Source: Bacteroidales bacterium Bact_19 (GTDB lineage: Bacteria > Bacteroidota > Bacteroidia > Bacteroidales > ML635J-15). Taken from it: a stretch of 62,674 nucleotides of DNA. A model generated the notes under the pieces. That model was not told the DNA's origin and made no database searches. It was given only the letters and a program-made list of their open reading frames with translations. Where the stretch lies: assembly GCA_001603595.1 (NCBI GenBank), contig LUZK01000007.1, positions 1 through 62,674 of the forward strand. The letters run 5' to 3'. This document shows, in pieces, positions 1-62,674 of the stretch (positions are counted from its first letter, which is position 1; each line of letters starts with the position of its first letter). A program made the translations under genes and the position numbers.

Positions 1-92
1 ATTTAAATCTTTTCAATGTAAAAGTAATACCTTTTATTAATAAAACAATGACTTTTATAATTTTTATTTCATATTTTTGTAAAAAAATTTTT

Positions 93-551
93 ATGGTTAT
101 AAATACAAAAGAAAAAGCTACAAGAATAAAGCTTTTAACGATGCTGACGGTAATTATTTACCTCCTTGTATTAGTTGCTTCATTATATCTAAAATGGTCT
201 CCGAATCATATTCTAGAACTTTCCATGACAGTAATCTTTTTTTTAATAATGATTTTTATTTTCACAAAAAAATATACCTATTTATATTATAATACAGACG
301 GGCCAAAAATTATTCTTAGATTCATTCCATTGCAACCATTAACTGCAGGAAATTTTTCAGTAGAAATTTCAAAAAGAGATTTTGCAAAATATGAAATTCA
401 AGACAAAGCTTTTGGATTAAGAAAAGAACTTACACTTTTTGCAAGAACATCTAAAGGCATTGGAAAATACAAATCTGTGAGCCTGTCCATTTTAAACAAA
501 GAAGAATTGGAATTGTTATTAAAAGACATGGAATTATTACGAACTAAATAA
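93..551 (+). CDS. Two-TM membrane protein with cytosolic domain, unknown function
   Basis: About 152 residues from the ATG at 93; an in-frame ATG at 48 would add a 15-residue hydrophobic, lysine-rich leader that looks like upstream sequence. Two membrane segments lie at roughly residues 12-33 and 40-58 and are followed by a soluble domain rich in beta-strand and charged residues, resembling the small PH-like membrane proteins common in Bacteroidetes. I recognise no catalytic motif. It sits 8 bases before a secreted beta-barrel-like gene and probably shares its transcript. The function is unknown; the membrane topology is the only firm statement. The minus-strand gene at 26965-27375 has a similar architecture. 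Confidence 0.6.
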   Translation: MVINTKEKATRIKLLTMLTVIIYLLVLVASLYLKWSPNHILELSMTVIFFLIMIFIFTKKYTYLYYNTDGPKIILRFIPLQPLTAGNFSVEISKRDFAKYEIQDKAFGLRKELTLFARTSKGIGKYKSVSLSILNKEELELLLKDMELLRTK

Positions 552-559
552 TTAATGTT

Positions 560-1039
560 ATGAAAAAGATTAATGTTTTTATTATTGTATTCTTTCTTTT
601 ATCAGGATTTTCTTTTGCTCAGGACTACAAAGGAGCTATCGGATTCAGAGGAGGGGTAGATCAAGGGTTAACACTAAAAAATTTTGTTGGCGGGAGTAAT
701 GCTTTTGACTTAATTCTGTCAACACATCACTATGGTTTGCATTTTACTGCCCTTTATGAAAAACATGTTTTCGACATTTTTGATGTACCTAACTTAGCAT
801 TATTTTATGGCTTTGGCGGACACATAGGATTTTATAATTCAACTAGATGGCCTAGCTATTGGCCTGATCATACAGGAAGTGCAACCGTAATCGGGGCTGA
901 TTTGGTTATTGGTGTAGAATATACATTTAAAGAAATCCCTATTAACATCGCTTTAGATGTTGTTCCCTCTCTGAATATTTTACCTTACGTGTTTTATTGG
1001 CAAAAGGGTGCTCTATCTATCAGATATGTGTTTAAATAA
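560..1039 (+). CDS. Small secreted beta-barrel-like outer-membrane protein
   Basis: The 159-residue product begins with a clear signal peptide (MKKINVFIIVFFLLSGFSFA, cleavage before Gln21). The mature part alternates hydrophobic and glycine/aromatic residues and ends in an aromatic-basic terminus (RYVFK), as outer-membrane beta-barrels do. Its length would fit a barrel of six to eight strands. It starts 8 bases after the preceding membrane-protein gene and ends 11 bases before dprA, so the three may be co-transcribed. The barrel call is an inference from strand periodicity; the export signal is seen directly. No specific family was recognised. Confidence 0.6.
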   Translation: MKKINVFIIVFFLLSGFSFAQDYKGAIGFRGGVDQGLTLKNFVGGSNAFDLILSTHHYGLHFTALYEKHVFDIFDVPNLALFYGFGGHIGFYNSTRWPSYWPDHTGSATVIGADLVIGVEYTFKEIPINIALDVVPSLNILPYVFYWQKGALSIRYVFK

Positions 1040-1050
1040 TATTATTAAAC

Positions 1051-2169
1051 GTGCCTGATAACAGAATTTTTGATCTTGCTCTTTTATTTGTAAGCGGCTT
1101 AGGCGATATTAATGCTAAAAAACTAATAACAGCAGTAGGTTCTGCTGAAAATATTTTCAATCTTAAATTAAAAGATTTTTTACGGATTCCCGGTTTTGGT
1201 CAACAAAAAGCCGAGAGTATAATTTTATCCCTTGATGCCTCATTGCAAAGAGCCAAAGAAGAAGAGCTATATTGTGCAGCTAATGAAATTAATTATGTGT
1301 GCTACACTGAAGATGATTATCCTCAAAAATTAAAAGAATGTCCTGATGCTCCATTAGTGCTTTTCTACAAAGGTAAATCAGATTTTAACAAATCTAAAAT
1401 CCTGAGTATAGTTGGTACTCGAAGTGCAACAAGATACGGAGTCGAATTTACGGAAAATTTAGTCAAAAATATTTCGGAAAACTACCCTGATTGTGTGATA
1501 GTAAGTGGGTTAGCTTATGGAATTGATATATCCGCTCACAAATCGGCACTCAAATATGGATTAGAAACTTGGGCTGTTCTTGGTCACAGTTTGGAATATA
1601 TCTATCCGGTTTCTCATGAAAAAATTGCAAAAAAAATCATAGAATCTGATGGACTTCTTTTGTCTGATTATCCACATAAATCAAAGATTGATCCCTCGAA
1701 TTTTGCAAAACGAAACAGAATAATTGCAGGGTTATGCGATGCTCTTGTTGTTGTTGAATCAGGGGAAAAAGGCGGAGCAATAATTACAGCAAATATTGCT
1801 AATCATTATAATAAAGATGTTTTTGCTGTTCCGGGAAATATAAACGAACCATACAGCAAAGGATGCAACAAACTTATCAAAACAAACAGAGCAAATCTTA
1901 TTGAATCTCTTGATGACATCGAATACATAATGAATTGGAAATCAAAATCCGAAAAAATAACTCAACAAAAACTGAATTTTATTGAGCCCCTTAATCAAAA
2001 CGAAACTAAGGTTTTTGAAGTTCTTAAAAATTACGAGTATTTAGATATTGACAATATTTTGCGTCAAACAGAGTTAGATTCGGATTTACTGAGTCTGACT
2101 TTGCTTGAGATGGAATTCAAAGGAATTATTAAAGCTCTTCCTGGAAAAATTTTTACATTAAAATTATAA
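1051..2169 (+). CDS. dprA: DNA-processing protein DprA/Smf
   Basis: This 372-residue protein loads RecA onto incoming single-stranded DNA during natural transformation in species where it has been studied. It opens with a GTG codon at 1051. An N-terminal helix-hairpin-helix-like region (residues 8-60) is followed by the Rossmann-type DprA core, with VGTRSATRYG near 110, SGLAYGIDISAH near 150, GHSLEYIYPVSH near 177 and PGNINEPYSKGCNKLI near 265. The C-terminal 70 residues form the usual winged-helix-like domain. It lies 2 bases upstream of the tatD-type gene, so the two are probably co-transcribed. The length and motif order are normal for the family. Confidence 0.93.
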   Translation: MPDNRIFDLALLFVSGLGDINAKKLITAVGSAENIFNLKLKDFLRIPGFGQQKAESIILSLDASLQRAKEEELYCAANEINYVCYTEDDYPQKLKECPDAPLVLFYKGKSDFNKSKILSIVGTRSATRYGVEFTENLVKNISENYPDCVIVSGLAYGIDISAHKSALKYGLETWAVLGHSLEYIYPVSHEKIAKKIIESDGLLLSDYPHKSKIDPSNFAKRNRIIAGLCDALVVVESGEKGGAIITANIANHYNKDVFAVPGNINEPYSKGCNKLIKTNRANLIESLDDIEYIMNWKSKSEKITQQKLNFIEPLNQNETKVFEVLKNYEYLDIDNILRQTELDSDLLSLTLLEMEFKGIIKALPGKIFTLKL

Positions 2170-2171
2170 CT

Positions 2172-2939
2172 ATGATTATTGATACACATTCTCACTTGTA
2201 TCTTGAAGATTTTAACGACGACATACTCCAGGTTATTGAAAGAAGCAAAAAAGCCGGAGTAGAAAAAATAGTGTTACCAAACATTGATGATAACTCGCTT
2301 GCAAAAATGCATAACCTATTAAGTCTTGACCCTAAGTTATTTTATCCTTGCATTGGCCTCCATCCTACTTCAGTAAAAGAAAACTATAAAGAAAAATTAG
2401 ATAATATTTTTTCGGATTTAAATGATGATTATATTGCTATTGGAGAAACAGGAATAGATTTATACTGGGATAAAACATTCTTCAAGGAACAGCAAAGAGC
2501 GTTTGAATTTCAAATCGAAATAGCATTAAAACATATATTACCAGTAATAATTCACAGCCGAAACAGTTTAGAGGAAACTTTCGAAATTGTTTTCCCATAT
2601 TCACAAAAAGGCTTAAAAGCAGTTTTTCACTGTTTTCCTGGCAATTATGAAGATGCAAAAAAAATTGTAGATAAAGGCTTTTACATTGGAATCGGTGGTG
2701 TTGTAACCTTTAAAAATTCAGGACTTCATGATGTTGTAAAAAAAATACCTATTAATAATATTTTATTAGAGACAGATGCCCCATTTTTAGCCCCGGTACC
2801 ATATAGAGGCAGACGAAACGAACCTGCTTATTTAGAAACAATAGTTCAAAAAATTGAAGAAATAACAGGATTATCCTCAGAAAACATTAAAGAAATTACT
2901 TCAAAAAATGCAATAAAATTTTTCAATTTCAAACTATAA
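2172..2939 (+). CDS. tatD: TatD-family metal-dependent hydrolase (DNase)
   Basis: The 255-residue protein has the amidohydrolase-fold metal ligands of the TatD family: the N-terminal H-x-H pair (His6 and His8 in DTHSHL), the glutamate in IGETGIDLYWD, histidines in VIIHSRNS and AVFHCFPGN, and the aspartate in LLETDAPFLAP. TatD enzymes are Mg-dependent 3'-5' exonucleases; some relatives act as D-aminoacyl-tRNA deacylases, so the exact substrate is not fixed. It starts 2 bases after dprA. About 115 bases follow before the next tRNA gene, with no hairpin terminator visible. Confidence 0.9.
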   Translation: MIIDTHSHLYLEDFNDDILQVIERSKKAGVEKIVLPNIDDNSLAKMHNLLSLDPKLFYPCIGLHPTSVKENYKEKLDNIFSDLNDDYIAIGETGIDLYWDKTFFKEQQRAFEFQIEIALKHILPVIIHSRNSLEETFEIVFPYSQKGLKAVFHCFPGNYEDAKKIVDKGFYIGIGGVVTFKNSGLHDVVKKIPINNILLETDAPFLAPVPYRGRRNEPAYLETIVQKIEEITGLSSENIKEITSKNAIKFFNFKL

Positions 2940-3005
2940 ATCATTGTTTAACAGAGTTATATGAAATCCTTAAAAGATTAAGAAAAAATAAATTAAAAAT
3001 AAATT

Positions 3006-3035
3006 TTTGTGATTAAATTAAAATTTATTATTTTG
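3006..3035 (+). promoter_or_regulatory. Bacteroidetes-type promoter for tRNA-Ser
   Basis: A -33 TTTG at 3006-3009 is separated by 19 bases from a -7-like TATTTTG at 3029-3035, one base short of the consensus TAnnTTTG. The tRNA begins about 20 bases further on, which suits a short leader. Confidence 0.5.
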
Positions 3036-3054
3036 CGACGATTTTAGTGGAGAT

Positions 3055-3144
3055 GGAGAGATGGCCGAGTGGTCTAAGGCGCACGCCTGGAGAGCGTGTA
3101 TTCCGCCTCAAACGGAATCGTGGGTTCGAATCCCACTCTCTCCG
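3055..3144 (+). tRNA. tRNA-Ser, anticodon GGA
   Basis: All arms of a class II tRNA can be folded by hand. The 7-bp acceptor stem is GGAGAGA/TCTCTCC with discriminator G. The anticodon stem CACGC/GCGTG carries the loop CTGGAGA, giving anticodon GGA for UCC/UCU. The long variable arm is a stem of ATTCCG with CGGAAT, and the T arm is GTGGG-TTCGAAT-CCCAC. The 90-base length fits serine tRNAs. The 3' CCA is not encoded, since the discriminator is followed by CAG. Confidence 0.96.
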
Positions 3145-3231
3145 CAGGCAAATGTTCTTTGTAAAAAAATTTTTAAAAGCAAATAATAATTTAATAATTT
3201 TTAAGTTTAAACATTAAAACGAATAATAGTT

Positions 3232-4035
3232 ATGAAAAAACTCATTGCATTGTTAACTTTGGCAGGTTTACTCATTATGAGTACAACTATGGTTTTTGCT
3301 CAAGATGAAGAATCAAATGAAAAAGCAACATCAACAGAACAAGTTGCAACAGATCAACAAGCAGCTGATGATAATGCTGCCCCAGTTGCTGAAGAAAAAC
3401 CATTACATCAACAATTAAAAATTAAAATTATCGAAGGTGGTCCAATGTTCATGGGCTTCTTGTTGGTAACTTTAATTTTAGGTCTTGCTTTAGCTTTTGA
3501 AAGAATAATTTATCTGAATTTAGCAACAACAAACACCAAAAAACTCTTAGCAAATATCGAAGATGCCATAAATAATGGCGGTATAGAAGCAGCAAAAGAA
3601 GTTTGCCGCAATACCAGAGGACCTGTAGCAAGTATTTTCTATCAAGGACTTGACAGATACGATTCAGGGATTGAAGTTGTTGAAAAATCAGTAGTATCTT
3701 ATGGTTCAGTACAAATGGGACAATTAGAAAACGGGTTAACCTGGATTGCATTATTCATAGCATTGGCTCCCATGTTAGGGTTTATGGGTACAGTTATTGG
3801 TATGATACAAGCATTCGATGCCATTGAAGCAGCAGGTGATATCAACCCTTCATTGGTTGCAGGAGGTATTAAAGTAGCTCTTATTACAACTGTAACCGGT
3901 CTTATTATTGCTATGATTCTCCAAGTTTTCTATAACTACATAGTTGGTAAAATTGATTCTTTGGTTAACGCTATGGAAGAATCTTCAATATCATTAATAG
4001 ACATTCTTGTTGATTATCAAAGAAAAAATAAATAA
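3232..4035 (+). CDS. exbB: MotA/TolQ/ExbB proton-channel family protein
   Basis: The 267-residue inner-membrane protein starts with a signal-like segment (residues 1-23, ending MVFA) and an acidic, glutamine-rich periplasmic stretch, a form common for ExbB in Bacteroidetes. A membrane segment lies near residues 72-93, and two more form the conserved channel core around GLTWIALFIALAPMLGFMGT and the GGIKVALITTVTGLIIA motif. ExbB pentamers use the proton gradient to energise TonB at outer-membrane receptors. It heads a cluster with a 4-TM protein and two ExbD proteins. Transcription probably starts in the 88 bases after the tRNA. Confidence 0.92.
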   Translation: MKKLIALLTLAGLLIMSTTMVFAQDEESNEKATSTEQVATDQQAADDNAAPVAEEKPLHQQLKIKIIEGGPMFMGFLLVTLILGLALAFERIIYLNLATTNTKKLLANIEDAINNGGIEAAKEVCRNTRGPVASIFYQGLDRYDSGIEVVEKSVVSYGSVQMGQLENGLTWIALFIALAPMLGFMGTVIGMIQAFDAIEAAGDINPSLVAGGIKVALITTVTGLIIAMILQVFYNYIVGKIDSLVNAMEESSISLIDILVDYQRKNK

Positions 4036-4052
4036 TTTTAAAATATTGAACC

Positions 4053-4559
4053 ATGTTAGAAAAAATCGTTAAGATAACAGGATATGTTATTCTCGGATTG
4101 GCAGCTATAATTTCTGTACTTTTCTTCCTAAAAGATGCAAAAGTTCTTCAAAATGGACTTGATGCTTTAGGAGACGCACCTTCAGAAATTAAAATTGCCG
4201 AAATAGATAAAATGGCAACAGATTGGAGTGCAATAATTGTTACTAGCTCCATAGTAATTTTTATATTGGCTGCTGCCACAATACTTTTATTTTCTCTATA
4301 TAATTTTATTAGGAATACTATTGATAACCCTAAATCTGCAATAAAACCTACTATCGTATTAGTTTTATCTGCTATTGTTATCATTATTTCTTATTCATTG
4401 GCATCAGACATAATGCCTGATTTTCTAGGAGCTGAAAAACTCAGTATTTCAGGAAATACTATAAAATTAGTAGAAGCTTCTTTATATTTAGTGTATATTT
4501 TGTTTGGAATTTCTATTGTAGCCTTAATATACACAGAAGTTTCAAAAATTTTCAGATAA
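4053..4559 (+). CDS. Four-TM protein of the ExbB/ExbD cluster, unknown function
   Basis: The 168-residue product has about four hydrophobic segments (roughly residues 8-27, 58-85, 98-118 and 142-162) separated by short polar loops and ends in a basic tail. It lies 17 bases after exbB and 32 bases before the first exbD, all on one strand, so it is probably made with the energy-transduction complex and may be an accessory membrane subunit. Comparable unnamed multi-TM genes sit between exbB and exbD in other Bacteroidetes. I see no catalytic motif. The role is inferred only from position. Confidence 0.7.
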   Translation: MLEKIVKITGYVILGLAAIISVLFFLKDAKVLQNGLDALGDAPSEIKIAEIDKMATDWSAIIVTSSIVIFILAAATILLFSLYNFIRNTIDNPKSAIKPTIVLVLSAIVIIISYSLASDIMPDFLGAEKLSISGNTIKLVEASLYLVYILFGISIVALIYTEVSKIFR

Positions 4560-4591
4560 TAATGAGCAAAATTGCTTAAAAAAAATAAATT

Positions 4592-5176
4592 ATGGCAAAA
4601 CGTGAAATAAGTGAAATAAATGCCGGTTCAATGGCTGATATCGCGTTTTTACTTCTGATTTTCTTCCTGGTAACAACTACCATGGATGTTGACACAGGTA
4701 TAGCGAGACAATTGCCTCCTATTCCAGAAGATAAAGCTAAAACTGAAGCCGAAATCAATCGCAGGAACATTTTCATCGTGTTGATAAATGCTCAGGACAG
4801 GCTTCTGGTAAACGGGAAACCTATGAATGTAGAAGAACTAAAAGATAAAGCTAAAGAATTTATCAAGAGTGATCCTAATAATCCCGAATTACCAACAATG
4901 GTGGAAACAAAAATTGACGGCATCCCAAATCCTGTTTTAGTGAGTGAGGGAGTTATATCTCTTCAAAACGACAGAGGTACAACTTATAAGAAATATATGG
5001 AAGTACAAAACGAGTTGGTAAAAGCCTATAATGAACTTCGTGACGAAGCTGCTCTACAGTACTTTGGAAAAAGACGATTTGATGATCTTACAGAAGCAGA
5101 ACAGGAAGCTGTAAAAAAGATTTATCCTCAACGTATTTCTGAAGCAGAACCTAAAAATATTGGAGGAAAAAAATAA
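4592..5176 (+). CDS. exbD: ExbD/TolR-family biopolymer transport protein (copy 1)
   Basis: The 194-residue protein has a short cytoplasmic N-terminus, one membrane helix (residues 17-34) preceded by the conserved aspartate (Asp16 in SMADIAFLL) that relays protons in ExbD/TolR, and a periplasmic domain. It is longer than the usual 130-150 residues: the extra length is a charged C-terminal segment (about residues 120-194) ending in a glycine-lysine tail. The stop codon overlaps the start of the second exbD by one base (TAATG), so the two are likely translationally coupled. It works with the upstream ExbB. Confidence 0.9.
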   Translation: MAKREISEINAGSMADIAFLLLIFFLVTTTMDVDTGIARQLPPIPEDKAKTEAEINRRNIFIVLINAQDRLLVNGKPMNVEELKDKAKEFIKSDPNNPELPTMVETKIDGIPNPVLVSEGVISLQNDRGTTYKKYMEVQNELVKAYNELRDEAALQYFGKRRFDDLTEAEQEAVKKIYPQRISEAEPKNIGGKK

Positions 5177-5649
5177 TGGCTAAATTTAATCGTAAAAGGA
5201 AAAAGGCTTCTATAGGGATTTCAACTGCTTCCCTCCCAGATATCGTATTTATGCTGCTATTCTTTTTTATGGTAGCTACAACAATGAGAGAAGTAGAACT
5301 GAAAATCGAACTGAGAAATTCAGATTTACCTCAAGCCACAGAAATTAAAAAACTCGAAAAGAAATCCCTTGTTAGTTTTATCTATGTTGGTAAACCAAAA
5401 CCAAATTATCAAAGACTATATGGAACTGAACCTAGAATTCAGTTAAATGCTTCATTTGCTGAAGTAAGTGATATTTATGAATTTATTTTGGCAGAAAGAG
5501 CAAAAACAGATGAAGCTGTTGTTCCTTTAATGACAACTTCTCTAAAAGTACATCAAGATACTAAAATGGGAATTGTTACTGACATTAAACAAGAGCTTAG
5601 AAAAGCTTCTGCTCTTAAAATTAATTACTCAGCAAGAAAAAAGATTTAA
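5176..5649 (+). CDS. exbD: ExbD/TolR-family biopolymer transport protein (copy 2)
   Basis: The 157-residue protein has a basic N-terminus (KFNRKRKK), the membrane segment STASLPDIVFMLLFFFMV with the conserved aspartate at residue 22, and a periplasmic domain. It differs clearly from the first ExbD, so the pair probably forms a heteromeric ExbD rather than being a recent duplication. Its start codon overlaps the stop of the first copy. A strong hairpin terminator ends the operon 19 bases after its stop. Confidence 0.9.
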   Translation: MAKFNRKRKKASIGISTASLPDIVFMLLFFFMVATTMREVELKIELRNSDLPQATEIKKLEKKSLVSFIYVGKPKPNYQRLYGTEPRIQLNASFAEVSDIYEFILAERAKTDEAVVPLMTTSLKVHQDTKMGIVTDIKQELRKASALKINYSARKKI

Positions 5650-5667
5650 ATTTTAATATCTATTATT

Positions 5668-5699
5668 AAAAAGTTCGCCTCTGAGCGAACTTTTTTTTT
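5668..5699 (+). terminator. Rho-independent terminator of the exbB-exbD operon
   Basis: An 11-bp stem (AAAAAGTTCGC with GCGAACTTTTT) encloses a six-base loop and is followed by a run of T, just after the second exbD. Confidence 0.9.
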
Positions 5700-5755
5700 G
5701 AACATGGCAACCTATTATGTTTTTTTTCGTTATTTTTACACAAAAATTAATCTAT

Positions 5756-6187
5756 ATGAAAAAGTGGATTTTTACAACATCTGTAATGTTTATATGGTTG
5801 TTTTCTCACTCTCAAAATTCAAGTTTTATTGACTCTAGGCTTTATGAGGTGTATAATTCTGAATTTATATCAGAATTACAAATCAATAATCCTCAAGCTC
5901 TGGAATATATGAATTGGTATTTAGACAACTCTTTTACTATTATAGAATTACCCGAGTATAAACTTGAGGGACTTCCTTTTCTAATGTATTATGATTTAGA
6001 GAATAAAAACATTTCAGATACAGTAACAGAATTACCTACTCCCAGTATTAATATTTATAAGTTTTATTTCGAAAGAAAAAATGATTTAACGACTACTTAT
6101 AGAATTGGAGATACGGGATTAGCCATAGTTTTTTTCTCAGAAAAAGAACTTATAAATAAATTCAATCAGTTTAAAAATGAAAAATAA
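5756..6187 (+). CDS. Small secreted protein of unknown function
   Basis: Starting at the ATG at 5756, the 143-residue product has a clear signal peptide (MKKWIFTTSVMFIWLFSHSQ). An in-frame ATG 39 bases upstream would put a hydrophobic leader in front of it and is less likely. The mature part is acidic and aromatic-rich, with no cysteine and no recognised domain. It ends 8 bases before the preferred start of the giant surface protein, so the two are probably co-transcribed and may be functionally linked. The function is unknown. Confidence 0.65.
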   Translation: MKKWIFTTSVMFIWLFSHSQNSSFIDSRLYEVYNSEFISELQINNPQALEYMNWYLDNSFTIIELPEYKLEGLPFLMYYDLENKNISDTVTELPTPSINIYKFYFERKNDLTTTYRIGDTGLAIVFFSEKELINKFNQFKNEK

Positions 6188-6194
6188 TAAAATA

Positions 6195-9100
6195 ATGAAA
6201 AAAATAGTATTATTAGTTTCTTTTGCTTTATTATACTCAGTTGCTTTTTCGCAAACATACCTAATGAATGCCTCCACAAATGGAACTACTATTAATACAT
6301 GTTCCGGGACATTATATGATTCCGGTGGAGCAAATGGTAATTATAGCAACAACGAAAATTATTATTTGACAATTTGCAGTTCCATCCCGGGTGGACATGT
6401 TCAACTTACATTTACACAATTTCAATTAGAATCTTCGACTTTTGATTGGATGACAATTTATGACGGACCAAATCAATTCAGCCCTGTTTTGGTAAATCAA
6501 CAAGGAAGCACTTCTTTATTAAATCAAACTGTTACAGCTACAGGCTCATGCCTTACTATTTGGTTTAGAACAGATGGTTCTGTTACTTATGCAGGATTTG
6601 CTGCAACAATAAGTTGTAATTTCCCTTGCCAAAACTTTACCGTGGATTTAATCTCTCCGACCCTTCCTGTTTTACCCGATACAGCAGTTTATACTTGTCC
6701 GAATACAGGAGCACAATTTATTGTACAAGGAAATTATCCCAATTCCGGACAAAATTACCCTCAGTCAGACGCCACAACTACTTTCACTTGGTATGTTACG
6801 ACTGTTCAGCAAACCACCTACAGCGGACAAGGAATGACGACCTTACCTTATAATTTTAACACACCAGGAGGAACTTATATAACTTTCACTGCTACTGATA
6901 TTAATGGTTGTGAATATATTTATCCTGATGATATTCTGGTTTATGTTTCCGTTCCTCCTACTTTTGTCGGAACATCGGCAGACCAAACAATTATTTGCCC
7001 CGGAGAAGAAGTTAACTTTGAAGGATTTGTTCAAGTTGAAGAATGGGTAGTTCAAATTCCGGATATAATAAACGAATGTTTCTGTGCTGACGACGACCAT
7101 TACCAACAACCACAATGTGCAGAATTTGTTCAAACAGCTTTTGCTCCAGGACAAGTTATCACATCAGTTAATGATATTGAAAGTATATGCATGATGCTTG
7201 AACACTCATATATTGGCGACCTTGATATGTGGATTACCTGTCCCAATGGGCAAACAATGTATTTTATAACTTATCCTAATAATTGTGGATTAACTTATTT
7301 CGGACAACCTGTTGACAATGACAATCTTCCATGTACAAATCAGGCAAACTGGGGAGTTTTATATCATTATTGCTGGACACCTACTGCCACCCAAACAATA
7401 CCACAAGCTTGCCCTTCCTATAGCACAATGCCGTCAGGGAATTATGCTCCGGTACAACCATGGACGAATCTTATAGGATGTCCTGTTAATGGAACATGGC
7501 AAGTTTGTTTTAGAGATAATCTTTATTCAGATGATGGAGTTGTATGCGATTTTGAATTACATTTTTCTCCAAATATTTTACCATCACCTGGAAACATGTG
7601 GTCATTCCAAAATACTTATGATCCAAATTTATTTGTTTGGTCAGGGGATGGAGTGAATCCTAATTCAGGAGGTACTGCAACAGCTTATCCAACAACCAGT
7701 GGAGACCAGATTTTCACATTCTCTGCAACCGACGATTTTGGTTGTACATATGATACGACTCTAGTTGTTCATGTAAGAGCTCAGGATGACCCTGTTTGTT
7801 GTGCACAGCCCGATGCATTTGCAGGCCCTGATGACCATGTTTGCACTAATACTTATAATTTTCATGCTACACTACAACAAGGTAACACAGGACAATGGTC
7901 ATTAGTTAGCGGTCCAGGAACAGTCAGCTGGCAGAATCAAAACTCGCCCAATGCCACTGTTACAGTTAGCCAATGGGGAGTGTACGAATTTGAATGGCGT
8001 GAAATTAATGGCCCTCCAACTTGCTTTGATACGGACAGCGTTATTGTAGAATTTTATCCTGTTCCTACAACAACATTTACATACACTCCAATTTTATGCT
8101 ACGGAAATACCACAAATATTACTTACACAGGAAATGTTGGGCCAACCGCTACATATAACTGGAATTTTGGGAACGGTACTGTACACAGCGGTTCAGGACA
8201 AGGTCCTTATGTGATATCATGGACTGATGTCGGGAACAATACTGTAACACTTCAAGTATCTGCAAACGGATGTGATTCACCCGATACTCTTGTTAATATT
8301 TACAACCCTCCGGCTTTAACTCATACATTGATTCTTGAAGATGATCCTTGTTTCAATTCATGCAGAGGTAGAGCACAAATACATGTTACGGGAGGAACAC
8401 TACCATATACATATTCATGGGCTTCGCCAACGAATATTTTACCCAATCTTTGTGCCGGCAATTATCAAATTACAGTTACCGATAATAACGGGTGTACTAC
8501 CGGTCAAAATTTTGCAATAAATCAACCGCCTGAACTACTAATAACCAACGAAGTTACACAAAACCTGAGTTGCTATCAGTCTAATGACGGTTTTATTGAA
8601 ATTACGACATCTGGAGGTACAGGAAATCATACTTTCATATGGTTCGATTCTCCGGTCAGCTCAAATGTGCGAACCGGATTAAGCGCAGGTACATATTTTT
8701 TAACAATTACTGATGAAAATGATTGCCAAATTACCCAGCAATATACAATTACTCAACCAGATCAATTAGTAACTACAATATCACCAAACACTGCAATATG
8801 TGAAGGACAAACAACTGTTATTAGTAGTAATGCTGTAGGAGGCACTGAACCCTATAGATATTTTTGGGATGATGGAACTGGAGTCTTCCAGGCAGGACCA
8901 AGCCTAACACTAGCACCATCAGAAACTACAACATTTACATTGTACGTTCTTGATGCCAATGATTGCTTAAGTAATACAGTAAGCATGACAGTTACTGTAA
9001 GTCCTCTTATGGTAATCGATCATGTAAACATTCAAAACAACAGATGTTACAATTCATGCGATGGAAGAGCAGAAGTTCTGATGACAGGAGGTATCCCTCC

Positions 9101-10766
9101 ATTCAACTATTCATGGGGGTCACCTACAAATGTTTATGATGGATTATGTGCCGGAATTTACACTTTAACTATTACTGATATAATTGGATGTAATGTTAAT
9201 ACTTCTTTTGTAATTACTCAACCAACACCTCTAACTTATACTACTGAAAGTGAGCCTGCAACCTGCTATGGATATACTGATGGTGTGGCAACAATTTATG
9301 TACAGGGATCAGTACCACCATACACTTATTTATGGCCAAATGGGCACAACACTAACACTCTTACCACAGGAGCAGGAACTTACACAGTAACTGTAACTGA
9401 TTATAATGAATGCCGTGTCACTGCACAAATAACTATTAACCAGCCAACTCCTATATATGTAACTCCTATCCCCAACAGAACTATCTGTCAGGGACAAACA
9501 ACAACACTTTCTGCACAGGCAACTGGAGGTACTCCTTATGCAGGCGGAGTCTATGACTTCAGATGGACAGGTAGTGACGGGAGCATTTATAATTCAAATA
9601 TTTATGAAGCATCTCCAACTCATACAACAACTTACAATCTTGTTGTTACAGATTCTCATGGATGTACAGGCTCACCGGCTCCCGTAACAGTAATAGTGAA
9701 TCCACCACTCGACATTCTTTCGGTAGTTACAAGTAACGACACAATTTGTCCAGGCGATCCTGCAATAATTTATGTAGATGCTATTGGTGGTAATGGAGGA
9801 CCTTATATTATGACCTTACAAGACGGAAGAGTTGTAGCAACTCCATTCACTGTAACTCCTGAAGAAACAACTATGTTTGTAATTACTCTTGCCGATATGT
9901 GCGGAACACCTCCTGTAAAAGACTCAATTCTTATAAATGTTAGACCAAAACCAGGAAATATATTTGTAGCCGACAAGGTAGAAGGTTGTCCTCCACTTAC
10001 AATTCAATTTAACGAAAATTCTCCGGACAGAGGACAAACTTATCTATGGGAATTTGGAGATAATGGATTTGCAACGGTTAAAAATCCTCTTTACACCTAT
10101 ACAAAAGAAGGGGCTTATAGTGTTAGCCTTGAAGTTACCGATAATTTCGGTTGTAAACATAAAAGAACTGTAGAAAATATGATCATGGTTTACACTCCGC
10201 CAAAAGCTAATTTCGTTGCTGATCCAGAAGTTGTTTCTATGCTTTCCGGCGAAGTAAAATTCATCAATCACTCTACAAATGCCGTTAGATATTTCTGGTT
10301 CTTCGGTGATGGAGACAGCTCCATGTTTGCAGAGCCAAGACATGTATTTAAAAACATTGGAGAATATGATGTAATGCTAATTGCAGAATCTTCTCGCTAT
10401 TGTCATGATACTGTAACAAAGAAAGTTATCGTTGAAAATCAATTCGCATTCTATATTCCAACTTCATTTACTCCGAACGGAGACGGTGTTAATGACTGCT
10501 TTAGACCTTGCGGAAATGGAATAAGCAAGCAGGATTTCAAATTTGTAGTTTACGACCGCTGGGGTAATCCGGTATTCTCTACCGAAAAATATGATCCATC
10601 TGCTCCATGCGATGCTTGTACCGATGGAGCTTGGGATGGTACTCGCGGTAATCGTATGAAAGGAGACCCGATTTTACCAAATGGCACTTATCATTGGTAC
10701 TGCGAATTTAAAGACTGGAATGGAACTATATATCAAAAACATGGGACAGTCCAACTAATAAGATAA
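6195..10766 (+). CDS. Giant T9SS-exported surface protein: CUB, P-domain-like, SprB and PKD domains, gliding-type CTD
   Basis: From the ATG at 6195 the product is 1,523 residues; an alternative ATG 18 bases upstream overlaps the previous gene. In order I see a signal peptide (MKKIVLLVSFALLYSVAFSQ), a CUB-like domain (about 35-140), a proprotein-convertase P-domain-like region (about 285-460) with paired cysteines and the motif GDLDMWITCPNG, several SprB-type repeats (about 710-1085, each ending in an LxAGxYxxTVTDxxGC-like motif), PKD-type domains (about 1265-1410; WEFGDNG and WFFGDGDS), and a gliding-motility-associated C-terminal domain beginning PTSFTPNGDGVND. That last domain is a type B sorting signal for the type IX secretion system. 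Similar proteins act as adhesins in surface attachment or gliding. Confidence 0.88.
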   Translation: MKKIVLLVSFALLYSVAFSQTYLMNASTNGTTINTCSGTLYDSGGANGNYSNNENYYLTICSSIPGGHVQLTFTQFQLESSTFDWMTIYDGPNQFSPVLVNQQGSTSLLNQTVTATGSCLTIWFRTDGSVTYAGFAATISCNFPCQNFTVDLISPTLPVLPDTAVYTCPNTGAQFIVQGNYPNSGQNYPQSDATTTFTWYVTTVQQTTYSGQGMTTLPYNFNTPGGTYITFTATDINGCEYIYPDDILVYVSVPPTFVGTSADQTIICPGEEVNFEGFVQVEEWVVQIPDIINECFCADDDHYQQPQCAEFVQTAFAPGQVITSVNDIESICMMLEHSYIGDLDMWITCPNGQTMYFITYPNNCGLTYFGQPVDNDNLPCTNQANWGVLYHYCWTPTATQTIPQACPSYSTMPSGNYAPVQPWTNLIGCPVNGTWQVCFRDNLYSDDGVVCDFELHFSPNILPSPGNMWSFQNTYDPNLFVWSGDGVNPNSGGTATAYPTTSGDQIFTFSATDDFGCTYDTTLVVHVRAQDDPVCCAQPDAFAGPDDHVCTNTYNFHATLQQGNTGQWSLVSGPGTVSWQNQNSPNATVTVSQWGVYEFEWREINGPPTCFDTDSVIVEFYPVPTTTFTYTPILCYGNTTNITYTGNVGPTATYNWNFGNGTVHSGSGQGPYVISWTDVGNNTVTLQVSANGCDSPDTLVNIYNPPALTHTLILEDDPCFNSCRGRAQIHVTGGTLPYTYSWASPTNILPNLCAGNYQITVTDNNGCTTGQNFAINQPPELLITNEVTQNLSCYQSNDGFIEITTSGGTGNHTFIWFDSPVSSNVRTGLSAGTYFLTITDENDCQITQQYTITQPDQLVTTISPNTAICEGQTTVISSNAVGGTEPYRYFWDDGTGVFQAGPSLTLAPSETTTFTLYVLDANDCLSNTVSMTVTVSPLMVIDHVNIQNNRCYNSCDGRAEVLMTGGIPPFNYSWGSPTNVYDGLCAGIYTLTITDIIGCNVNTSFVITQPTPLTYTTESEPATCYGYTDGVATIYVQGSVPPYTYLWPNGHNTNTLTTGAGTYTVTVTDYNECRVTAQITINQPTPIYVTPIPNRTICQGQTTTLSAQATGGTPYAGGVYDFRWTGSDGSIYNSNIYEASPTHTTTYNLVVTDSHGCTGSPAPVTVIVNPPLDILSVVTSNDTICPGDPAIIYVDAIGGNGGPYIMTLQDGRVVATPFTVTPEETTMFVITLADMCGTPPVKDSILINVRPKPGNIFVADKVEGCPPLTIQFNENSPDRGQTYLWEFGDNGFATVKNPLYTYTKEGAYSVSLEVTDNFGCKHKRTVENMIMVYTPPKANFVADPEVVSMLSGEVKFINHSTNAVRYFWFFGDGDSSMFAEPRHVFKNIGEYDVMLIAESSRYCHDTVTKKVIVENQFAFYIPTSFTPNGDGVNDCFRPCGNGISKQDFKFVVYDRWGNPVFSTEKYDPSAPCDACTDGAWDGTRGNRMKGDPILPNGTYHWYCEFKDWNGTIYQKHGTVQLIR

Positions 10767-10800
10767 CCAAAAAAGCCCGAAAATTCGGGCTTTTTTGGTT
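10765..10800. terminator. Bidirectional terminator between convergent genes
   Basis: Two perfectly complementary 17-base arms (AACCAAAAAAGCCCGAA and its complement) flank a 2-base centre. With A and T runs on opposite sides it can stop transcription from both the giant surface-protein gene and the convergent minus-strand gene. Confidence 0.9.
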
Positions 10801-10816
10801 ATACCATTTTATTGAT

Positions 10817-11332
10817 TTAGTACAAAGTCTTAATTTCTTCCTTAATAAAATTTATTGCTTCCTGTGTAGGAGATTTTTCCATTTCAATAAGCTTTTCAAA
10901 AATGTTTTGACTGAGTTTTATTGCTAAATCAGTAGGTGAACATTCTTCAGCAGCAGAATTTATAAGTTTAATAGTTTTTTCTTTTGCGATTTTTACCTGC
11001 TCCCATGCATCAATAGAAAGGTATAATTGCTGAGAAAGATTATGTTCGAACTCACTCCTGATAGTAATTAGCATTTCTTTTTGAAGCTGCTGTACTGTCA
11101 TGTTGGGAGTTTGTAACCTCATAATAATACTGTTTGGAGAAATTCTTTCCAAAAATAATATCACTCGTTCATAAGCTTGTAAACGAATTGGAGTAATAGT
11201 TTTTTGATTTTGCAAGATAATTTGAACTCTTCGGTTTTCATTTTCTTTCTGTAAAACAGTTTTTAAAACATAATAAGCTGTAATAAAAACAATCAGAGAT
11301 GGAATTGTGATTTTTAAAATTTCTAAAAACAT
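10817..11332 (-). CDS. Conserved Bacteroidetes membrane-anchored protein, unknown function
   Basis: The 171-residue product has one N-terminal membrane segment (about residues 7-23, TIPSLIVFITAYYVL) followed by a long alpha-helical, charged cytosolic region with likely coiled-coil stretches around residues 27-60 and 85-130. It resembles an uncharacterised single-pass family often found in Bacteroidetes; I recall no tested function. It is divergent from the aminotransferase gene (91 bases between starts) and convergent with the giant surface-protein gene, separated by a shared terminator. There is no enzymatic motif. Confidence 0.7.
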   Translation of the reverse strand: MFLEILKITIPSLIVFITAYYVLKTVLQKENENRRVQIILQNQKTITPIRLQAYERVILFLERISPNSIIMRLQTPNMTVQQLQKEMLITIRSEFEHNLSQQLYLSIDAWEQVKIAKEKTIKLINSAAEECSPTDLAIKLSQNIFEKLIEMEKSPTQEAINFIKEEIKTLY

Positions 11333-11423
11333 AATGTTAAATTTTTAAAGTTTATGCTGTACAATATTATTATAATTCTGAATAACTTACTATTTTAGCA
11401 TAAAAAAAATTAAAACTTTTTAT

Positions 11424-12617
11424 ATGGAACATATTTCAAGGCGTGTTAGAGAAATGGCCACCTCGGCAACACTTGCAATGGCTCAAAAGAGCAGGGAATT
11501 AAAAAGTCAGGGGATTGATGTTATTAACCTCAGCATAGGTGAACCCGATTTTGATACTCCCACTCATATCAAAGAAGCTGCAAAAATAGCTATTGATGAA
11601 AATTACACACATTATCCTCCTGTAGCAGGTTATGACTCGTTACGCGAAGCCATTGTTAAAAAATTTGAGAGAGAAAATAATTTAACATTCACTAAAAATC
11701 AAATTGTTGTATCTACAGGAGCAAAACATTCAATAATAAATGTATTTTTATCCATTCTCGATCCTGGAGACGAAGTTATTGTTCCAGCTCCTTATTGGGT
11801 AAGCTATGTTGATATGGTTCGTCTTGCAGAAGGCACGCCTGTAGTAATTAAATGCGGAATTGAATCTGATTTTAAAATGACGGCTCAACAACTCGAAGAA
11901 CACATTACTCCAAATACAAGAGCAATAATTTTTAGTTCTCCTTCAAATCCTACCGGGAAATTATATTCCCGTGAAGAATTAGCCTCTATTGCAGCTGTAA
12001 TTGCAAAATATCCTCAAATTATTGTTATTTCTGATGAAATTTATGAACATATAAATTTTGTTGGAAAACATGAAAGCATAGCTCAATTTGAAGAAATCAG
12101 AGATCGCGTTGTAATTATTAATGGTGTTTCGAAAGGCTATGCAATGACAGGATGGAGAATCGGGTACATTGGAGCTCCTGTTTGGATTGCCAAAGCAGTA
12201 GAAAAATTACAAGGTCAATTTACTTCAGGAGCATGTACTATTGCTCAAAAGGCAAGTGAAGCAGCTCTTAATGCAGGAAATCAATCCTGTCTGGAAATGA
12301 CTGCCATTTTCAAAAAAAGAAGAGACCTTGTTATTGATTTACTAAAGGAAATTCCCGGACTTAAAATTAATATCCCCGAAGGAGCATTTTATGTATTTCC
12401 CGACATCTCGGAATATATCGGAAAATCAGCTTCAGGATATACTATTACCGATGGAGACAGCTTAGCCATGTATCTCCTTGAAAAAGCAAATGTTGCCTGT
12501 GTAGGAGGAAATTCTTTCGGTTCGCCTGAATGTTTAAGATTATCTTACGCTACAAGTGAGGATCTAATTATTGAATCAATAAAACGTATAAAAGTAGCTC
12601 TTTCTGAACTAAAATAA
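11424..12617 (+). CDS. PLP-dependent class I aminotransferase (aspartate aminotransferase-like)
   Basis: The 397-residue enzyme matches fold-type I aspartate aminotransferases of the Ib subgroup in length and motifs: NLSIGEPDFDTP near 35, the YTHYPPVAGYDSLREAI segment near 61-76, SSPSNPTGKLYS near 171, SDEIYEHI near 203, the PLP Schiff-base lysine Lys237 in GVSKGYAMTGWR, and the substrate-carboxylate arginine in CLRLSYA near the C-terminus. It most likely interconverts aspartate and oxaloacetate with glutamate/2-oxoglutarate. Relatives also act on aromatic amino acids or prephenate, so the specificity is inferred. It is monocistronic, with its own terminator. Confidence 0.88.
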   Translation: MEHISRRVREMATSATLAMAQKSRELKSQGIDVINLSIGEPDFDTPTHIKEAAKIAIDENYTHYPPVAGYDSLREAIVKKFERENNLTFTKNQIVVSTGAKHSIINVFLSILDPGDEVIVPAPYWVSYVDMVRLAEGTPVVIKCGIESDFKMTAQQLEEHITPNTRAIIFSSPSNPTGKLYSREELASIAAVIAKYPQIIVISDEIYEHINFVGKHESIAQFEEIRDRVVIINGVSKGYAMTGWRIGYIGAPVWIAKAVEKLQGQFTSGACTIAQKASEAALNAGNQSCLEMTAIFKKRRDLVIDLLKEIPGLKINIPEGAFYVFPDISEYIGKSASGYTITDGDSLAMYLLEKANVACVGGNSFGSPECLRLSYATSEDLIIESIKRIKVALSELK

Positions 12618-12643
12618 AAAGCGGAAATTTCCGCTTTTTTTGT
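12616..12643 (+). terminator. Rho-independent terminator after the aminotransferase
   Basis: Perfect 12-bp arms (AAAAAGCGGAAA with TTTCCGCTTTTT) with no separate loop bases are followed by further T residues, directly after the stop codon. Confidence 0.85.
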
Positions 12644-12672
12644 TTTTTTATTTTACAAAATTTGTAACTTTG
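12639..12672 (+). promoter_or_regulatory. Probable promoter of the propeller/SprB giant protein
   Basis: A consensus -7 element TAACTTTG lies at 12665-12672, 36 bases before the ATG. The best -33 candidate, TTTG at 12639-12642, is 22 bases upstream, slightly wider than the usual 19-21. Confidence 0.5.
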
Positions 12673-12708
12673 CTATGTTAAGCATTAAATTTTAATAATT
12701 TTAAAACT

Positions 12709-15700
12709 ATGTTAAAACGAATCATTTTTTTATGTTTTGCTTTTATAGCAGCAAACAATATTTATTCGCAAAAATTCGAATATTATAAATTTGAACCGGC
12801 ACTGGTAGATGACAATGTAAGGAGCCTCGAAACAGACATTACTGGTAATATATGGATAGGCACAACAGGAGGAATTACAAAATTTGATGGGATAAATTTC
12901 ACATCATACACTACAAGCCAAGGACTTGGTGGCAATATAATTTATGATATTCATGCTCACTCATCAGGACTTGTTTATGCCGCCACTTCGGGTGGTCTTT
13001 CTGTTTTTAACGGAACTACATGGTTAAACTATACCGTCGGGGATGGTCTTCCTTCTAATAATGTTTGGTGTGTAACCGAAGACCTGAACGGCGATATTTG
13101 GATTGGAACTTCTGATGTTGGAATTTCTCATTACAATGGAACTTATTGGGAATCTTACTCAACATCATCAGGACTTATATCAAATACAATTAAAGTTATT
13201 TTTGCCGACAGAAATGGCAACATCTGGTGTGGTGCCGGGAACGGTGTTTCTATGTTTGACGGGACTAATTTCAAAAACTTCAATACAAGTAACGGATTAC
13301 CGGGACCAATAATTAACGACATCATTCAACTCGATAACGGTAATATTGCAATTGCAACCAATAACGGAATTTCAATATATAACTTCCACAACTTCACAAA
13401 TATTACTACGGCACAAGGATTGCCAGGAGCAAACGTGCTTTGCCTGAAACAAGACTTTAATCAAAATTTGTTAATCGGGACTTCTTCCGGATTTACAATT
13501 TACAACTGGACTAATTTTCAGACATATACTACTGATAACGGATTGTCAAATAATATTGTAAATAAAATAACAATATCAAAATCACCGGCTCAAAATCAGG
13601 TTTGGATTGCCAGTCCTTTTAATGGAGTTAGTGTTTTTGATAATAACAATACTTTTGTTATTTATCGGACAAATAAAAATCTCGTAAATGACAATGTTAC
13701 AACTATCTTTAACGATAATGACATTACATGGATTGGTACAGCAAACGGGTTAAATAAAGTAAAAGAACAAAATTGGAGAACTTTTACAACAAACGATGGA
13801 CTTTCTACTAATTACATTACCGCTATTCATAAAGACTCCCAAAACAATATCTGGGTTGGTACTGTTAATGGGGTAAACAAAATTTCAGGATTATCAATTA
13901 CTAAAATTCTCACGGCTCATGGGTTAACACATCCTTATGTTACAAGTATTACATCTGACGAAACAGGAAAAGTATATGTAGCTACATTAGATAATATTAC
14001 TATTATAGAAAACGGTTTGGTTATTGACACGATAAGTCCAGATGATGGATTGGCAGATACTGCTGTTAACATTGTTCATTATCAAGACGGACTGTTGTGG
14101 ATTATGACAGATGAAGCAATTCAATATTATGATGGAATCAGCTTTACTGATGCCACCAATTTAGGATGTGCAACACCTCTAACCGCTTCAGGAGGAAAGT
14201 CTGTGAATTCAACCGCTTTCACTGCCTTAGGCGATAATAATGCTTTAAGAATTTACAACACTAGTGTTTTACTTTATAACTGTTACACACACCCATACCA
14301 GAATATTGCTACAATAAATTCTATTGTTGAACATAGCACCGGACTTTTCTGTTCTTTTGATAACGGTGAAATAAAAAGATTATCATCATCAACATACAAT
14401 TGGGAAGATTTTAACATTTCTTACCCTGGACTTAATCCTTTGTTTATTCCAAGTTTTATTTCAAAAGATAATAATCCAAATTATTTATGGATAGGATCTG
14501 ATAATATGGGATTAGCAAAAGCATGCCTGACGTGCAACCAAAACCTAACACTGACAACAATATCACCAAGTTGCTACAATTCTGCAAACGGACAAATTAG
14601 TATTTCATCGCCCGCAGGAACAAATTACTCTATTGACAATGGTCAAAATTGGCAAGCCTCAGCAACATTCTCAGGACTTAAAGGAGGATATTATCACATC
14701 TTAGTTCAAAATGCAACTTCAGAAATTATTGCGGACAGCATATATTATTTAAATCATTATTCCAGTTCTATAGCCGATGCTCATATTTCAATTACACAAA
14801 TCAACTGTTTCGGAAATGCAAACGGATCAATAGAATTAACATACATATTGCCGGCTACTCACATCTGGGAAAACATGGATAATTCAACATTCCTTAGAAC
14901 AAATCTTAATCCAGGTAATTATAGCGTTACTGTTACAGATGGTGCCGGCTGCTCAAAAATTTTAAGCAACACAATTGTTCAACCAACAGAACTTTCGGTA
15001 AGTGAAAATCACACAAATATTAATTGTTATGGATCCAATAACGGACAGATACAATTAAATTTCTCAGGAGGAATGCCACCATATTCCGTTATATGGTCAT
15101 CAGGACAAACAACAGCTTCTATTTCAAACCTTTCAGAAGGAAACTATAGTTATACCGTTAGCGACAACAATTCTTGTGTAAAAACAGGCACTGTATATAT
15201 AAGTGAACCTGATGAATTAAATGTTATTGCTAATGTTACTATTAATGAATGCTATGGCGATTTGAATGGAAGTATAGAGATTTCAATTACAGGAGGTGTC
15301 CCAAACTACAATGTTTCGTGGACGCCAAATACTTATGTAAGTGGCAATAATATAATTAATGCTCCGGCAGGTACATACAACCTACAAGTTGTTGATGCCA
15401 ACAATTGTACTTTTAATAGTCAATACACCATTAATGAGCCACAAGGTATTACTATCAGTAATATTAACTTAAGTCATGTACTGTGTTATGGAGAGTCAAC
15501 CGGCAGTATTACTTATAATGTTAGCGGAGGCTTCGGAGATTTATCTTTCGTATGGACTAAAGATGAAATTCCCGGAACTTATGCTACAACCCAAAATCTT
15601 ACCAACATTCCTTCAGGAACATATCATTTGACAATTACCGACGCAAACAATTGCAGCAGTTCATACAATTTTACAATTAATCAATCTCCTGAGCTGGTAA

Positions 15701-17214
15701 CAAATATTACAGTAACTCCCATTTCCTGTGCCGGCAATGAAGATGGTCAACTTCTTGCAACTGTAACAGGTGGTTCGGGTATTATCAGTGCATACTTGTG
15801 GTACAATAGTCAGAACCAGGTTATAGGAGTTACTCCCCACATTACCGGACTTGGAGCAGGCGATTACTATGTTGTGGTGAGAGACAGTTATTATTGCTAC
15901 GATACTGCTTATGCCTCTTTGACCCAATCTACTCCGCATGTTTATGAAGTTATCACCAATAATGCAAGCTGCTTTGGCAAAAACGACGGTTCAATTCAAA
16001 TCATCATTGACGGAGGCAACGGACAAGGATTTAACTTTAACTGGTATAACGGAGTGGCAGGAAATACAAACATTGCGAATAATCTTGTTGCCGGAACTTA
16101 TTCTGTAACAATTACGGATCCTACAAATTGTGTTGAAATACTACAAGGCACAGTTACTCAACCACCAATGCAGGATATTGGAGCTTTCAACCAACAAGAA
16201 GTTATCTGTTATGGAAACAGTATTATTCTTAACCCCGGAAATTTTGTATCATACCAATGGAGCACGGGAGAAACATCACCAACAATTACAGTATTTAATG
16301 AAGGTTTATATTACGTAAGAGTGATTGATGCTAACGGATGTCATCTTGGAGATACTGTTTTGATTTTTGTGAGCACTGTTTATAACAATGAAAAATTAAA
16401 TATTGCCACAGTAACCAATGACAACAAAGTAAAACTTATTTGGAATAAAACTCCTAATCAAGGAACAGAATATTTTAAAATTTACAAAGAAATTAACAGC
16501 AATTATGTTCCTGTAGCTTCAATACCATACAATCAGCCGGCAATTTTTATTGATAATGATGCTATTGCTAACGAGTTTCCTCATAGCTATAAATTAAGTG
16601 TAGTAGATTCATGTGGAGCCGAAAGTTCATTCTCGCCATTACACAAAACCATGAAATTAGAAGCTGTACATGACAATAATTCCGTATGTTACTTAAATTG
16701 GAGCCCATATGAAGGTTTCTTTGTTGTTTATTATTATATAATGAAAGGTAATAGTCCAGATAATCTTCAAGTTTTTGATTCTGTTTTATACAATCAGTAC
16801 AATTACATTCAAATGAATCCGAATCCTAATGGTACATACTACAGAATTAAAGTTAAACGTATTGACGGAAGTTACCCGGGTGATGGTAACTATTACAACG
16901 AAGCTTATTCTAACATAGTTTTCTGTCAGAATCCGACCGGATTGGTTCTAAATCCTATAAATGCACAACAAATTTATCCGAATCCATTCATTGATGAGAT
17001 TAATGTTTCGTTCTCCTGTTTCTATGAAGATGATCTTACCTACTCCATTTACGATATTTCCGGTAAGCAGGTATATGCTCCACAAACATTTAAAACTTCA
17101 TACGGGAATAATCACATAAATATTCATGCCGACTTAAAACCCGGACTTTATTTACTGAACATTAAATTTAGCGATCGTGTATATAACTACAGAATAGTTA
17201 AAATGCAAGAATGA
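12709..17214 (+). CDS. Giant T9SS-exported protein: regulator-type beta-propeller, SprB repeats, type A CTD
   Basis: The 1,501-residue protein has a signal peptide (residues 1-20, ending NNIYS). It is followed by about eleven propeller blades of the two-component-regulator type (residues 45-475, recurring as NIWIGTxxGxxxFDG), a linker, roughly seven SprB-type repeats (about 690-1155, each with a CxGxxNGxI start and an LxAGxYxxxVxDxxxC end), FN3-like sequence (about 1230-1400) and a C-terminal type A T9SS sorting domain (IYPNPFIDEINV to the end). The propeller normally senses glycans in the periplasmic half of hybrid two-component sensors. Here it has no membrane anchor or kinase, so a secreted glycan-binding or adhesive role is more likely. 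Confidence 0.87.
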   Translation: MLKRIIFLCFAFIAANNIYSQKFEYYKFEPALVDDNVRSLETDITGNIWIGTTGGITKFDGINFTSYTTSQGLGGNIIYDIHAHSSGLVYAATSGGLSVFNGTTWLNYTVGDGLPSNNVWCVTEDLNGDIWIGTSDVGISHYNGTYWESYSTSSGLISNTIKVIFADRNGNIWCGAGNGVSMFDGTNFKNFNTSNGLPGPIINDIIQLDNGNIAIATNNGISIYNFHNFTNITTAQGLPGANVLCLKQDFNQNLLIGTSSGFTIYNWTNFQTYTTDNGLSNNIVNKITISKSPAQNQVWIASPFNGVSVFDNNNTFVIYRTNKNLVNDNVTTIFNDNDITWIGTANGLNKVKEQNWRTFTTNDGLSTNYITAIHKDSQNNIWVGTVNGVNKISGLSITKILTAHGLTHPYVTSITSDETGKVYVATLDNITIIENGLVIDTISPDDGLADTAVNIVHYQDGLLWIMTDEAIQYYDGISFTDATNLGCATPLTASGGKSVNSTAFTALGDNNALRIYNTSVLLYNCYTHPYQNIATINSIVEHSTGLFCSFDNGEIKRLSSSTYNWEDFNISYPGLNPLFIPSFISKDNNPNYLWIGSDNMGLAKACLTCNQNLTLTTISPSCYNSANGQISISSPAGTNYSIDNGQNWQASATFSGLKGGYYHILVQNATSEIIADSIYYLNHYSSSIADAHISITQINCFGNANGSIELTYILPATHIWENMDNSTFLRTNLNPGNYSVTVTDGAGCSKILSNTIVQPTELSVSENHTNINCYGSNNGQIQLNFSGGMPPYSVIWSSGQTTASISNLSEGNYSYTVSDNNSCVKTGTVYISEPDELNVIANVTINECYGDLNGSIEISITGGVPNYNVSWTPNTYVSGNNIINAPAGTYNLQVVDANNCTFNSQYTINEPQGITISNINLSHVLCYGESTGSITYNVSGGFGDLSFVWTKDEIPGTYATTQNLTNIPSGTYHLTITDANNCSSSYNFTINQSPELVTNITVTPISCAGNEDGQLLATVTGGSGIISAYLWYNSQNQVIGVTPHITGLGAGDYYVVVRDSYYCYDTAYASLTQSTPHVYEVITNNASCFGKNDGSIQIIIDGGNGQGFNFNWYNGVAGNTNIANNLVAGTYSVTITDPTNCVEILQGTVTQPPMQDIGAFNQQEVICYGNSIILNPGNFVSYQWSTGETSPTITVFNEGLYYVRVIDANGCHLGDTVLIFVSTVYNNEKLNIATVTNDNKVKLIWNKTPNQGTEYFKIYKEINSNYVPVASIPYNQPAIFIDNDAIANEFPHSYKLSVVDSCGAESSFSPLHKTMKLEAVHDNNSVCYLNWSPYEGFFVVYYYIMKGNSPDNLQVFDSVLYNQYNYIQMNPNPNGTYYRIKVKRIDGSYPGDGNYYNEAYSNIVFCQNPTGLVLNPINAQQIYPNPFIDEINVSFSCFYEDDLTYSIYDISGKQVYAPQTFKTSYGNNHINIHADLKPGLYLLNIKFSDRVYNYRIVKMQE

Positions 17215-17220
17215 TTTTTG

Positions 17221-17955
17221 ATGAGATATAAAATAGAACTTGCATACAAAGGAACGAATTTTCACGGATGGCAACGACAACCTAATGCAACTTCCGTTCA
17301 GGAAGTTTTGGAAAATGCTTTTAAACTTATATTTAAAGACAATATTGAACTAACGGGATGTGGCAGAACCGATACCGGAGTGCATGCAAAATATTATCTT
17401 GCTCATTTCGACTCTAATCTTAAATACTCAAAAGATCAGGTTTACAAGTTAAATTCGTTTTTAAACAATGATATTGTAATTTTCAATATAGAAGAAACTT
17501 CGGATGATTTTCACGCAAGGTTTGATGCTGTATGGAGAGAATACGAATATTTAATTTGTATCAGAAAAGACCCTTTCCTAAATGAATTTTCATGGCAAAT
17601 AAAATTTATGCCGGATATAGAAAAAATAACTCTTGCTGCAAATCAACTCCTTAATTACAATGATTTCACAAGTTTCTCAAAGCTGCATACAGATGTTAAG
17701 ACTAATAATTGCAAAATTCTTAAAGCAGAATTTACTTTAGATAGACACATTATTAAATTTAATATTCGAGCCGACAGGTTTTTAAGAAATATGGTAAGAG
17801 CAATAGTAGGAACACTGATAGATGTTGGATCGGGTAAAATTACAGTAGAAGATTTCTGTCGGATAATAGAATCCAGAGACAGATCACAAGCCGGGCAGTC
17901 GGCCCCGGCTCAGGGACTACACTTAATATATGTTTGTTACTCTAAGGACGTATAG
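17221..17955 (+). CDS. truA: tRNA pseudouridine(38-40) synthase TruA
   Basis: The 244-residue enzyme isomerises uridines 38-40 in the anticodon arm of tRNAs. The catalytic aspartate is Asp51 in GCGRTDTGVHA; the N-terminal YKIELAYKGTNFHGWQRQP motif and the C-terminal RADRFLRNMVRAIVGTLIDVGSG motif are both present. I chose the ATG at 17221; a TTG directly before it would add one residue. It begins 6 bases after the giant propeller protein, an odd partnership that probably reflects read-through. Its last 14 bases overlap the end of the convergent histidine-kinase gene. Confidence 0.95.
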   Translation: MRYKIELAYKGTNFHGWQRQPNATSVQEVLENAFKLIFKDNIELTGCGRTDTGVHAKYYLAHFDSNLKYSKDQVYKLNSFLNNDIVIFNIEETSDDFHARFDAVWREYEYLICIRKDPFLNEFSWQIKFMPDIEKITLAANQLLNYNDFTSFSKLHTDVKTNNCKILKAEFTLDRHIIKFNIRADRFLRNMVRAIVGTLIDVGSGKITVEDFCRIIESRDRSQAGQSAPAQGLHLIYVCYSKDV

Positions 17956-19336
17956 AATTTATTTTGTTTAAACAAATTTGAAATTCTAACGTTCTTTCAT
18001 TATCCGAAACAACTTTTATACTTGCACCAAGTTTTTCTGACAACATTTTAACAATAGTTAGTCCAAAACTTAATTGGTCGTGATTTAAATCAATTTTATT
18101 TATTCCAGAAGAATCTGAATTTATTATTTTATTAATTTTATCTTCATCTATTTCGGCCGCTGAACTTTTAACAAAAAAGCAAAATATTTCGTTACCCTCA
18201 GTTATTCCATATTCAATACTACCCTCTTTGGTATAATCAATTGCATTTTGTATTAAATGCTTAAAAATTCCGAAAAGTTTATTTTTATCGAGATATATGT
18301 ATGAATATTTACTATTGATTTTATATTCAAACCTTACTTTTGACAAATCAATTTTTATTCGGAAAACATTAAACAGTTCGTTAAAAAAACTTTTCAACTC
18401 TATTTCGGATTTTGAAATTTCCGCACTATCGCTTTCAAATTCTGCTATTTCGATGATATTATCAATAATCTGTTCAAGTTTAAAACCATTATCGAGAATT
18501 ACAGAACACAACTTTTTACGATTCTCCTCATCAATTTCTTTATTTATAATCAAATTCGATAGTCCTATGATAGCATTAAGAGGAGTTCTGATTTCATGGG
18601 AAATATTTCTCAAAAACATTGTTTTAAAGCGACTACTCCCCTCTGCTTTATTTTTTGCAAGTTTTAATTCCTGCTGTATTTTATTTTGCTTATCAAGTAA
18701 TGTTTTTAGTTTTTCGTTGTAAATTTCCAATTCTTTCTGCTGATTGCTACTAATTTGTAAATTTGAATGAAAAGATTTATTAATCACAGAAAATGTATTC
18801 CAATAAATCAATGTTTGAAAAGTTATTATTGATATTGCTAAAATCCATGAAATCATATTCGAATTTGAAGATACAATATCTAATCTTAATTCAAAAACAT
18901 TAAAAGAATACATTAACCCAATAAACAACAAGGTAACAAATTGAAAAATTATTACAAAAAATGAGCTTCGACTATCAAGAAAGAAAATTGCTAGGATAGA
19001 AGAGGCAATAATAAAAGGAATTCCTGCTCCGGTAAATCCTGTTAAATACAAATTAAAAACAGCAGTCAGATAATATGCAAATATTAAGAGAAAAACTTTT
19101 CTTCCAAAACTCATAGTTTTAAAAAAAACAAGAACCCATAGAACAAAAAGTATTGAAAAAGGCTGAATATAAGTCCAGATATATAAATCGAATTTTTTAC
19201 AAAAACTTATATTTATAAAAATCAAAGGAATTCCGAAAATCAGAGAAAAAAAACTCACTCGAAATAGCATGAGTTCTTTCACTTTATCGAGCGAGCTAAA
19301 AATATAAGGATTAGTTTTGAATAAATATTTTATCAC
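17942..19336 (-). CDS. Membrane sensor histidine kinase with a degenerate ATP-binding domain
   Basis: The 464-residue product opens with GTG at 19336, one base after the stop of the upstream amylase gene. About six membrane segments (residues 25-180) are followed by a coiled-coil linker (about 195-235), a HisKA domain with an intact H-box (His247 in RNISHEIRTPLNAI) and a HATPase_c-like domain. The N-box keeps Asn364 (HLIQNAIDYT), but the G1 box expected as DxGxG reads KSSAAEID and the G2 region reads QLSFGLTIVK with only one glycine. ATP use is therefore doubtful. Position suggests it senses or controls starch/glycan use with the amylases. No response regulator is adjacent. Confidence 0.8.
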   Translation of the reverse strand: MIKYLFKTNPYIFSSLDKVKELMLFRVSFFSLIFGIPLIFINISFCKKFDLYIWTYIQPFSILFVLWVLVFFKTMSFGRKVFLLIFAYYLTAVFNLYLTGFTGAGIPFIIASSILAIFFLDSRSSFFVIIFQFVTLLFIGLMYSFNVFELRLDIVSSNSNMISWILAISIITFQTLIYWNTFSVINKSFHSNLQISSNQQKELEIYNEKLKTLLDKQNKIQQELKLAKNKAEGSSRFKTMFLRNISHEIRTPLNAIIGLSNLIINKEIDEENRKKLCSVILDNGFKLEQIIDNIIEIAEFESDSAEISKSEIELKSFFNELFNVFRIKIDLSKVRFEYKINSKYSYIYLDKNKLFGIFKHLIQNAIDYTKEGSIEYGITEGNEIFCFFVKSSAAEIDEDKINKIINSDSSGINKIDLNHDQLSFGLTIVKMLSEKLGASIKVVSDNERTLEFQICLNKINSIRP

Positions 19337-19337
19337 T

Positions 19338-20711
19338 TTATTTCTTTATTAGAATAAAATAGTCCCATGGATTTAATTTAAGGTTTTCCAAACTTTTAAA
19401 ATCGTAATCATCTAATCTAAAATACTCATAATAAACATTTGTTTTGTCGAGCATATTCATACTTAAAGATGCAGGTTTATCCGACAAATTCAAAATTACG
19501 ACAACTTCGTTTTCTCCTTTAACACGTTTAAAAGCAAAAACCGGAGAATCTGGATAAGAATGCAAAATTTCCATAGTTCCGCCGTATTCTCCATTCCAGA
19601 GAGCTTGGTTACGTTTTTTCAGTTTAATAAGATTTTTGTAGAACTCCTGATATTTATAATCTCCCCAATCAACAGTATCCTTATCAAAAAATCTTAGCCT
19701 TTTATTCATTGCGGCTTCCTGTCCTGAATAAAGCAAAGGCATGCCCGGAAGAGTAAAACAAAGAACCGAAAAAGTTAAATGCCCGTCGCCATACCTCTCA
19801 AACTCGGTTCCATTCCATGAATTTTCGTCGTGGTTTGTTGTGAATCTCATTCTAACACTTCCGGGAGGAAAATTTTCTGCTTCCCAAATTAAAATAGTAT
19901 CTAACTCTGTCACCGGCTTTTCGCCTTTAGCAATCTGGTTCATGCCATGTAGCAACCACCATGAATATGACATATCAAAAGCTTTTTCATGATGTTCGGG
20001 TTTTTCGGCTTCTGCAAGCATAAAAACCGGCTTTATTTGATCAAGTTGTTTGCGAGCTTCGTTCCAAAACTCGGTGGGCACCATTTCGGCAACATCACAA
20101 CGAAAACCATCAATATTTGCTTCAATCAACCAGTACTTCATTGCACCAATCATAGAGTCCCATAATTCGTGATTGTCGTAATTCAAATCAATTACATCTT
20201 CCCAATCTTCCACAGGAGGAATAAAATTCCCATTTTTATCTTTAGAATAAAACTCAGGTTTATACTTTGTCCAGTAATGATCCCATGCTGTATGATTTGC
20301 TACCCAATCGAGAATAACATACATGTTGTTTTCGTGAGCAGTTTTTACCAGTTGCTTAAAATCTTCAAAACTTCCGTATTCAGGATTAACTTTTCTGTAA
20401 TCTTTTATTGAATAATAAGATCCCAATTCCCCTTTTCTATTGAGTTCCCCAATCTCCTGAATGGGCATAATCCATAAAATATCTATACCCATTTCCTTCA
20501 GTCGTGGAATATCTTTAATAAAAGATTTAAAAGTTCCATCTGGAGTATGCTGACGGATATTCACTTCATATATAACCGCATCTTTAGCCCATTCAGGCAT
20601 AATTTTCCTGTACTCAGTTTTTGTTTCGGGAACTTTAGGCTTATTTTTGCATGAATAAGTTAACAATGCTGCCATTGTAATGAAAATTAAAGAAAAATAA
20701 AAAGTTTTCAT
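19338..20711 (-). CDS. GH13 alpha-amylase-family lipoprotein
   Basis: The 457-residue protein carries a lipoprotein signal (lipidated Cys21 after LLTYS) and a GH13 (beta/alpha)8 barrel. The catalytic triad is complete: nucleophile Asp206 in DGFRCDVAEM, acid/base Glu234 in MLAEAEKPE and transition-state stabiliser Asp295 in TTNHDENSW. The invariant DWVANHTAWDH region is near 135. A C-terminal beta domain completes the fold. It should hydrolyse alpha-1,4-glucans at the periplasmic or outer-membrane face. It starts 3 bases after the larger GH13 gene and is followed one base later by the histidine kinase. The exact subfamily cannot be told by eye. Confidence 0.9.
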   Translation of the reverse strand: MKTFYFSLIFITMAALLTYSCKNKPKVPETKTEYRKIMPEWAKDAVIYEVNIRQHTPDGTFKSFIKDIPRLKEMGIDILWIMPIQEIGELNRKGELGSYYSIKDYRKVNPEYGSFEDFKQLVKTAHENNMYVILDWVANHTAWDHYWTKYKPEFYSKDKNGNFIPPVEDWEDVIDLNYDNHELWDSMIGAMKYWLIEANIDGFRCDVAEMVPTEFWNEARKQLDQIKPVFMLAEAEKPEHHEKAFDMSYSWWLLHGMNQIAKGEKPVTELDTILIWEAENFPPGSVRMRFTTNHDENSWNGTEFERYGDGHLTFSVLCFTLPGMPLLYSGQEAAMNKRLRFFDKDTVDWGDYKYQEFYKNLIKLKKRNQALWNGEYGGTMEILHSYPDSPVFAFKRVKGENEVVVILNLSDKPASLSMNMLDKTNVYYEYFRLDDYDFKSLENLKLNPWDYFILIKK

Positions 20712-20714
20712 AAT

Positions 20715-23096
20715 TTATCGTTTTTTCGTTATTATTTCAAATGAATATGGTTTTAATACAAAAACAAAATCATCTGCGGTATTTTTAACCGAAGACCCAA
20801 ATTGAATAACATAATTGTCCAAATTTTTAATATAATTTTTCTTTATAAGAATGCTCTCGGTTTCATTTTTTTGATTTATTAAAATAAAAGATTCTTTATC
20901 AAAAAATCTTCTTTTAAATACCAGAACACCTTTCCTGCTTTCAAGTATTCGAGTAGTTCCATAAATGAATTCAATGTTATTTTTTCGGATTGATATAAGT
21001 CTACTAACAATATTTTTTGTTTGTAATTGATTTTCATTAAGCTCTTCAAAAATCATCATTCGTCTGTTATCCGGATCTCCCGCGCCCGGCAGCCCAATTT
21101 CGTCACCATAGTATATGCAAGGTACACCCGGGATGGTCATTATAAAACAGAATAAATTCCGGAGCTTTTGGTAAGACTTTATATTTTTAGTAACGATTTG
21201 TCTTTTCCATCCTGCTTCTTTGTCATCTTCTCTGGGCAAAACTCCCCCATCGGCATAAGTAATAAATCTGATAAGATCATGATTTCCTGTAATATTGCCC
21301 ATAAGATGATTAAATCCGTATTGGTTCAATGAAGCATAAAGAGATGCTGTAAGAGTTTGCATATCCGAATTTTCATTTGCAAATGCATTACGAGCATCAA
21401 AATAAAGGTTAAAATCAAATTGACCATCGAGCATACCGGAACCCACATATCTACCAATCAATTCTCTGCTGCCAAATGTTTCTCCAATTTGATAAATCGA
21501 TTTTTCAGGAAAATTTGTTTTAATCTTTCGGGTTAAAGTTCTCCAGAAAACTTCGGGAATATGTTTTGTTGCATCGTGTCTGAAACCATCGAGATTATAT
21601 TTGTTTAACCAATATATAGCAAGATTCGAAATGGTATCGGTAACCTCCGGAATTTCGAAATTCCATGATGGTAAAAAAGTATCGAACCATGTTGTCAATC
21701 TATATTCTTCCCAAATTCTAATATTTTTACGGCCATCAGGCAAATTAAGTGGGGTTGCCCAATCTGGATTATTTCTGTAAAGTGGGTTTTTCTCATGAAC
21801 ATGATTTGCAACAAAATCAAGAATCACATTTATTTGATTATCGTGAGCAAGATTTACCAGATCTTTAAATTCTTTTTCTGTTCCAAAACGAGGATCTATT
21901 TCTGTTAATGAAATTGGCCAATAACCGTGATAGCCTGAATAAAACCTGTTAGGAGCCGGAAATTCTTTGTATGCCTCATCCGGATTCCTGAATATAGGAG
22001 AAATCCAAAGGCAGCTAATCCCAAGATTTTCAAAATAACCGCTATTGAGCTGCTTTATAATTCCGGCTAAATCTCCACCGTTAAAATTTGCTCTTGGTTC
22101 AACGCGAGGATCTTTTAGAGGAGCATCATTATCATAACGCCCGTTACAAAAACGATCAACAAGTACAGAATATAGAATGTTTGTATGTTTATCCTCGCGT
22201 GGCAATGATTTGGTGTCGGTTATTACTTTTCCAAAATGTAATGGAATCAAAACATCATTATAAAAACATTTATCTTTAGAAGCATAAACTCTTATATAAG
22301 AATATTCCAGTTTTTTAGCTTCGCGAGGTATTTCAATCTTATAAACAAAATCCTTAAAATTCTTTAAATCAATCGGCATCAACTGATTTTGCCATAAAGC
22401 TAAAAGTACATCTGGGACATCGCTAAACTCAAGATTAATACTTTCATCATCAAAACTTTTAGTATCAATAAAAAGGTTATCATAAGAACATGTTCCCGCA
22501 ACTCTGAGTGCGGTATTATATCCGCCAATTCCATTTGGTACTGTATCGGTTGAATTAGGATTATTAATCCACTTACCGTCACAAACTAATTGATATTGAT
22601 AAACCCCAGGATCCAAATTCAGTTTGTAATACCATTTTGATCCGTCAAAAATCATCGCAGCAGTCTGAGGTGACCATGAATTAAAATCACCCGCAATTTG
22701 CACGGTACTATAAGTTTTAGTTACAGGAGGAACAAATTCAAGGTTGACTTCTTCTTTGAATAATGTCTTACATATAATAGAATAAATATCGTTTCCTTTG
22801 TAAATATTAATTATAGATAATGGATTTAATTTATTTTCTTTTATTAACAAAATATTATCTTTAATCTCATATTCGCCTGCATTCCAGATAATAGAGTCAA
22901 TACCTGAAAAATCCGGAATGTAATCCTCCAGAAATACCATCAAAGTATCATTAGAATATGGATTAAGGATTTGAACACTTGCTATTCCATAAATAGGATC
23001 ATTCTCTGCATTAAAAATACTCTTTTTATTGCTATTACAAGAAAAAAATGATGCTACTAATAAAATTAGAACAAAAAAGAAACTTATTTTATACAT
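20715..23096 (-). CDS. GH13 lipoprotein with N-terminal starch-binding-like domain (neopullulanase/cyclomaltodextrinase type)
   Basis: The 793-residue lipoprotein (lipidated Cys20 in SFFSCNS) has an N-terminal beta region, a CBM48/E-set-like module (about 125-205; VQIAGDFNSWSP at 132) and a GH13 catalytic barrel from about 305. The catalytic residues are Asp508 (NLDGFRHDAT), Glu539 (YQIGETFGS) and Asp607 (NITGNHDLIR). The long N-terminus and barrel layout resemble periplasmic neopullulanases and SusA-type enzymes. Its first 13 bases overlap the end of the kinase gene upstream, so the operon is translationally tight. Linear or cyclic maltooligosaccharides are the likely substrates. Confidence 0.9.
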   Translation of the reverse strand: MYKISFFFVLILLVASFFSCNSNKKSIFNAENDPIYGIASVQILNPYSNDTLMVFLEDYIPDFSGIDSIIWNAGEYEIKDNILLIKENKLNPLSIINIYKGNDIYSIICKTLFKEEVNLEFVPPVTKTYSTVQIAGDFNSWSPQTAAMIFDGSKWYYKLNLDPGVYQYQLVCDGKWINNPNSTDTVPNGIGGYNTALRVAGTCSYDNLFIDTKSFDDESINLEFSDVPDVLLALWQNQLMPIDLKNFKDFVYKIEIPREAKKLEYSYIRVYASKDKCFYNDVLIPLHFGKVITDTKSLPREDKHTNILYSVLVDRFCNGRYDNDAPLKDPRVEPRANFNGGDLAGIIKQLNSGYFENLGISCLWISPIFRNPDEAYKEFPAPNRFYSGYHGYWPISLTEIDPRFGTEKEFKDLVNLAHDNQINVILDFVANHVHEKNPLYRNNPDWATPLNLPDGRKNIRIWEEYRLTTWFDTFLPSWNFEIPEVTDTISNLAIYWLNKYNLDGFRHDATKHIPEVFWRTLTRKIKTNFPEKSIYQIGETFGSRELIGRYVGSGMLDGQFDFNLYFDARNAFANENSDMQTLTASLYASLNQYGFNHLMGNITGNHDLIRFITYADGGVLPREDDKEAGWKRQIVTKNIKSYQKLRNLFCFIMTIPGVPCIYYGDEIGLPGAGDPDNRRMMIFEELNENQLQTKNIVSRLISIRKNNIEFIYGTTRILESRKGVLVFKRRFFDKESFILINQKNETESILIKKNYIKNLDNYVIQFGSSVKNTADDFVFVLKPYSFEIITKKR

Positions 23097-23725
23097 GATA
23101 CCGAATAATCTTTATTAATAATTATATGAGATTTGTTCTTAATTGAAAGTACGGCTTTATGTTCCTGTTCCAAAATTGCCCAGCGAGTATCATCTGTAGC
23201 CTCTTTTCCTCTGCATGCCTGAGCTTTCTTTGTCTCGTGATATGTAAGATCAATAAATATATTGAGATCGGATTTATTAATATTTATTGCATAAAGCCCG
23301 TCTATAATAAGTACTTTAATTTTAGAAAAATCAGTTATTAGTTCATCAATGTCATCGGGAACCAAATCTATGCAAGGCATACGGGAAACACGGGAATTTA
23401 AAAAATCATCAACATTTTGGTTAAGTTTTTCCCAGTCAATTTCATTCAATCCGACAACATTCTCGATTCCATTTTCAATTCTCCATCTATTTCTTATATG
23501 CGGATGAATTTTATAATAATTATCAGAATGCAAAATTTTTGCAGGAATTCCGTATTTCTTCACAAGATCTTTTCCTATACAATGCGAAAGCTCGGACTTA
23601 CCACTCCCCGACTCTCCTGATATACAGATGATTATTTTATCTTTTTCTATTTTTAAGACATGATTAATAATCTCTGTTGCAGCATTACGATGCTTTTCAG
23701 TAATCAAAAGTACATCTCCTAACAT
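23084..23725 (-). CDS. P-loop kinase of the uridine kinase/phosphoribulokinase type
   Basis: The 213-residue cytosolic protein has a Walker A loop GESGSGKS (residues 37-44), a substrate region with HSDNYYKIHPHIRNRWR, and a Walker-B-like strand ending KVLIIDGLYAIN, the layout of uridine kinase and phosphoribulokinase-fold enzymes. It phosphorylates a small hydroxylated molecule, but uridine is not assured: it heads an operon with two amylases and a membrane sensor, so a sugar or nucleoside linked to glucan use is possible. On the minus strand a -7-like TATTTTCG lies just upstream. Its end overlaps the following GH13 start by 13 bases. Confidence 0.82.
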   Translation of the reverse strand: MLGDVLLITEKHRNAATEIINHVLKIEKDKIIICISGESGSGKSELSHCIGKDLVKKYGIPAKILHSDNYYKIHPHIRNRWRIENGIENVVGLNEIDWEKLNQNVDDFLNSRVSRMPCIDLVPDDIDELITDFSKIKVLIIDGLYAININKSDLNIFIDLTYHETKKAQACRGKEATDDTRWAILEQEHKAVLSIKNKSHIIINKDYSVSCIK

Positions 23726-23957
23726 AATTTTTCTTTTTTAGCGAAAATAATAAAATTTTCTGAAAATCCTATTAAAATTTTTAGACATAAATTTAACGCA
23801 CAATATCTCAAAACTCGTATCTTGCAACAAGTCTAAAAAAAAAAACAACCTTTTAGTATATTGGAGATTTAAAGTATAATTTTGAATTTTTTAATAATTT
23901 TTTCTAATCTTTTAATGATTTTTTTAAGAACTTTGTAAATAATAAAATTTTAAAACT

Positions 23958-25451
23958 ATGAAAAATAAATTACTATTGATTTTGATTTGCAGTTTTTTTA
24001 CAAGTTTAATGATAGCACAAACCTATCAGGTAGGAAAAAGAACCATTACATTTCAGGATCCTGCAAGAAACAACCGCAACATTGAAACTGTGATTTTTTA
24101 TCCGGCTCAAACAGCAGGGACAGATGTTCCCGTTGCAAGTGGCACTTTTCCGGCAATCGTTTTTGGTCATGGGTTTATAATGGCAGATGAAGCATTGTAT
24201 CAATATCTTTGGGATAATTTAGTTCCTGAAGGATACATTTGTCTTTTCCCCAAAACTGAAGGAGGAGCTCCACCGTTTAACACTCCAAAACATGAAGAAT
24301 TTGGAAAAGATTTAAGATTCTTAAACACAAAAATTAAAAGTGAAAATACTAATCAATCATCAGTTTTTTATGGCAAGGTTAGTAACAAGACCATGATCAT
24401 GGGACATTCCATGGGAGGAAAAGCAACTTATATTGCCGCTGCCGATAATAATGATGTTACAGCAATAATTTCTTTAGCAGCTGCAATGAGCAATCCCCCA
24501 TGGCCATATACAAGCAGTCATGGTTACGACGCTTTAGGACTAAGTGTTCCAAACACACATGTACCAACTTTAGTTGTAGATGCTCAATTTGATTGTGTAG
24601 TTCCCGAAAACGAAGGGCATATTGTAATTTATAACACTTTGCCTTCTACAACTTGCAAAACTTATGTAAATATATTAGGCGGAGGACATTGCTATTTTGC
24701 ATCACAAGCCGGAAGCGGAATGTTTGCATGTGAATCCGGAGAAGGTTCATGCAGTGGAGATTTTTCAATCTCAAGAGAAGAACAAAATCAAACTGTACTA
24801 AATATCATTAAACCATTTATAAAATATTATCTTAATGATGATTATTCTGCAATGAATACTTTTATAAATTATATTACAACTTCTTCTGCAGTTACTTATC
24901 AACGTAGTTGTCAATTACCCAATCCACAAATATCACAAATTGACTACTATAATCAAGTTCAAAATATAAACGTACCTTACGGAACTCCTTTAAATACAGC
25001 AATAGCAATGCTACCGCAAAGCATAACGATAAGCGATACTCACAATCAGTTGCATCAGGTTAATTTATCATGGACTGTTCCCGGATATAATGCTTACGTG
25101 TCTACAAATTATAATGCTTACGGAACTTTCTCACTACCGGTTGGAGTTGATCAAACCAATCCTCCGACTTCATTAACGGTAAATGCCATTATTACTGTTG
25201 ATCAATCTACTCTTATCAACCTCAATACAACAGATAAAATCAATATGCATCCTAATCCTACAGATGGGATAGTTTACTATGTGGCAGATTTTGCTAATTA
25301 TAACAATACAATTCAAGTATTAAATATTCAGGGAAAAGTTTTAATGAGTTTTGCTGCAACAGAAAAAGGGCAATTTGATATAAGTCACCTTAGCAAAGGT
25401 ATTTATTTTGTAAAATTCGGAGATAAAACAATAAAACTTTTCAAGGAGTAG
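23958..25451 (+). CDS. T9SS-secreted alpha/beta hydrolase (chlorophyllase/dienelactone-hydrolase-like)
   Basis: The 497-residue protein has a signal peptide (residues 1-20, ending SLMIA) and an alpha/beta-hydrolase domain (about 25-290). The nucleophile elbow is GHSMGG (Ser151); a probable acid is Asp212 in DAQFDCVVP and the base is His244 in GGGHCYF. A beta-rich linker follows, then a type A T9SS sorting domain from about residue 425 (NMHPNPTDGIVYY to the end). The fold resembles chlorophyllase or PET-hydrolase-like esterases, so a carboxylic ester or polyester substrate outside the cell is plausible; this is an inference. It is monocistronic and followed by a terminator. Confidence 0.82.
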   Translation: MKNKLLLILICSFFTSLMIAQTYQVGKRTITFQDPARNNRNIETVIFYPAQTAGTDVPVASGTFPAIVFGHGFIMADEALYQYLWDNLVPEGYICLFPKTEGGAPPFNTPKHEEFGKDLRFLNTKIKSENTNQSSVFYGKVSNKTMIMGHSMGGKATYIAAADNNDVTAIISLAAAMSNPPWPYTSSHGYDALGLSVPNTHVPTLVVDAQFDCVVPENEGHIVIYNTLPSTTCKTYVNILGGGHCYFASQAGSGMFACESGEGSCSGDFSISREEQNQTVLNIIKPFIKYYLNDDYSAMNTFINYITTSSAVTYQRSCQLPNPQISQIDYYNQVQNINVPYGTPLNTAIAMLPQSITISDTHNQLHQVNLSWTVPGYNAYVSTNYNAYGTFSLPVGVDQTNPPTSLTVNAIITVDQSTLINLNTTDKINMHPNPTDGIVYYVADFANYNNTIQVLNIQGKVLMSFAATEKGQFDISHLSKGIYFVKFGDKTIKLFKE

Positions 25452-25475
25452 TAAATTTTAGTTAATTAAGTCGTC

Positions 25476-25510
25476 AAAAAAAAACCGAAGTTAACTTCGG
25501 TTTTTTTTTA
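25476..25510. terminator. Bidirectional terminator after the secreted hydrolase
   Basis: The palindromic core ACCGAAGTTAACTTCGGT is flanked by A residues on the left and T residues on the right. It can serve both the plus-strand hydrolase gene and the convergent minus-strand lipoprotein gene. Confidence 0.88.
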
Positions 25511-25524
25511 ATCTGAAAAACAAT

Positions 25525-25947
25525 TTATTTTATTTTTGCTAACCTAGCTTTAACAGTAGTTTGAGATTTTTGGAAAAGTAAAGGAATTCCGGTAATTTTT
25601 GTTTCATATTGAGGATAAAATACTACATCGTAACCTGGATTCTTCTCCATTAAATCAAAAAGTGCATAGGCTTGAGAACCGGCAAACGGCAAATTTCCGA
25701 TAACAGGAATTGAAAAAATAGCAGATTCAACTGTACCTGTTTCACGTTTAAATAATCTTGCCCAATCAATACCTAAAATACGAGTTTCTGTTCCCTCTCC
25801 TGCGAGCTGTTGTGAAAATTCAAAATCAGATTTTTCAAATTCAACATAATTATTAGGTGTTTTCATAGTTTTGTTCGTGTAAGAACAAGAAGAAAACACT
25901 AATGCCAAACTTATTGCCATGGCAATTACAAAACTTAATCTTTTCAT
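25525..25947 (-). CDS. Small lipoprotein, unknown function
   Basis: The 140-residue product has a lipoprotein signal with the lipobox FSSC (lipidated Cys21). The mature protein contains a short segment with proline and glycine turns (SIPVIGNLPFAGSQAYALFDLMEKNPGYD, of which only part is diagnostic of anything I know) and a basic C-terminus. It resembles small lipoproteins found singly in Bacteroidetes and may be a periplasm-facing anchor. No catalytic residues are evident. It is monocistronic and convergent with the secreted hydrolase, with a shared terminator. Confidence 0.65.
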   Translation of the reverse strand: MKRLSFVIAMAISLALVFSSCSYTNKTMKTPNNYVEFEKSDFEFSQQLAGEGTETRILGIDWARLFKRETGTVESAIFSIPVIGNLPFAGSQAYALFDLMEKNPGYDVVFYPQYETKITGIPLLFQKSQTTVKARLAKIK

Positions 25948-26084
25948 AATACTATTTTTTATGGTTTTACAAAGACAAAAATAATAAATATTTCTAAATG
26001 TCTTTTTATTTTTTTTAACAAAATAAAATTAAGCATTTTTAATGTAATCAAAATAGAATATATTTGAAATAAAATTCTGGATAA

Positions 26085-26984
26085 ATGGTAATTCCGCAAT
26101 ATTTAAAAAAAGATTCAAAAATTGCAATAGTAAGCCCGGCAGGTAAGATTAGAAAAGATTTTGTAATAGGGGCAGTTGAGTTAATTAAATTCAAAGGATT
26201 TATTCCTATTGTTTTTCCGGGATGTTTTAACAAACATTTTCAAGCTGCCGGAACAGATGATAAAAGACTTGCCGATCTTCAAAATGCTCTTGATTCTGTG
26301 GAAATTGATGCTATTTTGTGTTCCAGAGGAGGCTATGGGGTGTTAAGAATTTTAGAAAAATTAGATTTTACAAAATTCATTCAAAAACCGAAATGGCTTA
26401 TTGGATTCAGTGACATCACAAATCTTCATATTGCACTAAATAAAATCGGCATACAAAGTCTTCATGCACAAATGTCAAAAGCAATGCATGAAAATCCAAA
26501 TTCTAAAGCCGTAACAGAAATATTTGAAATACTAAAAGGCAATTTACCGGAATATGAAATTGATCCGCATTTTTTTAATCGAAAGGGCTACTGCACAGGA
26601 GAAATTGTAGGAGGCAATCTTTCAATCATTTATAGCCTTCAATCTACAGCTTTTGAAATTGATACTAACAATAAAATTCTATTTATCGAAGATTTAAACG
26701 AATACTTATATCATATTGACAGGATGATGATTAACCTCAAACTATCAGGAAAACTCAAAAATCTAAAAGGTCTTATCGTTGGGGCATTTACAGAAATTAA
26801 AGATAATGAAACTCCTTTCGGAAAATCGGTTTATGAAATTATTTCGGAACACGTACAAGGATATAATTTTCCGGTTTGCTATAATTTTCCGGTTGGTCAT
26901 ATTGTAAATAATTTACCAATAATTGAGGGTTCAACAGTAAAATTATGTGTTAATGAAAATTCGGTTAATCTGAAATTTGTTTAG
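26085..26984 (+). CDS. LD-carboxypeptidase (S66 family, muramoyltetrapeptide carboxypeptidase)
   Basis: The 299-residue cytosolic serine peptidase trims the terminal D-alanine from recycled murein tetrapeptides. The family's Ser-Glu-His triad is present: Ser109 in IGFSDIT, Glu202 in LFIEDLNEY and His272 in NFPVGHIVNN. The SRGGYGVLRIL loop at 80-90 and the GEIVGGNLS motif at 172-180 are also typical. There is no signal peptide, as expected. The last 20 bases overlap the 3' end of the convergent minus-strand gene. The length is normal. Confidence 0.93.
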   Translation: MVIPQYLKKDSKIAIVSPAGKIRKDFVIGAVELIKFKGFIPIVFPGCFNKHFQAAGTDDKRLADLQNALDSVEIDAILCSRGGYGVLRILEKLDFTKFIQKPKWLIGFSDITNLHIALNKIGIQSLHAQMSKAMHENPNSKAVTEIFEILKGNLPEYEIDPHFFNRKGYCTGEIVGGNLSIIYSLQSTAFEIDTNNKILFIEDLNEYLYHIDRMMINLKLSGKLKNLKGLIVGAFTEIKDNETPFGKSVYEIISEHVQGYNFPVCYNFPVGHIVNNLPIIEGSTVKLCVNENSVNLKFV

Positions 26985-27375
26985 ATAAGAAAGCAGAATT
27001 TAATTCATTCAGGAATTTTTTTGCCTCTTCCTCAATAAAAACATGTTTAATCTCAGAAACAACAATCTCACCATTCTTTAAAACTATGGTGAATCTGTTT
27101 TCGTTCTTGGAAATTGAAAACTCCATTGAATCGGAAACATTAAGTTTATATCCATAAGGAATAAATCCAAAGAAATAAGAAAGGTATGTAATTGTTTTCG
27201 CATTAAAATCAACTTTTGTAGCTGTATGAGTAAACGCAAGAAATGCTCCTACGATAAAGGTCGTTATTCCAACCCATGTGTAAAATGAAAAAATAATTCC
27301 GGCAATAAAAATAATAATACCAATTATACGGCCGGTATCACCAAAAATGTAATTTAGTTTATTTTTCACCTTCAT
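26965..27375 (-). CDS. Two-TM membrane protein with soluble domain, unknown function
   Basis: The 136-residue product has two adjacent membrane segments (about residues 16-31 and 34-50) followed by a soluble beta-rich domain (55-125), an architecture like small PH-domain-like membrane proteins. No motif suggests catalysis. Its 3' end overlaps the LD-carboxypeptidase gene by 20 bases in convergent orientation. It resembles the first gene in the window in layout but not obviously in sequence. The function is unknown. Confidence 0.6.
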   Translation of the reverse strand: MKVKNKLNYIFGDTGRIIGIIIFIAGIIFSFYTWVGITTFIVGAFLAFTHTATKVDFNAKTITYLSYFFGFIPYGYKLNVSDSMEFSISKNENRFTIVLKNGEIVVSEIKHVFIEEEAKKFLNELNSAFLSKQISD

Positions 27376-27589
27376 AATTTTGTTTTTTACAAAGAAAATG
27401 AAATTTTTTAAATAAATATCAAAACAAAGGTAGAAGTTAAAAATGGTTAAAGGATAAACTTGTAGTTCCGATTAATTGTAAAAATATTTACTTAATAATG
27501 AATTAAGTTTTATTTGCAATTATTTAAGAGTTACTATGTTCGTTAAAGTTTGAGTAGATTGTTCGTTTTATAATATTTACTTTTATGTT

Positions 27590-27607
27590 TTCCCGATAAA
27601 TCGGGAA
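27590..27607. repeat. Perfect 8-bp inverted repeat
   Basis: TTCCCGAT and ATCGGGAA are separated by two bases. It lies in the gene-poor stretch and is not followed by a T-run, so it is not an ordinary terminator. Confidence 0.7.
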
Positions 27608-27640
27608 TAACCTGGATGTCTTTCTAAATCCAACACACAT

Positions 27641-27664
27641 GAGATTAAAAGAAATTTTAATCTC
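27641..27664. repeat. Perfect 10-bp hairpin with GAAA loop
   Basis: GAGATTAAAA pairs with TTTTAATCTC across a GAAA tetraloop. The stem would be stable in RNA despite its A/T content. It lies 316 bases upstream of the flavodoxin. Confidence 0.75.
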
Positions 27665-27979
27665 AAATCCATGTTTAGACTCCGCTCAAAAAGTAAAGTA
27701 ACAAAAGAAAAAACTCTATAACCATACCACATTTGACAGGCTTTTTGGAGGAATTACATGCCAAGAAACTCCTTACTGAAATTCATAATAAATTATGAAC
27801 AAAATTTTTTAATATTTGTTCTTCTTAATAAAATGTTTATTTTTCTTTAGCAATATACATTTTCAATACTACTGTTATATATCCAAAATATATTACATTA
27901 AGTTATTTTTAATAAGGTTATTTACCATTTAGCTGTTATAATAATATATGATACAACAAATATAATAATTTGACAAAAA

Positions 27980-28522
27980 ATAAAAAATTTTAGAACTCTA
28001 ATTTGTTATTCCTCAAAAACAGGAAACACAAAAAAAATAGCAGAAATCATTTATGAAATTTGTCCTTTTTACAAGAGTATTTTTAATTTGGAAGAAAATA
28101 AATCCACAGAGATTATCAACAAATACGATTTAATTATTCTTGGATATTGGGTTGAAAATAGTAAAGCAAATAGTTTGGCTATTGATTTTTTGAAAACTGT
28201 TAGAAACAAAAATATAGCTCTTTATGGAACAGCCGGAACCGACATAAATCATCCGTATATAAAAAGCGTCATTACAAAAACAGAAAGCATAATTGACGAC
28301 TCAAACAAACTTCTGGGGCATTTCATTTGTCAAGGTGAAATTGCTGAAGAAGTAGTTGCTAATTTCGAGATACTTGTAAACGCTCAACCTGAAAATAAAA
28401 TGTTAGCAGGACTTTTAAATATCTTCAAACAGCAGTTGCCTTTATCAAAAGGACACCCCGATAAGTTAGATATCCAAAAAGCAAAAGAATATTTTGATAA
28501 ACTTTTTAACAGTTTGAAATGA
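27980..28522 (+). CDS. Flavodoxin-like protein with an apparent AUA start codon
   Basis: The reading frame upstream of the first conventional start (TTG at 28088) encodes the flavodoxin FMN-phosphate loop: from the ATA at 27980 it reads KNFRTLICYSSKTGNTKKIA. An in-frame TGA at 27971 limits the start, and there is no in-frame ATG before codon 140. The whole protein would be about 180 residues, with a C-terminal motif GHPDKLDIQKAKEYF typical of a flavodoxin subgroup. A TTG start would remove the FMN-binding loop, so either AUA (or AUU at 28001) is used or the ATG has been mutated. Its stop overlaps the SDR gene by 4 bases (ATGA). It probably carries electrons for, or acts beside, the SDR enzyme. 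Confidence 0.6.
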   Translation: MKNFRTLICYSSKTGNTKKIAEIIYEICPFYKSIFNLEENKSTEIINKYDLIILGYWVENSKANSLAIDFLKTVRNKNIALYGTAGTDINHPYIKSVITKTESIIDDSNKLLGHFICQGEIAEEVVANFEILVNAQPENKMLAGLLNIFKQQLPLSKGHPDKLDIQKAKEYFDKLFNSLK

Positions 28523-29400
28523 AAACAATTGTAATAACAGGAGCCAATAGTGGCATAGGTTACGAAACAGCAAAAGAACTGGCTTTAAAAGGGAATACCA
28601 TAATCGCAGCTTCACGCCAAAAGAGCGAAAGTCTTAATGCAATTAAGTCATTGAATGACCTATGCAATAAGAAAAAATCGATAGGAAAAGTTATTTTCTA
28701 TGATTTAGATTTAATGAGCTTCAAATCGGTTAAAGATTTTACCGAAAAAGTTAAAAACGATTTCCCAATTATTGATATCTTGATTTGTAATGCTGGAATT
28801 ATGAATTCCCACTACAAACTAACAATTAACGGATATGAATCTCAATTTCAAACCAACTTTTTGAGCCACTACTATTTGACTATACTTTTAATTGAGAATA
28901 TATTAAAGTCTGACAATCCGAAAGTTATCAATGTTTGTTCAGCTTCAGCAGAAAAAGGGAAAATAGATTCGATAGATAAATTAGAAAAAATCAGCAAAGT
29001 CAGCGAAAACGAATATAATGCAATGACTTCTTACAGAGAATCAAAACTTGCACAACAAACAGCAGTAACCGAATTAAGTAAAATGGATGGTTTTAAAAAG
29101 ATAAAATTCTCATTAATTCATCCTGGTATTGTAAACACAAACCTATTTTACAGGAGCTCTGGAATGTTTTATAGATTTGTTATGCTACCTTTTGTTTATT
29201 TAGGCTACGCGTTTGGATTTTTTAAAACCCCCGGAAAAGGTGCAGAAACAACTCTCTTTTTATCTGAAAATGACAATTATGAAACAGGATATTACTGGCA
29301 CAAAACAGAGAAAATTGAACCTAATCCAATTAGTAAAAACAGAAATTATTCTAGTGAATTAATTCGTTGGGTGGAAAATTTATTATTTAATGGAAATTGA
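28519..29400 (+). CDS. Short-chain dehydrogenase/reductase (SDR)
   Basis: The 293-residue NAD(P)-dependent oxidoreductase has the cofactor loop TGANSGIG (residues 7-14), the NAG motif at 91-93, and the catalytic Ser141 (VCSASAEKG), Tyr172 and Lys176 (SYRESK). The layout resembles classical SDRs close to retinol dehydrogenase and light-dependent protochlorophyllide reductase relatives; the substrate is unknown. Its ATG overlaps the flavodoxin stop (ATGA), so the pair is translationally coupled. A noncoding stretch follows to the convergent gene at 29555, with no terminator hairpin obvious. Confidence 0.88.
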   Translation: MKTIVITGANSGIGYETAKELALKGNTIIAASRQKSESLNAIKSLNDLCNKKKSIGKVIFYDLDLMSFKSVKDFTEKVKNDFPIIDILICNAGIMNSHYKLTINGYESQFQTNFLSHYYLTILLIENILKSDNPKVINVCSASAEKGKIDSIDKLEKISKVSENEYNAMTSYRESKLAQQTAVTELSKMDGFKKIKFSLIHPGIVNTNLFYRSSGMFYRFVMLPFVYLGYAFGFFKTPGKGAETTLFLSENDNYETGYYWHKTEKIEPNPISKNRNYSSELIRWVENLLFNGN

Positions 29401-29554
29401 AAGATGAAAAATCACAACCGCTAACAAAACATAAATCCCATATTGGGTTCTGAGGTTTTCGAAGGTCAAAAATCCGCTTAAACTTTTCGTATAACCTGAT
29501 AGGAAATCACCCTCAATCCCCAAAGGTACTTAAACTAGTTTGTTACTAAAATTT

Positions 29555-30340
29555 CTATTTATACATTGGATAGAAGTTGTTGTCAATAAAAAATCTTATA
29601 ATCTCAATTTTTGCATAATCGGGAGAATATTTTTGTTTGTATTCTGCAATAGTTTTATTACATTTGTCAAGTGTTGCATCATCAGCAAAAGTAAAAGTTC
29701 TTAATACTGTGCCTTGCTGGGGATGGTCAATATCGTGATAAACTGTCCAGGCGTAAACTGTTCCTTTTTTATATAGTGCCGGGTCGTATTTAAGCAGATA
29801 GATACTATCATTGGTTCTGTAATTCAATTTCAGTTCCCAGCTTTCAGTGTCATATACTTTAAAATAATAGTATTTTTGACGTGGATTATTCCATTCAAAA
29901 GAAATTTCATCCCCGATTAAAACAGCTTCATCAAAGGGATTTTTAAGAATATCACCAACAGCACGATAAACTCCACCGCTCTTTCTGGTTTTTTGATTTT
30001 CATCAATCATGTTTTTTGCAATGTATTCGAAAAATTCCTCCGTTAAATTTGAATTACCAACATTTTTATAAATTTTATTCAAATCCTCAACTGAATAATT
30101 TCCGGGATTATTTATTCCTACAGGAACTTCTTTTTTGTTCACCAATACAACATAAGAGTTTTCAGGAATTTTAAGAATTGATTTCGGCGATAAATAAATA
30201 TCTCTCTTAATTTCAATTTCTTTGTTTTTTTCTACAATTTTCGGCTTACCTGAAAAATAAAATACCCTGTATTCACTATCCTGACTAAAAACAGAAAAAT
30301 AAATAATAAATACGACAAGGCTTAAAACTACTCTTTTCAT
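29555..30340 (-). CDS. Secreted FecR-like protein, last gene of the CHASE2 operon
   Basis: From the ATG at 30340 (a TTG two codons upstream is less likely) the product is 261 residues with a signal peptide (MKRVVLSLVVFIIYFSVFSQ). Residues 25-80 resemble a FecR-type beta domain (VFYFSGKPKIVEKNKEIEIK and the following SPKSILKIPENSYVVLV). A central segment is helical and the C-terminal half is beta-rich, with EISFEWNN near 150. FecR-like proteins often sit next to CHASE2 proteins in other bacteria. It lies 77 bases after the transglutaminase-like lipoprotein gene on the same strand. The function is unknown; it may bind the cell wall or relay a surface signal. Confidence 0.62.
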   Translation of the reverse strand: MKRVVLSLVVFIIYFSVFSQDSEYRVFYFSGKPKIVEKNKEIEIKRDIYLSPKSILKIPENSYVVLVNKKEVPVGINNPGNYSVEDLNKIYKNVGNSNLTEEFFEYIAKNMIDENQKTRKSGGVYRAVGDILKNPFDEAVLIGDEISFEWNNPRQKYYYFKVYDTESWELKLNYRTNDSIYLLKYDPALYKKGTVYAWTVYHDIDHPQQGTVLRTFTFADDATLDKCNKTIAEYKQKYSPDYAKIEIIRFFIDNNFYPMYK

Positions 30341-30417
30341 TTTCAAAAAATCTTGATATTGATTTAATACAAATATAACATTTTTTCAAACAAAAACAAT
30401 GCCTAGCAGTAAATTTT

Positions 30418-31863
30418 TTATTTTTTAAGAAAATCTTTCACAATAGCTCGTCGTGAAAAAATATTCAAAAAAGTTTGAACTGCTATATCTTTTTGCAAAA
30501 AAGCGTTAAATTTAAAAGCAGTATCATTTGACAAAGCATAAACAAGACTATCGTAATCTAAAAAAAGTTTATTAAAATCAATTAATCCATCAAATTTTTT
30601 ATCAGATTCGCAGGACTTTAAACAAGTGAAAAATATTTTTGAAAAATCATCAAAGCAATATTCTTTTTTTGAATCAATTTTTAAAGAATCAAAAACATAA
30701 CTTACTTTTTCATCAATTAAATTGTATAAAAAATTTTTCTCAAAAGGCATTTTGAAATGAATATCTTTACGATTTGTTTTTTGTATTTTCAGATTTTCGA
30801 CATTAAATCCAACCAACATAATCTCATTTTGATTGCCAAGCCCATAAACCAAAGGATTTATAAAATAATAAATCCTGATACCGCCATGGTTCTTCGAAAC
30901 CTTTATTCTTCCTATCCATTCGGGATTTTTAAAAATAACATTTTCCGAATCAAAATTTTCTATATTAAATTTTTTGTCGCCTACCGAAATTTCACCTTTA
31001 CCTGTTATTAAAGCAATTGCAAGGGGAATTTCAATATTTCCGGTGTAATCATCCGGCAATTCCAATTCGAGTAATGTAAAGTTTTTTGTTAATCCGACAT
31101 TAAAAAGACAGGTAATTTTTGCTCCAGGAGGCAAGTATAAATACATTTTAGCATTCCTTAATTCTTTTGGATAATCTGTAAAAAAAACGATATTGTCATC
31201 TTTTGTGTAATAAAGACTTGCCATAGAAGCAGAATAACAATTGGCATATTTCAAATCGAATTCGGTGAGGATGGGATTAATTGGATTTGTAATCAATTTC
31301 GGGTTTTTGCATAATTCTTTATAAGAAGCAATCTCGCCAAGTTCATTAAAATAATATACTCCATAATCCGCATCAAACATTTTCCATTTTCCGTCGGAAA
31401 AAACTTCGCTTACCACATGTCCGTTCAGTCCCCAGGCTCTTGCATCAAATCCTAAATCTTTCAAAATATTTGTTAAGACAGATGCACGAAATCCGCACAA
31501 TCCACCTCCAAGCGAATTTATCATTAAATACGGAGAATATGCCCAATTATATTTTGTTATTAAATCATCATGCCAAGTGTAGTCTCGAACAAATCTAAAA
31601 GCTTTTAGTTCCAGAGGCTCTCCATCAAAATCCGAAGGCATACTTTTTACAAAACTCAAAATATTTTTATAATCGGATAAATCTAACCCATTTACAATTA
31701 TCTTAAACTTTGCGGTCCGGTCGCCGGTATTTTCAATTTCAATTATTCTTTCTTCATTTTGTTCGAAAGCTATCGAAAACTTAACCGATTTCTCTTCTTT
31801 CTTGCACGATAAAAGAGATAAAAAACAAATGAATAAGATACAGCTCGTTTTTAAAATTCTCAT
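30418..31863 (-). CDS. Transglutaminase-like (papain-fold) lipoprotein
   Basis: The 481-residue lipoprotein (lipidated Cys20 in LSLLSCKK) has an N-terminal beta region and a transglutaminase-like core with a complete Cys-His-Asp triad: Cys123 in GGGLCGFRA, His149 in GLNGHVVSEV and Asp164 in KMFDADYGV. Such domains act as cysteine proteases or peptidoglycan- or protein-modifying enzymes. The C-terminal half (about 220-481) is beta- then helix-rich and unassigned. Its ATG overlaps the CHASE2 stop by four bases, a translationally coupled junction. It should act in the periplasm or at the outer membrane, next to the sensor encoded upstream. Confidence 0.8.
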   Translation of the reverse strand: MRILKTSCILFICFLSLLSCKKEEKSVKFSIAFEQNEERIIEIENTGDRTAKFKIIVNGLDLSDYKNILSFVKSMPSDFDGEPLELKAFRFVRDYTWHDDLITKYNWAYSPYLMINSLGGGLCGFRASVLTNILKDLGFDARAWGLNGHVVSEVFSDGKWKMFDADYGVYYFNELGEIASYKELCKNPKLITNPINPILTEFDLKYANCYSASMASLYYTKDDNIVFFTDYPKELRNAKMYLYLPPGAKITCLFNVGLTKNFTLLELELPDDYTGNIEIPLAIALITGKGEISVGDKKFNIENFDSENVIFKNPEWIGRIKVSKNHGGIRIYYFINPLVYGLGNQNEIMLVGFNVENLKIQKTNRKDIHFKMPFEKNFLYNLIDEKVSYVFDSLKIDSKKEYCFDDFSKIFFTCLKSCESDKKFDGLIDFNKLFLDYDSLVYALSNDTAFKFNAFLQKDIAVQTFLNIFSRRAIVKDFLKK

Positions 31864-33149
31864 AAAAAATTTTTATTTAAATTTCTTTTAAAGATTCTAA
31901 AAATTTTACTCATTACTTGTTTTCTGTCCTCTTTGGTGTATTTGAATTTTTGAGTCAGATAGGTATCAATTTTAAAAAGCTCCATGGTTTCTTCATAAAG
32001 ATAAAGCACATCAATACATAAAACCAATGCCAATACAGTAGGAAGCATATCAAATTTTATAAGAAATTTGGAAATAAGGTAAAAACTTATCCATAAAACT
32101 ATAACAATTAACAAAAACTGTATAGGTTTACTTAGAATATCAAAATATTTTTCGCCGTTAACATAGTAATACACCAACCACATTATAAACAACTGAAGTA
32201 TTATGAATGCTATTAGGTAATTCAGCCAAATTGGAACTTTTTCCAGAAATACCCCGGAAAGTATCATACTTATAATATGAGCATGCACTTCAATTCCTTT
32301 TGCATCCGGATAACCATATTCTGATTTTTGTTGAGGCGTAAAAAATGCATCAAGTGTATCTGCTGGTGCACCGGCAAACATTCTTACGTATCCGAGCAAT
32401 ACGATTTTATCTTTCAGCATAATTAAATTTTCGTTCGTATCCGAAATTTCCTCGTAATCAAATATTATGAACGGCATACGCCCGCCTCTGTAATTTATCA
32501 GTTCTGTTTGATTTTTTCGTTGAGCATAGTTTAGAAAAATATTTTTGTCGTATTTACTTATAACTTCCATTGAAAACGAATTTACAATGGTATCGTTATA
32601 TCGTATGAATTTGTCGAACTCTCTAACAACTCTTGGATAAAGAATCATTTCGAGATGACCTACAGGAAGGTCACCAAAAAATTCATCAGATTTTATAATA
32701 CCCACCGGATTATCATTTTCGTATTTTCCGAAAGCTCCCAAAATAATGTTATTCCCGGAATTTAAGGCCTGTCGCAAATACAAATCTTCTGGGCCTCTGC
32801 GTTCAGCAAAAACAGCATCAATTCCAATAACTCTGGGTTCAAACTTTTGAATTTTAAATATCAGATCTGCAATTTCTTTACGGTTTAAATTTCCGATATT
32901 TACAATAAAAATATTAGTATCAGTAGGTTCTTCGGGCTGAAACTCGCTAAAATAAAGATCTGTAAAGTCAAAATTATCAATAAACTCATCTAGAGGATTA
33001 AAAAAATCCATTGAATCAATAATTGCCCAAAATAAAAACACGGCCAATCCGGTAAATATGTTTATTATCAGAGAATCCCAAAAGACTGTATATTTTTTTT
33101 CTTTAATTGTTTTATTTTTGTTTTTTGTAAAAAAGATAAAATTAAACAT
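31860..33149 (-). CDS. CHASE2-domain membrane sensor without an output domain
   Basis: The 429-residue protein has one N-terminal membrane segment (about 28-47), a large extracytoplasmic CHASE2 domain (about 65-305; IGIDAVFAERRGPED near 110 and GIEVHAHIISMIL near 285), then three membrane segments (about 310-390) and a short basic tail. CHASE2 domains normally precede a kinase, cyclase or other output module; here only about 40 cytoplasmic residues follow. It starts 27 bases after the ion-channel gene and overlaps the transglutaminase gene by four bases. It may signal through the channel or the secreted enzyme rather than through its own catalytic domain. Confidence 0.85.
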   Translation of the reverse strand: MFNFIFFTKNKNKTIKEKKYTVFWDSLIINIFTGLAVFLFWAIIDSMDFFNPLDEFIDNFDFTDLYFSEFQPEEPTDTNIFIVNIGNLNRKEIADLIFKIQKFEPRVIGIDAVFAERRGPEDLYLRQALNSGNNIILGAFGKYENDNPVGIIKSDEFFGDLPVGHLEMILYPRVVREFDKFIRYNDTIVNSFSMEVISKYDKNIFLNYAQRKNQTELINYRGGRMPFIIFDYEEISDTNENLIMLKDKIVLLGYVRMFAGAPADTLDAFFTPQQKSEYGYPDAKGIEVHAHIISMILSGVFLEKVPIWLNYLIAFIILQLFIMWLVYYYVNGEKYFDILSKPIQFLLIVIVLWISFYLISKFLIKFDMLPTVLALVLCIDVLYLYEETMELFKIDTYLTQKFKYTKEDRKQVMSKIFRIFKRNLNKNFL

Positions 33150-33176
33150 GACATTAATTTTTATTAAGTTCCGTAA

Positions 33177-33950
33177 CTATTTCGGTAAGTTCGACAATTT
33201 TTTATTCAATTCATCAACTTTATGTTCTAAGCTGTCGTTATTATCAGCTATCATTGCATCAACGAAATTTGAGTTTATCAATGAAAGTCCTAATATACCA
33301 CCGGAAAATAAAATAAACATGAAGTAAATTTTAACAATTAAAGACTTAGAATCAGAGGAATTTTCAGCAATATAATCGGGGATTTCGTACCAACCCTCAA
33401 CAGAAAAAAACCTAAAAGCAGTATAAAAAGATTCCATTGGATTCCCAAAATACTGAGGAGCAATATCTTTGAATAAATGACAGGAAAAAAACGCAAGTTT
33501 AAAATTATAAACTACAAGAGCAAAAATAATTAATATTGATGCTTTGAACGCCCGACGAGTTTCAAACAATAATTGATTAATATTAGGAACATATCTTTTA
33601 AATCTGAATGCTTTGAAAATCCTGTCAATACGCAGAACTCTTAAAATCAGAATAAAACTTAAATTTTCAAAATCATTAGTAATTAGAGACATAAAAACCG
33701 AAACAAAAGAAAGTGTAACTAAATAAAAATCAAACTTATTCCATTTTGATTTATAATAAACTTTAAAAGAATATTCCCTAATCTTAATTATAATTTCAAG
33801 AACAAATGACAGCGTAAGAATATTGTCTGCAACAAAAAGTATCTGCCTAACAAAAACAGGAAGTCCATAAAAACTCTGTATAAAAATTACGAGGGCATTC
33901 GTTAGAATAAGAGCTAAAACAAATCTATCGTTAAGGAAAAACTTTTTCAT
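33177..33950 (-). CDS. Voltage-gated-type ion channel (six-TM ion transporter)
   Basis: From the ATG at 33950 the protein is 257 residues; an ATG 18 bases upstream is an alternative. Six hydrophobic segments and a positively charged S4-like helix (RVLRIDRIFKAFRFKR, about residues 105-120) mark the voltage-gated cation-channel fold, and the pore region reads FFSVEGWYEIPDYIAENS. The pore resembles the FxxxxxxxGW-type loops of bacterial sodium/calcium channels more than a potassium filter (no TVGYG). The C-terminus has a short coiled-coil (SLEHKVDELNKKLSNL), a typical tetramerisation element. It heads the four-gene minus-strand operon with the CHASE2 gene. Confidence 0.8.
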   Translation of the reverse strand: MKKFFLNDRFVLALILTNALVIFIQSFYGLPVFVRQILFVADNILTLSFVLEIIIKIREYSFKVYYKSKWNKFDFYLVTLSFVSVFMSLITNDFENLSFILILRVLRIDRIFKAFRFKRYVPNINQLLFETRRAFKASILIIFALVVYNFKLAFFSCHLFKDIAPQYFGNPMESFYTAFRFFSVEGWYEIPDYIAENSSDSKSLIVKIYFMFILFSGGILGLSLINSNFVDAMIADNNDSLEHKVDELNKKLSNLPK

Positions 33951-34090
33951 AATCAGATATAAAAACATTATACAAATTTAACATTCTTCATACAAAAACA
34001 AAACTTTATGTTTTTTTATTTAGCGTAATGTATAAACTTGTGAACATTTCCCCCAATTATGTGCTTGTGGTTGAACCTAAATAATAAAAT

Positions 34091-34121
34091 TTTGTTTTTA
34101 CCAAACTAAATAATAATTTTG
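34091..34121 (+). promoter_or_regulatory. Consensus Bacteroidetes promoter of the suf operon
   Basis: TTTG at 34091-34094 and TAATTTTG at 34114-34121 are separated by exactly 19 bases, matching the -33/-7 consensus. They lie 35 bases before the sufB start. No obvious repressor operator was seen in the 188-base gap. Confidence 0.7.
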
Positions 34122-34156
34122 TGGTAATAATTATTTAAATTAAATTTAAATAACCA

Positions 34157-35605
34157 ATGGAAAAAGAACAGGATAAGATTTTGCAGGACTTCACCTCATC
34201 GGAATATAAATTTGGTTTTATCTCTGATATTGAATATGAACATTTTCCCAAAGGATTAAACGAAGACATAATAAGATTGTTATCAGAAAAGAAGAATGAA
34301 CCGGAATGGCTTCTGGAATTCAGATTAAAAGCTTTTGAAAGATGGAAAAATATGAAGATGCCAAAGTGGGCACATTTAGAAATTCCGGAAATTAATTATC
34401 AGGATTTGATATATTATGCAGCTCCTAAACAAAAAGCAAAATATGCAAGTTTAGATGAAATTGATCCAGAAATAAAAGCGACTTTCGACAAACTTGGAAT
34501 ACCTATCGGAGAACAGAAGAGATTATCTGGAGTTGCAATGGATGCTGTTTTAGATTCGGTATCGGTAAAAACTACATTTCAAGAAACACTCGCCGAAAAA
34601 GGAATAATATTCTGCTCATTCAGCGAAGCAGTGAAAGAACACCCTGATCTTGTAAAAAAATATTTAGGTTCGGTTGTACCTTACGGAGATAATTATTTTG
34701 CTGCATTAAATTCAGCAGTTTTCAGCGACGGATCGTTTTGTTACATTCCTAAGGGAGTAAGATGTCCTATGGAATTATCCACATACTTTAGAATAAATGC
34801 AGCAAACAGCGGACAATTTGAAAGAACTTTAATTGTTGCCGACGAAGACTCTTACGTGAGTTACATGGAAGGATGTACAGCTCCGATGAGAGACGAAAAA
34901 CAATTACATGCTGCTGTGGTGGAAATTGTGGCATTAAAAAATGCTGAAGTAAAATATTCAACAGTACAAAATTGGTATCCGGGTGATAAAGAAGGAAAAG
35001 GCGGTATTTATAATTTTGTTACAAAAAGAGGAATTTGTAAAGGCGATAACTCAAAAATTTCATGGACACAAGTTGAAACGGGGTCAGCAATAACATGGAA
35101 ATACCCGAGTACAATACTTAAAGGAGATAATTCAGTGTCGGAGTTTTATTCAGTAGCAGTAACAAATCATTTTCAACAAGCTGATACAGGAACAAAAATG
35201 ATACATCTCGGGAAAAATACCAGCAGCACTATTGTTTCAAAAGGTATTTCTGCCGGCCGAAGTAATAATTCATACAGAGGTCTGGTAAAAATTGCCAAAA
35301 ATGCGGTTAATTCCAGAAATTTTTCTCAATGCGACAGTTTGCTGCTTGGCGATAAATGTGGAGCTCACACTTTCCCGTATATCGAAGTAGAAAACGAAAG
35401 TTCCATAGTAGAACACGAAGCTACTACCTCAAAAATAAGCGAAGATCAGATATTTTATTGCAATCAGCGTGGAATTTCCACTGAAGATGCAGTTGGATTA
35501 ATTGTAAACGGATATGCCAGAGAAGTTTTAAATAAATTGCCTATGGAATTTGCAGTAGAAGCTCAAAAACTTCTGCAAATAAGCCTTGAAGGAAGCGTCG
35601 GATAA
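34157..35605 (+). CDS. sufB: Fe-S cluster assembly scaffold SufB
   Basis: The 482-residue SufB is the scaffold subunit of the SufBCD complex, on which Fe-S clusters are built in the cytosol. The central and C-terminal beta-helix shows [20 protein letters not shown] near 193, [20 protein letters not shown] near 236, a GCTAP motif, and C-terminal [21 protein letters not shown] near 440. The conserved cysteine in [19 protein letters not shown] (near 392) is present. Its stop overlaps the next gene by one base (TAATG). It is the first gene of the suf operon; no sufE, sufS or sufU is in this window. Confidence 0.96.
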
Positions 35606-36141
35606 TGAATAAAAACAATAACATAGAAACATTTTTGAACACAAACAGAATTATGCGAGAACATGCAATTGTTAAGCTCAACTCAAATCCTGATTTGATT
35701 AAAGAAATTGCTGAATATTCCCTTTCCGACAATCCAGATTCATGGAGAGCAGTATGGATTCTTAACCTATATCTTGACAGATATGGTGAACAGAAAATAA
35801 TCTCCCAATACAGCGATGCGTTCATAGAAAATTTACAGAAGAAAATAAAAGACGGACACATAAGAGAAATTATAAAACTATTAACAAAAATTAAACTAAG
35901 TGAAGAACAAGAATCGGAAGTTTTCGACTATTGTTATTCTCAACTTTCAAACAATAAGATACAAGCTTCAGTTAGGGCAGTATGTTTTCAATTTATATTA
36001 AACACATCAAAAAAATATCCCGAAATAACCGAAGAAATAGAATACATTTTTAATGATATTAAAAATTATTTAAGCCGAGGTATTAGAAGCAGTATTCAAA
36101 ATAAGATAGTCAAAACAAAATTGTTGAATAATAAAAAATAA
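35605..36141 (+). CDS. Helical-repeat protein between sufB and sufC, unknown function
   Basis: The 178-residue product is almost entirely predicted helix, with repeated amphipathic pairs such as AIVKLNSNPDLIKEIAEYSL and SWRAVWILNLYL, resembling HEAT or DNA-alkylation-repair-like helical repeats. There is no signal peptide, metal-binding cysteine cluster or catalytic motif. It overlaps the sufB stop by one base and ends 4 bases before sufC, so it is almost certainly co-translated with the cluster-assembly machinery. It could be a scaffold or chaperone for SufBCD, but that rests on position only. Confidence 0.75.
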   Translation: MNKNNNIETFLNTNRIMREHAIVKLNSNPDLIKEIAEYSLSDNPDSWRAVWILNLYLDRYGEQKIISQYSDAFIENLQKKIKDGHIREIIKLLTKIKLSEEQESEVFDYCYSQLSNNKIQASVRAVCFQFILNTSKKYPEITEEIEYIFNDIKNYLSRGIRSSIQNKIVKTKLLNNKK

Positions 36142-36145
36142 GAAT

Positions 36146-36886
36146 ATGTTATCAATAAAAGATTTACATGCCGAAATAAACGGAAAAGAAATATTAAAAG
36201 GTATAAATCTCGAGATTAAAAGCGGGGAAGTTCATGCCATAATGGGACCTAACGGATCAGGAAAATCTACACTTGCATCTGTATTGGCAGGTAAGGAAGA
36301 ATACGAAATTACAAAAGGCGAAATTATCTATATGGAAAAAAATTTACTTGATCTTTCGGTAGAAGAAAGAGCTAAAGAAGGTATTTTTCTAAGTTTTCAA
36401 TATCCTGTAGAGATTCCCGGTGTGAGCATGATTAATTTTATGAAAACAGCCGTAAACGAACATCGCAAATATCAAGGGCTACCGCCAATAAGTTCGGCTG
36501 AATTTTTGAAATACATGCGTGAAATGAAAGATCTTGTCGAATTAAAATCTGATCTTGCAAACCGTTCAGTAAATCAAGGATTTAGCGGAGGTGAAAAAAA
36601 ACGTAATGAAATTTTTCAGATGGCAATGCTTAAACCTAAACTTGCCATACTCGACGAAACAGATTCCGGATTGGATATTGATGCTTTAAGAATCGTAGCA
36701 AATGGTGTTAATAAACTTAAAACCAATGAAAATTCCATAATTGTTATTACTCACTATCAAAGATTGCTTGATTATATAGTTCCGGATTTTGTTCATATCT
36801 TATTCGATGGCAAAATAGTAAAATCAGGAACTAAAGAGCTGGCATTGGAATTAGAACAAAAAGGCTATAATTGGATTAAAGAATAA
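36146..36886 (+). CDS. sufC: Fe-S cluster assembly ATPase SufC
   Basis: The 246-residue ABC-type ATPase of the SufBCD complex has a Walker A GPNGSGKST near 35, a Q-loop LSFQYPVEIPGVSM near 88, the signature FSGGEKKRNEI near 148, a Walker B LAILDETDSGLD near 169 and the switch histidine in VITHYQRLLDYI near 210. It drives conformational change of the SufB-SufD scaffold. It lies 4 bases after the helical-repeat gene and 11 bases before the sufD ATG. The length is normal. Confidence 0.96.
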   Translation: MLSIKDLHAEINGKEILKGINLEIKSGEVHAIMGPNGSGKSTLASVLAGKEEYEITKGEIIYMEKNLLDLSVEERAKEGIFLSFQYPVEIPGVSMINFMKTAVNEHRKYQGLPPISSAEFLKYMREMKDLVELKSDLANRSVNQGFSGGEKKRNEIFQMAMLKPKLAILDETDSGLDIDALRIVANGVNKLKTNENSIIVITHYQRLLDYIVPDFVHILFDGKIVKSGTKELALELEQKGYNWIKE

Positions 36887-36897
36887 AATTCTTGAAT

Positions 36898-38262
36898 ATG
36901 GATATTGAAACTTCTTATAAAAAATATATAAGGCTTTTTGAAGAAATATCTTCAAAACTTAAAAATGAAGATAGCGAGTTTGTTTTCAATACTCGCATGG
37001 CGGCTTTTAAAAAATTCAAAGATGCAGGATTACCGGATCATAATCACGAAAACTATAAATATGCCGGCATAGCGGAAATTTTATCAGAAGATTATGAGTT
37101 TTCTTTAGAATCACGACAAGCTCTGGTTGATTTAAACCAATTTTTTGAATGTGAAGTTAAAGATTTAGACACTCATGTTATTTTACTTTCAAACGGTGAA
37201 TATTATCAAAACAATAAACCCATAGAGGGCATCAACGAAAATGTTATTATTTGCAGTTTGAAAGAAGCAAAATTTAAACATAAAGAAATCTTTGAAAAAT
37301 ATTACAACAAGACCGTGTCAGAAAGCAATGACAGCTATGCTGCTCTAAATGCCATGTTTGCTAATGACGGATTATTTATTTATATTCCTGATAACACAAA
37401 AGTCAACAAAACCATTCAACTTGTAAATCTAACACATGGTTTCGGCAACAAAAACGTTTTCAAAAGAAATCTTGTTGTTGTTGGAAAAAATGCCGAATTA
37501 TCATTGATTATTTGTGATCACACCCTTAACAACAGTAAAAATTTCACCATTGACATCACAGAAAGTTATATTGAAGAAAACGGATATTTACAATATCATA
37601 CCTTGCAAAACGAACCTAACAAATCATCTGTAATAAACAATCTATTCATTCAACTTGAAAGATATGCAAGAATAAATTCTTTTGTATTGTCTTTACACGG
37701 AGGGATTATCAGAAATAATCTTTATGCAAAGCTTTCAGGAGAAAATTCCGAAGCAAATCTTTACGGAGTAAATTTAACAGACAGAAAACAAAGAATAGAC
37801 AATTTTACAATCATAGACCATATTTCTCCTAACAGTACAAGCAACGAACTTTACAAAGGCATTCTCGATGAAGAAGCCAAAGGATCATTTGCCGGAAGAA
37901 TTATTGTAAGGCCGGGAGCACAAAAGACAAATGCCTATCAAACAAACAAAAACATATGCCTCACGCCCGAAGCTAAGATGAGAACAAAACCACAACTGGA
38001 AATTTATGCCGATGATGTAAAATGCTCACATGGTGCAACAGTAGGTCAACTTGATGAAGATGCTCTTTTTTATTTAAGACAAAGAGGTATTGATTACAAA
38101 GAAGCACGCTTGCTATTAATGTTTGCTTTTGTAAATGATATTTTATTAAAAATGGAAATCGAGCCATTACGCAATAGAGTTGCAAGCCTTATAAATGCGA
38201 GATTACGTGGAGAGTTCAGCGACTGTTCACATTGTTTATTAAACTGTCATACAAGAGAATAA
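36898..38262 (+). CDS. sufD: Fe-S cluster assembly protein SufD
   Basis: SufD is the SufB-like partner in the SufBCD scaffold. The start at the ATG at 36898 gives 454 residues; a TTG two codons upstream is less likely. The C-terminal beta-helix holds RKQRIDNFTIIDHISPNSTSNELYKGIL near 300 and KCSHGATVGQLDEDALFYLRQRGI near 377, both SufD hallmarks, including the histidine in CSHGAT. The last residues (CSHCLLNCH) are cysteine-rich, which is not typical and may be a metal-binding tail. Only four bases separate it from the FeoB-like gene. Confidence 0.93.
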   Translation: MDIETSYKKYIRLFEEISSKLKNEDSEFVFNTRMAAFKKFKDAGLPDHNHENYKYAGIAEILSEDYEFSLESRQALVDLNQFFECEVKDLDTHVILLSNGEYYQNNKPIEGINENVIICSLKEAKFKHKEIFEKYYNKTVSESNDSYAALNAMFANDGLFIYIPDNTKVNKTIQLVNLTHGFGNKNVFKRNLVVVGKNAELSLIICDHTLNNSKNFTIDITESYIEENGYLQYHTLQNEPNKSSVINNLFIQLERYARINSFVLSLHGGIIRNNLYAKLSGENSEANLYGVNLTDRKQRIDNFTIIDHISPNSTSNELYKGILDEEAKGSFAGRIIVRPGAQKTNAYQTNKNICLTPEAKMRTKPQLEIYADDVKCSHGATVGQLDEDALFYLRQRGIDYKEARLLLMFAFVNDILLKMEIEPLRNRVASLINARLRGEFSDCSHCLLNCHTRE

Positions 38263-38266
38263 TACT

Positions 38267-40603
38267 ATGGTGCACACTCCGGAAGTAGAAATTGGAAGAG
38301 AATACTACATTAGTAAACTCACAGGTAGATGGGGCATTAGACGCAGAATAAATTCCATAGGGATAAATTCCGGGGAAAAAATCATTTTCATAAGAAAAAA
38401 CCGTAGCGGACAATATATTTTTAAATTTTCGGATAAGAAGAAAAAACAAAAGTTACCAAACAATTATCTTCATTTTATAAATCTTATTCCTACAGATGAT
38501 CCGAACTTTGAAATAAAGGCAATTGCAGATTCAAAAACTATTTACGTTGATATTTTTCGAAACGAAGATACTCCCTGTTTAAGTATTTTCGAAAAAGAAA
38601 ACGAATATAATTTTAATGACTACAAGTTCATAATAAACTATTTACCGGCAACATCTACAATTTACGGAGAACAATACGAAAGAAAAAAACTTAGAAACAA
38701 AATTTTCAGCGATTTTCCTGATGTTTTCTTTGGTATTTTAGACTTTAACAACCTCGAAAACGATTTGTTTCTTCTCACCCAATTTATTGACATGGATGCG
38801 AAAATTGTTTTGGTTGTTAAGAATTATGACGAAAGCAAACTCGAAAATCCTGTTGATTTCGACCTTTTGGGAAAACTTATTGGTATCCCGGTATTAACAA
38901 TAAAAGAAGTCGAAGGCGTTATTTCCGAAGAAGATAGAAAAAAACTTTTTGAAACTTTAATTCGCACTCACAAAGATATTGAGCCAGATGTTCGGCATGT
39001 GCACGTTAATTTTGGCAGAGAAATCGAAAAAAGTATTTCTAACATTAAAAAATTCTTAAAGCGAAGAACAAAAAACGATTTTATTGCTTCAGCACGATAT
39101 CTTGCTATTGGTTTGTTGGAAAACGACCCTCTGATTTATAAACTTTTTGAAAACGAAAAATGGTATAACAAATTAAAACAAAAACGCAAAACAGAGACCG
39201 AAAAGTTATCAAGTTTATATAACGACCATATTTTTAACATTATAAAAAATGCCAGAAAGGCTTTTGTGAGCGGTGCCATTAAAGAGATCAATGCCCCATA
39301 CCAACCGGAGACACTTACAAAAAAAATAGACAAAATAGTAACACATAAGTTCTGGGGGTTTCCGATTTTTATAGTTTTTATGACTTTAACATTTTACTCT
39401 ACTTTCGAAATAGGAAAATTTCCAATGCATTGGTTAGAAATTGGCATAGAACATTTAACAAACTATCTCGAAAAAACTCTGCCCCCCGGATTCTGGAAAG
39501 ATTTGATTATTAACGGAGCTATTGACGGTGTTGGAGGAGTTCTGGTTTTTCTGCCCAATATTTTTATACTTTTCTTTTTCATCGGATTTCTTGAAACATC
39601 AGGATATATGTCGCGTGCAGCCTTTATTATGGATAAATATATGCACAAAATTGGCTTACACGGTAAATCATTTATCCCTATGATTATGGGATTCGGGTGT
39701 ACTGTACCGGCTATTTTAAGCACACGTATCCTCGAAAATAAAAGAGACAGAATACTCACAATGCTTGTCGTACCCTTTATGTCATGTTCTGCTCGTTTGC
39801 CTGTGTATATTTTGCTTATATCGGCATTTTTTCCCGAACAGCCGGTTCTGATCCTTTTTGGAATTTACGGTTTTGGAATTATGCTGGCAATGATTGTATC
39901 TTTGTTTTTCAGTAAAACCATTTTAAAACAGAAAGAAAATCCATATATAATGGAGCTTATGCCATACAAACGTCCAAGTATAAAACTACTGCTTTATTAC
40001 ACCTGGACACGAGGCAAAGAATATTTAAAAAAAATAGGAGGTATAATTCTGATTGGATCCGTAATAATCTGGCTATTGGGTTATTTTCCAAGGAATGTAG
40101 AATACAGCAAAAATTATGATGATCTTATAAGCAAAGCAAAAAGTACTGAAGAAATTAATGCCCTTTTACTCAAGAAGGAGGCAGAACATCACAAACTTTC
40201 CTACATCGGACAAATAGGTTCTATCATTGAACCTGTAATGCGACCTCTGGGGTTTGATTGGAAAATGAGTATAAGTTTAGTAGCAGGCATAGCCGGAAAA
40301 GAAATTACGGTTAGCACAATGGGAGTACTTTATCAAGCTAAAGACGAAGGACACTCTTTGCAGAACAAATTAAAATCCGAAGTATATAATTCAGGTCCAA
40401 AAGCAGGACAACCTGTTTTCAACAAACTTGTTGCTCTGGCATTCATGTTTTTTGTTTTAATATATTTTCCGTGTATGGCTGTAATTTCAGCCATCTGGAA
40501 AGAATCTAAATTCAAGTGGGCAGTTTTTACGGCAGTTTATACCACAACATTAGCATGGTTAGTAGCCTTTGCCATATATCAAATAGGAAGTATTACACAG
40601 TGA
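38267..40603 (+). CDS. FeoA-FeoB-type membrane transporter with a degenerate GTPase domain
   Basis: The 778-residue protein has a FeoA-like SH3 region (residues 5-72), a remnant of the FeoB G domain (about 82-235), and an intact FeoB membrane domain (about 360-778) with GFLETSGYMSRAAFIMD, the gate MGFGCTVPAILSTR near 475 and SCSARLPVY near 506. In the G-domain stretch no GxxxxGKS Walker A exists, the G3 DLPG reads NYLPATS (124-130), and G4 (NxxD) reads KNYDES (185-190). FeoB uses GTP to drive Fe(II) import; this copy appears unable to bind GTP. It follows sufD by four bases, so it may serve iron import or sensing for cluster assembly. Confidence 0.85.
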   Translation: MVHTPEVEIGREYYISKLTGRWGIRRRINSIGINSGEKIIFIRKNRSGQYIFKFSDKKKKQKLPNNYLHFINLIPTDDPNFEIKAIADSKTIYVDIFRNEDTPCLSIFEKENEYNFNDYKFIINYLPATSTIYGEQYERKKLRNKIFSDFPDVFFGILDFNNLENDLFLLTQFIDMDAKIVLVVKNYDESKLENPVDFDLLGKLIGIPVLTIKEVEGVISEEDRKKLFETLIRTHKDIEPDVRHVHVNFGREIEKSISNIKKFLKRRTKNDFIASARYLAIGLLENDPLIYKLFENEKWYNKLKQKRKTETEKLSSLYNDHIFNIIKNARKAFVSGAIKEINAPYQPETLTKKIDKIVTHKFWGFPIFIVFMTLTFYSTFEIGKFPMHWLEIGIEHLTNYLEKTLPPGFWKDLIINGAIDGVGGVLVFLPNIFILFFFIGFLETSGYMSRAAFIMDKYMHKIGLHGKSFIPMIMGFGCTVPAILSTRILENKRDRILTMLVVPFMSCSARLPVYILLISAFFPEQPVLILFGIYGFGIMLAMIVSLFFSKTILKQKENPYIMELMPYKRPSIKLLLYYTWTRGKEYLKKIGGIILIGSVIIWLLGYFPRNVEYSKNYDDLISKAKSTEEINALLLKKEAEHHKLSYIGQIGSIIEPVMRPLGFDWKMSISLVAGIAGKEITVSTMGVLYQAKDEGHSLQNKLKSEVYNSGPKAGQPVFNKLVALAFMFFVLIYFPCMAVISAIWKESKFKWAVFTAVYTTTLAWLVAFAIYQIGSITQ

Positions 40604-40658
40604 TTTAAAAAATCTTCGCAAAATTGTATTATTTTTACTTAAAATAAAAACTTTGTAT

Positions 40659-41984
40659 ATGAAATTTCCAGATCAATTAAGCCGCAATCATATCGCTGAA
40701 TTGAAAAAATATGTAATTGTTGAACCTTATCCGTTTTCAATAGATTTAAAAAATTCACGCGGAATGTTTATTCAAACCGTTGAAGGCGAAAAAATATTCG
40801 ACTGGACAGGTTTGTACGGGTCAAAACTGTTGGGATACAATCATCCGGGAATGTTCGAAAAAGAATATATAGAAAAATTGATTTTTGCGGCAAACAATAA
40901 AATGCCCAATCCTGATTTCCTTACTCCTGAATGTTTAGAGTATTATCGTTTGCTGCACGAGATAGCTCCTCGTTGTATGAAAAACGAAAAACTCGAAGTT
41001 TACAGTGTTAACTCGGGAGCCGAAGCAGTAGAAAATATGATGAAATATTTTATTAACATCTACAATAAACGAATGATAAGTTGTGGAAAACCTATTACTC
41101 AACGACGTTTTATATATTTTGATCAGGCTTTTCATGGACGAACTGTATTTGCACTAAATGTAACAGTTTTAGATCATGATCCGATACTTAATAAAGATTT
41201 TAAAGGTATTATTCCGGGTAATCTAAGAATGCCATTTCCTGCATATAACAGTGAACTAAGTTACAAAGAAAACCTTAGTGAGATGAAAAATTCATTATCA
41301 GCACTAGAATATGCAATGAAAACATATCAGGATGAAATAGTTGGTCTTATCTTAGAGCCTCTTCAAGGAGCAGGAGGACAAAGGCATGCACTTCCAGAAT
41401 TTTATACCGAACTAAGTAAACTTTGCAAAAAATATAATATTCTCTGGGGACTTGACGAAGTACAAACAGCAGGCGGACAAACAGGTGAAATCTTTGCAAT
41501 TGATTTATTCGACATCCCCTATCCTCCAAATGCAGTGGCAACCGCAAAAAAATTCGGAAACGGGGTTGTTTATATGATAAAACCAATGGAAGATATTGGA
41601 GTACTTGACTCTACATGGGGAGGCACATTAGCCGATATGGTGAGATTTGTACAAGAATGGAAAATCGTTCGGAATGAAAAACTAATTGAACAAATACCCG
41701 AAAAAACTGAGTATCTAAAAAAGGCATTGTATAGTTTAAAAGAAAAATATACAGAAATTATTTATAATATTAGAGGATTAGGCATTTACCAAGGTTTTAG
41801 TTTAAAAGAAAAAGAATTGAAATCAATACTTATCGAAAAAGCATTGCAAGAACAAAATCTCTTGCTACTGGGAGCAGGACCAAACACTATTCGCTTAAGA
41901 CCCCCACTAGATATGAGTTTTGAAGATGTTGATTTGCTGCATGAAAAACTAGACCTGGTATTAAAAACTTTTAAATCAATATGA
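40659..41984 (+). CDS. Class III PLP-dependent aminotransferase (L-lysine 6-transaminase-like)
   Basis: From the ATG at 40659 the enzyme is 441 residues; a TTG six bases upstream is the alternative. Class III motifs are present: NSGAEAVENMMKYF near 118, FDQAFHGRT near 154, ILEPLQGAGG near 231, GLDEVQTAGG near 264, the PLP lysine in the Lys-Lys pair of ATAKKFGNG near 297, and DSTWGGTLADMVRF near 317, which is the pattern seen in lysine epsilon-aminotransferases. It would move the epsilon-amino group of lysine (or a similar omega-amine) to 2-oxoglutarate; specificity is inferred. Its stop overlaps the lipase gene start (ATGA). Confidence 0.8.
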   Translation: MKFPDQLSRNHIAELKKYVIVEPYPFSIDLKNSRGMFIQTVEGEKIFDWTGLYGSKLLGYNHPGMFEKEYIEKLIFAANNKMPNPDFLTPECLEYYRLLHEIAPRCMKNEKLEVYSVNSGAEAVENMMKYFINIYNKRMISCGKPITQRRFIYFDQAFHGRTVFALNVTVLDHDPILNKDFKGIIPGNLRMPFPAYNSELSYKENLSEMKNSLSALEYAMKTYQDEIVGLILEPLQGAGGQRHALPEFYTELSKLCKKYNILWGLDEVQTAGGQTGEIFAIDLFDIPYPPNAVATAKKFGNGVVYMIKPMEDIGVLDSTWGGTLADMVRFVQEWKIVRNEKLIEQIPEKTEYLKKALYSLKEKYTEIIYNIRGLGIYQGFSLKEKELKSILIEKALQEQNLLLLGAGPNTIRLRPPLDMSFEDVDLLHEKLDLVLKTFKSI

Positions 41985-42685
41985 AAAAACTTTTAATCAT
42001 AGTTTTTCTCCCCTTTTTAATTATTAAACCTGTTTTTTCTTCTCACATAATTTTTCTTGTTCATGGATATGCAAATCCAAATTTAATTCTATTAAGAATA
42101 AACATCAAACTGAGACAAAACAATTTTACAACCATAAATTATCAATATCCGGGATTATTTGTTGACCTCGAACGTCTTGGTGAAAGTTTATATTACGACA
42201 TAAAAAACACACAAACTGATACTGTTTCTTTTGTAACACATTCTATGGGAGCTCTTGTGCTACGATCAATGATGAAATTTGCTGCATCAGATTTTACTTT
42301 TCCTGTCATTCACAGAATAGTAATGATAACCCCTCCAAATCGAGGAGCCGACATTGCCGACTTTTTGGGATTTACTTTTTTAAAACCATTTTTGGGACCT
42401 AATGTTATAAAAATGAAAACTGATACTTTATCTTACGCAAACAAACTTCCTATACCCATAAATACAGAAATTGGAGTTATTATAGGACAAAGAGGAGATG
42501 GAAAAGGCTATAACCCATTGATAAAAGGAGATAATGACGGTCTTATTAGACCTGAAAACAAACTTTTAGGAAATGAAAAAGATGTTTTAACTGTGCAACA
42601 TAATCATTTTACAGTACTGATAGTTGATGATGTTTTAAATTCCATTATAAACTTTTTGAAATACGGAAAGTTTAACCCGTATTAA
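41981..42685 (+). CDS. Secreted/periplasmic alpha/beta hydrolase (lipase-like)
   Basis: The 234-residue protein has an N-terminal signal (residues 1-21, ending FSS) and a small alpha/beta-hydrolase fold with oxyanion-region HGYANP near 29 and nucleophile elbow THSMGA (Ser88). A probable acid is the aspartate in KGDNDGLIRP and the base is in QHNHFTVL near the C-terminus. It resembles PGAP1-like or bacterial triacylglycerol lipases, and the substrate is not deducible. It overlaps the aminotransferase stop by four bases. The plus-strand cluster ends here, before a G+C-rich islet. Confidence 0.8.
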   Translation: MKKLLIIVFLPFLIIKPVFSSHIIFLVHGYANPNLILLRINIKLRQNNFTTINYQYPGLFVDLERLGESLYYDIKNTQTDTVSFVTHSMGALVLRSMMKFAASDFTFPVIHRIVMITPPNRGADIADFLGFTFLKPFLGPNVIKMKTDTLSYANKLPIPINTEIGVIIGQRGDGKGYNPLIKGDNDGLIRPENKLLGNEKDVLTVQHNHFTVLIVDDVLNSIINFLKYGKFNPY

Positions 42686-42912
42686 GCAAACCCTGTAAAC
42701 TGAACCATGAAATAGCGAAAATAGCACCGACATAGAGACATTTGGAGAGCACTTTGAGAAGCTCAGTATGGCACTTCAACAACCGGATAGAACGGCAGTG
42801 ATATTTATTGGGACTCTGCTTTGCTTTTCCGACGGAAGAACAGATACGTAACATACGGTGGTTTCGACAACGCTCAACCACCGTATGTACGGGAATAGTG
42901 CATTCTGAAATA
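42686..42912. other. G+C-rich noncoding islet between convergent genes
   Basis: By hand count about 44% G+C over 227 bases, against roughly one third in the flanking genes. It contains a strong 13-bp perfect inverted repeat. Both strands have open frames, but none carries a recognisable domain and the strongest run crosses the end of the TonB-receptor gene. It may be a relic or a small mobile sequence. Confidence 0.5.
42851..42888. repeat. Perfect 13-bp inverted repeat with 12-base loop
   Basis: ACATACGGTGGTT at 42851-42863 pairs with AACCACCGTATGT at 42876-42888. There is no T-run after it on either strand, so it is not a standard terminator. It is the most stable hairpin within the islet. 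Confidence 0.85.
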
Positions 42913-45321
42913 TTAGAAAACAGTCTTAATTCCAACAATAAAGTTTCTGCCGGGAGCAACAATTCCTGAACTATACGGGCGATATCTTATGTCGAGAATA
43001 TTTTCCACACCTGCAGTAAGGATAAAATTATCTCCAAATTTATACATAGCTTTCATGTTTAATGTGTACCATGCCGGAGAATATGGATTTCCGTTTTCAT
43101 CTCTTGCATACATATAGTCTTTTGAAATTTCTTCCTGAGGCATGTTTTCATAACTTACCTCTCCGCTAAATTTCGAATATAAATCCAATCTAAATTTTTC
43201 TCCGGAATAGAACACGGCAGCAGTACCAAAATATGGAGCAGCATGCCGTAAAGGGCTGGTAGTACCATCGTCAAGTTCTTCTTCTCCTTTTTGATAATTA
43301 AATCTGCCGTGGAGTCCAATACCTGATGAATGTTTGATTTCAACTCCGGCCTGAAAACCATAAACTGTAGCAAAAGCAGCATTTTGTACAGCCTGAACTT
43401 TAGCCATTTCTCCCTGATAAATTATACTATCCTGCCCATTAAAACTAAAGTCTCGCCGAACCAGAGCATTGTCCAAAAATGTATAATAGCCTGTGAGCTG
43501 AATGCGAGCAAATTCGCCAAAAATTTTTGTAATCGAACCTTCACCGTTATATGCATACTCTGCTTTTAAATCAGGATTTGGAACCATAACATATCCAGGT
43601 TGCGAATCAAAAATTTTTCCCATATCATCCACATTCGGCGAACGAAAACCTGTTGAAACATTCGCTGCAAAAATCCAATTACTTGTAGGAGAATAATTTA
43701 ATCCCAGTGTTCCGGTTACAGCACCATCATTAAGTTTTGCATTAACAAACGGAAAACTGTAAAAACTCGTATCAAAATCAGCATTCAATAGATAATGATT
43801 ATATCTAATCCCTGACAGAAGATTCAATTTTTCGGTAAAATTATGGCGATAAAGTCCGTAAACCGCTAAAGAAGTCCAATCTGATTGTGGATATCTCGAT
43901 TGTGCGTGATTTTCTGCAAGAGTAATAATATTTTGGTCTATTCCCATTGATTTTACGTAATTATAAACAGCATCAAATCCATAAAAAATCTCATTTTTTT
44001 CAGTGAAATTTTTATTAAAATCAACAGAAACCGACGCAGCCTCAACTTCTTCGAAACGTTTTGACCTTGTTGGTTTATTAAAGCCACGATCAATACGACT
44101 TTCTTCAAAATGCTGATAAGCCAGGCGAATAATCATTGAGTTATATATTTCAGTACTGTGCTTTGTTTCGAGGCTCAAACTGTTAAACATCCACATCTGA
44201 GGACCATAATACCATTCAGCTGATCGCGGAAGATTATTTTTAACCCTAATTAAACGATCATACCTCGGGATATCAGAACTTTCGGTATAGATAAAATTAT
44301 ATTTCAATTCTATTTTATCATAAGGTTTAAATGAAAACTTTTGCATAAAATTTTTCTGATTGTAATCTGTTGGTTTCTGAACAAGGGAATCAGAATTTCT
44401 TATCATATAATCAGTATTGTTTAATGTTTGTACATAAAAAGTATCGAGATATTCCGAAGGTCCTTTTGATCCCATCCGTAAATCGCCATAATCATTATAA
44501 GATATACTTGTAAGCATGGCAAATTTTTCCCAACCTAAATTTATATCAAAATGTCCGGTTTTTTCGTCATTTGCCGTAGAAGTTCTCAGCATTGAAGATC
44601 CTTTCACAAACATTTGATCATTATCGGAATACTGTGTACTTAGGGTATTAAAATTCATCACTCCGCCAATTGCATCGCTACCATAAACCACAGAACCGGG
44701 ACCAAAAATAATTTCGGTATTTTCAATTGTATAAGGATCTATTGAAATAACGTTATGAACATTGCCGCTACGAAAAATTGCAGTGTTCATTTTTATTCCG
44801 TCAACTGATATGAGAACTCTGTTAGTTGCAAAACCTCGTAACATTGGCGACCCCCCGCCTTGCTGGCTTTTCTGCACAAACACCTCGCCACTCTGGGCAA
44901 TAACATCTGCTGCTGTTTGAGGATTCTGAAAAGCTATTTCCGATGCCCGAATTGCTGAAACGTGCATTGGAAGTTGCCGTTGAGGTTGTTGCCACTTTAC
45001 CGCAGATACCACAACCTGATCAAGAGTTATGGGAGAGGTTTTTAAAAATATTTCGTTTTTTCCGAAATTAAGTTTTTCGATATGAATAGCTCTCTTTTCA
45101 TATCCCAATAAACTAATAACCAATTCATTGCAGCCTAATCCACTCAAATCGGCTTTGCCTTTTGCATCGGTTACAACTATTTTTTCGCCTGAAACACAAG
45201 ATATTGTGGCAAATTCAATCGGTTTTCCGGAATAATAATCTTTTACAATTATTTCCTGTGCCTTCAAATTAAGCACAAAAAAAACATTCAAAACCAAAAT
45301 TGATAATATATAATTTTTCAT
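42913..45321 (-). CDS. TonB-dependent outer-membrane receptor (heme/haemoglobin-receptor-like)
   Basis: From the ATG at 45321 (an ATG 24 bases upstream is less likely because the signal peptide starts at this one) the protein is 802 residues. It has a signal peptide ending LKAQE, a carboxypeptidase-regulatory-like domain (about 22-100), a plug (about 110-250, with QQGGGSPMLRGFATNRVLISVDG) and a 22-strand barrel ending in Phe (IKTVF). The boxes FRSPNVDD and VPNPDL resemble the FRAP/NPNL motifs of heme receptors, but no histidine lies between them. It would use the ExbB/ExbD/TonB system to import a large ligand, possibly heme. A 176-residue membrane-anchored protein is encoded 61 bases upstream. 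Confidence 0.88.
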   Translation of the reverse strand: MKNYILSILVLNVFFVLNLKAQEIIVKDYYSGKPIEFATISCVSGEKIVVTDAKGKADLSGLGCNELVISLLGYEKRAIHIEKLNFGKNEIFLKTSPITLDQVVVSAVKWQQPQRQLPMHVSAIRASEIAFQNPQTAADVIAQSGEVFVQKSQQGGGSPMLRGFATNRVLISVDGIKMNTAIFRSGNVHNVISIDPYTIENTEIIFGPGSVVYGSDAIGGVMNFNTLSTQYSDNDQMFVKGSSMLRTSTANDEKTGHFDINLGWEKFAMLTSISYNDYGDLRMGSKGPSEYLDTFYVQTLNNTDYMIRNSDSLVQKPTDYNQKNFMQKFSFKPYDKIELKYNFIYTESSDIPRYDRLIRVKNNLPRSAEWYYGPQMWMFNSLSLETKHSTEIYNSMIIRLAYQHFEESRIDRGFNKPTRSKRFEEVEAASVSVDFNKNFTEKNEIFYGFDAVYNYVKSMGIDQNIITLAENHAQSRYPQSDWTSLAVYGLYRHNFTEKLNLLSGIRYNHYLLNADFDTSFYSFPFVNAKLNDGAVTGTLGLNYSPTSNWIFAANVSTGFRSPNVDDMGKIFDSQPGYVMVPNPDLKAEYAYNGEGSITKIFGEFARIQLTGYYTFLDNALVRRDFSFNGQDSIIYQGEMAKVQAVQNAAFATVYGFQAGVEIKHSSGIGLHGRFNYQKGEEELDDGTTSPLRHAAPYFGTAAVFYSGEKFRLDLYSKFSGEVSYENMPQEEISKDYMYARDENGNPYSPAWYTLNMKAMYKFGDNFILTAGVENILDIRYRPYSSGIVAPGRNFIVGIKTVF

Positions 45322-45382
45322 AATAATTCTATTTTTATTAAACAAAATGATTTAACTTACACACTAAAAGTTAACTGTTAAA

Positions 45383-45913
45383 TCAAAATTTGGGAGGATT
45401 TGTAATCTCTTTATAAAATAAGAATTTGTAATCGAAATTCGGATAAATAAATTTATTTAATTCATTCTCAAAAACTTTAAATTCGTTAAATATGTCAATC
45501 GGAAAATAAAATAAATTCACAAAATCGGTAAAAATTTTAATGATACCTTGAAATTGCTTATTTATGGCATTGTTTTCATTAAATAAATTGTTTATTAATT
45601 GGAAAACACTTGTATTTGAATAATTTATACAGAAATAATAAATGATTGTTTTGCCAGAATATTTTAATCCGTTGAGGATGTAAACTTTATCATTATATTT
45701 TATTTCCCTGTCCGAAATCCAATAATTAAACAGATCAATTTCGTCAGGATTAACAACTAAAATAAGGTCTGCATTTTTATTCTTTCCCTCGTATAAGTTT
45801 ACCGAAGATTTAATTTTAGCAGAAAAAGAGAATATTCCAACCCAAAAAACAAGGTATGGAACAAATACCAAAAACAAAAGAAATAATATGGAAATATTAA
45901 TATTCTTTTTCAA
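45383..45913 (-). CDS. Membrane-anchored protein upstream of the TonB receptor, unknown function
   Basis: The 176-residue product has an N-terminal membrane or signal-anchor segment (about residues 7-28) followed by a soluble, aromatic-rich domain with no cysteine and no recognised motif. It is directly upstream of the receptor gene on the same strand and is likely co-transcribed with it. Short envelope genes next to TonB receptors can encode ligand-binding or assembly partners, but nothing in the sequence shows that. Codon use looks native. The function is unknown. Confidence 0.6.
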   Translation of the reverse strand: MKKNINISILFLLFLVFVPYLVFWVGIFSFSAKIKSSVNLYEGKNKNADLILVVNPDEIDLFNYWISDREIKYNDKVYILNGLKYSGKTIIYYFCINYSNTSVFQLINNLFNENNAINKQFQGIIKIFTDFVNLFYFPIDIFNEFKVFENELNKFIYPNFDYKFLFYKEITNPPKF

Positions 45914-46115
45914 TTAAAAAATTTTGTGCAAATATAACATAAATGTTTTTTGTTAATTTCTTGAACTAAAAAAGATTTATATCAAGACAGAATGGTTTTT
46001 TAAATTTAAAACGAAATCTTTCTTAGAATTTTCCTTATGAATTTGTTGAAAAACTTTAATAAAAAAATTCAGGAGTTGAAAACAATTAAATACTTTTGCA
46101 AAAAATATTTTAATT

Positions 46116-46403
46116 ATGGCAAAAAGAAGAGAATTAAAAAAAGACATTGGCTACTTAACATCTCAGGTTATTGAAGATTGTTTGTTGTATATTGAGTTTA
46201 ATCCTAAAGCTGACCAGAAAGCTGTTGCTGAAATAATCAACAAAATAATTCTTAAACAGAATGATGTTTTTGCTGAAATCAATAAACCCACAAGCAAAAT
46301 CAATACTAAAGCAGTAAAATCAAATTATAAACAAATTGTATTTACTTTTCTTGACACGGTTAATTCTTGCTACGAAGAATTGAGTAAATTGCCGAGAGAT
46401 TAA
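46116..46403 (+). CDS. Small conserved alpha-helical protein, unknown function
   Basis: The 95-residue product is predicted helical with a basic N-terminus (MAKRRELKKDIGYL) and no signal peptide or membrane segment. It resembles a small Bacteroidetes family of unknown function. It overlaps the following metallopeptidase by one base (TAATG) and is likely co-translated with it. The -7 element TACTTTTG lies 18 bases upstream (46091-46098), with no clear -33 partner. It is the first gene of a two-gene unit. Confidence 0.65.
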   Translation: MAKRRELKKDIGYLTSQVIEDCLLYIEFNPKADQKAVAEIINKIILKQNDVFAEINKPTSKINTKAVKSNYKQIVFTFLDTVNSCYEELSKLPRD

Positions 46404-47140
46404 TGCAAAAAACATTTTCTTTTCCTGATATTGGGATAGTAAAAGTAACTAAAAAACGGCAGGTCCGAAATTTGACAATTCGGGTAAAGTCCTCTGATGA
46501 AGTTGCAGTTACTATTCCATTTTTAGTTTCTTACGAAACTGCTTTAAGTTTTGTAAGAAAAAACATCGCATGGATAAAAGAGAAACAGGCTTCATACAAA
46601 AATGCTAAAAATCAATTATTTAGTCCGGATACAATATTTAGGACAAGAAAATATCAATTGAGATTTATTTCAGGAAATTACAAAAATATACATTCCCGAA
46701 TTACAAACTCCGAAATAAAAATTCTTTATCCTGAGGATTTTAAAGATTTTGAAAATAAAAGTTTTCAGAAATTTATTAAGAAAACAATATTAAAAGCCTT
46801 AAAAATCGAAGCAGAAGAATTCTTGCTGCCAAAAATCGAAAGTTTATCAAAAAAACACAATTTGCCTTACAACACTGCCAAAATTGGTTATGGAAAACAA
46901 AGATTGGGATGGTGTAATGCACAAAACGACATTTCGTTATCGGCAATTTTAGTTTTACTGCCGGAACACTTAATTGATTACATAATACTGCATGAGTTAA
47001 GCCATACAAAACAAAAAAATCATTCAAAAGAATTTTACAAACTTCTGAATGATTTAACCGATAATAATGTTGCAATCTATAAAAGGGGAATCCGCAATTT
47101 TAAATTTTCGATTGTTCCCGGAGATTACAGATATAATTAG
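46403..47140 (+). CDS. YgjP/SprT-like zinc metallopeptidase
   Basis: The 245-residue protein shows the YgjP-like (DUF45) layout: an N-terminal beta-helical region (about 1-110) and a zincin core with HELSH (His197, Glu198, His201) and the third ligand His207 in HTKQKNH. A conserved [21 protein letters not shown]-type segment sits before it (about 161-180). Members are zinc-dependent, often tied to protein or DNA-damage processing, but most are untested. It overlaps the preceding small gene by one base and the convergent efp by four bases at its end. Confidence 0.85.
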
Positions 47141-47703
47141 TCTTTTACTCTTTCAACGTATTCTCCGGTTCTGGTATCAACTTTAATTTTATCGCCAATT
47201 TCCACAAAAATAGGAACCATAACCTTAGCACCGGTATCAATAGTTGCGGGCTTCAATGTATTAGTAGCTGTATCGCCTTTTAATCCGGGTTCGGTATAAG
47301 TTACTTCAGCATTGATAAAATCCGGCAATTCGCAGTTTAGAGGTGTTTCATTTTCTGCATGGAAAAGAATTTCCACAGGTTGACCTTCTTTTAAATATTC
47401 AACACCGTCAATCAGCGATTCTTCTAAAGTTATCTGTTCGTAAGTTTCCATGTGCATAAAATGATATCCGAGTTCGTCGTTATATAAAAATTGATAAGGA
47501 CGTCTTTCAACTCTGATAACATCAATTTTTACACCTGCATTAAAAGTATTCTCAATCACTCTGCCGTTTTCTAAACTTTTAAGTTTTGTACGAACAAAAG
47601 CTCCGCCTTTGCCGGGTTTTACATGTTGAAAATAAACAATTTTGTATGGTTTCCCGTTAAATTCGATTGTTAAACCGTTTCTTATATCTGCAGTTGTTGC
47701 CAT
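47137..47703 (-). CDS. efp: Translation elongation factor P
   Basis: The 188-residue protein has the three beta-barrel EF-P layout and the tip loop [14 protein letters not shown] with Lys32 at the site that is modified in many bacteria. EF-P relieves ribosome stalling at polyproline stretches. No YjeA/EpmA-type modifier is in the window. A -7 element TATCTTTG lies upstream on the minus strand at 47729-47736. The stop codon overlaps the end of the convergent metallopeptidase gene by four bases. Confidence 0.96.
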
Positions 47704-47917
47704 AAAAATATTATTTTTAAAATTTTTGCAAAGATATATTAAATTTCAAAACTACATATACCGATATAAAAAATACTGAAATTAGGATTATTATCCTTAT
47801 CATATCACTGTGAATTGTGAATGTAGGTTAAGCAAAAACAGATATTCAATTGAAATTTTTTCAAGATTTTGATTCTCAAAAAATGATAATTAAATTTTTA
47901 GAAAATAATTGACAGTT

Positions 47918-47950
47918 TTTGTTTAAATTTGTCAATAAGTTTTATTTTTG
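47918..47950 (+). promoter_or_regulatory. Promoter of the PKD-domain secreted protein
   Basis: TTTG at 47918-47921 and TATTTTTG at 47943-47950, 21 bases apart, fit the Bacteroidetes consensus. They place transcription start shortly before the chosen start at 47980 and argue against the earlier TTG start at 47929, which lies within the promoter. Confidence 0.6.
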
Positions 47951-47979
47951 TATCATACAATTTAAGAAGTTATTTTAAT

Positions 47980-49965
47980 ATGAAATATAATTTGAAATTA
48001 GTCGGTATAGTATTTTTTATAATTTTATCGTTTTCCATTAAAGTAAATTCACAACAATTAACAGCATCATTTTTGGCTTCGGCTTATGAAATATCAGCGG
48101 GAGAATGTGTGAATTTTACGGATATGAGTACAGGAAACCCCACCGGTTGGCTATGGAGTTTTCCGGGCTCCGAAACACCTACATCAACTGTTAAGAATCC
48201 ACAGAATATATGTTATTATACTCCCGGTACTTATGATGTAATTCTCGAAGTTCAGAACGCCACGAATGTAGCAAGTACCTCCATAACTGGATGTATTACA
48301 GTTCTCCCAAATACCAGCACACCAATAGCAAATTTTGTTGCGGATTACACCACTGTCCCTGTAGGAATTGGAGTTAACTTTACCAATCTTTCTCAAAACG
48401 GGCCTTTTGTATCTTATGCTTGGTCTTTTCCGGGAGGAATTCCCAGTCAGTCAAATGATGAAACTCCTGTTCCAGTAGTATATACTCAAACAGGAACATA
48501 CAATGTTGAACTCCGCGTTGAAGATGAAAACGGTCAACAAAGTGTTAAGTTACGTCAAAATTACATCAAAGTTGTTCCCCAGGCTACAGTTCCCCCTGTT
48601 GCAAATTTCGTTGCGGACCGCACTATAATACAACCCGGAGACTACATAAATTTCAGAGATTTAAGCACGGGAACACCCTACATTTGGAAATGGCATTTCG
48701 AAGGTGGTTCGCCATCAACTTCTAATTTGCAAAATCCAACCGGAATTTTATACGCGATGCCCGGAACATATGATGTAATGCTGATTGTAGAAAGCAACAA
48801 AGGAATTGATACTTTAGTAAAACCCGATTATATTCTTGTATCGACAACCGACCCTTGTGTTACTATGCCTAAAGCCGATTTTGTCGCAAATCAGAGATTA
48901 ATCAGGTCAGGAACAAGAGTTTTTTTCGAAAACAGATCAACAAATCTCCCAACAACTTCAAACTGGTATTTTCAAGGAGGATATCCAACATATTCAGCAA
49001 CTGCTAACCCATTGAACGGTGTTGAATATAATCTGGCAGGATTTTTTGATGTTTCTTTATCAGTTAATAACGCTTGCGGTTCAGATTATTTATATAAGGA
49101 CGACTATATCCTTGTTTTCTCGGGACCGGTTGAAAAATATTGCGACACTATCAGCAATGTAGGTCCAAACGAATCCATCGTGAGTCCAACACTTGCTGGC
49201 AGTTGGGGTAGAATTGGAGGACACAACGGACAAAGAATCAAAATTTATGCCGACAAATACGAGCAGCATTCATTTACTCAGATTGATGCATTATTTGTTC
49301 CAATTGTAAAAGCAAAAGGAGCAACCTACAACAGCAAGGTGAAATTTATCATTTGGCTTGGAAATACTACCTATCCTGATTCAATAATCTGGCAAAAGGA
49401 TGTTTTTATTAGAAATCTTTCCGAAAATTTCTTTAACACCATCGAAATAAATCCCCCGCTACAAATAGAAGGTCCTTTCTTCGCAGGATATCAACTTACC
49501 TACTACGACACTAATAACGATGGAATTCAGGATGATGAAGAAGTTGCTGTTAGCATAGTTCAGGACAGAAATTATCCAACCGCACATAATACTTTGTTTG
49601 TAAATTCAAACAATCAGTGGACAACAGCCACTGCTAAATTCGGAATCAAAACTTCGAGTGCAATGCGTATTGCTACCTGTATTGTTGATGTTGAAGAAAT
49701 TAAACTCAGAGAAAACTTAACAGTATATCCAAATCCGGCATCAGATTTTATTAAAATTAACCTCGGCGAAAATTTATATGCCAAAGAATTTTCGGTTAAA
49801 ATTTTTGATTTGACCGGCCGGGTTATTAAGTCCTCGCAACATTATAATGTTCTCGAAGAAATTGAAATCAATACTTCAGATTTTAATTCCGGATTATATC
49901 TTGTTCAAATGGACATTGACGGGAAAAGAATCTCACGAAGGATAATGATTTCAAAATCTTATTAA
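47980..49965 (+). CDS. T9SS-secreted multi-PKD-domain protein
   Basis: From the ATG at 47980 the product is 661 residues with a signal peptide (ending SIKVNS). Four PKD-type domains (about 22-95, 110-200, 210-290 and 300-375) show the motif [27 protein letters not shown] followed by GTYDVxLxVE. A jelly-roll-like region (about 385-560) follows, and a type A T9SS sorting domain begins near 573 ([11 protein letters not shown] to the end). It is likely a surface adhesin or glycan-binding protein. Its stop overlaps the rnhA start by one base (TAATG). Confidence 0.85.
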
Positions 49966-50459
49966 TGTTGGATTCCCCGGTTGTTGAAATTTATACAGAC
50001 GGAGCAGCCTCCGGAAATCCCGGTCCGGGAGGTTATGGTATTGTTTTAAAATCAGGTAAGCATAGAAAAGAACTTTCGGGAGGTTTTCGTAAAACAACCA
50101 ATAACAGAATGGAATTGCTGGCTGTTATAATTGCTCTCGAATCGCTCAAAAAACCAAATTGTAATGTTACTGTATATACAGATTCAAAATATGTTTCCGA
50201 TGCTTTTAATTTAGGCTGGATTGAAAGATGGAAAAGAAAAAATTTCAAAAAAGTTAAAAATCCGGATTTGTGGCATCGCCTCCTTAAAGTTATTAACAAT
50301 CATAATGTAAAATTTGTTTGGGTAAAAGGACATGCCGATAATCCAGAAAATAACTTATGCGACAAACTTGCAGTTCAAGCCTCTAAACAAGCTAATTTGC
50401 CTGCAGATGAATATTATGAAACCTTAATTGAAAATCCACAAAACACTCTTGATTTTTAA
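49965..50459 (+). CDS. rnhA: Ribonuclease HI
   Basis: The 164-residue enzyme degrades the RNA strand of RNA:DNA hybrids. The four carboxylates are Asp12 ([14 protein letters not shown]), Glu50 (NNRMELLA), Asp73 (VYTDSKYV) and Asp133 (NLCDKLA), with His123 in VKGHADN. Length and motif spacing match the E. coli type, including the basic protrusion near 83-98 ([16 protein letters not shown]). It is translationally coupled to the preceding secreted-protein gene (TAATG), an unusual partner, and is followed by a 93-base gap before the next giant protein. Confidence 0.95.
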
Positions 50460-50552
50460 ATTCATTTTGTTTATAAAATATTACTTTCATTTATGCAAAT
50501 AACTAAAAAAATTTTTTATTTTGCTTGCCAACAAAAACTTAAAAGATTTATT

Positions 50553-53500
50553 ATGAAGCGTTTAAATTTCTTTTTCACTTTTGTTTTATTTTTTGTTATC
50601 AATATCAGTTTATTTTCACAAGTTCCCCAGATTACTCAACACCCGCTTAGTTTTACAAAATGTATAAACAATTCAGGCATTTTATCCGTAACTGCTACCG
50701 GACCTGATCTAACCTATCAATGGTTTAAAGATAATAATCCATTACTAGGCGAAACACAAAATCAGTTAATATTTCCATCATTACAAGTAAGCGACGAGGG
50801 AGAATATTTTTGTAGAGTAACAAATCCTAACGGTTTCGTTGACAGTTATATAGCTCAAGTTTTAGTTGCCGCCGAAGGCCCAACTATAAATGGCATATCC
50901 ACTGAATATGATTTAATCTGCGAGGGAGAAACAAATACATTTACTGCTGATTATTTAGGTCAATATGTCATTGGAAAATGGTATAGAGATTATTTTCAAG
51001 TAGGAGTTGGCCAACAATTAAATATTACTAATGCAACACAAAACCACGAAGGCAATTATTGGTTTGTTGCTGAGAATGCTTGCGGTACTGTAACTTCCTC
51101 GGAACTCTATCTTGAAGTTGCTGCCCCGATACAAATCTTAACCCAACCCCAAACTATGCATGTTTGTGAGGGCGAAGATGTAACTATTACCGTTCAAGTA
51201 ACAGGCGATTATATTGGTTATATCTGGTTGAAAAATGGGGAAATAATGCCTGCCGAACAATCCAATACCATTATAATTCCAAATGTTACTTATCCAAATA
51301 ATGATAATTATAAATTAGTAGTTTATAATTTGTGTAATTCAGATACGACTCTTGCAATTTACATAAACGTTAACACAGCTCCCAATATAGTTGGACAGCC
51401 ATTAAACTCGAGTGCCTGCGTGGGAAACGAAGTTACTTTATATGCTGTAGCAACATCCACAACAGAACCCAGCTATCAATGGTACAATACCGATACCGGT
51501 TTGATACCTGATGCTACAACTACTCAACTTAATGTAACATATCAACCAAACGACACTACCGGATATTATTGTGTGATAAGTAACATTTGCGGAACTGTTA
51601 CAACAGACACCGCAACAATTACGACAAAAATGCCTCCTCAAATAACACAACAACCTGTTGGAACAGAAGTTTGTACAGGAGAAAACATCTCCTTAATCGT
51701 TAAAGCAATTGGGACTGAACCAATGTATTTTCAATGGTTATTTAATAATGCTAATGTTTTCGGCAGTAATATTACGGGAGCACAAAACAATATAATATCA
51801 ATAAGTTCAATATTGCAAAGTCAGCAAGGATTTTATAAATGCCATGTTAGCAACGAATGCGGTTTTACTCAATCCGATGAAGTATTTGTAGCAGTAAATA
51901 TCCCCCCTGTAATTTTAGAACAACCACAAGACATTGAAATCTGCGAAGGTGGAAATATTTCTATTAATCTTTTGGCAACAGGAACAGAACCTTTAAGCTA
52001 TGAATGGCGAAAGACCGACACTAACGAAATATTCAGCACTACAGCACAACTTGTTTTTGAAAATGCCGAACCTTCGGTTTCGGGACAATATTTCTGTTCA
52101 GTAGCAAATATGTGCGGACAAATATCCACAAACACTTTCGATATTTTAGTAAAACAAAACGTAGAAATTATTACACAACCACAAGACGTTGAGGTTTGTT
52201 TAGGCGACTTTTTCGAACTAAACATAACAGCCTCAGGTACCGGACCTTTTGACTATTTGTGGTATCGCAATGGTTCGGCAGTATCTTCCGCGACATCTTC
52301 GGTTTATACTGTTACAAATGCTCAGGTTAATCAAAGCGGAGAGTATTTCTGCAGAGTATTTAACGACTGCGGGTATGAAGATTCTGACATTGCAATTGTA
52401 AATATTGGAACTGTTCCGGCAATTACATGGAATCCTGTAGGTTTTGACCTTTGCGAATTAGAACCTTTAAATCTTATCATGGATGCTCAGGGAGAAAATT
52501 TCAATTTACAATGGTATCATAACGACATCCCTATTACGGGAGCAACAGATACTGTTTTGAATATTCCTATGGTAAATTTATCTAATGCAGGGAGTTATTA
52601 TTGCCTTGCGTATAATGCTTGTGCAACCGTAAGTACCGATACAGTAACTATTGATATTTTCCCGGCTCCTTATGTTAATTTAGGTAACGATATTCATTTA
52701 TGTTCAGATGCTGGTTCTGTAACTTTAAGTGCCAACGGACAGTTTGAGCATTATAACTGGAATAACGGATACAGTTATCAACCAAGCATAGAGGTTTCCC
52801 AAACAGGAACATATATTCTCGAAGCTACAGGTAGCAATGGATGTAAAAACAGAGATACTATTGAAGTAGTTTACCATCCTTATCATACAATAATGTTTGG
52901 AGGCAGCGACATTATCGCCTGCGGACCATACACTTTAAATGCTGGTTCAGGAGCATATTCATATTCGTGGAATACAGGAGCAAATACTCCTACAATAACC
53001 GTAACCCAGACAGGTACATATAGCATTACTGTTACAGGAGATTATTTCGGATGTTCTTCAACCGAAAGCATATTTATTGAAGTAAGAGAACCTGTTATAA
53101 TAAATTTAGGTCCTGATTTATCAGCAAGAGTTGATTCATTTGTTAATATCGGGGTATCACCTAATTATTCTGAATATTTATGGAATACAGGTTTCACGGG
53201 CCCAATGCTTAGCGTTTACGGTTCTGTTTACGGAGTAGGAACTCACACTTTCTGGCTCACTGCAACAGGATATAACGGTTGTTCGGGAACAGATACCATA
53301 AAGGTAACTTTCACCCCACTCTCAAACATCGAAAGCGTTGATACAGAAAATATTATTTCGGTGTATCCTAATCCGGCAAAAGATTTTGTCAATGTTAAAT
53401 CTGAAGTTGATATCGTGAAATACTCTATCTATAATACTTTAGGCGAGCTTTTACAAAGTGAAACTATTAATAATAAAGATTTTGTTATAAAATTTACTAA

Positions 53501-53582
53501 TTTTGCACGCGGTCAATATGTAATAATTTTTGTTAATTCCGAGGGAGATTACTATTTGAATAAAATTGTAACTGAAAATTAA
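50553..53582 (+). CDS. T9SS-secreted protein of about eight Ig-like repeats
   Basis: From the ATG at 50553 the protein is 1,009 residues; a start 60 bases upstream would put a leader before the signal peptide (MKRLNFFFTFVLFFVINISL). About eight immunoglobulin-like repeats of 75-85 residues (about 22-700) share the signature QPQ...CxGxxxxLxVxAxGxxxxYQWxxN and end in GxYxCxVxNxCG, with paired cysteines. Two similar shorter repeats follow (about 700-920), then a type A T9SS sorting domain (SVYPNPAKDFVNVK to the end). It is likely a long extended surface adhesin. Its stop overlaps ftsX by one base. Confidence 0.85.
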   Translation: MKRLNFFFTFVLFFVINISLFSQVPQITQHPLSFTKCINNSGILSVTATGPDLTYQWFKDNNPLLGETQNQLIFPSLQVSDEGEYFCRVTNPNGFVDSYIAQVLVAAEGPTINGISTEYDLICEGETNTFTADYLGQYVIGKWYRDYFQVGVGQQLNITNATQNHEGNYWFVAENACGTVTSSELYLEVAAPIQILTQPQTMHVCEGEDVTITVQVTGDYIGYIWLKNGEIMPAEQSNTIIIPNVTYPNNDNYKLVVYNLCNSDTTLAIYINVNTAPNIVGQPLNSSACVGNEVTLYAVATSTTEPSYQWYNTDTGLIPDATTTQLNVTYQPNDTTGYYCVISNICGTVTTDTATITTKMPPQITQQPVGTEVCTGENISLIVKAIGTEPMYFQWLFNNANVFGSNITGAQNNIISISSILQSQQGFYKCHVSNECGFTQSDEVFVAVNIPPVILEQPQDIEICEGGNISINLLATGTEPLSYEWRKTDTNEIFSTTAQLVFENAEPSVSGQYFCSVANMCGQISTNTFDILVKQNVEIITQPQDVEVCLGDFFELNITASGTGPFDYLWYRNGSAVSSATSSVYTVTNAQVNQSGEYFCRVFNDCGYEDSDIAIVNIGTVPAITWNPVGFDLCELEPLNLIMDAQGENFNLQWYHNDIPITGATDTVLNIPMVNLSNAGSYYCLAYNACATVSTDTVTIDIFPAPYVNLGNDIHLCSDAGSVTLSANGQFEHYNWNNGYSYQPSIEVSQTGTYILEATGSNGCKNRDTIEVVYHPYHTIMFGGSDIIACGPYTLNAGSGAYSYSWNTGANTPTITVTQTGTYSITVTGDYFGCSSTESIFIEVREPVIINLGPDLSARVDSFVNIGVSPNYSEYLWNTGFTGPMLSVYGSVYGVGTHTFWLTATGYNGCSGTDTIKVTFTPLSNIESVDTENIISVYPNPAKDFVNVKSEVDIVKYSIYNTLGELLQSETINNKDFVIKFTNFARGQYVIIFVNSEGDYYLNKIVTEN

Positions 53583-54454
53583 TGAAAGAAAGCAAAATAC
53601 AAAATAAAATCAGAAGTGCTTATACAATATCTCTCATAAGCATCACAATGGTTTTATTATTACTTGGGATAATAGGCTTACTAATTTTAAATGCGGGTGT
53701 ATTATCAAAATACGTACGTGAAAATATCAGTTTCTCTGTGCTTATTCACGATAATATTAAAGAACCTGACATAAAACTTTTCAAAAAAACTCTCGACACA
53801 CAACATTTTGTTAAATCCACCGAATACATAAACAAAGATGATGCAGCAAAACAATTACAGGAAGAACTCGGTGAAGACTTTCTTCAAACACTCGGATATA
53901 ATCCCCTATCTCCCACCATCAATATTTATTTAAAATATGAATATGCCACTCCTGACAGCATAAAGAAAATTGAAACCTGGCTGCTTTCCAATACCGAAAT
54001 GGTTTCGGAGGTTGCATACCAACACAATTTAGTTCAACTGATAAATAATAACATTCGAAAAATAAGTATAATTCTTTTTTTCTTTGCTGCCATTTTTCTG
54101 GTAATTTCTTTTGCTCTCCTTAACAACACAGTAAGGTTGATGATATATTCAAAACGCTTTACAATAAACACAATGAAACTTGTTGGTGCAAAAAACACTT
54201 TTATCAGAAAGCCGTTTTTGATTTCTGGCTTAATCCAGGGATTTATGAGTTCTGTAATAGCACTTATAATACTTAGCTTTATAGTAAATTTTTACAACAA
54301 ACAACTTGGAGAAATGATAAGCCTTTTGAATTTGCAACATCTAATAATTCTCTATTTGATTATAACCTTTATTGGTATTTTTCTAACAATTATTTCAACT
54401 TATTTTAGTATAAATAAATATTTAAGATTAAAAACAAGCGAACTTTATTATTAA
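53582..54454 (+). CDS. ftsX: Cell-division protein FtsX
   Basis: The 290-residue protein has a short cytosolic N-terminus, a first membrane segment (about 22-40), a periplasmic loop (about 40-160; KDDAAKQLQEELGEDFLQTLGYNPLSP), and three C-terminal segments (about 168-190, 215-240 and 262-282), the layout of FtsX. With FtsE it controls septal amidases. FtsE is not encoded here. It overlaps the preceding secreted-protein gene by one base (TAATG), and the DUF3098, uppP and truB genes follow. Confidence 0.92.
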   Translation: MKESKIQNKIRSAYTISLISITMVLLLLGIIGLLILNAGVLSKYVRENISFSVLIHDNIKEPDIKLFKKTLDTQHFVKSTEYINKDDAAKQLQEELGEDFLQTLGYNPLSPTINIYLKYEYATPDSIKKIETWLLSNTEMVSEVAYQHNLVQLINNNIRKISIILFFFAAIFLVISFALLNNTVRLMIYSKRFTINTMKLVGAKNTFIRKPFLISGLIQGFMSSVIALIILSFIVNFYNKQLGEMISLLNLQHLIILYLIITFIGIFLTIISTYFSINKYLRLKTSELYY

Positions 54455-54465
54455 AAATACTCGAT

Positions 54466-54717
54466 ATGAGACAAAACGATGATAACAAAGGATTTGTGCT
54501 TCAAAAGGCTAATTACATTTTAATTGCAGTAGGATTTATTTTTATTCTAATAGGGTTTATCCTTTTATCAGGAGGAAAAAGTACTGACCCTAACGTCTTT
54601 AGCGAAGAAATATTCAACTTCAGAAGGATAACTCTTGCTCCTATTGTAATATTTTTAGGTTTTGTTATAGAAATTGTAGCCATACTTTACAAGCCCAAAT
54701 CAAAAAAAGAAGAATAA
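54466..54717 (+). CDS. DUF3098 small membrane protein
   Basis: The 83-residue protein has two membrane segments (about 16-35 and 53-74), with a short loop (SGGKSTDPNVFSEEIFNFRR) between them and a basic C-terminal tail (YKPKSKKEE). It matches the DUF3098 family, found almost only in Bacteroidetes between ftsX and uppP. No function is established. The neighbours are 11 bases upstream (ftsX) and 3 bases downstream (uppP), so it is probably part of an envelope-division operon. Confidence 0.88.
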   Translation: MRQNDDNKGFVLQKANYILIAVGFIFILIGFILLSGGKSTDPNVFSEEIFNFRRITLAPIVIFLGFVIEIVAILYKPKSKKEE

Positions 54718-54720
54718 AAA

Positions 54721-55509
54721 ATGGAATGGTTCGAAGCTTTAGTTCTTGGATTAATTCAAGGACTTACAGAATTTTTACCTGTAAGTAGCAGTGCACATCT
54801 CGAAATAACAAAAAACTTATTCGGAATTTCCGGCGAAGAAAATCTTTATTTTAGTGTATTAGTTCACGGGGGTACTGTATTAAGCACTCTGGTTGTTTTT
54901 CGTAAAGAAATAATTCAACTGGCTGCAGGGGCTTTCAAATTTAAGTATAACGAAGAAACAGATTATATTTTAAAAATTGCGGTATCTACCATACCTGTTT
55001 TTATCATTGGAATATTTTTCAAAGACTATATTGAAAGCTTCTTTGACGGAGAAAGTTTGGTATTTGTAGGCTCCATGCTTTTAATTACAGCATTGATTTT
55101 AACATTTACTTTTTTTTACAAACCAAAAAGACAGAGAAAAATCAATTTTATTGATGCTTTTGTGATTGGGATTTCTCAGGCAATTGCTGTTTTGCCCGGG
55201 ATTTCTCGTTCGGGAGCAACTATTTCAACAGGATTGATTCTTGGAAACAACAAAAGCGAAGTGGCTCAGTTTTCATTTTTAATGGTTTTAATTCCAATTC
55301 TGGGAGAAAATTTTTTGTCAATAATCTCTAAAACTTATGACTCAGCATCAATACCGATGAGTTCTTTAATAATAGGGTTTTTGGCTTCATTTTTATCGGG
55401 ATTGTTTGCTTGTAAAGTTATGCTAAACATAGTAAGAAAAGGAAAGTTGATTTGGTTTGCAATATATTGTGCAATAGTAGGGTTAATAAGTATTTTCGTT
55501 TTAGGATAA
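54721..55509 (+). CDS. uppP: Undecaprenyl-diphosphatase UppP (BacA)
   Basis: The 262-residue integral membrane phosphatase recycles undecaprenyl pyrophosphate, the lipid carrier of peptidoglycan and other cell-wall polymers. Both signature motifs are present: LIQGLTEFLPVSSSAHLEI at 11-29 and PGISRSGATISTG at about 159-171. About eight membrane segments are seen. Its stop overlaps the truB start by one base (TAATG), so the two are coupled. Length and motifs are normal. Confidence 0.95.
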   Translation: MEWFEALVLGLIQGLTEFLPVSSSAHLEITKNLFGISGEENLYFSVLVHGGTVLSTLVVFRKEIIQLAAGAFKFKYNEETDYILKIAVSTIPVFIIGIFFKDYIESFFDGESLVFVGSMLLITALILTFTFFYKPKRQRKINFIDAFVIGISQAIAVLPGISRSGATISTGLILGNNKSEVAQFSFLMVLIPILGENFLSIISKTYDSASIPMSSLIIGFLASFLSGLFACKVMLNIVRKGKLIWFAIYCAIVGLISIFVLG

Positions 55510-56231
55510 TGATTGAAGTGTATAATTTTGACAGAGAACCCGATTTTTTAGCGGGGGAGGTAATATTATTTGATAAACCAAAAGATTGGTCATCTTTTGA
55601 TGTTGTTAATAAAATAAGATATTTAATAAGTGATTTTTTAAAAATCAAAAAAATAAAGGTAGGGCATGCAGGCACATTAGACCCGCTGGCTACAGGCTTA
55701 TTGATTCTCTGTACTGGAAAGTCAACTAAGCTTATAGAAGAACTTCAGGAAGGAGAAAAAATTTATAATGCAATCTTCCAACTTGGTGCAACCACTCCGT
55801 CTTATGACCTCGAAACTGAAATTGACCAATCTTTCGACTATTCTCATATTACTGAAAATCAAATAGTTGAAACCATAAACTCATTTTTGGGAGAAAGTAT
55901 GCAAATGCCCCCGGAATATTCTGCAATAAAAATCAAAGGTAAACGAGCTTACGAAATTAAACGTAAGGGCAGAGAACCAAAACTTGTTCATAAACCAATA
56001 AACATTAGCGAAATAAAAATAAATTCAATTAGCTTACCTTTTATAAACCTTACTATCACTTGCAGTAAAGGAACTTATATAAGATCAATTGCAAATGATT
56101 TCGGAAAAAGACTTGACAACGGGGCCTTTTTGTATTATCTTAGACGTTTGAAAAGTGGACAATTCGATGTAAAAAATGCTGTAGAAATAGAATTTTTTGA
56201 AAATTTTTTGAAAAAAATGAAACAAAATTGA
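55509..56231 (+). CDS. truB: tRNA pseudouridine(55) synthase TruB
   Basis: From the ATG at 55509, overlapping uppP by one base, the product is 240 residues, the usual bacterial length. An earlier start inside uppP would add an unlikely 19-residue leader. TruB makes pseudouridine 55 in the T loop of tRNAs. The catalytic Asp58 sits in GHAGTLDPLATGLL, with GEKIYNAIFQLG and the RSIANDFGKRL motif further on. The gene order ftsX-DUF3098-uppP-truB-queA is conserved in Bacteroidetes. It is followed 39 bases later by queA. Confidence 0.95.
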   Translation: MIEVYNFDREPDFLAGEVILFDKPKDWSSFDVVNKIRYLISDFLKIKKIKVGHAGTLDPLATGLLILCTGKSTKLIEELQEGEKIYNAIFQLGATTPSYDLETEIDQSFDYSHITENQIVETINSFLGESMQMPPEYSAIKIKGKRAYEIKRKGREPKLVHKPINISEIKINSISLPFINLTITCSKGTYIRSIANDFGKRLDNGAFLYYLRRLKSGQFDVKNAVEIEFFENFLKKMKQN

Positions 56232-56270
56232 AATATATCTGTATAAACTCTAGCTTTAAAAATAAAAGAT

Positions 56271-57326
56271 ATGAAATTATCACAATTTGATTTTCATCTT
56301 CCTGAAGAATTAATATCATTACATCCTCCCAAGTACAGGGATGAATCCAGATTACTTGTATTGCACAAAAAGACAGGAGAAATCGAACACAAAATTTTTA
56401 AGGACATTAAAGATTATTTTCAAGAAAATGATTTATTAGTTTTTAATGATACCAAAGTTTTTCCTGCCAGATTATATGGTAATAAAGAAAAAACAGGAGC
56501 ACAAATAGAAGTTTTTCTTCTCAGAGAATTAAACAGAGAACAAAAACTCTGGGACGTTCTTGTTGACCCGGCTCGTAAAATACGTATAGGCAATAAACTA
56601 TACTTTGGCGAAAATGATGAACTCGTTGCCGAAGTAATTGACAACACAACTTCCAGAGGAAGAACTATAAGATTCCTTTACGATACTGATTATGATACTT
56701 TCAAAAAAACATTATACGGACTCGGACAAACTCCAATCCCCGATTATATTCTTGAAAAACGCGGAGTTATCGAAGATGATGCCGAAAGATATCAGACTAT
56801 TTTTGCTAAAAACGAAGGCGCTGTGGCTGCTCCTACAGCAGGACTACATTTTAGCAGAGAGCTGCTTAAAAGACTGGAAATTATCGGAGTAGAATTCGGG
56901 TATATTACGTTACACGTTGGCTTAGGAAATTTCAGAACTGTTGATGTTGAAGATCTTACAAAACATAAAATGGATAGCGAACAAATTTTTGTTTCCGAAG
57001 AAATTGCTCAAAAAATTAACGAAACAAAAGCAAATAAACATAAAGTTTTTGCTGTAGGAACCACTGTTTTAAGAACACTTGAAAGTGTTGTTACAACTAC
57101 CGGTATTGTTAAACCTTTCGAAGGATGGACTAATAAATTTTTGTTTCCCCCCTACGATATTATGGTTCCTGATGCACTAATTACCAACTTCCACATGCCA
57201 AAATCAATAATGATGATTAACGTTGCTGCTTTCAGCGGATACAATGAACTTATGAAAGCCTATGAAGTTGCCGTAAAAGAAAAATATAAATTCGGTACTT
57301 ACGGTGATGCATTGTTGATAATTTAA
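56271..57326 (+). CDS. queA: S-adenosylmethionine:tRNA ribosyltransferase-isomerase QueA
   Basis: The 351-residue enzyme transfers the ribosyl moiety of SAM to preQ1 in tRNA, forming epoxyqueuosine. Hallmarks are the N-terminal [26 protein letters not shown], the [15 protein letters not shown] segment near 74, [12 protein letters not shown] near 188, and [13 protein letters not shown] near 216. The C-terminal [35 protein letters not shown] ends the protein. The IS3-type element begins 31 bases after its stop. No other queuosine genes are in the window. Confidence 0.96.
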
Positions 57327-57419
57327 TTTTGTTAACAAACTTGCTTATAATTATAATGGTCCCCTTTTTTAGGACAACAAAATTAAAAATTTAACGTATA
57401 AATAATTAAAAGTTGTCTT

Positions 57420-57713
57420 ATGGAAAGAAGTTCAAGAAAAAAGTTTAGCTCCTCTTTTAAATCAAAAGTGGCATTAGAAGCTGTTAAGGGGTTAAAAACG
57501 ATTAACGAGATTGCTTCCGAGTACGGATTACAGCCGTCTCAAGTATCAGAATGGAAGCGAGTTCTTATAGAAAATATGCCGGAACTGTTTGAGAGGAAAA
57601 GTCAGTCTAGGGAGAAACATTTTGAAAAAGAGAAGGAGGAATTATTGAAAATCATTGGCAGTTTAAAGGTTGATAATGATTTCTATAAAAAAAAATTAAA
57701 ACCCTATCTGTAA
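57420..57713 (+). CDS. IS3-family transposase OrfA
   Basis: The 97-residue protein has a helix-turn-helix (INEIASEYGLQPSQVSEWKR at about 29-48) that binds the IS ends, and a C-terminal leucine/lysine-rich coiled segment. OrfA of IS3 elements regulates transposition and is fused to OrfB by programmed frameshifting. A run of nine adenines at 57687-57695 is the probable slippery site: in the -1 frame the coding continues through KKIKTLSVKERRAM straight into OrfB, with no stop in between. Confidence 0.88.
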   Translation: MERSSRKKFSSSFKSKVALEAVKGLKTINEIASEYGLQPSQVSEWKRVLIENMPELFERKSQSREKHFEKEKEELLKIIGSLKVDNDFYKKKLKPYL

Positions 57714-57727
57714 AAGAGCGCAGAGCG

Positions 57728-58450
57728 ATGGTGGATCCCAAGGACCCAACATTAAGCATTGTTAAGCAATGTATTTTGTTATTTATTAGTCGATCAGGGG
57801 TTTATTATCAGCCTGCTAGTGAGAGTGAGTTAGATTTACAGATCATGTTAGAGATAGATAAATATTTCACTTTATATCCATTTTATGGGACTAGGAGAAT
57901 GTCAGACCATTTAAAGGAAAAGGGCTATCATGTGGGAAGAAAAGCGATAAGATCCTATTACATTAAGATGGGAATAGGGGCAATTTATCCCAAAAAGAAG
58001 CCCAATACAAGTGAACCTAATAAAGAACATAAGGTTTATTCATATCTATTAAGAAACTTGAAAATAGAGCGTAAAAATCATGTTTGGGCAACAGATATTA
58101 CATTCATTCCAATGCCCAAAGGACACATGTACCTTTGCGCGATTATAGACCTGTATTCTCGATATGTCCTTTCCTGGAATATTTCAAACACCATGGATAC
58201 AGCACTTTGTATAGGAGTCTTAAAGGATGCACTACAACATCACGGTAAACCAAAAATATTCAATTCTGATCAAGGGAGTCAATTTACTTCTCCTAACTTC
58301 ACAAATATTCTTGAAGATCAAGGTGTTATGATTAGCATGGACTCTGTAGGAAGAGCTTTGGATAATATATTTATTGAAAGATTGTGGAGAAGCGTTAAAT
58401 ACGAATGTATTTACCTCAATGCATTTGAAAATGGAGTTCAACTATACTGA
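57728..58450 (+). CDS. IS3-family transposase OrfB, C-terminally truncated
   Basis: The integrase core is present with its DDE triad: Asp123 (WATDITFIPM), Asp181 (FNSDQGSQF) and Glu217 (FIERLWRSVKYE), spaced 57 and 35 residues apart as expected. OrfB normally continues about 40 residues past the glutamate region with a conserved YN-x-x-RPHQSL-type motif; here the frame stops at FENGVQLY (240 residues), and the IS end follows immediately. Loss of the C-terminus should inactivate it. It is expressed as an OrfAB fusion by -1 frameshift. Confidence 0.85.
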   Translation: MVDPKDPTLSIVKQCILLFISRSGVYYQPASESELDLQIMLEIDKYFTLYPFYGTRRMSDHLKEKGYHVGRKAIRSYYIKMGIGAIYPKKKPNTSEPNKEHKVYSYLLRNLKIERKNHVWATDITFIPMPKGHMYLCAIIDLYSRYVLSWNISNTMDTALCIGVLKDALQHHGKPKIFNSDQGSQFTSPNFTNILEDQGVMISMDSVGRALDNIFIERLWRSVKYECIYLNAFENGVQLY

Positions 58451-58506
58451 AAAATAAAATATTAACAAATTAAAAAAACTGTCCTAATAAAAGGGGACAC
58501 TTAATT

Positions 58507-58617
58507 TATAGCGCATATACATTCAAAATTGGATATATAGCGATATAATGTAGCGTATATAAACGAGTTATATGCCATATAGCGACAGCGCGTATCATAA
58601 CCGTCTCTATTTTAGCG
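58507..58617. repeat. Cluster of TATAGCG-type repeats (iteron-like)
   Basis: Three exact copies of TATAGCG (58507-58513, 58536-58542, 58578-58584) and two near copies (TGTAGCG at 58549-58555, TTTAGCG at 58611-58617) lie in 111 bases. All are on the same strand, and the surrounding sequence repeats ATATA. The stretch also contains GTTATATGCC (58567-58576), the reverse complement of a motif at 62359-62368. No gene was found here. Confidence 0.6.
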
Positions 58618-58675
58618 ATATAACAAAAAACGCAAGACCTGTAAAGCGGTAAGAGCAGGAAAAATTTTAATAATT

Positions 58676-58789
58676 ATGGCAGTAATTAGAACTTGTAAAT
58701 GGTGTGGAAAAAAATTTGACGGCAATAGTAATGCCGCAAGAAATCCATATTGTAGTCCAAAATGTCAAACAGCGGCTAAAAAGAAATAA
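58676..58789 (+). CDS. 37-residue zinc-ribbon protein
   Basis: The short frame encodes a 37-residue protein with two cysteine pairs, CKWC near residue 7 and CSPKC near residue 26, spaced as in a single zinc-binding ribbon. It ends in AAKKK. It lies 19 bases before the UDG-like gene, on the same strand, and looks like the first cargo gene. It resembles short DNA- or RNA-binding zinc ribbons, or a small regulator or antitoxin. Coding status rests on the cysteine spacing and on position. Confidence 0.55.
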   Translation: MAVIRTCKWCGKKFDGNSNAARNPYCSPKCQTAAKKK

Positions 58790-58808
58790 GCCACAAAAAC
58801 TGTAAGTA

Positions 58809-59465
58809 ATGGACAAGAACATTCAAATGTATTGGGAAAACGACATCAAACCCCAATTAGACCCTTTGCATAATACAGCGGGAAATCTGCTGTATTATGT
58901 ATTTCAAACGCCTTACCGTTTTCAGCCTGAGTTGTTGATTGTCGGGATAAATCCGGGAGGCGATTATGAAGGAGTACCTTTTTTAGACCGAAAAACAAAT
59001 TGGTACACCGAGTGTACACGAAATGCGGAACAAAAACACAGTTTCAACGAAACGCTTTGTGCCGTATTTGGATATGGAAAAAATAACGAATTGTTCAATT
59101 TTTTCGAAAATGCTGTAGGAACAAATATGGTGTTTTTCAATACAGGCAGTGTTGAAAAATTGAACAACAATCCGTTAAAAAACGAGATGATACAGAAGTG
59201 CAAACATATTGTCATAAAACTGATTGACGAATATATTCAACCAAAACGAATTTTAACAATAGGCAAAGAGCCTTTTGAAAATTTGAAAACATCAAAAGCA
59301 GAACTCGTCAAACCCGAAAACGTCTATATTCATAAATCATTCAGAGGCAAAACGCCGATGTATCGCATCCCCAATCCGTCTCGAATTAATATAGGCAGTT
59401 ACTACAAGCCCGAACAAATTGCTCAATATCAACAATATTTTGAACAAGAATTTTTAAATCAATGA
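58809..59465 (+). CDS. Uracil-DNA-glycosylase-fold protein
   Basis: The 218-residue protein has the layout of the UDG superfamily: a first strand-loop motif IVGINPGGDYEG (residues 44-55; UDGs have a GINPG-like active-site loop), a middle segment NTGSVEKL, a nucleotide-flipping strand KRILTIGKEPFENL near 146-159 and a C-terminal motif PNPSR (188-192) in the place where UDGs have the HPS loop. The histidine of that loop is replaced by asparagine. DNA repair, or recognition of modified bases in foreign DNA, is plausible. It is tightly packed: 19 bases after the zinc ribbon and 4 bases before the next gene. Confidence 0.6.
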   Translation: MDKNIQMYWENDIKPQLDPLHNTAGNLLYYVFQTPYRFQPELLIVGINPGGDYEGVPFLDRKTNWYTECTRNAEQKHSFNETLCAVFGYGKNNELFNFFENAVGTNMVFFNTGSVEKLNNNPLKNEMIQKCKHIVIKLIDEYIQPKRILTIGKEPFENLKTSKAELVKPENVYIHKSFRGKTPMYRIPNPSRINIGSYYKPEQIAQYQQYFEQEFLNQ

Positions 59466-59469
59466 TTTT

Positions 59470-60666
59470 ATGAACACAACAGAATTTTTAAACAGTATGA
59501 TAACATCATACATCATAAAAAGTGCAGGTTATGATTGCATCAAAAATAAATTTGATACAAAAAATTTAGACGCGCAAAAGTGGCTCAATACCATCAGTAT
59601 TGAGGGTTACAAACTATCGAAAGACTGGGACAGGGAAGATGCTGCGTGGAGGCGCGGCTTGCAAAAATTGACTAAAATAGCCAAAAATCCGCGTATAGAA
59701 TCGGGTTATCTTTTGGCGAGCCTGTTTTTGAATGTGTCAGTCGTGCGCGATAAAACCGTAACCGAAACCGTTGAAGGAAAAGAATTGGACGACTTTTCGC
59801 GCAATCCCTACGATTTCGACTATGGCATTGCGGAAGACCGCATACAAGAGGTCATTGAAGAAGCCCTTGAATACGGCGAAAAAAAGATAAAACCGCAATG
59901 GGAAATCTGCGCCGTAGCCTCCAGCAACGAGGCACCCCCCTGTACTGCCTGCGCCGGTGAAGGTTCTGTGAAATGCGATGAATGCGGCGGTCGCGGGGAA
60001 AGAATGTATGTCGTTGAAACTTACGCCAATGGGTCTCATAAAGAAAGCATCAGAAAATGCCACCATTGCAAAGGAACAGGTAAAATACAGTGTGAAAAAT
60101 GTGCGGGAAGTGGCAAACAAATTTTTGCCAACCAACATCAAGTAGTGAAGAAATTTGAAGATAGCAAAAAATTACGTGCCTTTGCCTGCGTATCTACCTC
60201 TTGGGAAAATGCTGAACGCTGTATAAAAAGAGACTCAACAGAACACAAGGCTGCTGTCTATTTTGATGAATTTAAGGAAGATGCGTACAGTAGACGTGAA
60301 TGTCCCGATTTTGGAAACCGTGAACTACAAAGCGGCATTGCCAAACTCTATAAAAATCAAAAAGAAATTTTGGTTGACGGCGAGCAAAATATACAGAATG
60401 AAATCAGCGAAATTTGCGAAACGTTATACCGGAAAAACAAAAAAGCCGCAACGCAATATTTCGACAAAAACGACAAAGGCAAACCGGGCTGTTCCATAGA
60501 AAAACATATTGCAATACCGATGTTCCGGCTTTGTTATACTGCTGATGACGGCGGTTACAACAAGGAATATTCGATAAATATTTATCAATTTTCCGACAAG
60601 GGAAGTTGTTATTTCAACGAGTTTGATTTTCCGAAGTTGGGCTTTTTCAAATCATTGTTTATCTGA
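59470..60666 (+). CDS. Protein with four DnaJ-type CxxCxGxG zinc repeats, no J domain
   Basis: The 398-residue protein has an N-terminal helical region (about 1-145), then a DnaJ-type zinc module with four CxxCxGxG repeats: CTACAGEG (158-165), CDECGGRG (169-176), CHHCKGTG (197-204) and CEKCAGSG (208-215). This is the full two-zinc layout of DnaJ, but with no J domain, so it is not an Hsp70 co-chaperone of the normal type. The C-terminal half (about 220-398) is unassigned. Zinc modules of this kind bind unfolded proteins or nucleic acids. It starts 4 bases after the UDG-like gene and ends 5 bases before the 5-TM gene. Confidence 0.7.
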   Translation: MNTTEFLNSMITSYIIKSAGYDCIKNKFDTKNLDAQKWLNTISIEGYKLSKDWDREDAAWRRGLQKLTKIAKNPRIESGYLLASLFLNVSVVRDKTVTETVEGKELDDFSRNPYDFDYGIAEDRIQEVIEEALEYGEKKIKPQWEICAVASSNEAPPCTACAGEGSVKCDECGGRGERMYVVETYANGSHKESIRKCHHCKGTGKIQCEKCAGSGKQIFANQHQVVKKFEDSKKLRAFACVSTSWENAERCIKRDSTEHKAAVYFDEFKEDAYSRRECPDFGNRELQSGIAKLYKNQKEILVDGEQNIQNEISEICETLYRKNKKAATQYFDKNDKGKPGCSIEKHIAIPMFRLCYTADDGGYNKEYSINIYQFSDKGSCYFNEFDFPKLGFFKSLFI

Positions 60667-60671
60667 AAAAT

Positions 60672-61238
60672 ATGAACACTTTTAAATGTTGGCTGATAGC
60701 CAATTTTGAGATTGCGATGCCTTTTTTGACACTGTTAATAGGCAGTATTGTCGTTTGGATTTTTGGAGCAAATATTGTAGCAATGCCCGATAATGAATTT
60801 GGCACAAAAGGGGAAGTATGGTTAATGTTTGCTATGGTTGTCGGTTTTATATTATTGCTTTCTATTCCTACAAACAGAGGTACTTTGCAGTTTGGAAAAT
60901 ATATTTTGATGTGGGGCGGAATTATTTACTTCGTTTGGTTTTATAAAGAAAATCCACTTGGAGGGGAAGCATTGACCGAAACTCAAATAGCGTTGTATGA
61001 GCATATTCGTATGTGGTTTTGGATAATTTTTTCGGTGGTTTCTGCTATAAGCGGTTATTTGGCATTTTACACTTTTGTGAATTTCGACGAAGTAACTTCG
61101 CGCCGTATGCTATGGCGAAACAGCAATGTGAGCCTTTTTGAAATTTCGATGCTCTATACTTTGGATAGATTTTGTAATATTTCTGTTTCGCTACTTGTTA
61201 ATGTATTTTGTTTGGTGGGGCTTTTTATGCTAATTTAA
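60672..61238 (+). CDS. Five-TM membrane protein, unknown function
   Basis: The 188-residue product has about five hydrophobic segments (roughly residues 15-36, 50-66, 74-91, 112-133 and 163-187) and an internal polar loop with NFDEVTSRRMLWRN near 144. There is no recognised catalytic or binding motif and no signal peptide. It starts 5 bases after the zinc-repeat gene and is followed by a 61-base gap before the YhcG-type nuclease gene. In defence systems, small membrane proteins often act as effectors that break the membrane; that role is only suggested by the context here. Confidence 0.65.
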   Translation: MNTFKCWLIANFEIAMPFLTLLIGSIVVWIFGANIVAMPDNEFGTKGEVWLMFAMVVGFILLLSIPTNRGTLQFGKYILMWGGIIYFVWFYKENPLGGEALTETQIALYEHIRMWFWIIFSVVSAISGYLAFYTFVNFDEVTSRRMLWRNSNVSLFEISMLYTLDRFCNISVSLLVNVFCLVGLFMLI

Positions 61239-61299
61239 AAATTGGGAATCAGTTATCTATAAAATTTTGTAACTTTACAGTTCTGTTATTCAAAATATT

Positions 61300-62322
61300 A
61301 TGCTGATAAACGACAAAGAGTATTTTTCTGTATTAGAGCAAATTAAGGCTCGTATAAAGACCGCACAATACAAAGCGGTACTTGGCGTAAACCGCGAACT
61401 GATAAACCTTAATTGGAATATCGGACGAATTATTATTGCCAACACAAAGTATGGTGCGAAGTTTATCGAAAACTTAGCAAAAGACATAAAGCATGCATTT
61501 CCGAATGTAACAGGCTATTCGACACGAAACCTTAAATATATGCGTAAATTTGCCGAAGTTGTCAGCGATGAAGAAAAAGTGCAGACACTGTTTGCACTTT
61601 TGAGTTGGTCACACAACATACACCTATTAGACAAAACAAAGTCGTACAGCGAATATCTGTGGTATGCAGAACAAACGGTTGAAAACGGCTGGTCTTTGTC
61701 TTCGCTCGAATATCATACCGAAACAAAAACATATCAAAGACAGGCAATAGCCGAAAAAACTTCAAATTATCTTGAAAAATTACCTTCGGTATTAGGAAAA
61801 TTAGCGGAAGTAACATTAAAAGACCCTTTTGTTTTCGATTTTGTGGGAAAACGAGAGGGAATTATTGAACGCGAAATCGAAAGCGAACTCGTGGCAAATA
61901 TTGCCAAAACAATAATGGAACTCGGTACAGGATTTGCCTTTGTCGGCAATCAATATCATCTCGAAATTAGCGAAAAGGATTATTATATTGACCTTTTATT
62001 TTACAATACAAAACTGCGTTCCTATGTGGTTGTTGAGTTGAAAAACACAGAATTTAAGCCCGAATATGCAGGAAAGCTCAACTTTTATCTCTCTGCAGTT
62101 GATGATATGTTGAAACACGAAACCGACAATCCGTCTATCGGTATTATGCTTTGTAAAACAAAAGACCGTCTCACAGCCGTATATGCACTCAAAGACATTA
62201 ACAAACCTATCGGTGTAAGTGAATACAAACTTTCAGATTTCGTTCCTGCCGAATTTATTGACACTCTGCCAAGTGCCGAGGATATTGAAAAACGAGTGAA
62301 GTTGAAATTTGAGATTGAATAA
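61300..62322 (+). CDS. YhcG-type PD-(D/E)XK nuclease-fold protein (DUF1016)
   Basis: The 340-residue protein has the N-terminal DUF1016 domain (about 1-165; NLNWNIGRIIIANTKYG and YSTRNLKYMRKFAE) and a C-terminal PD-(D/E)XK nuclease domain with Asp231 in DYYIDLLFYN and Glu246-x-Lys248 in VVELKNTEFKPEYAGKL. YhcG-family genes are often found in accessory islands and near restriction-modification or other genome-defence genes. Here it is last in the compact plus-strand block. It starts 61 bases after the 5-TM gene. DNA cleavage is expected from the fold, not shown. Confidence 0.88.
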   Translation: MLINDKEYFSVLEQIKARIKTAQYKAVLGVNRELINLNWNIGRIIIANTKYGAKFIENLAKDIKHAFPNVTGYSTRNLKYMRKFAEVVSDEEKVQTLFALLSWSHNIHLLDKTKSYSEYLWYAEQTVENGWSLSSLEYHTETKTYQRQAIAEKTSNYLEKLPSVLGKLAEVTLKDPFVFDFVGKREGIIEREIESELVANIAKTIMELGTGFAFVGNQYHLEISEKDYYIDLLFYNTKLRSYVVVELKNTEFKPEYAGKLNFYLSAVDDMLKHETDNPSIGIMLCKTKDRLTAVYALKDINKPIGVSEYKLSDFVPAEFIDTLPSAEDIEKRVKLKFEIE

Positions 62323-62358
62323 AACAACAAAAGAAAAGATTGGTACGGTTAATTATAC

Positions 62359-62494
62359 GGCATATAACAGCGGTTTTGCGTCAGGCGGGGGAAACGGCTC
62401 CCTATGACAGTTTTTCGTAAATTTGAGCTTTCGGCTTCGTAATTAAGTTTGGTGGTAAAATCCCGCCCGAACGCCAAGCCCCGAACCGTTATAA
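62359..62494. other. G+C-rich imperfect palindrome resembling an attC-type recombination site
   Basis: The segment begins GGCATATAACAGCGGTTTTG and ends near CCCCGAACCGTTATA, so its ends are imperfect inverted repeats of about 30 bases (TATAAC...GCGGTT and CCGTTATA). The interior is G+C-rich in an A+T-rich genome. The size (about 136 bases) and arm layout are those of integron attC sites or of other single-strand recombination substrates, but the diagnostic core sequences are not clear by eye. No integrase is encoded in the window. Confidence 0.4.
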
Positions 62495-62565
62495 TTGCGA
62501 AAGGTAACACCAATCACTTGATTATCAAACACCTGAAAAATTATTTAAAAAAATTGTGTAAAACA

Positions 62566-62596
62566 CTTGAAAGTTTCAAAAAAATATTTAACTTTG
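62566..62596 (+). promoter_or_regulatory. Bacteroidetes-type promoter reading out of the window
   Basis: CTTG at 62566-62569 and TAACTTTG at 62589-62596 are separated by 19 bases, a near-consensus -33/-7 pair. About 17 bases further is AGTTCTTTGAAA, which resembles a boxA-type leader sequence. The transcribed gene lies beyond the window. Confidence 0.5.
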
Positions 62597-62619
62597 CAAA
62601 ATTAAAGATTTAAGTTCTT

Positions 62620-62674
62620 TGAAAAATAAAATATTAACAAATTAAAAAAACTGTCCTAATAAAAGGGGACACTT
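62620..62674 (+). repeat. 55-base exact repeat of the IS3 element's right end at the window edge
   Basis: These last 55 bases are identical to 58448-58502, which contains the right terminal repeat of the IS3 element. The bases before the two copies differ. The window stops exactly at the end of the identity. Confidence 0.9.

Follow-up and report, generated by a model that had tools for sequence, protein, structure and literature searches.

The closest described system is FeoAB of Bacteroides fragilis, in which FeoA is fused ahead of the G, GDI, and FeoB membrane domains and which, according to the accessible part of PMC8980893, binds and hydrolyzes GTP. We analyzed a stretch of 62,674 nucleotides from Bacteroidales bacterium Bact_19 (contig LUZK01000007.1; "the window" refers to this whole stretch) that encodes a protein of the same layout, termed FeoAB* here. 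Unlike B. fragilis FeoAB, FeoAB* carries a deletion of the nucleotide site, and its FeoA part is eroded. Gate-domain proteins without a G domain also exist and represent the Gate fold minus the GTPase; FeoAB* differs from these in that it has both a G and a GDI domain, which are conserved. The pseudoGTPase domains of p190RhoGAP, for which the accessible part of PMC5593906 describes a GTPase-like domain retained as a non-canonical domain, offer a parallel only, as p190RhoGAP is a eukaryotic signaling protein. In the open-license FeoB literature, with most subscription papers lying outside the search, none of the titles and abstract openings listed points to a FeoB that lacks its GTPase; the accessible sections of PMC11406355, PMC3153494, and PMC9164220 hold nothing on the subject.

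The feoAB* gene of the window is an uninterrupted ORF of 778 amino acids on the plus strand (positions 38267–40603) and consists of a FeoA-like part, a pseudo-G domain, a GDI domain, and a FeoB membrane domain. TIGR00437, the whole-protein model for FeoB, scores the protein with 441.9 bits (cut-off 315.65). Two Gate stretches, FeoB_C, and FeoB_Cyto all exceed their Pfam cut-offs, FeoB_N is matched in part, and the GDI helices and pore cysteines of FeoB are present as well. Unlike the FeoBs that the model describes, FeoAB* lacks the P-loop, switch I, and G3 and has lost the G4 asparagine, a change that stays hidden because TIGR00437 calls the protein a plain FeoB.

Residues ∼1–75 (38267–38491, plus strand) form the eroded FeoA-like domain, which stays below the Pfam FeoA cut-off (15.4 versus 23 bits) and for which β-strands are predicted at residues 12–18, 38–44, 50–54, 60–63, and 71–75. 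The initial annotation had described the gene as a FeoA–FeoB fusion; the FeoB assignment stands by TIGR00437, whereas the FeoA portion survives only in this eroded form. In two relatives, the FeoA domain reached 27.2 and 33.0 bits (G029) and a borderline 22.4 and 28.7 bits (G028) in two scans each, against the same cut-off. The pseudo-GTPase domain follows at residues ∼76–236 (38492–38974, plus strand), as delineated by the FeoB_N match, by phmmer matches to solved NFeoB chains, and by a model of the front half. The FeoB_N match extends over residues 107–216 and covers only positions 35–145 of the 156-position profile; because it begins at position 35, the front of the domain with the P-loop (the G1 part) is missing. 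The GDI-type helical domain (FeoB_Cyto in Pfam; 39002–39292, plus strand) leads over to the FeoB membrane domain with its two Gate stretches and FeoB_C (39311–40600, plus strand), which is supported by Pfam, TIGR00437, and conserved alignment columns.

Between residues 92 and 119, the window protein possesses 27 residues, whereas all 92 normal FeoB rows of our alignment possess 46 at the corresponding place, so that the P-loop, helix 1, and switch I have been deleted (19 residues). According to two structure models and the residue spacing, they are replaced by a 14-residue loop (residues 99–112; 38561–38602, plus strand). The G3 equivalent, located by its motif in the alignment, is NYLPATS (38636–38656, plus strand), with YLPATS in place of the DLPGTYS of normal FeoBs, and the G4 equivalent, located likewise, is KNYDES (38819–38836, plus strand) in place of NMYDEL. 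None of the features that mark a GTPase of this type (a G1 P-loop GNPNxGKT, switch I, G3 DLPG, and G4 N-x-x-D) was found in FeoAB*. The absence of the G1 loop and the two altered motifs, all noted in the initial annotation, are thus borne out by the truncated FeoB_N match and by alignment with normal FeoBs. Its further view, that the region is a decayed or repurposed domain rather than a deletion, is right as to an altered domain, which recurs throughout most of the family, but not as to the deletion, which removes 19 residues.

A profile search with the front half detected the G1-less form in 27 of the 31 genomes of the window's family, a family of uncultured Bacteroidales: 14 of type A, which includes the window, and 13 of type B. 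For comparison with the 92 normal rows, we aligned 26 pseudo rows (14 of type A and 12 of type B), excluding the type B genome G008, in which the pseudo copy lies in two pieces on two contigs. The deletion is found in all 26 rows and comprises 19 residues in 24 and 14 residues in 2 of them. The GK of the P-loop, the aspartate and glycine of G3, and the asparagine of G4 are each missing from every pseudo row. What persists is the first P-loop glycine in 2/14 type A rows and the G4 aspartate in 9/14 type A rows (the window among them) and 0/12 type B rows. Judged from these alignments, the nucleotide site of FeoAB* is gone, including the P-loop, helix 1, switch I, G3, and G4.

The remaining family genomes contain a normal FeoAB (G026 and G030), a divergent FeoB (G025), or no FeoB (G011). 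G025, a genus member, has as its sole FeoB a protein (L072) of about 25% identity that carries a FeoA domain and whose P-loop is intact; in G011, a genus member of 89% completeness, FeoB, ZIP, and Nramp are all without a match. Full-length family members score 417–534 bits with the front-half profile. When 393 genomes of the order were surveyed at a strict threshold, under which a far more divergent form would escape notice, scores above 500 bits came from five family genomes, and no genome outside the family exceeded 221 bits; the best five outsiders all have the P-loop. Among the best 80 of 155 confirmed stretches in a search of named genomes, 23 represent the G1-less form and 57 have a P-loop. 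In a survey of the phylum, each of the matches listed, which are part of the total, begins at model position 1.

A second FeoB was not found in any of the 14 type A genomes, 8 of which are at least 95% complete, nor was a second feoB found in the assembly of the window genome (3.07 Mb, 98.75% complete), where the initial annotation had proposed to look for a normal copy. The same search recovered the normal copy in 12/13 type B genomes and the FeoB of G025 with its ∼25% identity; a second match in G010 is the end of the same feoAB* gene. In type B, a GTPase-competent FeoAB with a P-loop accompanies the pseudo copy in 12/13 genomes, the exception being G021 (80% complete). The titles of five of the 11 named type B records mention yak, water buffalo, or red deer; another five records carry RUG isolate names, which we take to denote rumen genomes. 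In type A, 10 of the 14 copies have a full-length ORF without interruption; the others have an in-frame stop (G012) or a frame break (G010) or lie at contig ends (G001 and G020).

In contrast to the nucleotide site, the membrane domain and its gate appear intact, as proposed initially. The pore cysteine motifs GFGCxVPA, SCSARLP, and FPC are present in the window protein. The Gate 1 motif GFGCTVPA with Cys-478 (39689–39712, plus strand) and the SCSARLP motif with Cys-507 (39782–39802, plus strand) are unaltered, and both cysteines occur in 26/26 pseudo and 92/92 normal rows. The Gate 2 region, assigned by motif and alignment, extends from Pro-656 to Thr-684 (40232–40318, plus strand), and a further conserved cysteine, Cys-736 (40472–40474, plus strand), is present in each of the 23 pseudo rows that extend this far. 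Type B proteins show the gate-motif variants GFGCSIP and CAARVP or CAAKIP. When gaps of incomplete rows are scored as losses, 84% of the 131 membrane columns that are ≥90% conserved in the 92 normal rows persist in type A and 61% in type B, and the corresponding values for 109 front-half columns are 38 and 30%. Between the window protein and its nearest relative (91% identity over 776 residues), dN/dS (Nei–Gojobori, this one pair) is 0.077 for the FeoA part, 0.125 for the pseudo-G domain, 0.040 for the GDI domain, and 0.068 for the membrane domain, indicating, as far as a single pair can tell, that the pseudo-G domain is under purifying selection.

AlphaFold2 modeled the whole protein with a mean pLDDT of 81.2 and a pTM of 0.53 (46 sequences, normal and pseudo) and the front half with a pLDDT of 88.2 and a pTM of 0.85 (19 pseudo sequences). 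Neither model places a helix between the strands at residues 91–98 and 113–116, and both can be read as the strand order of a GTPase minus helix 1. Superposition of the front-half model with NFeoB crystal structures gave TM-scores over the target of 0.74–0.83 among the 50 matches listed. FeoAB* is therefore predicted to contain a pseudo-GTPase, that is, a domain that keeps the GTPase fold and has lost the nucleotide motifs.

In trees of the membrane half, pseudo and normal rows are separated by one fully supported branch (SH-aLRT 100 with 118 rows; 100/100 with 59 rows, comprising 4/12 type B rows, 4/12 normal copies of type B, and 38/80 other normal rows, with L022 of G001 excluded). Type A does not form one clade in either tree, and a single type A clade is unrejected (AU p = 0.831). 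The stem of type B is very long, with 2.27 and 1.94 changes per column. The normal copies of type B branch from within the FeoBs of other families of Bacteroidales (support of 100/99 in the 59-row tree), which would mean a later gain. Their place in both trees favors such a horizontal gain, but we do not claim it, since with the 118-row tree the AU test left a grouping of these copies with the pseudo clade unrejected (p = 0.554). Among the pseudo rows of the 59-row tree, G028 and G029 stand nearest to the normal rows. These two have the shorter deletion, with 32 residues left, and a FeoA domain over or near the cut-off, features as an early stage would show them.

In the window, feoAB is the last gene of a putative operon on the plus strand that consists of sufB (34157–35605), a 178-amino acid ORF with no family over cut-off (35605–36141), sufC (36146–36886), and sufD (36892–38262), which ends 4 bp before feoAB. 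Matches to the 178-amino acid ORF with 34–83% identity occur in L079, L080, L083, L084, and L085 (in pieces), and none occurs in L081. In 6 of 12 further type A loci, feoAB lies directly after sufD; in one more it follows suf at a distance of 1.5 kb, and the other 5 lack suf there; none of 11 type B loci has suf upstream of feoAB, with the available upstream sequence being short in two loci (∼1.9 kb in L086 and ∼0.2 kb in L093). The position behind suf genes, which the initial annotation proposed to look for in other genomes, thus holds for part of type A only. On these counts, the case for iron import coupled to cluster assembly is weak, and we rejected suf coupling as a general rule. In L087 and L088, the neighbors look by eye like rpsB and tsf. 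In L085 (G012), sufB, the 178-amino acid ORF, sufD, and feoAB contain one in-frame stop each, which reflects either an assembly error or a decaying operon.

The best reading of these observations, and one to which we give somewhat better than even chances, is that FeoAB* is an FeoAB-type Fe2+ permease whose intramolecular GTPase became a pseudo-GTPase. Fe2+ would pass the gates without GTP gating, flowing down its gradient or driven by the membrane potential, in anaerobes presumed to live where enough Fe2+ is around, and the retained pseudo-G/GDI module might form a cap with a structural or regulatory role. Among the roles offered in the initial annotation, the iron-permeable channel is therefore the one we consider most likely. 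In type B, the pseudo copy would have carried the transport load before the GTPase-competent FeoB; the drift of the type B core beside the latter is expected if this was so. In the accessible part of PMC4847171, GTP hydrolysis by FeoB is considered too slow to power active transport, with a transporter, a channel, and an antiporter all left open, and hydrolysis by the B. fragilis fusion is among the slowest (PMC8980893, in part). Against a GTP-independent permease, the same portion of PMC4847171 holds that the G domain of FeoB is needed, and that of PMC8980893 refers to studies that found transport to be dependent on hydrolysis of GTP.

The main rival, which we regard as rather unlikely but deserving of attention, is that FeoAB* is no longer an importer, that a ZIP (ZupT-like) or Nramp protein supplies Fe2+, and that the pseudo-GTPase protein senses a metal or acts as a regulator that binds a partner. 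ZIP exceeds the cut-off in 12/14 type A genomes; of the other two, G003 has Nramp above its cut-off, and neither family exceeds its cut-off in any of the 13 type B genomes. Because 13/14 type A genomes thus have ZIP or Nramp and FecCD is present in all 31 genomes of the family, iron import need not rest on FeoAB*. The window genome encodes two ZIPs (L201 and L202), one of which is ZupT by NCBIfam, and Escherichia coli ZupT is also able to carry iron (PMC3852070, accessible part). However, ZIP is also found in G026 and G030, whose only FeoB is a normal FeoAB, so that its presence does not mark replacement, and the pore cysteines and most conserved membrane columns are retained in type A. An improbable alternative is that a metal, Fe-S, or redox switch gates the permease; the FeoB lineage would then have discarded the GTP switch, and in most members a cysteine cluster of the GDI domain would have taken its place. 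The motif CxxCxxxxC is found there in 9/14 type A and 12/12 type B rows (21/26 pseudo rows, e.g. L084 and L091) and in 0/92 normal rows, and the suf linkage in part of type A fits such a switch. But the motif is missing from the window protein, G004, G003, G009, and G029 (which has two of the cysteines) and can therefore not be needed everywhere. If this alternative were true, a GTP-gated importer would have turned into one gated by iron status, and in some species its gene would immediately follow the SUF genes for Fe-S assembly.

That the gene is dying and heading for loss seems very improbable. The in-frame stop in G012, the frame break in G010, and the lack of a FeoB match in G011 would fit such a fate, but the low dN/dS in all four parts of the one pair compared largely refutes it, and the same deletion with common replacement residues across 26 rows and a confidently predicted fold speak against it, too. 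A sequencing, assembly, or frameshift error in the window is refuted for practical purposes by the recurrence of the G1-less form across the family and by the closeness of its nearest relative. Hence, the G1-less FeoB is neither a sequence error nor one decayed copy, and neither of the two outcomes by which the initial annotation could have failed came about, be it an error whose correction restores a Walker A loop or a pseudogene confined to this copy. In roughly half of the species sampled, the G1-less FeoB is the only FeoB found. Nature thus provides a way to test whether FeoB needs GTP at all, in which a natural protein with the pore but without the nucleotide site replaces an engineered mutant.

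We also considered a FeoB G domain supplied in trans and found none, as the other FeoB_N matches in the window genome are other GTPases, namely Der (two matches), Era, Obg, MnmE, HydF, YsxC, HflX, and YchF. HydF (L007), the maturation GTPase of [FeFe]-hydrogenase, fits an anaerobe.
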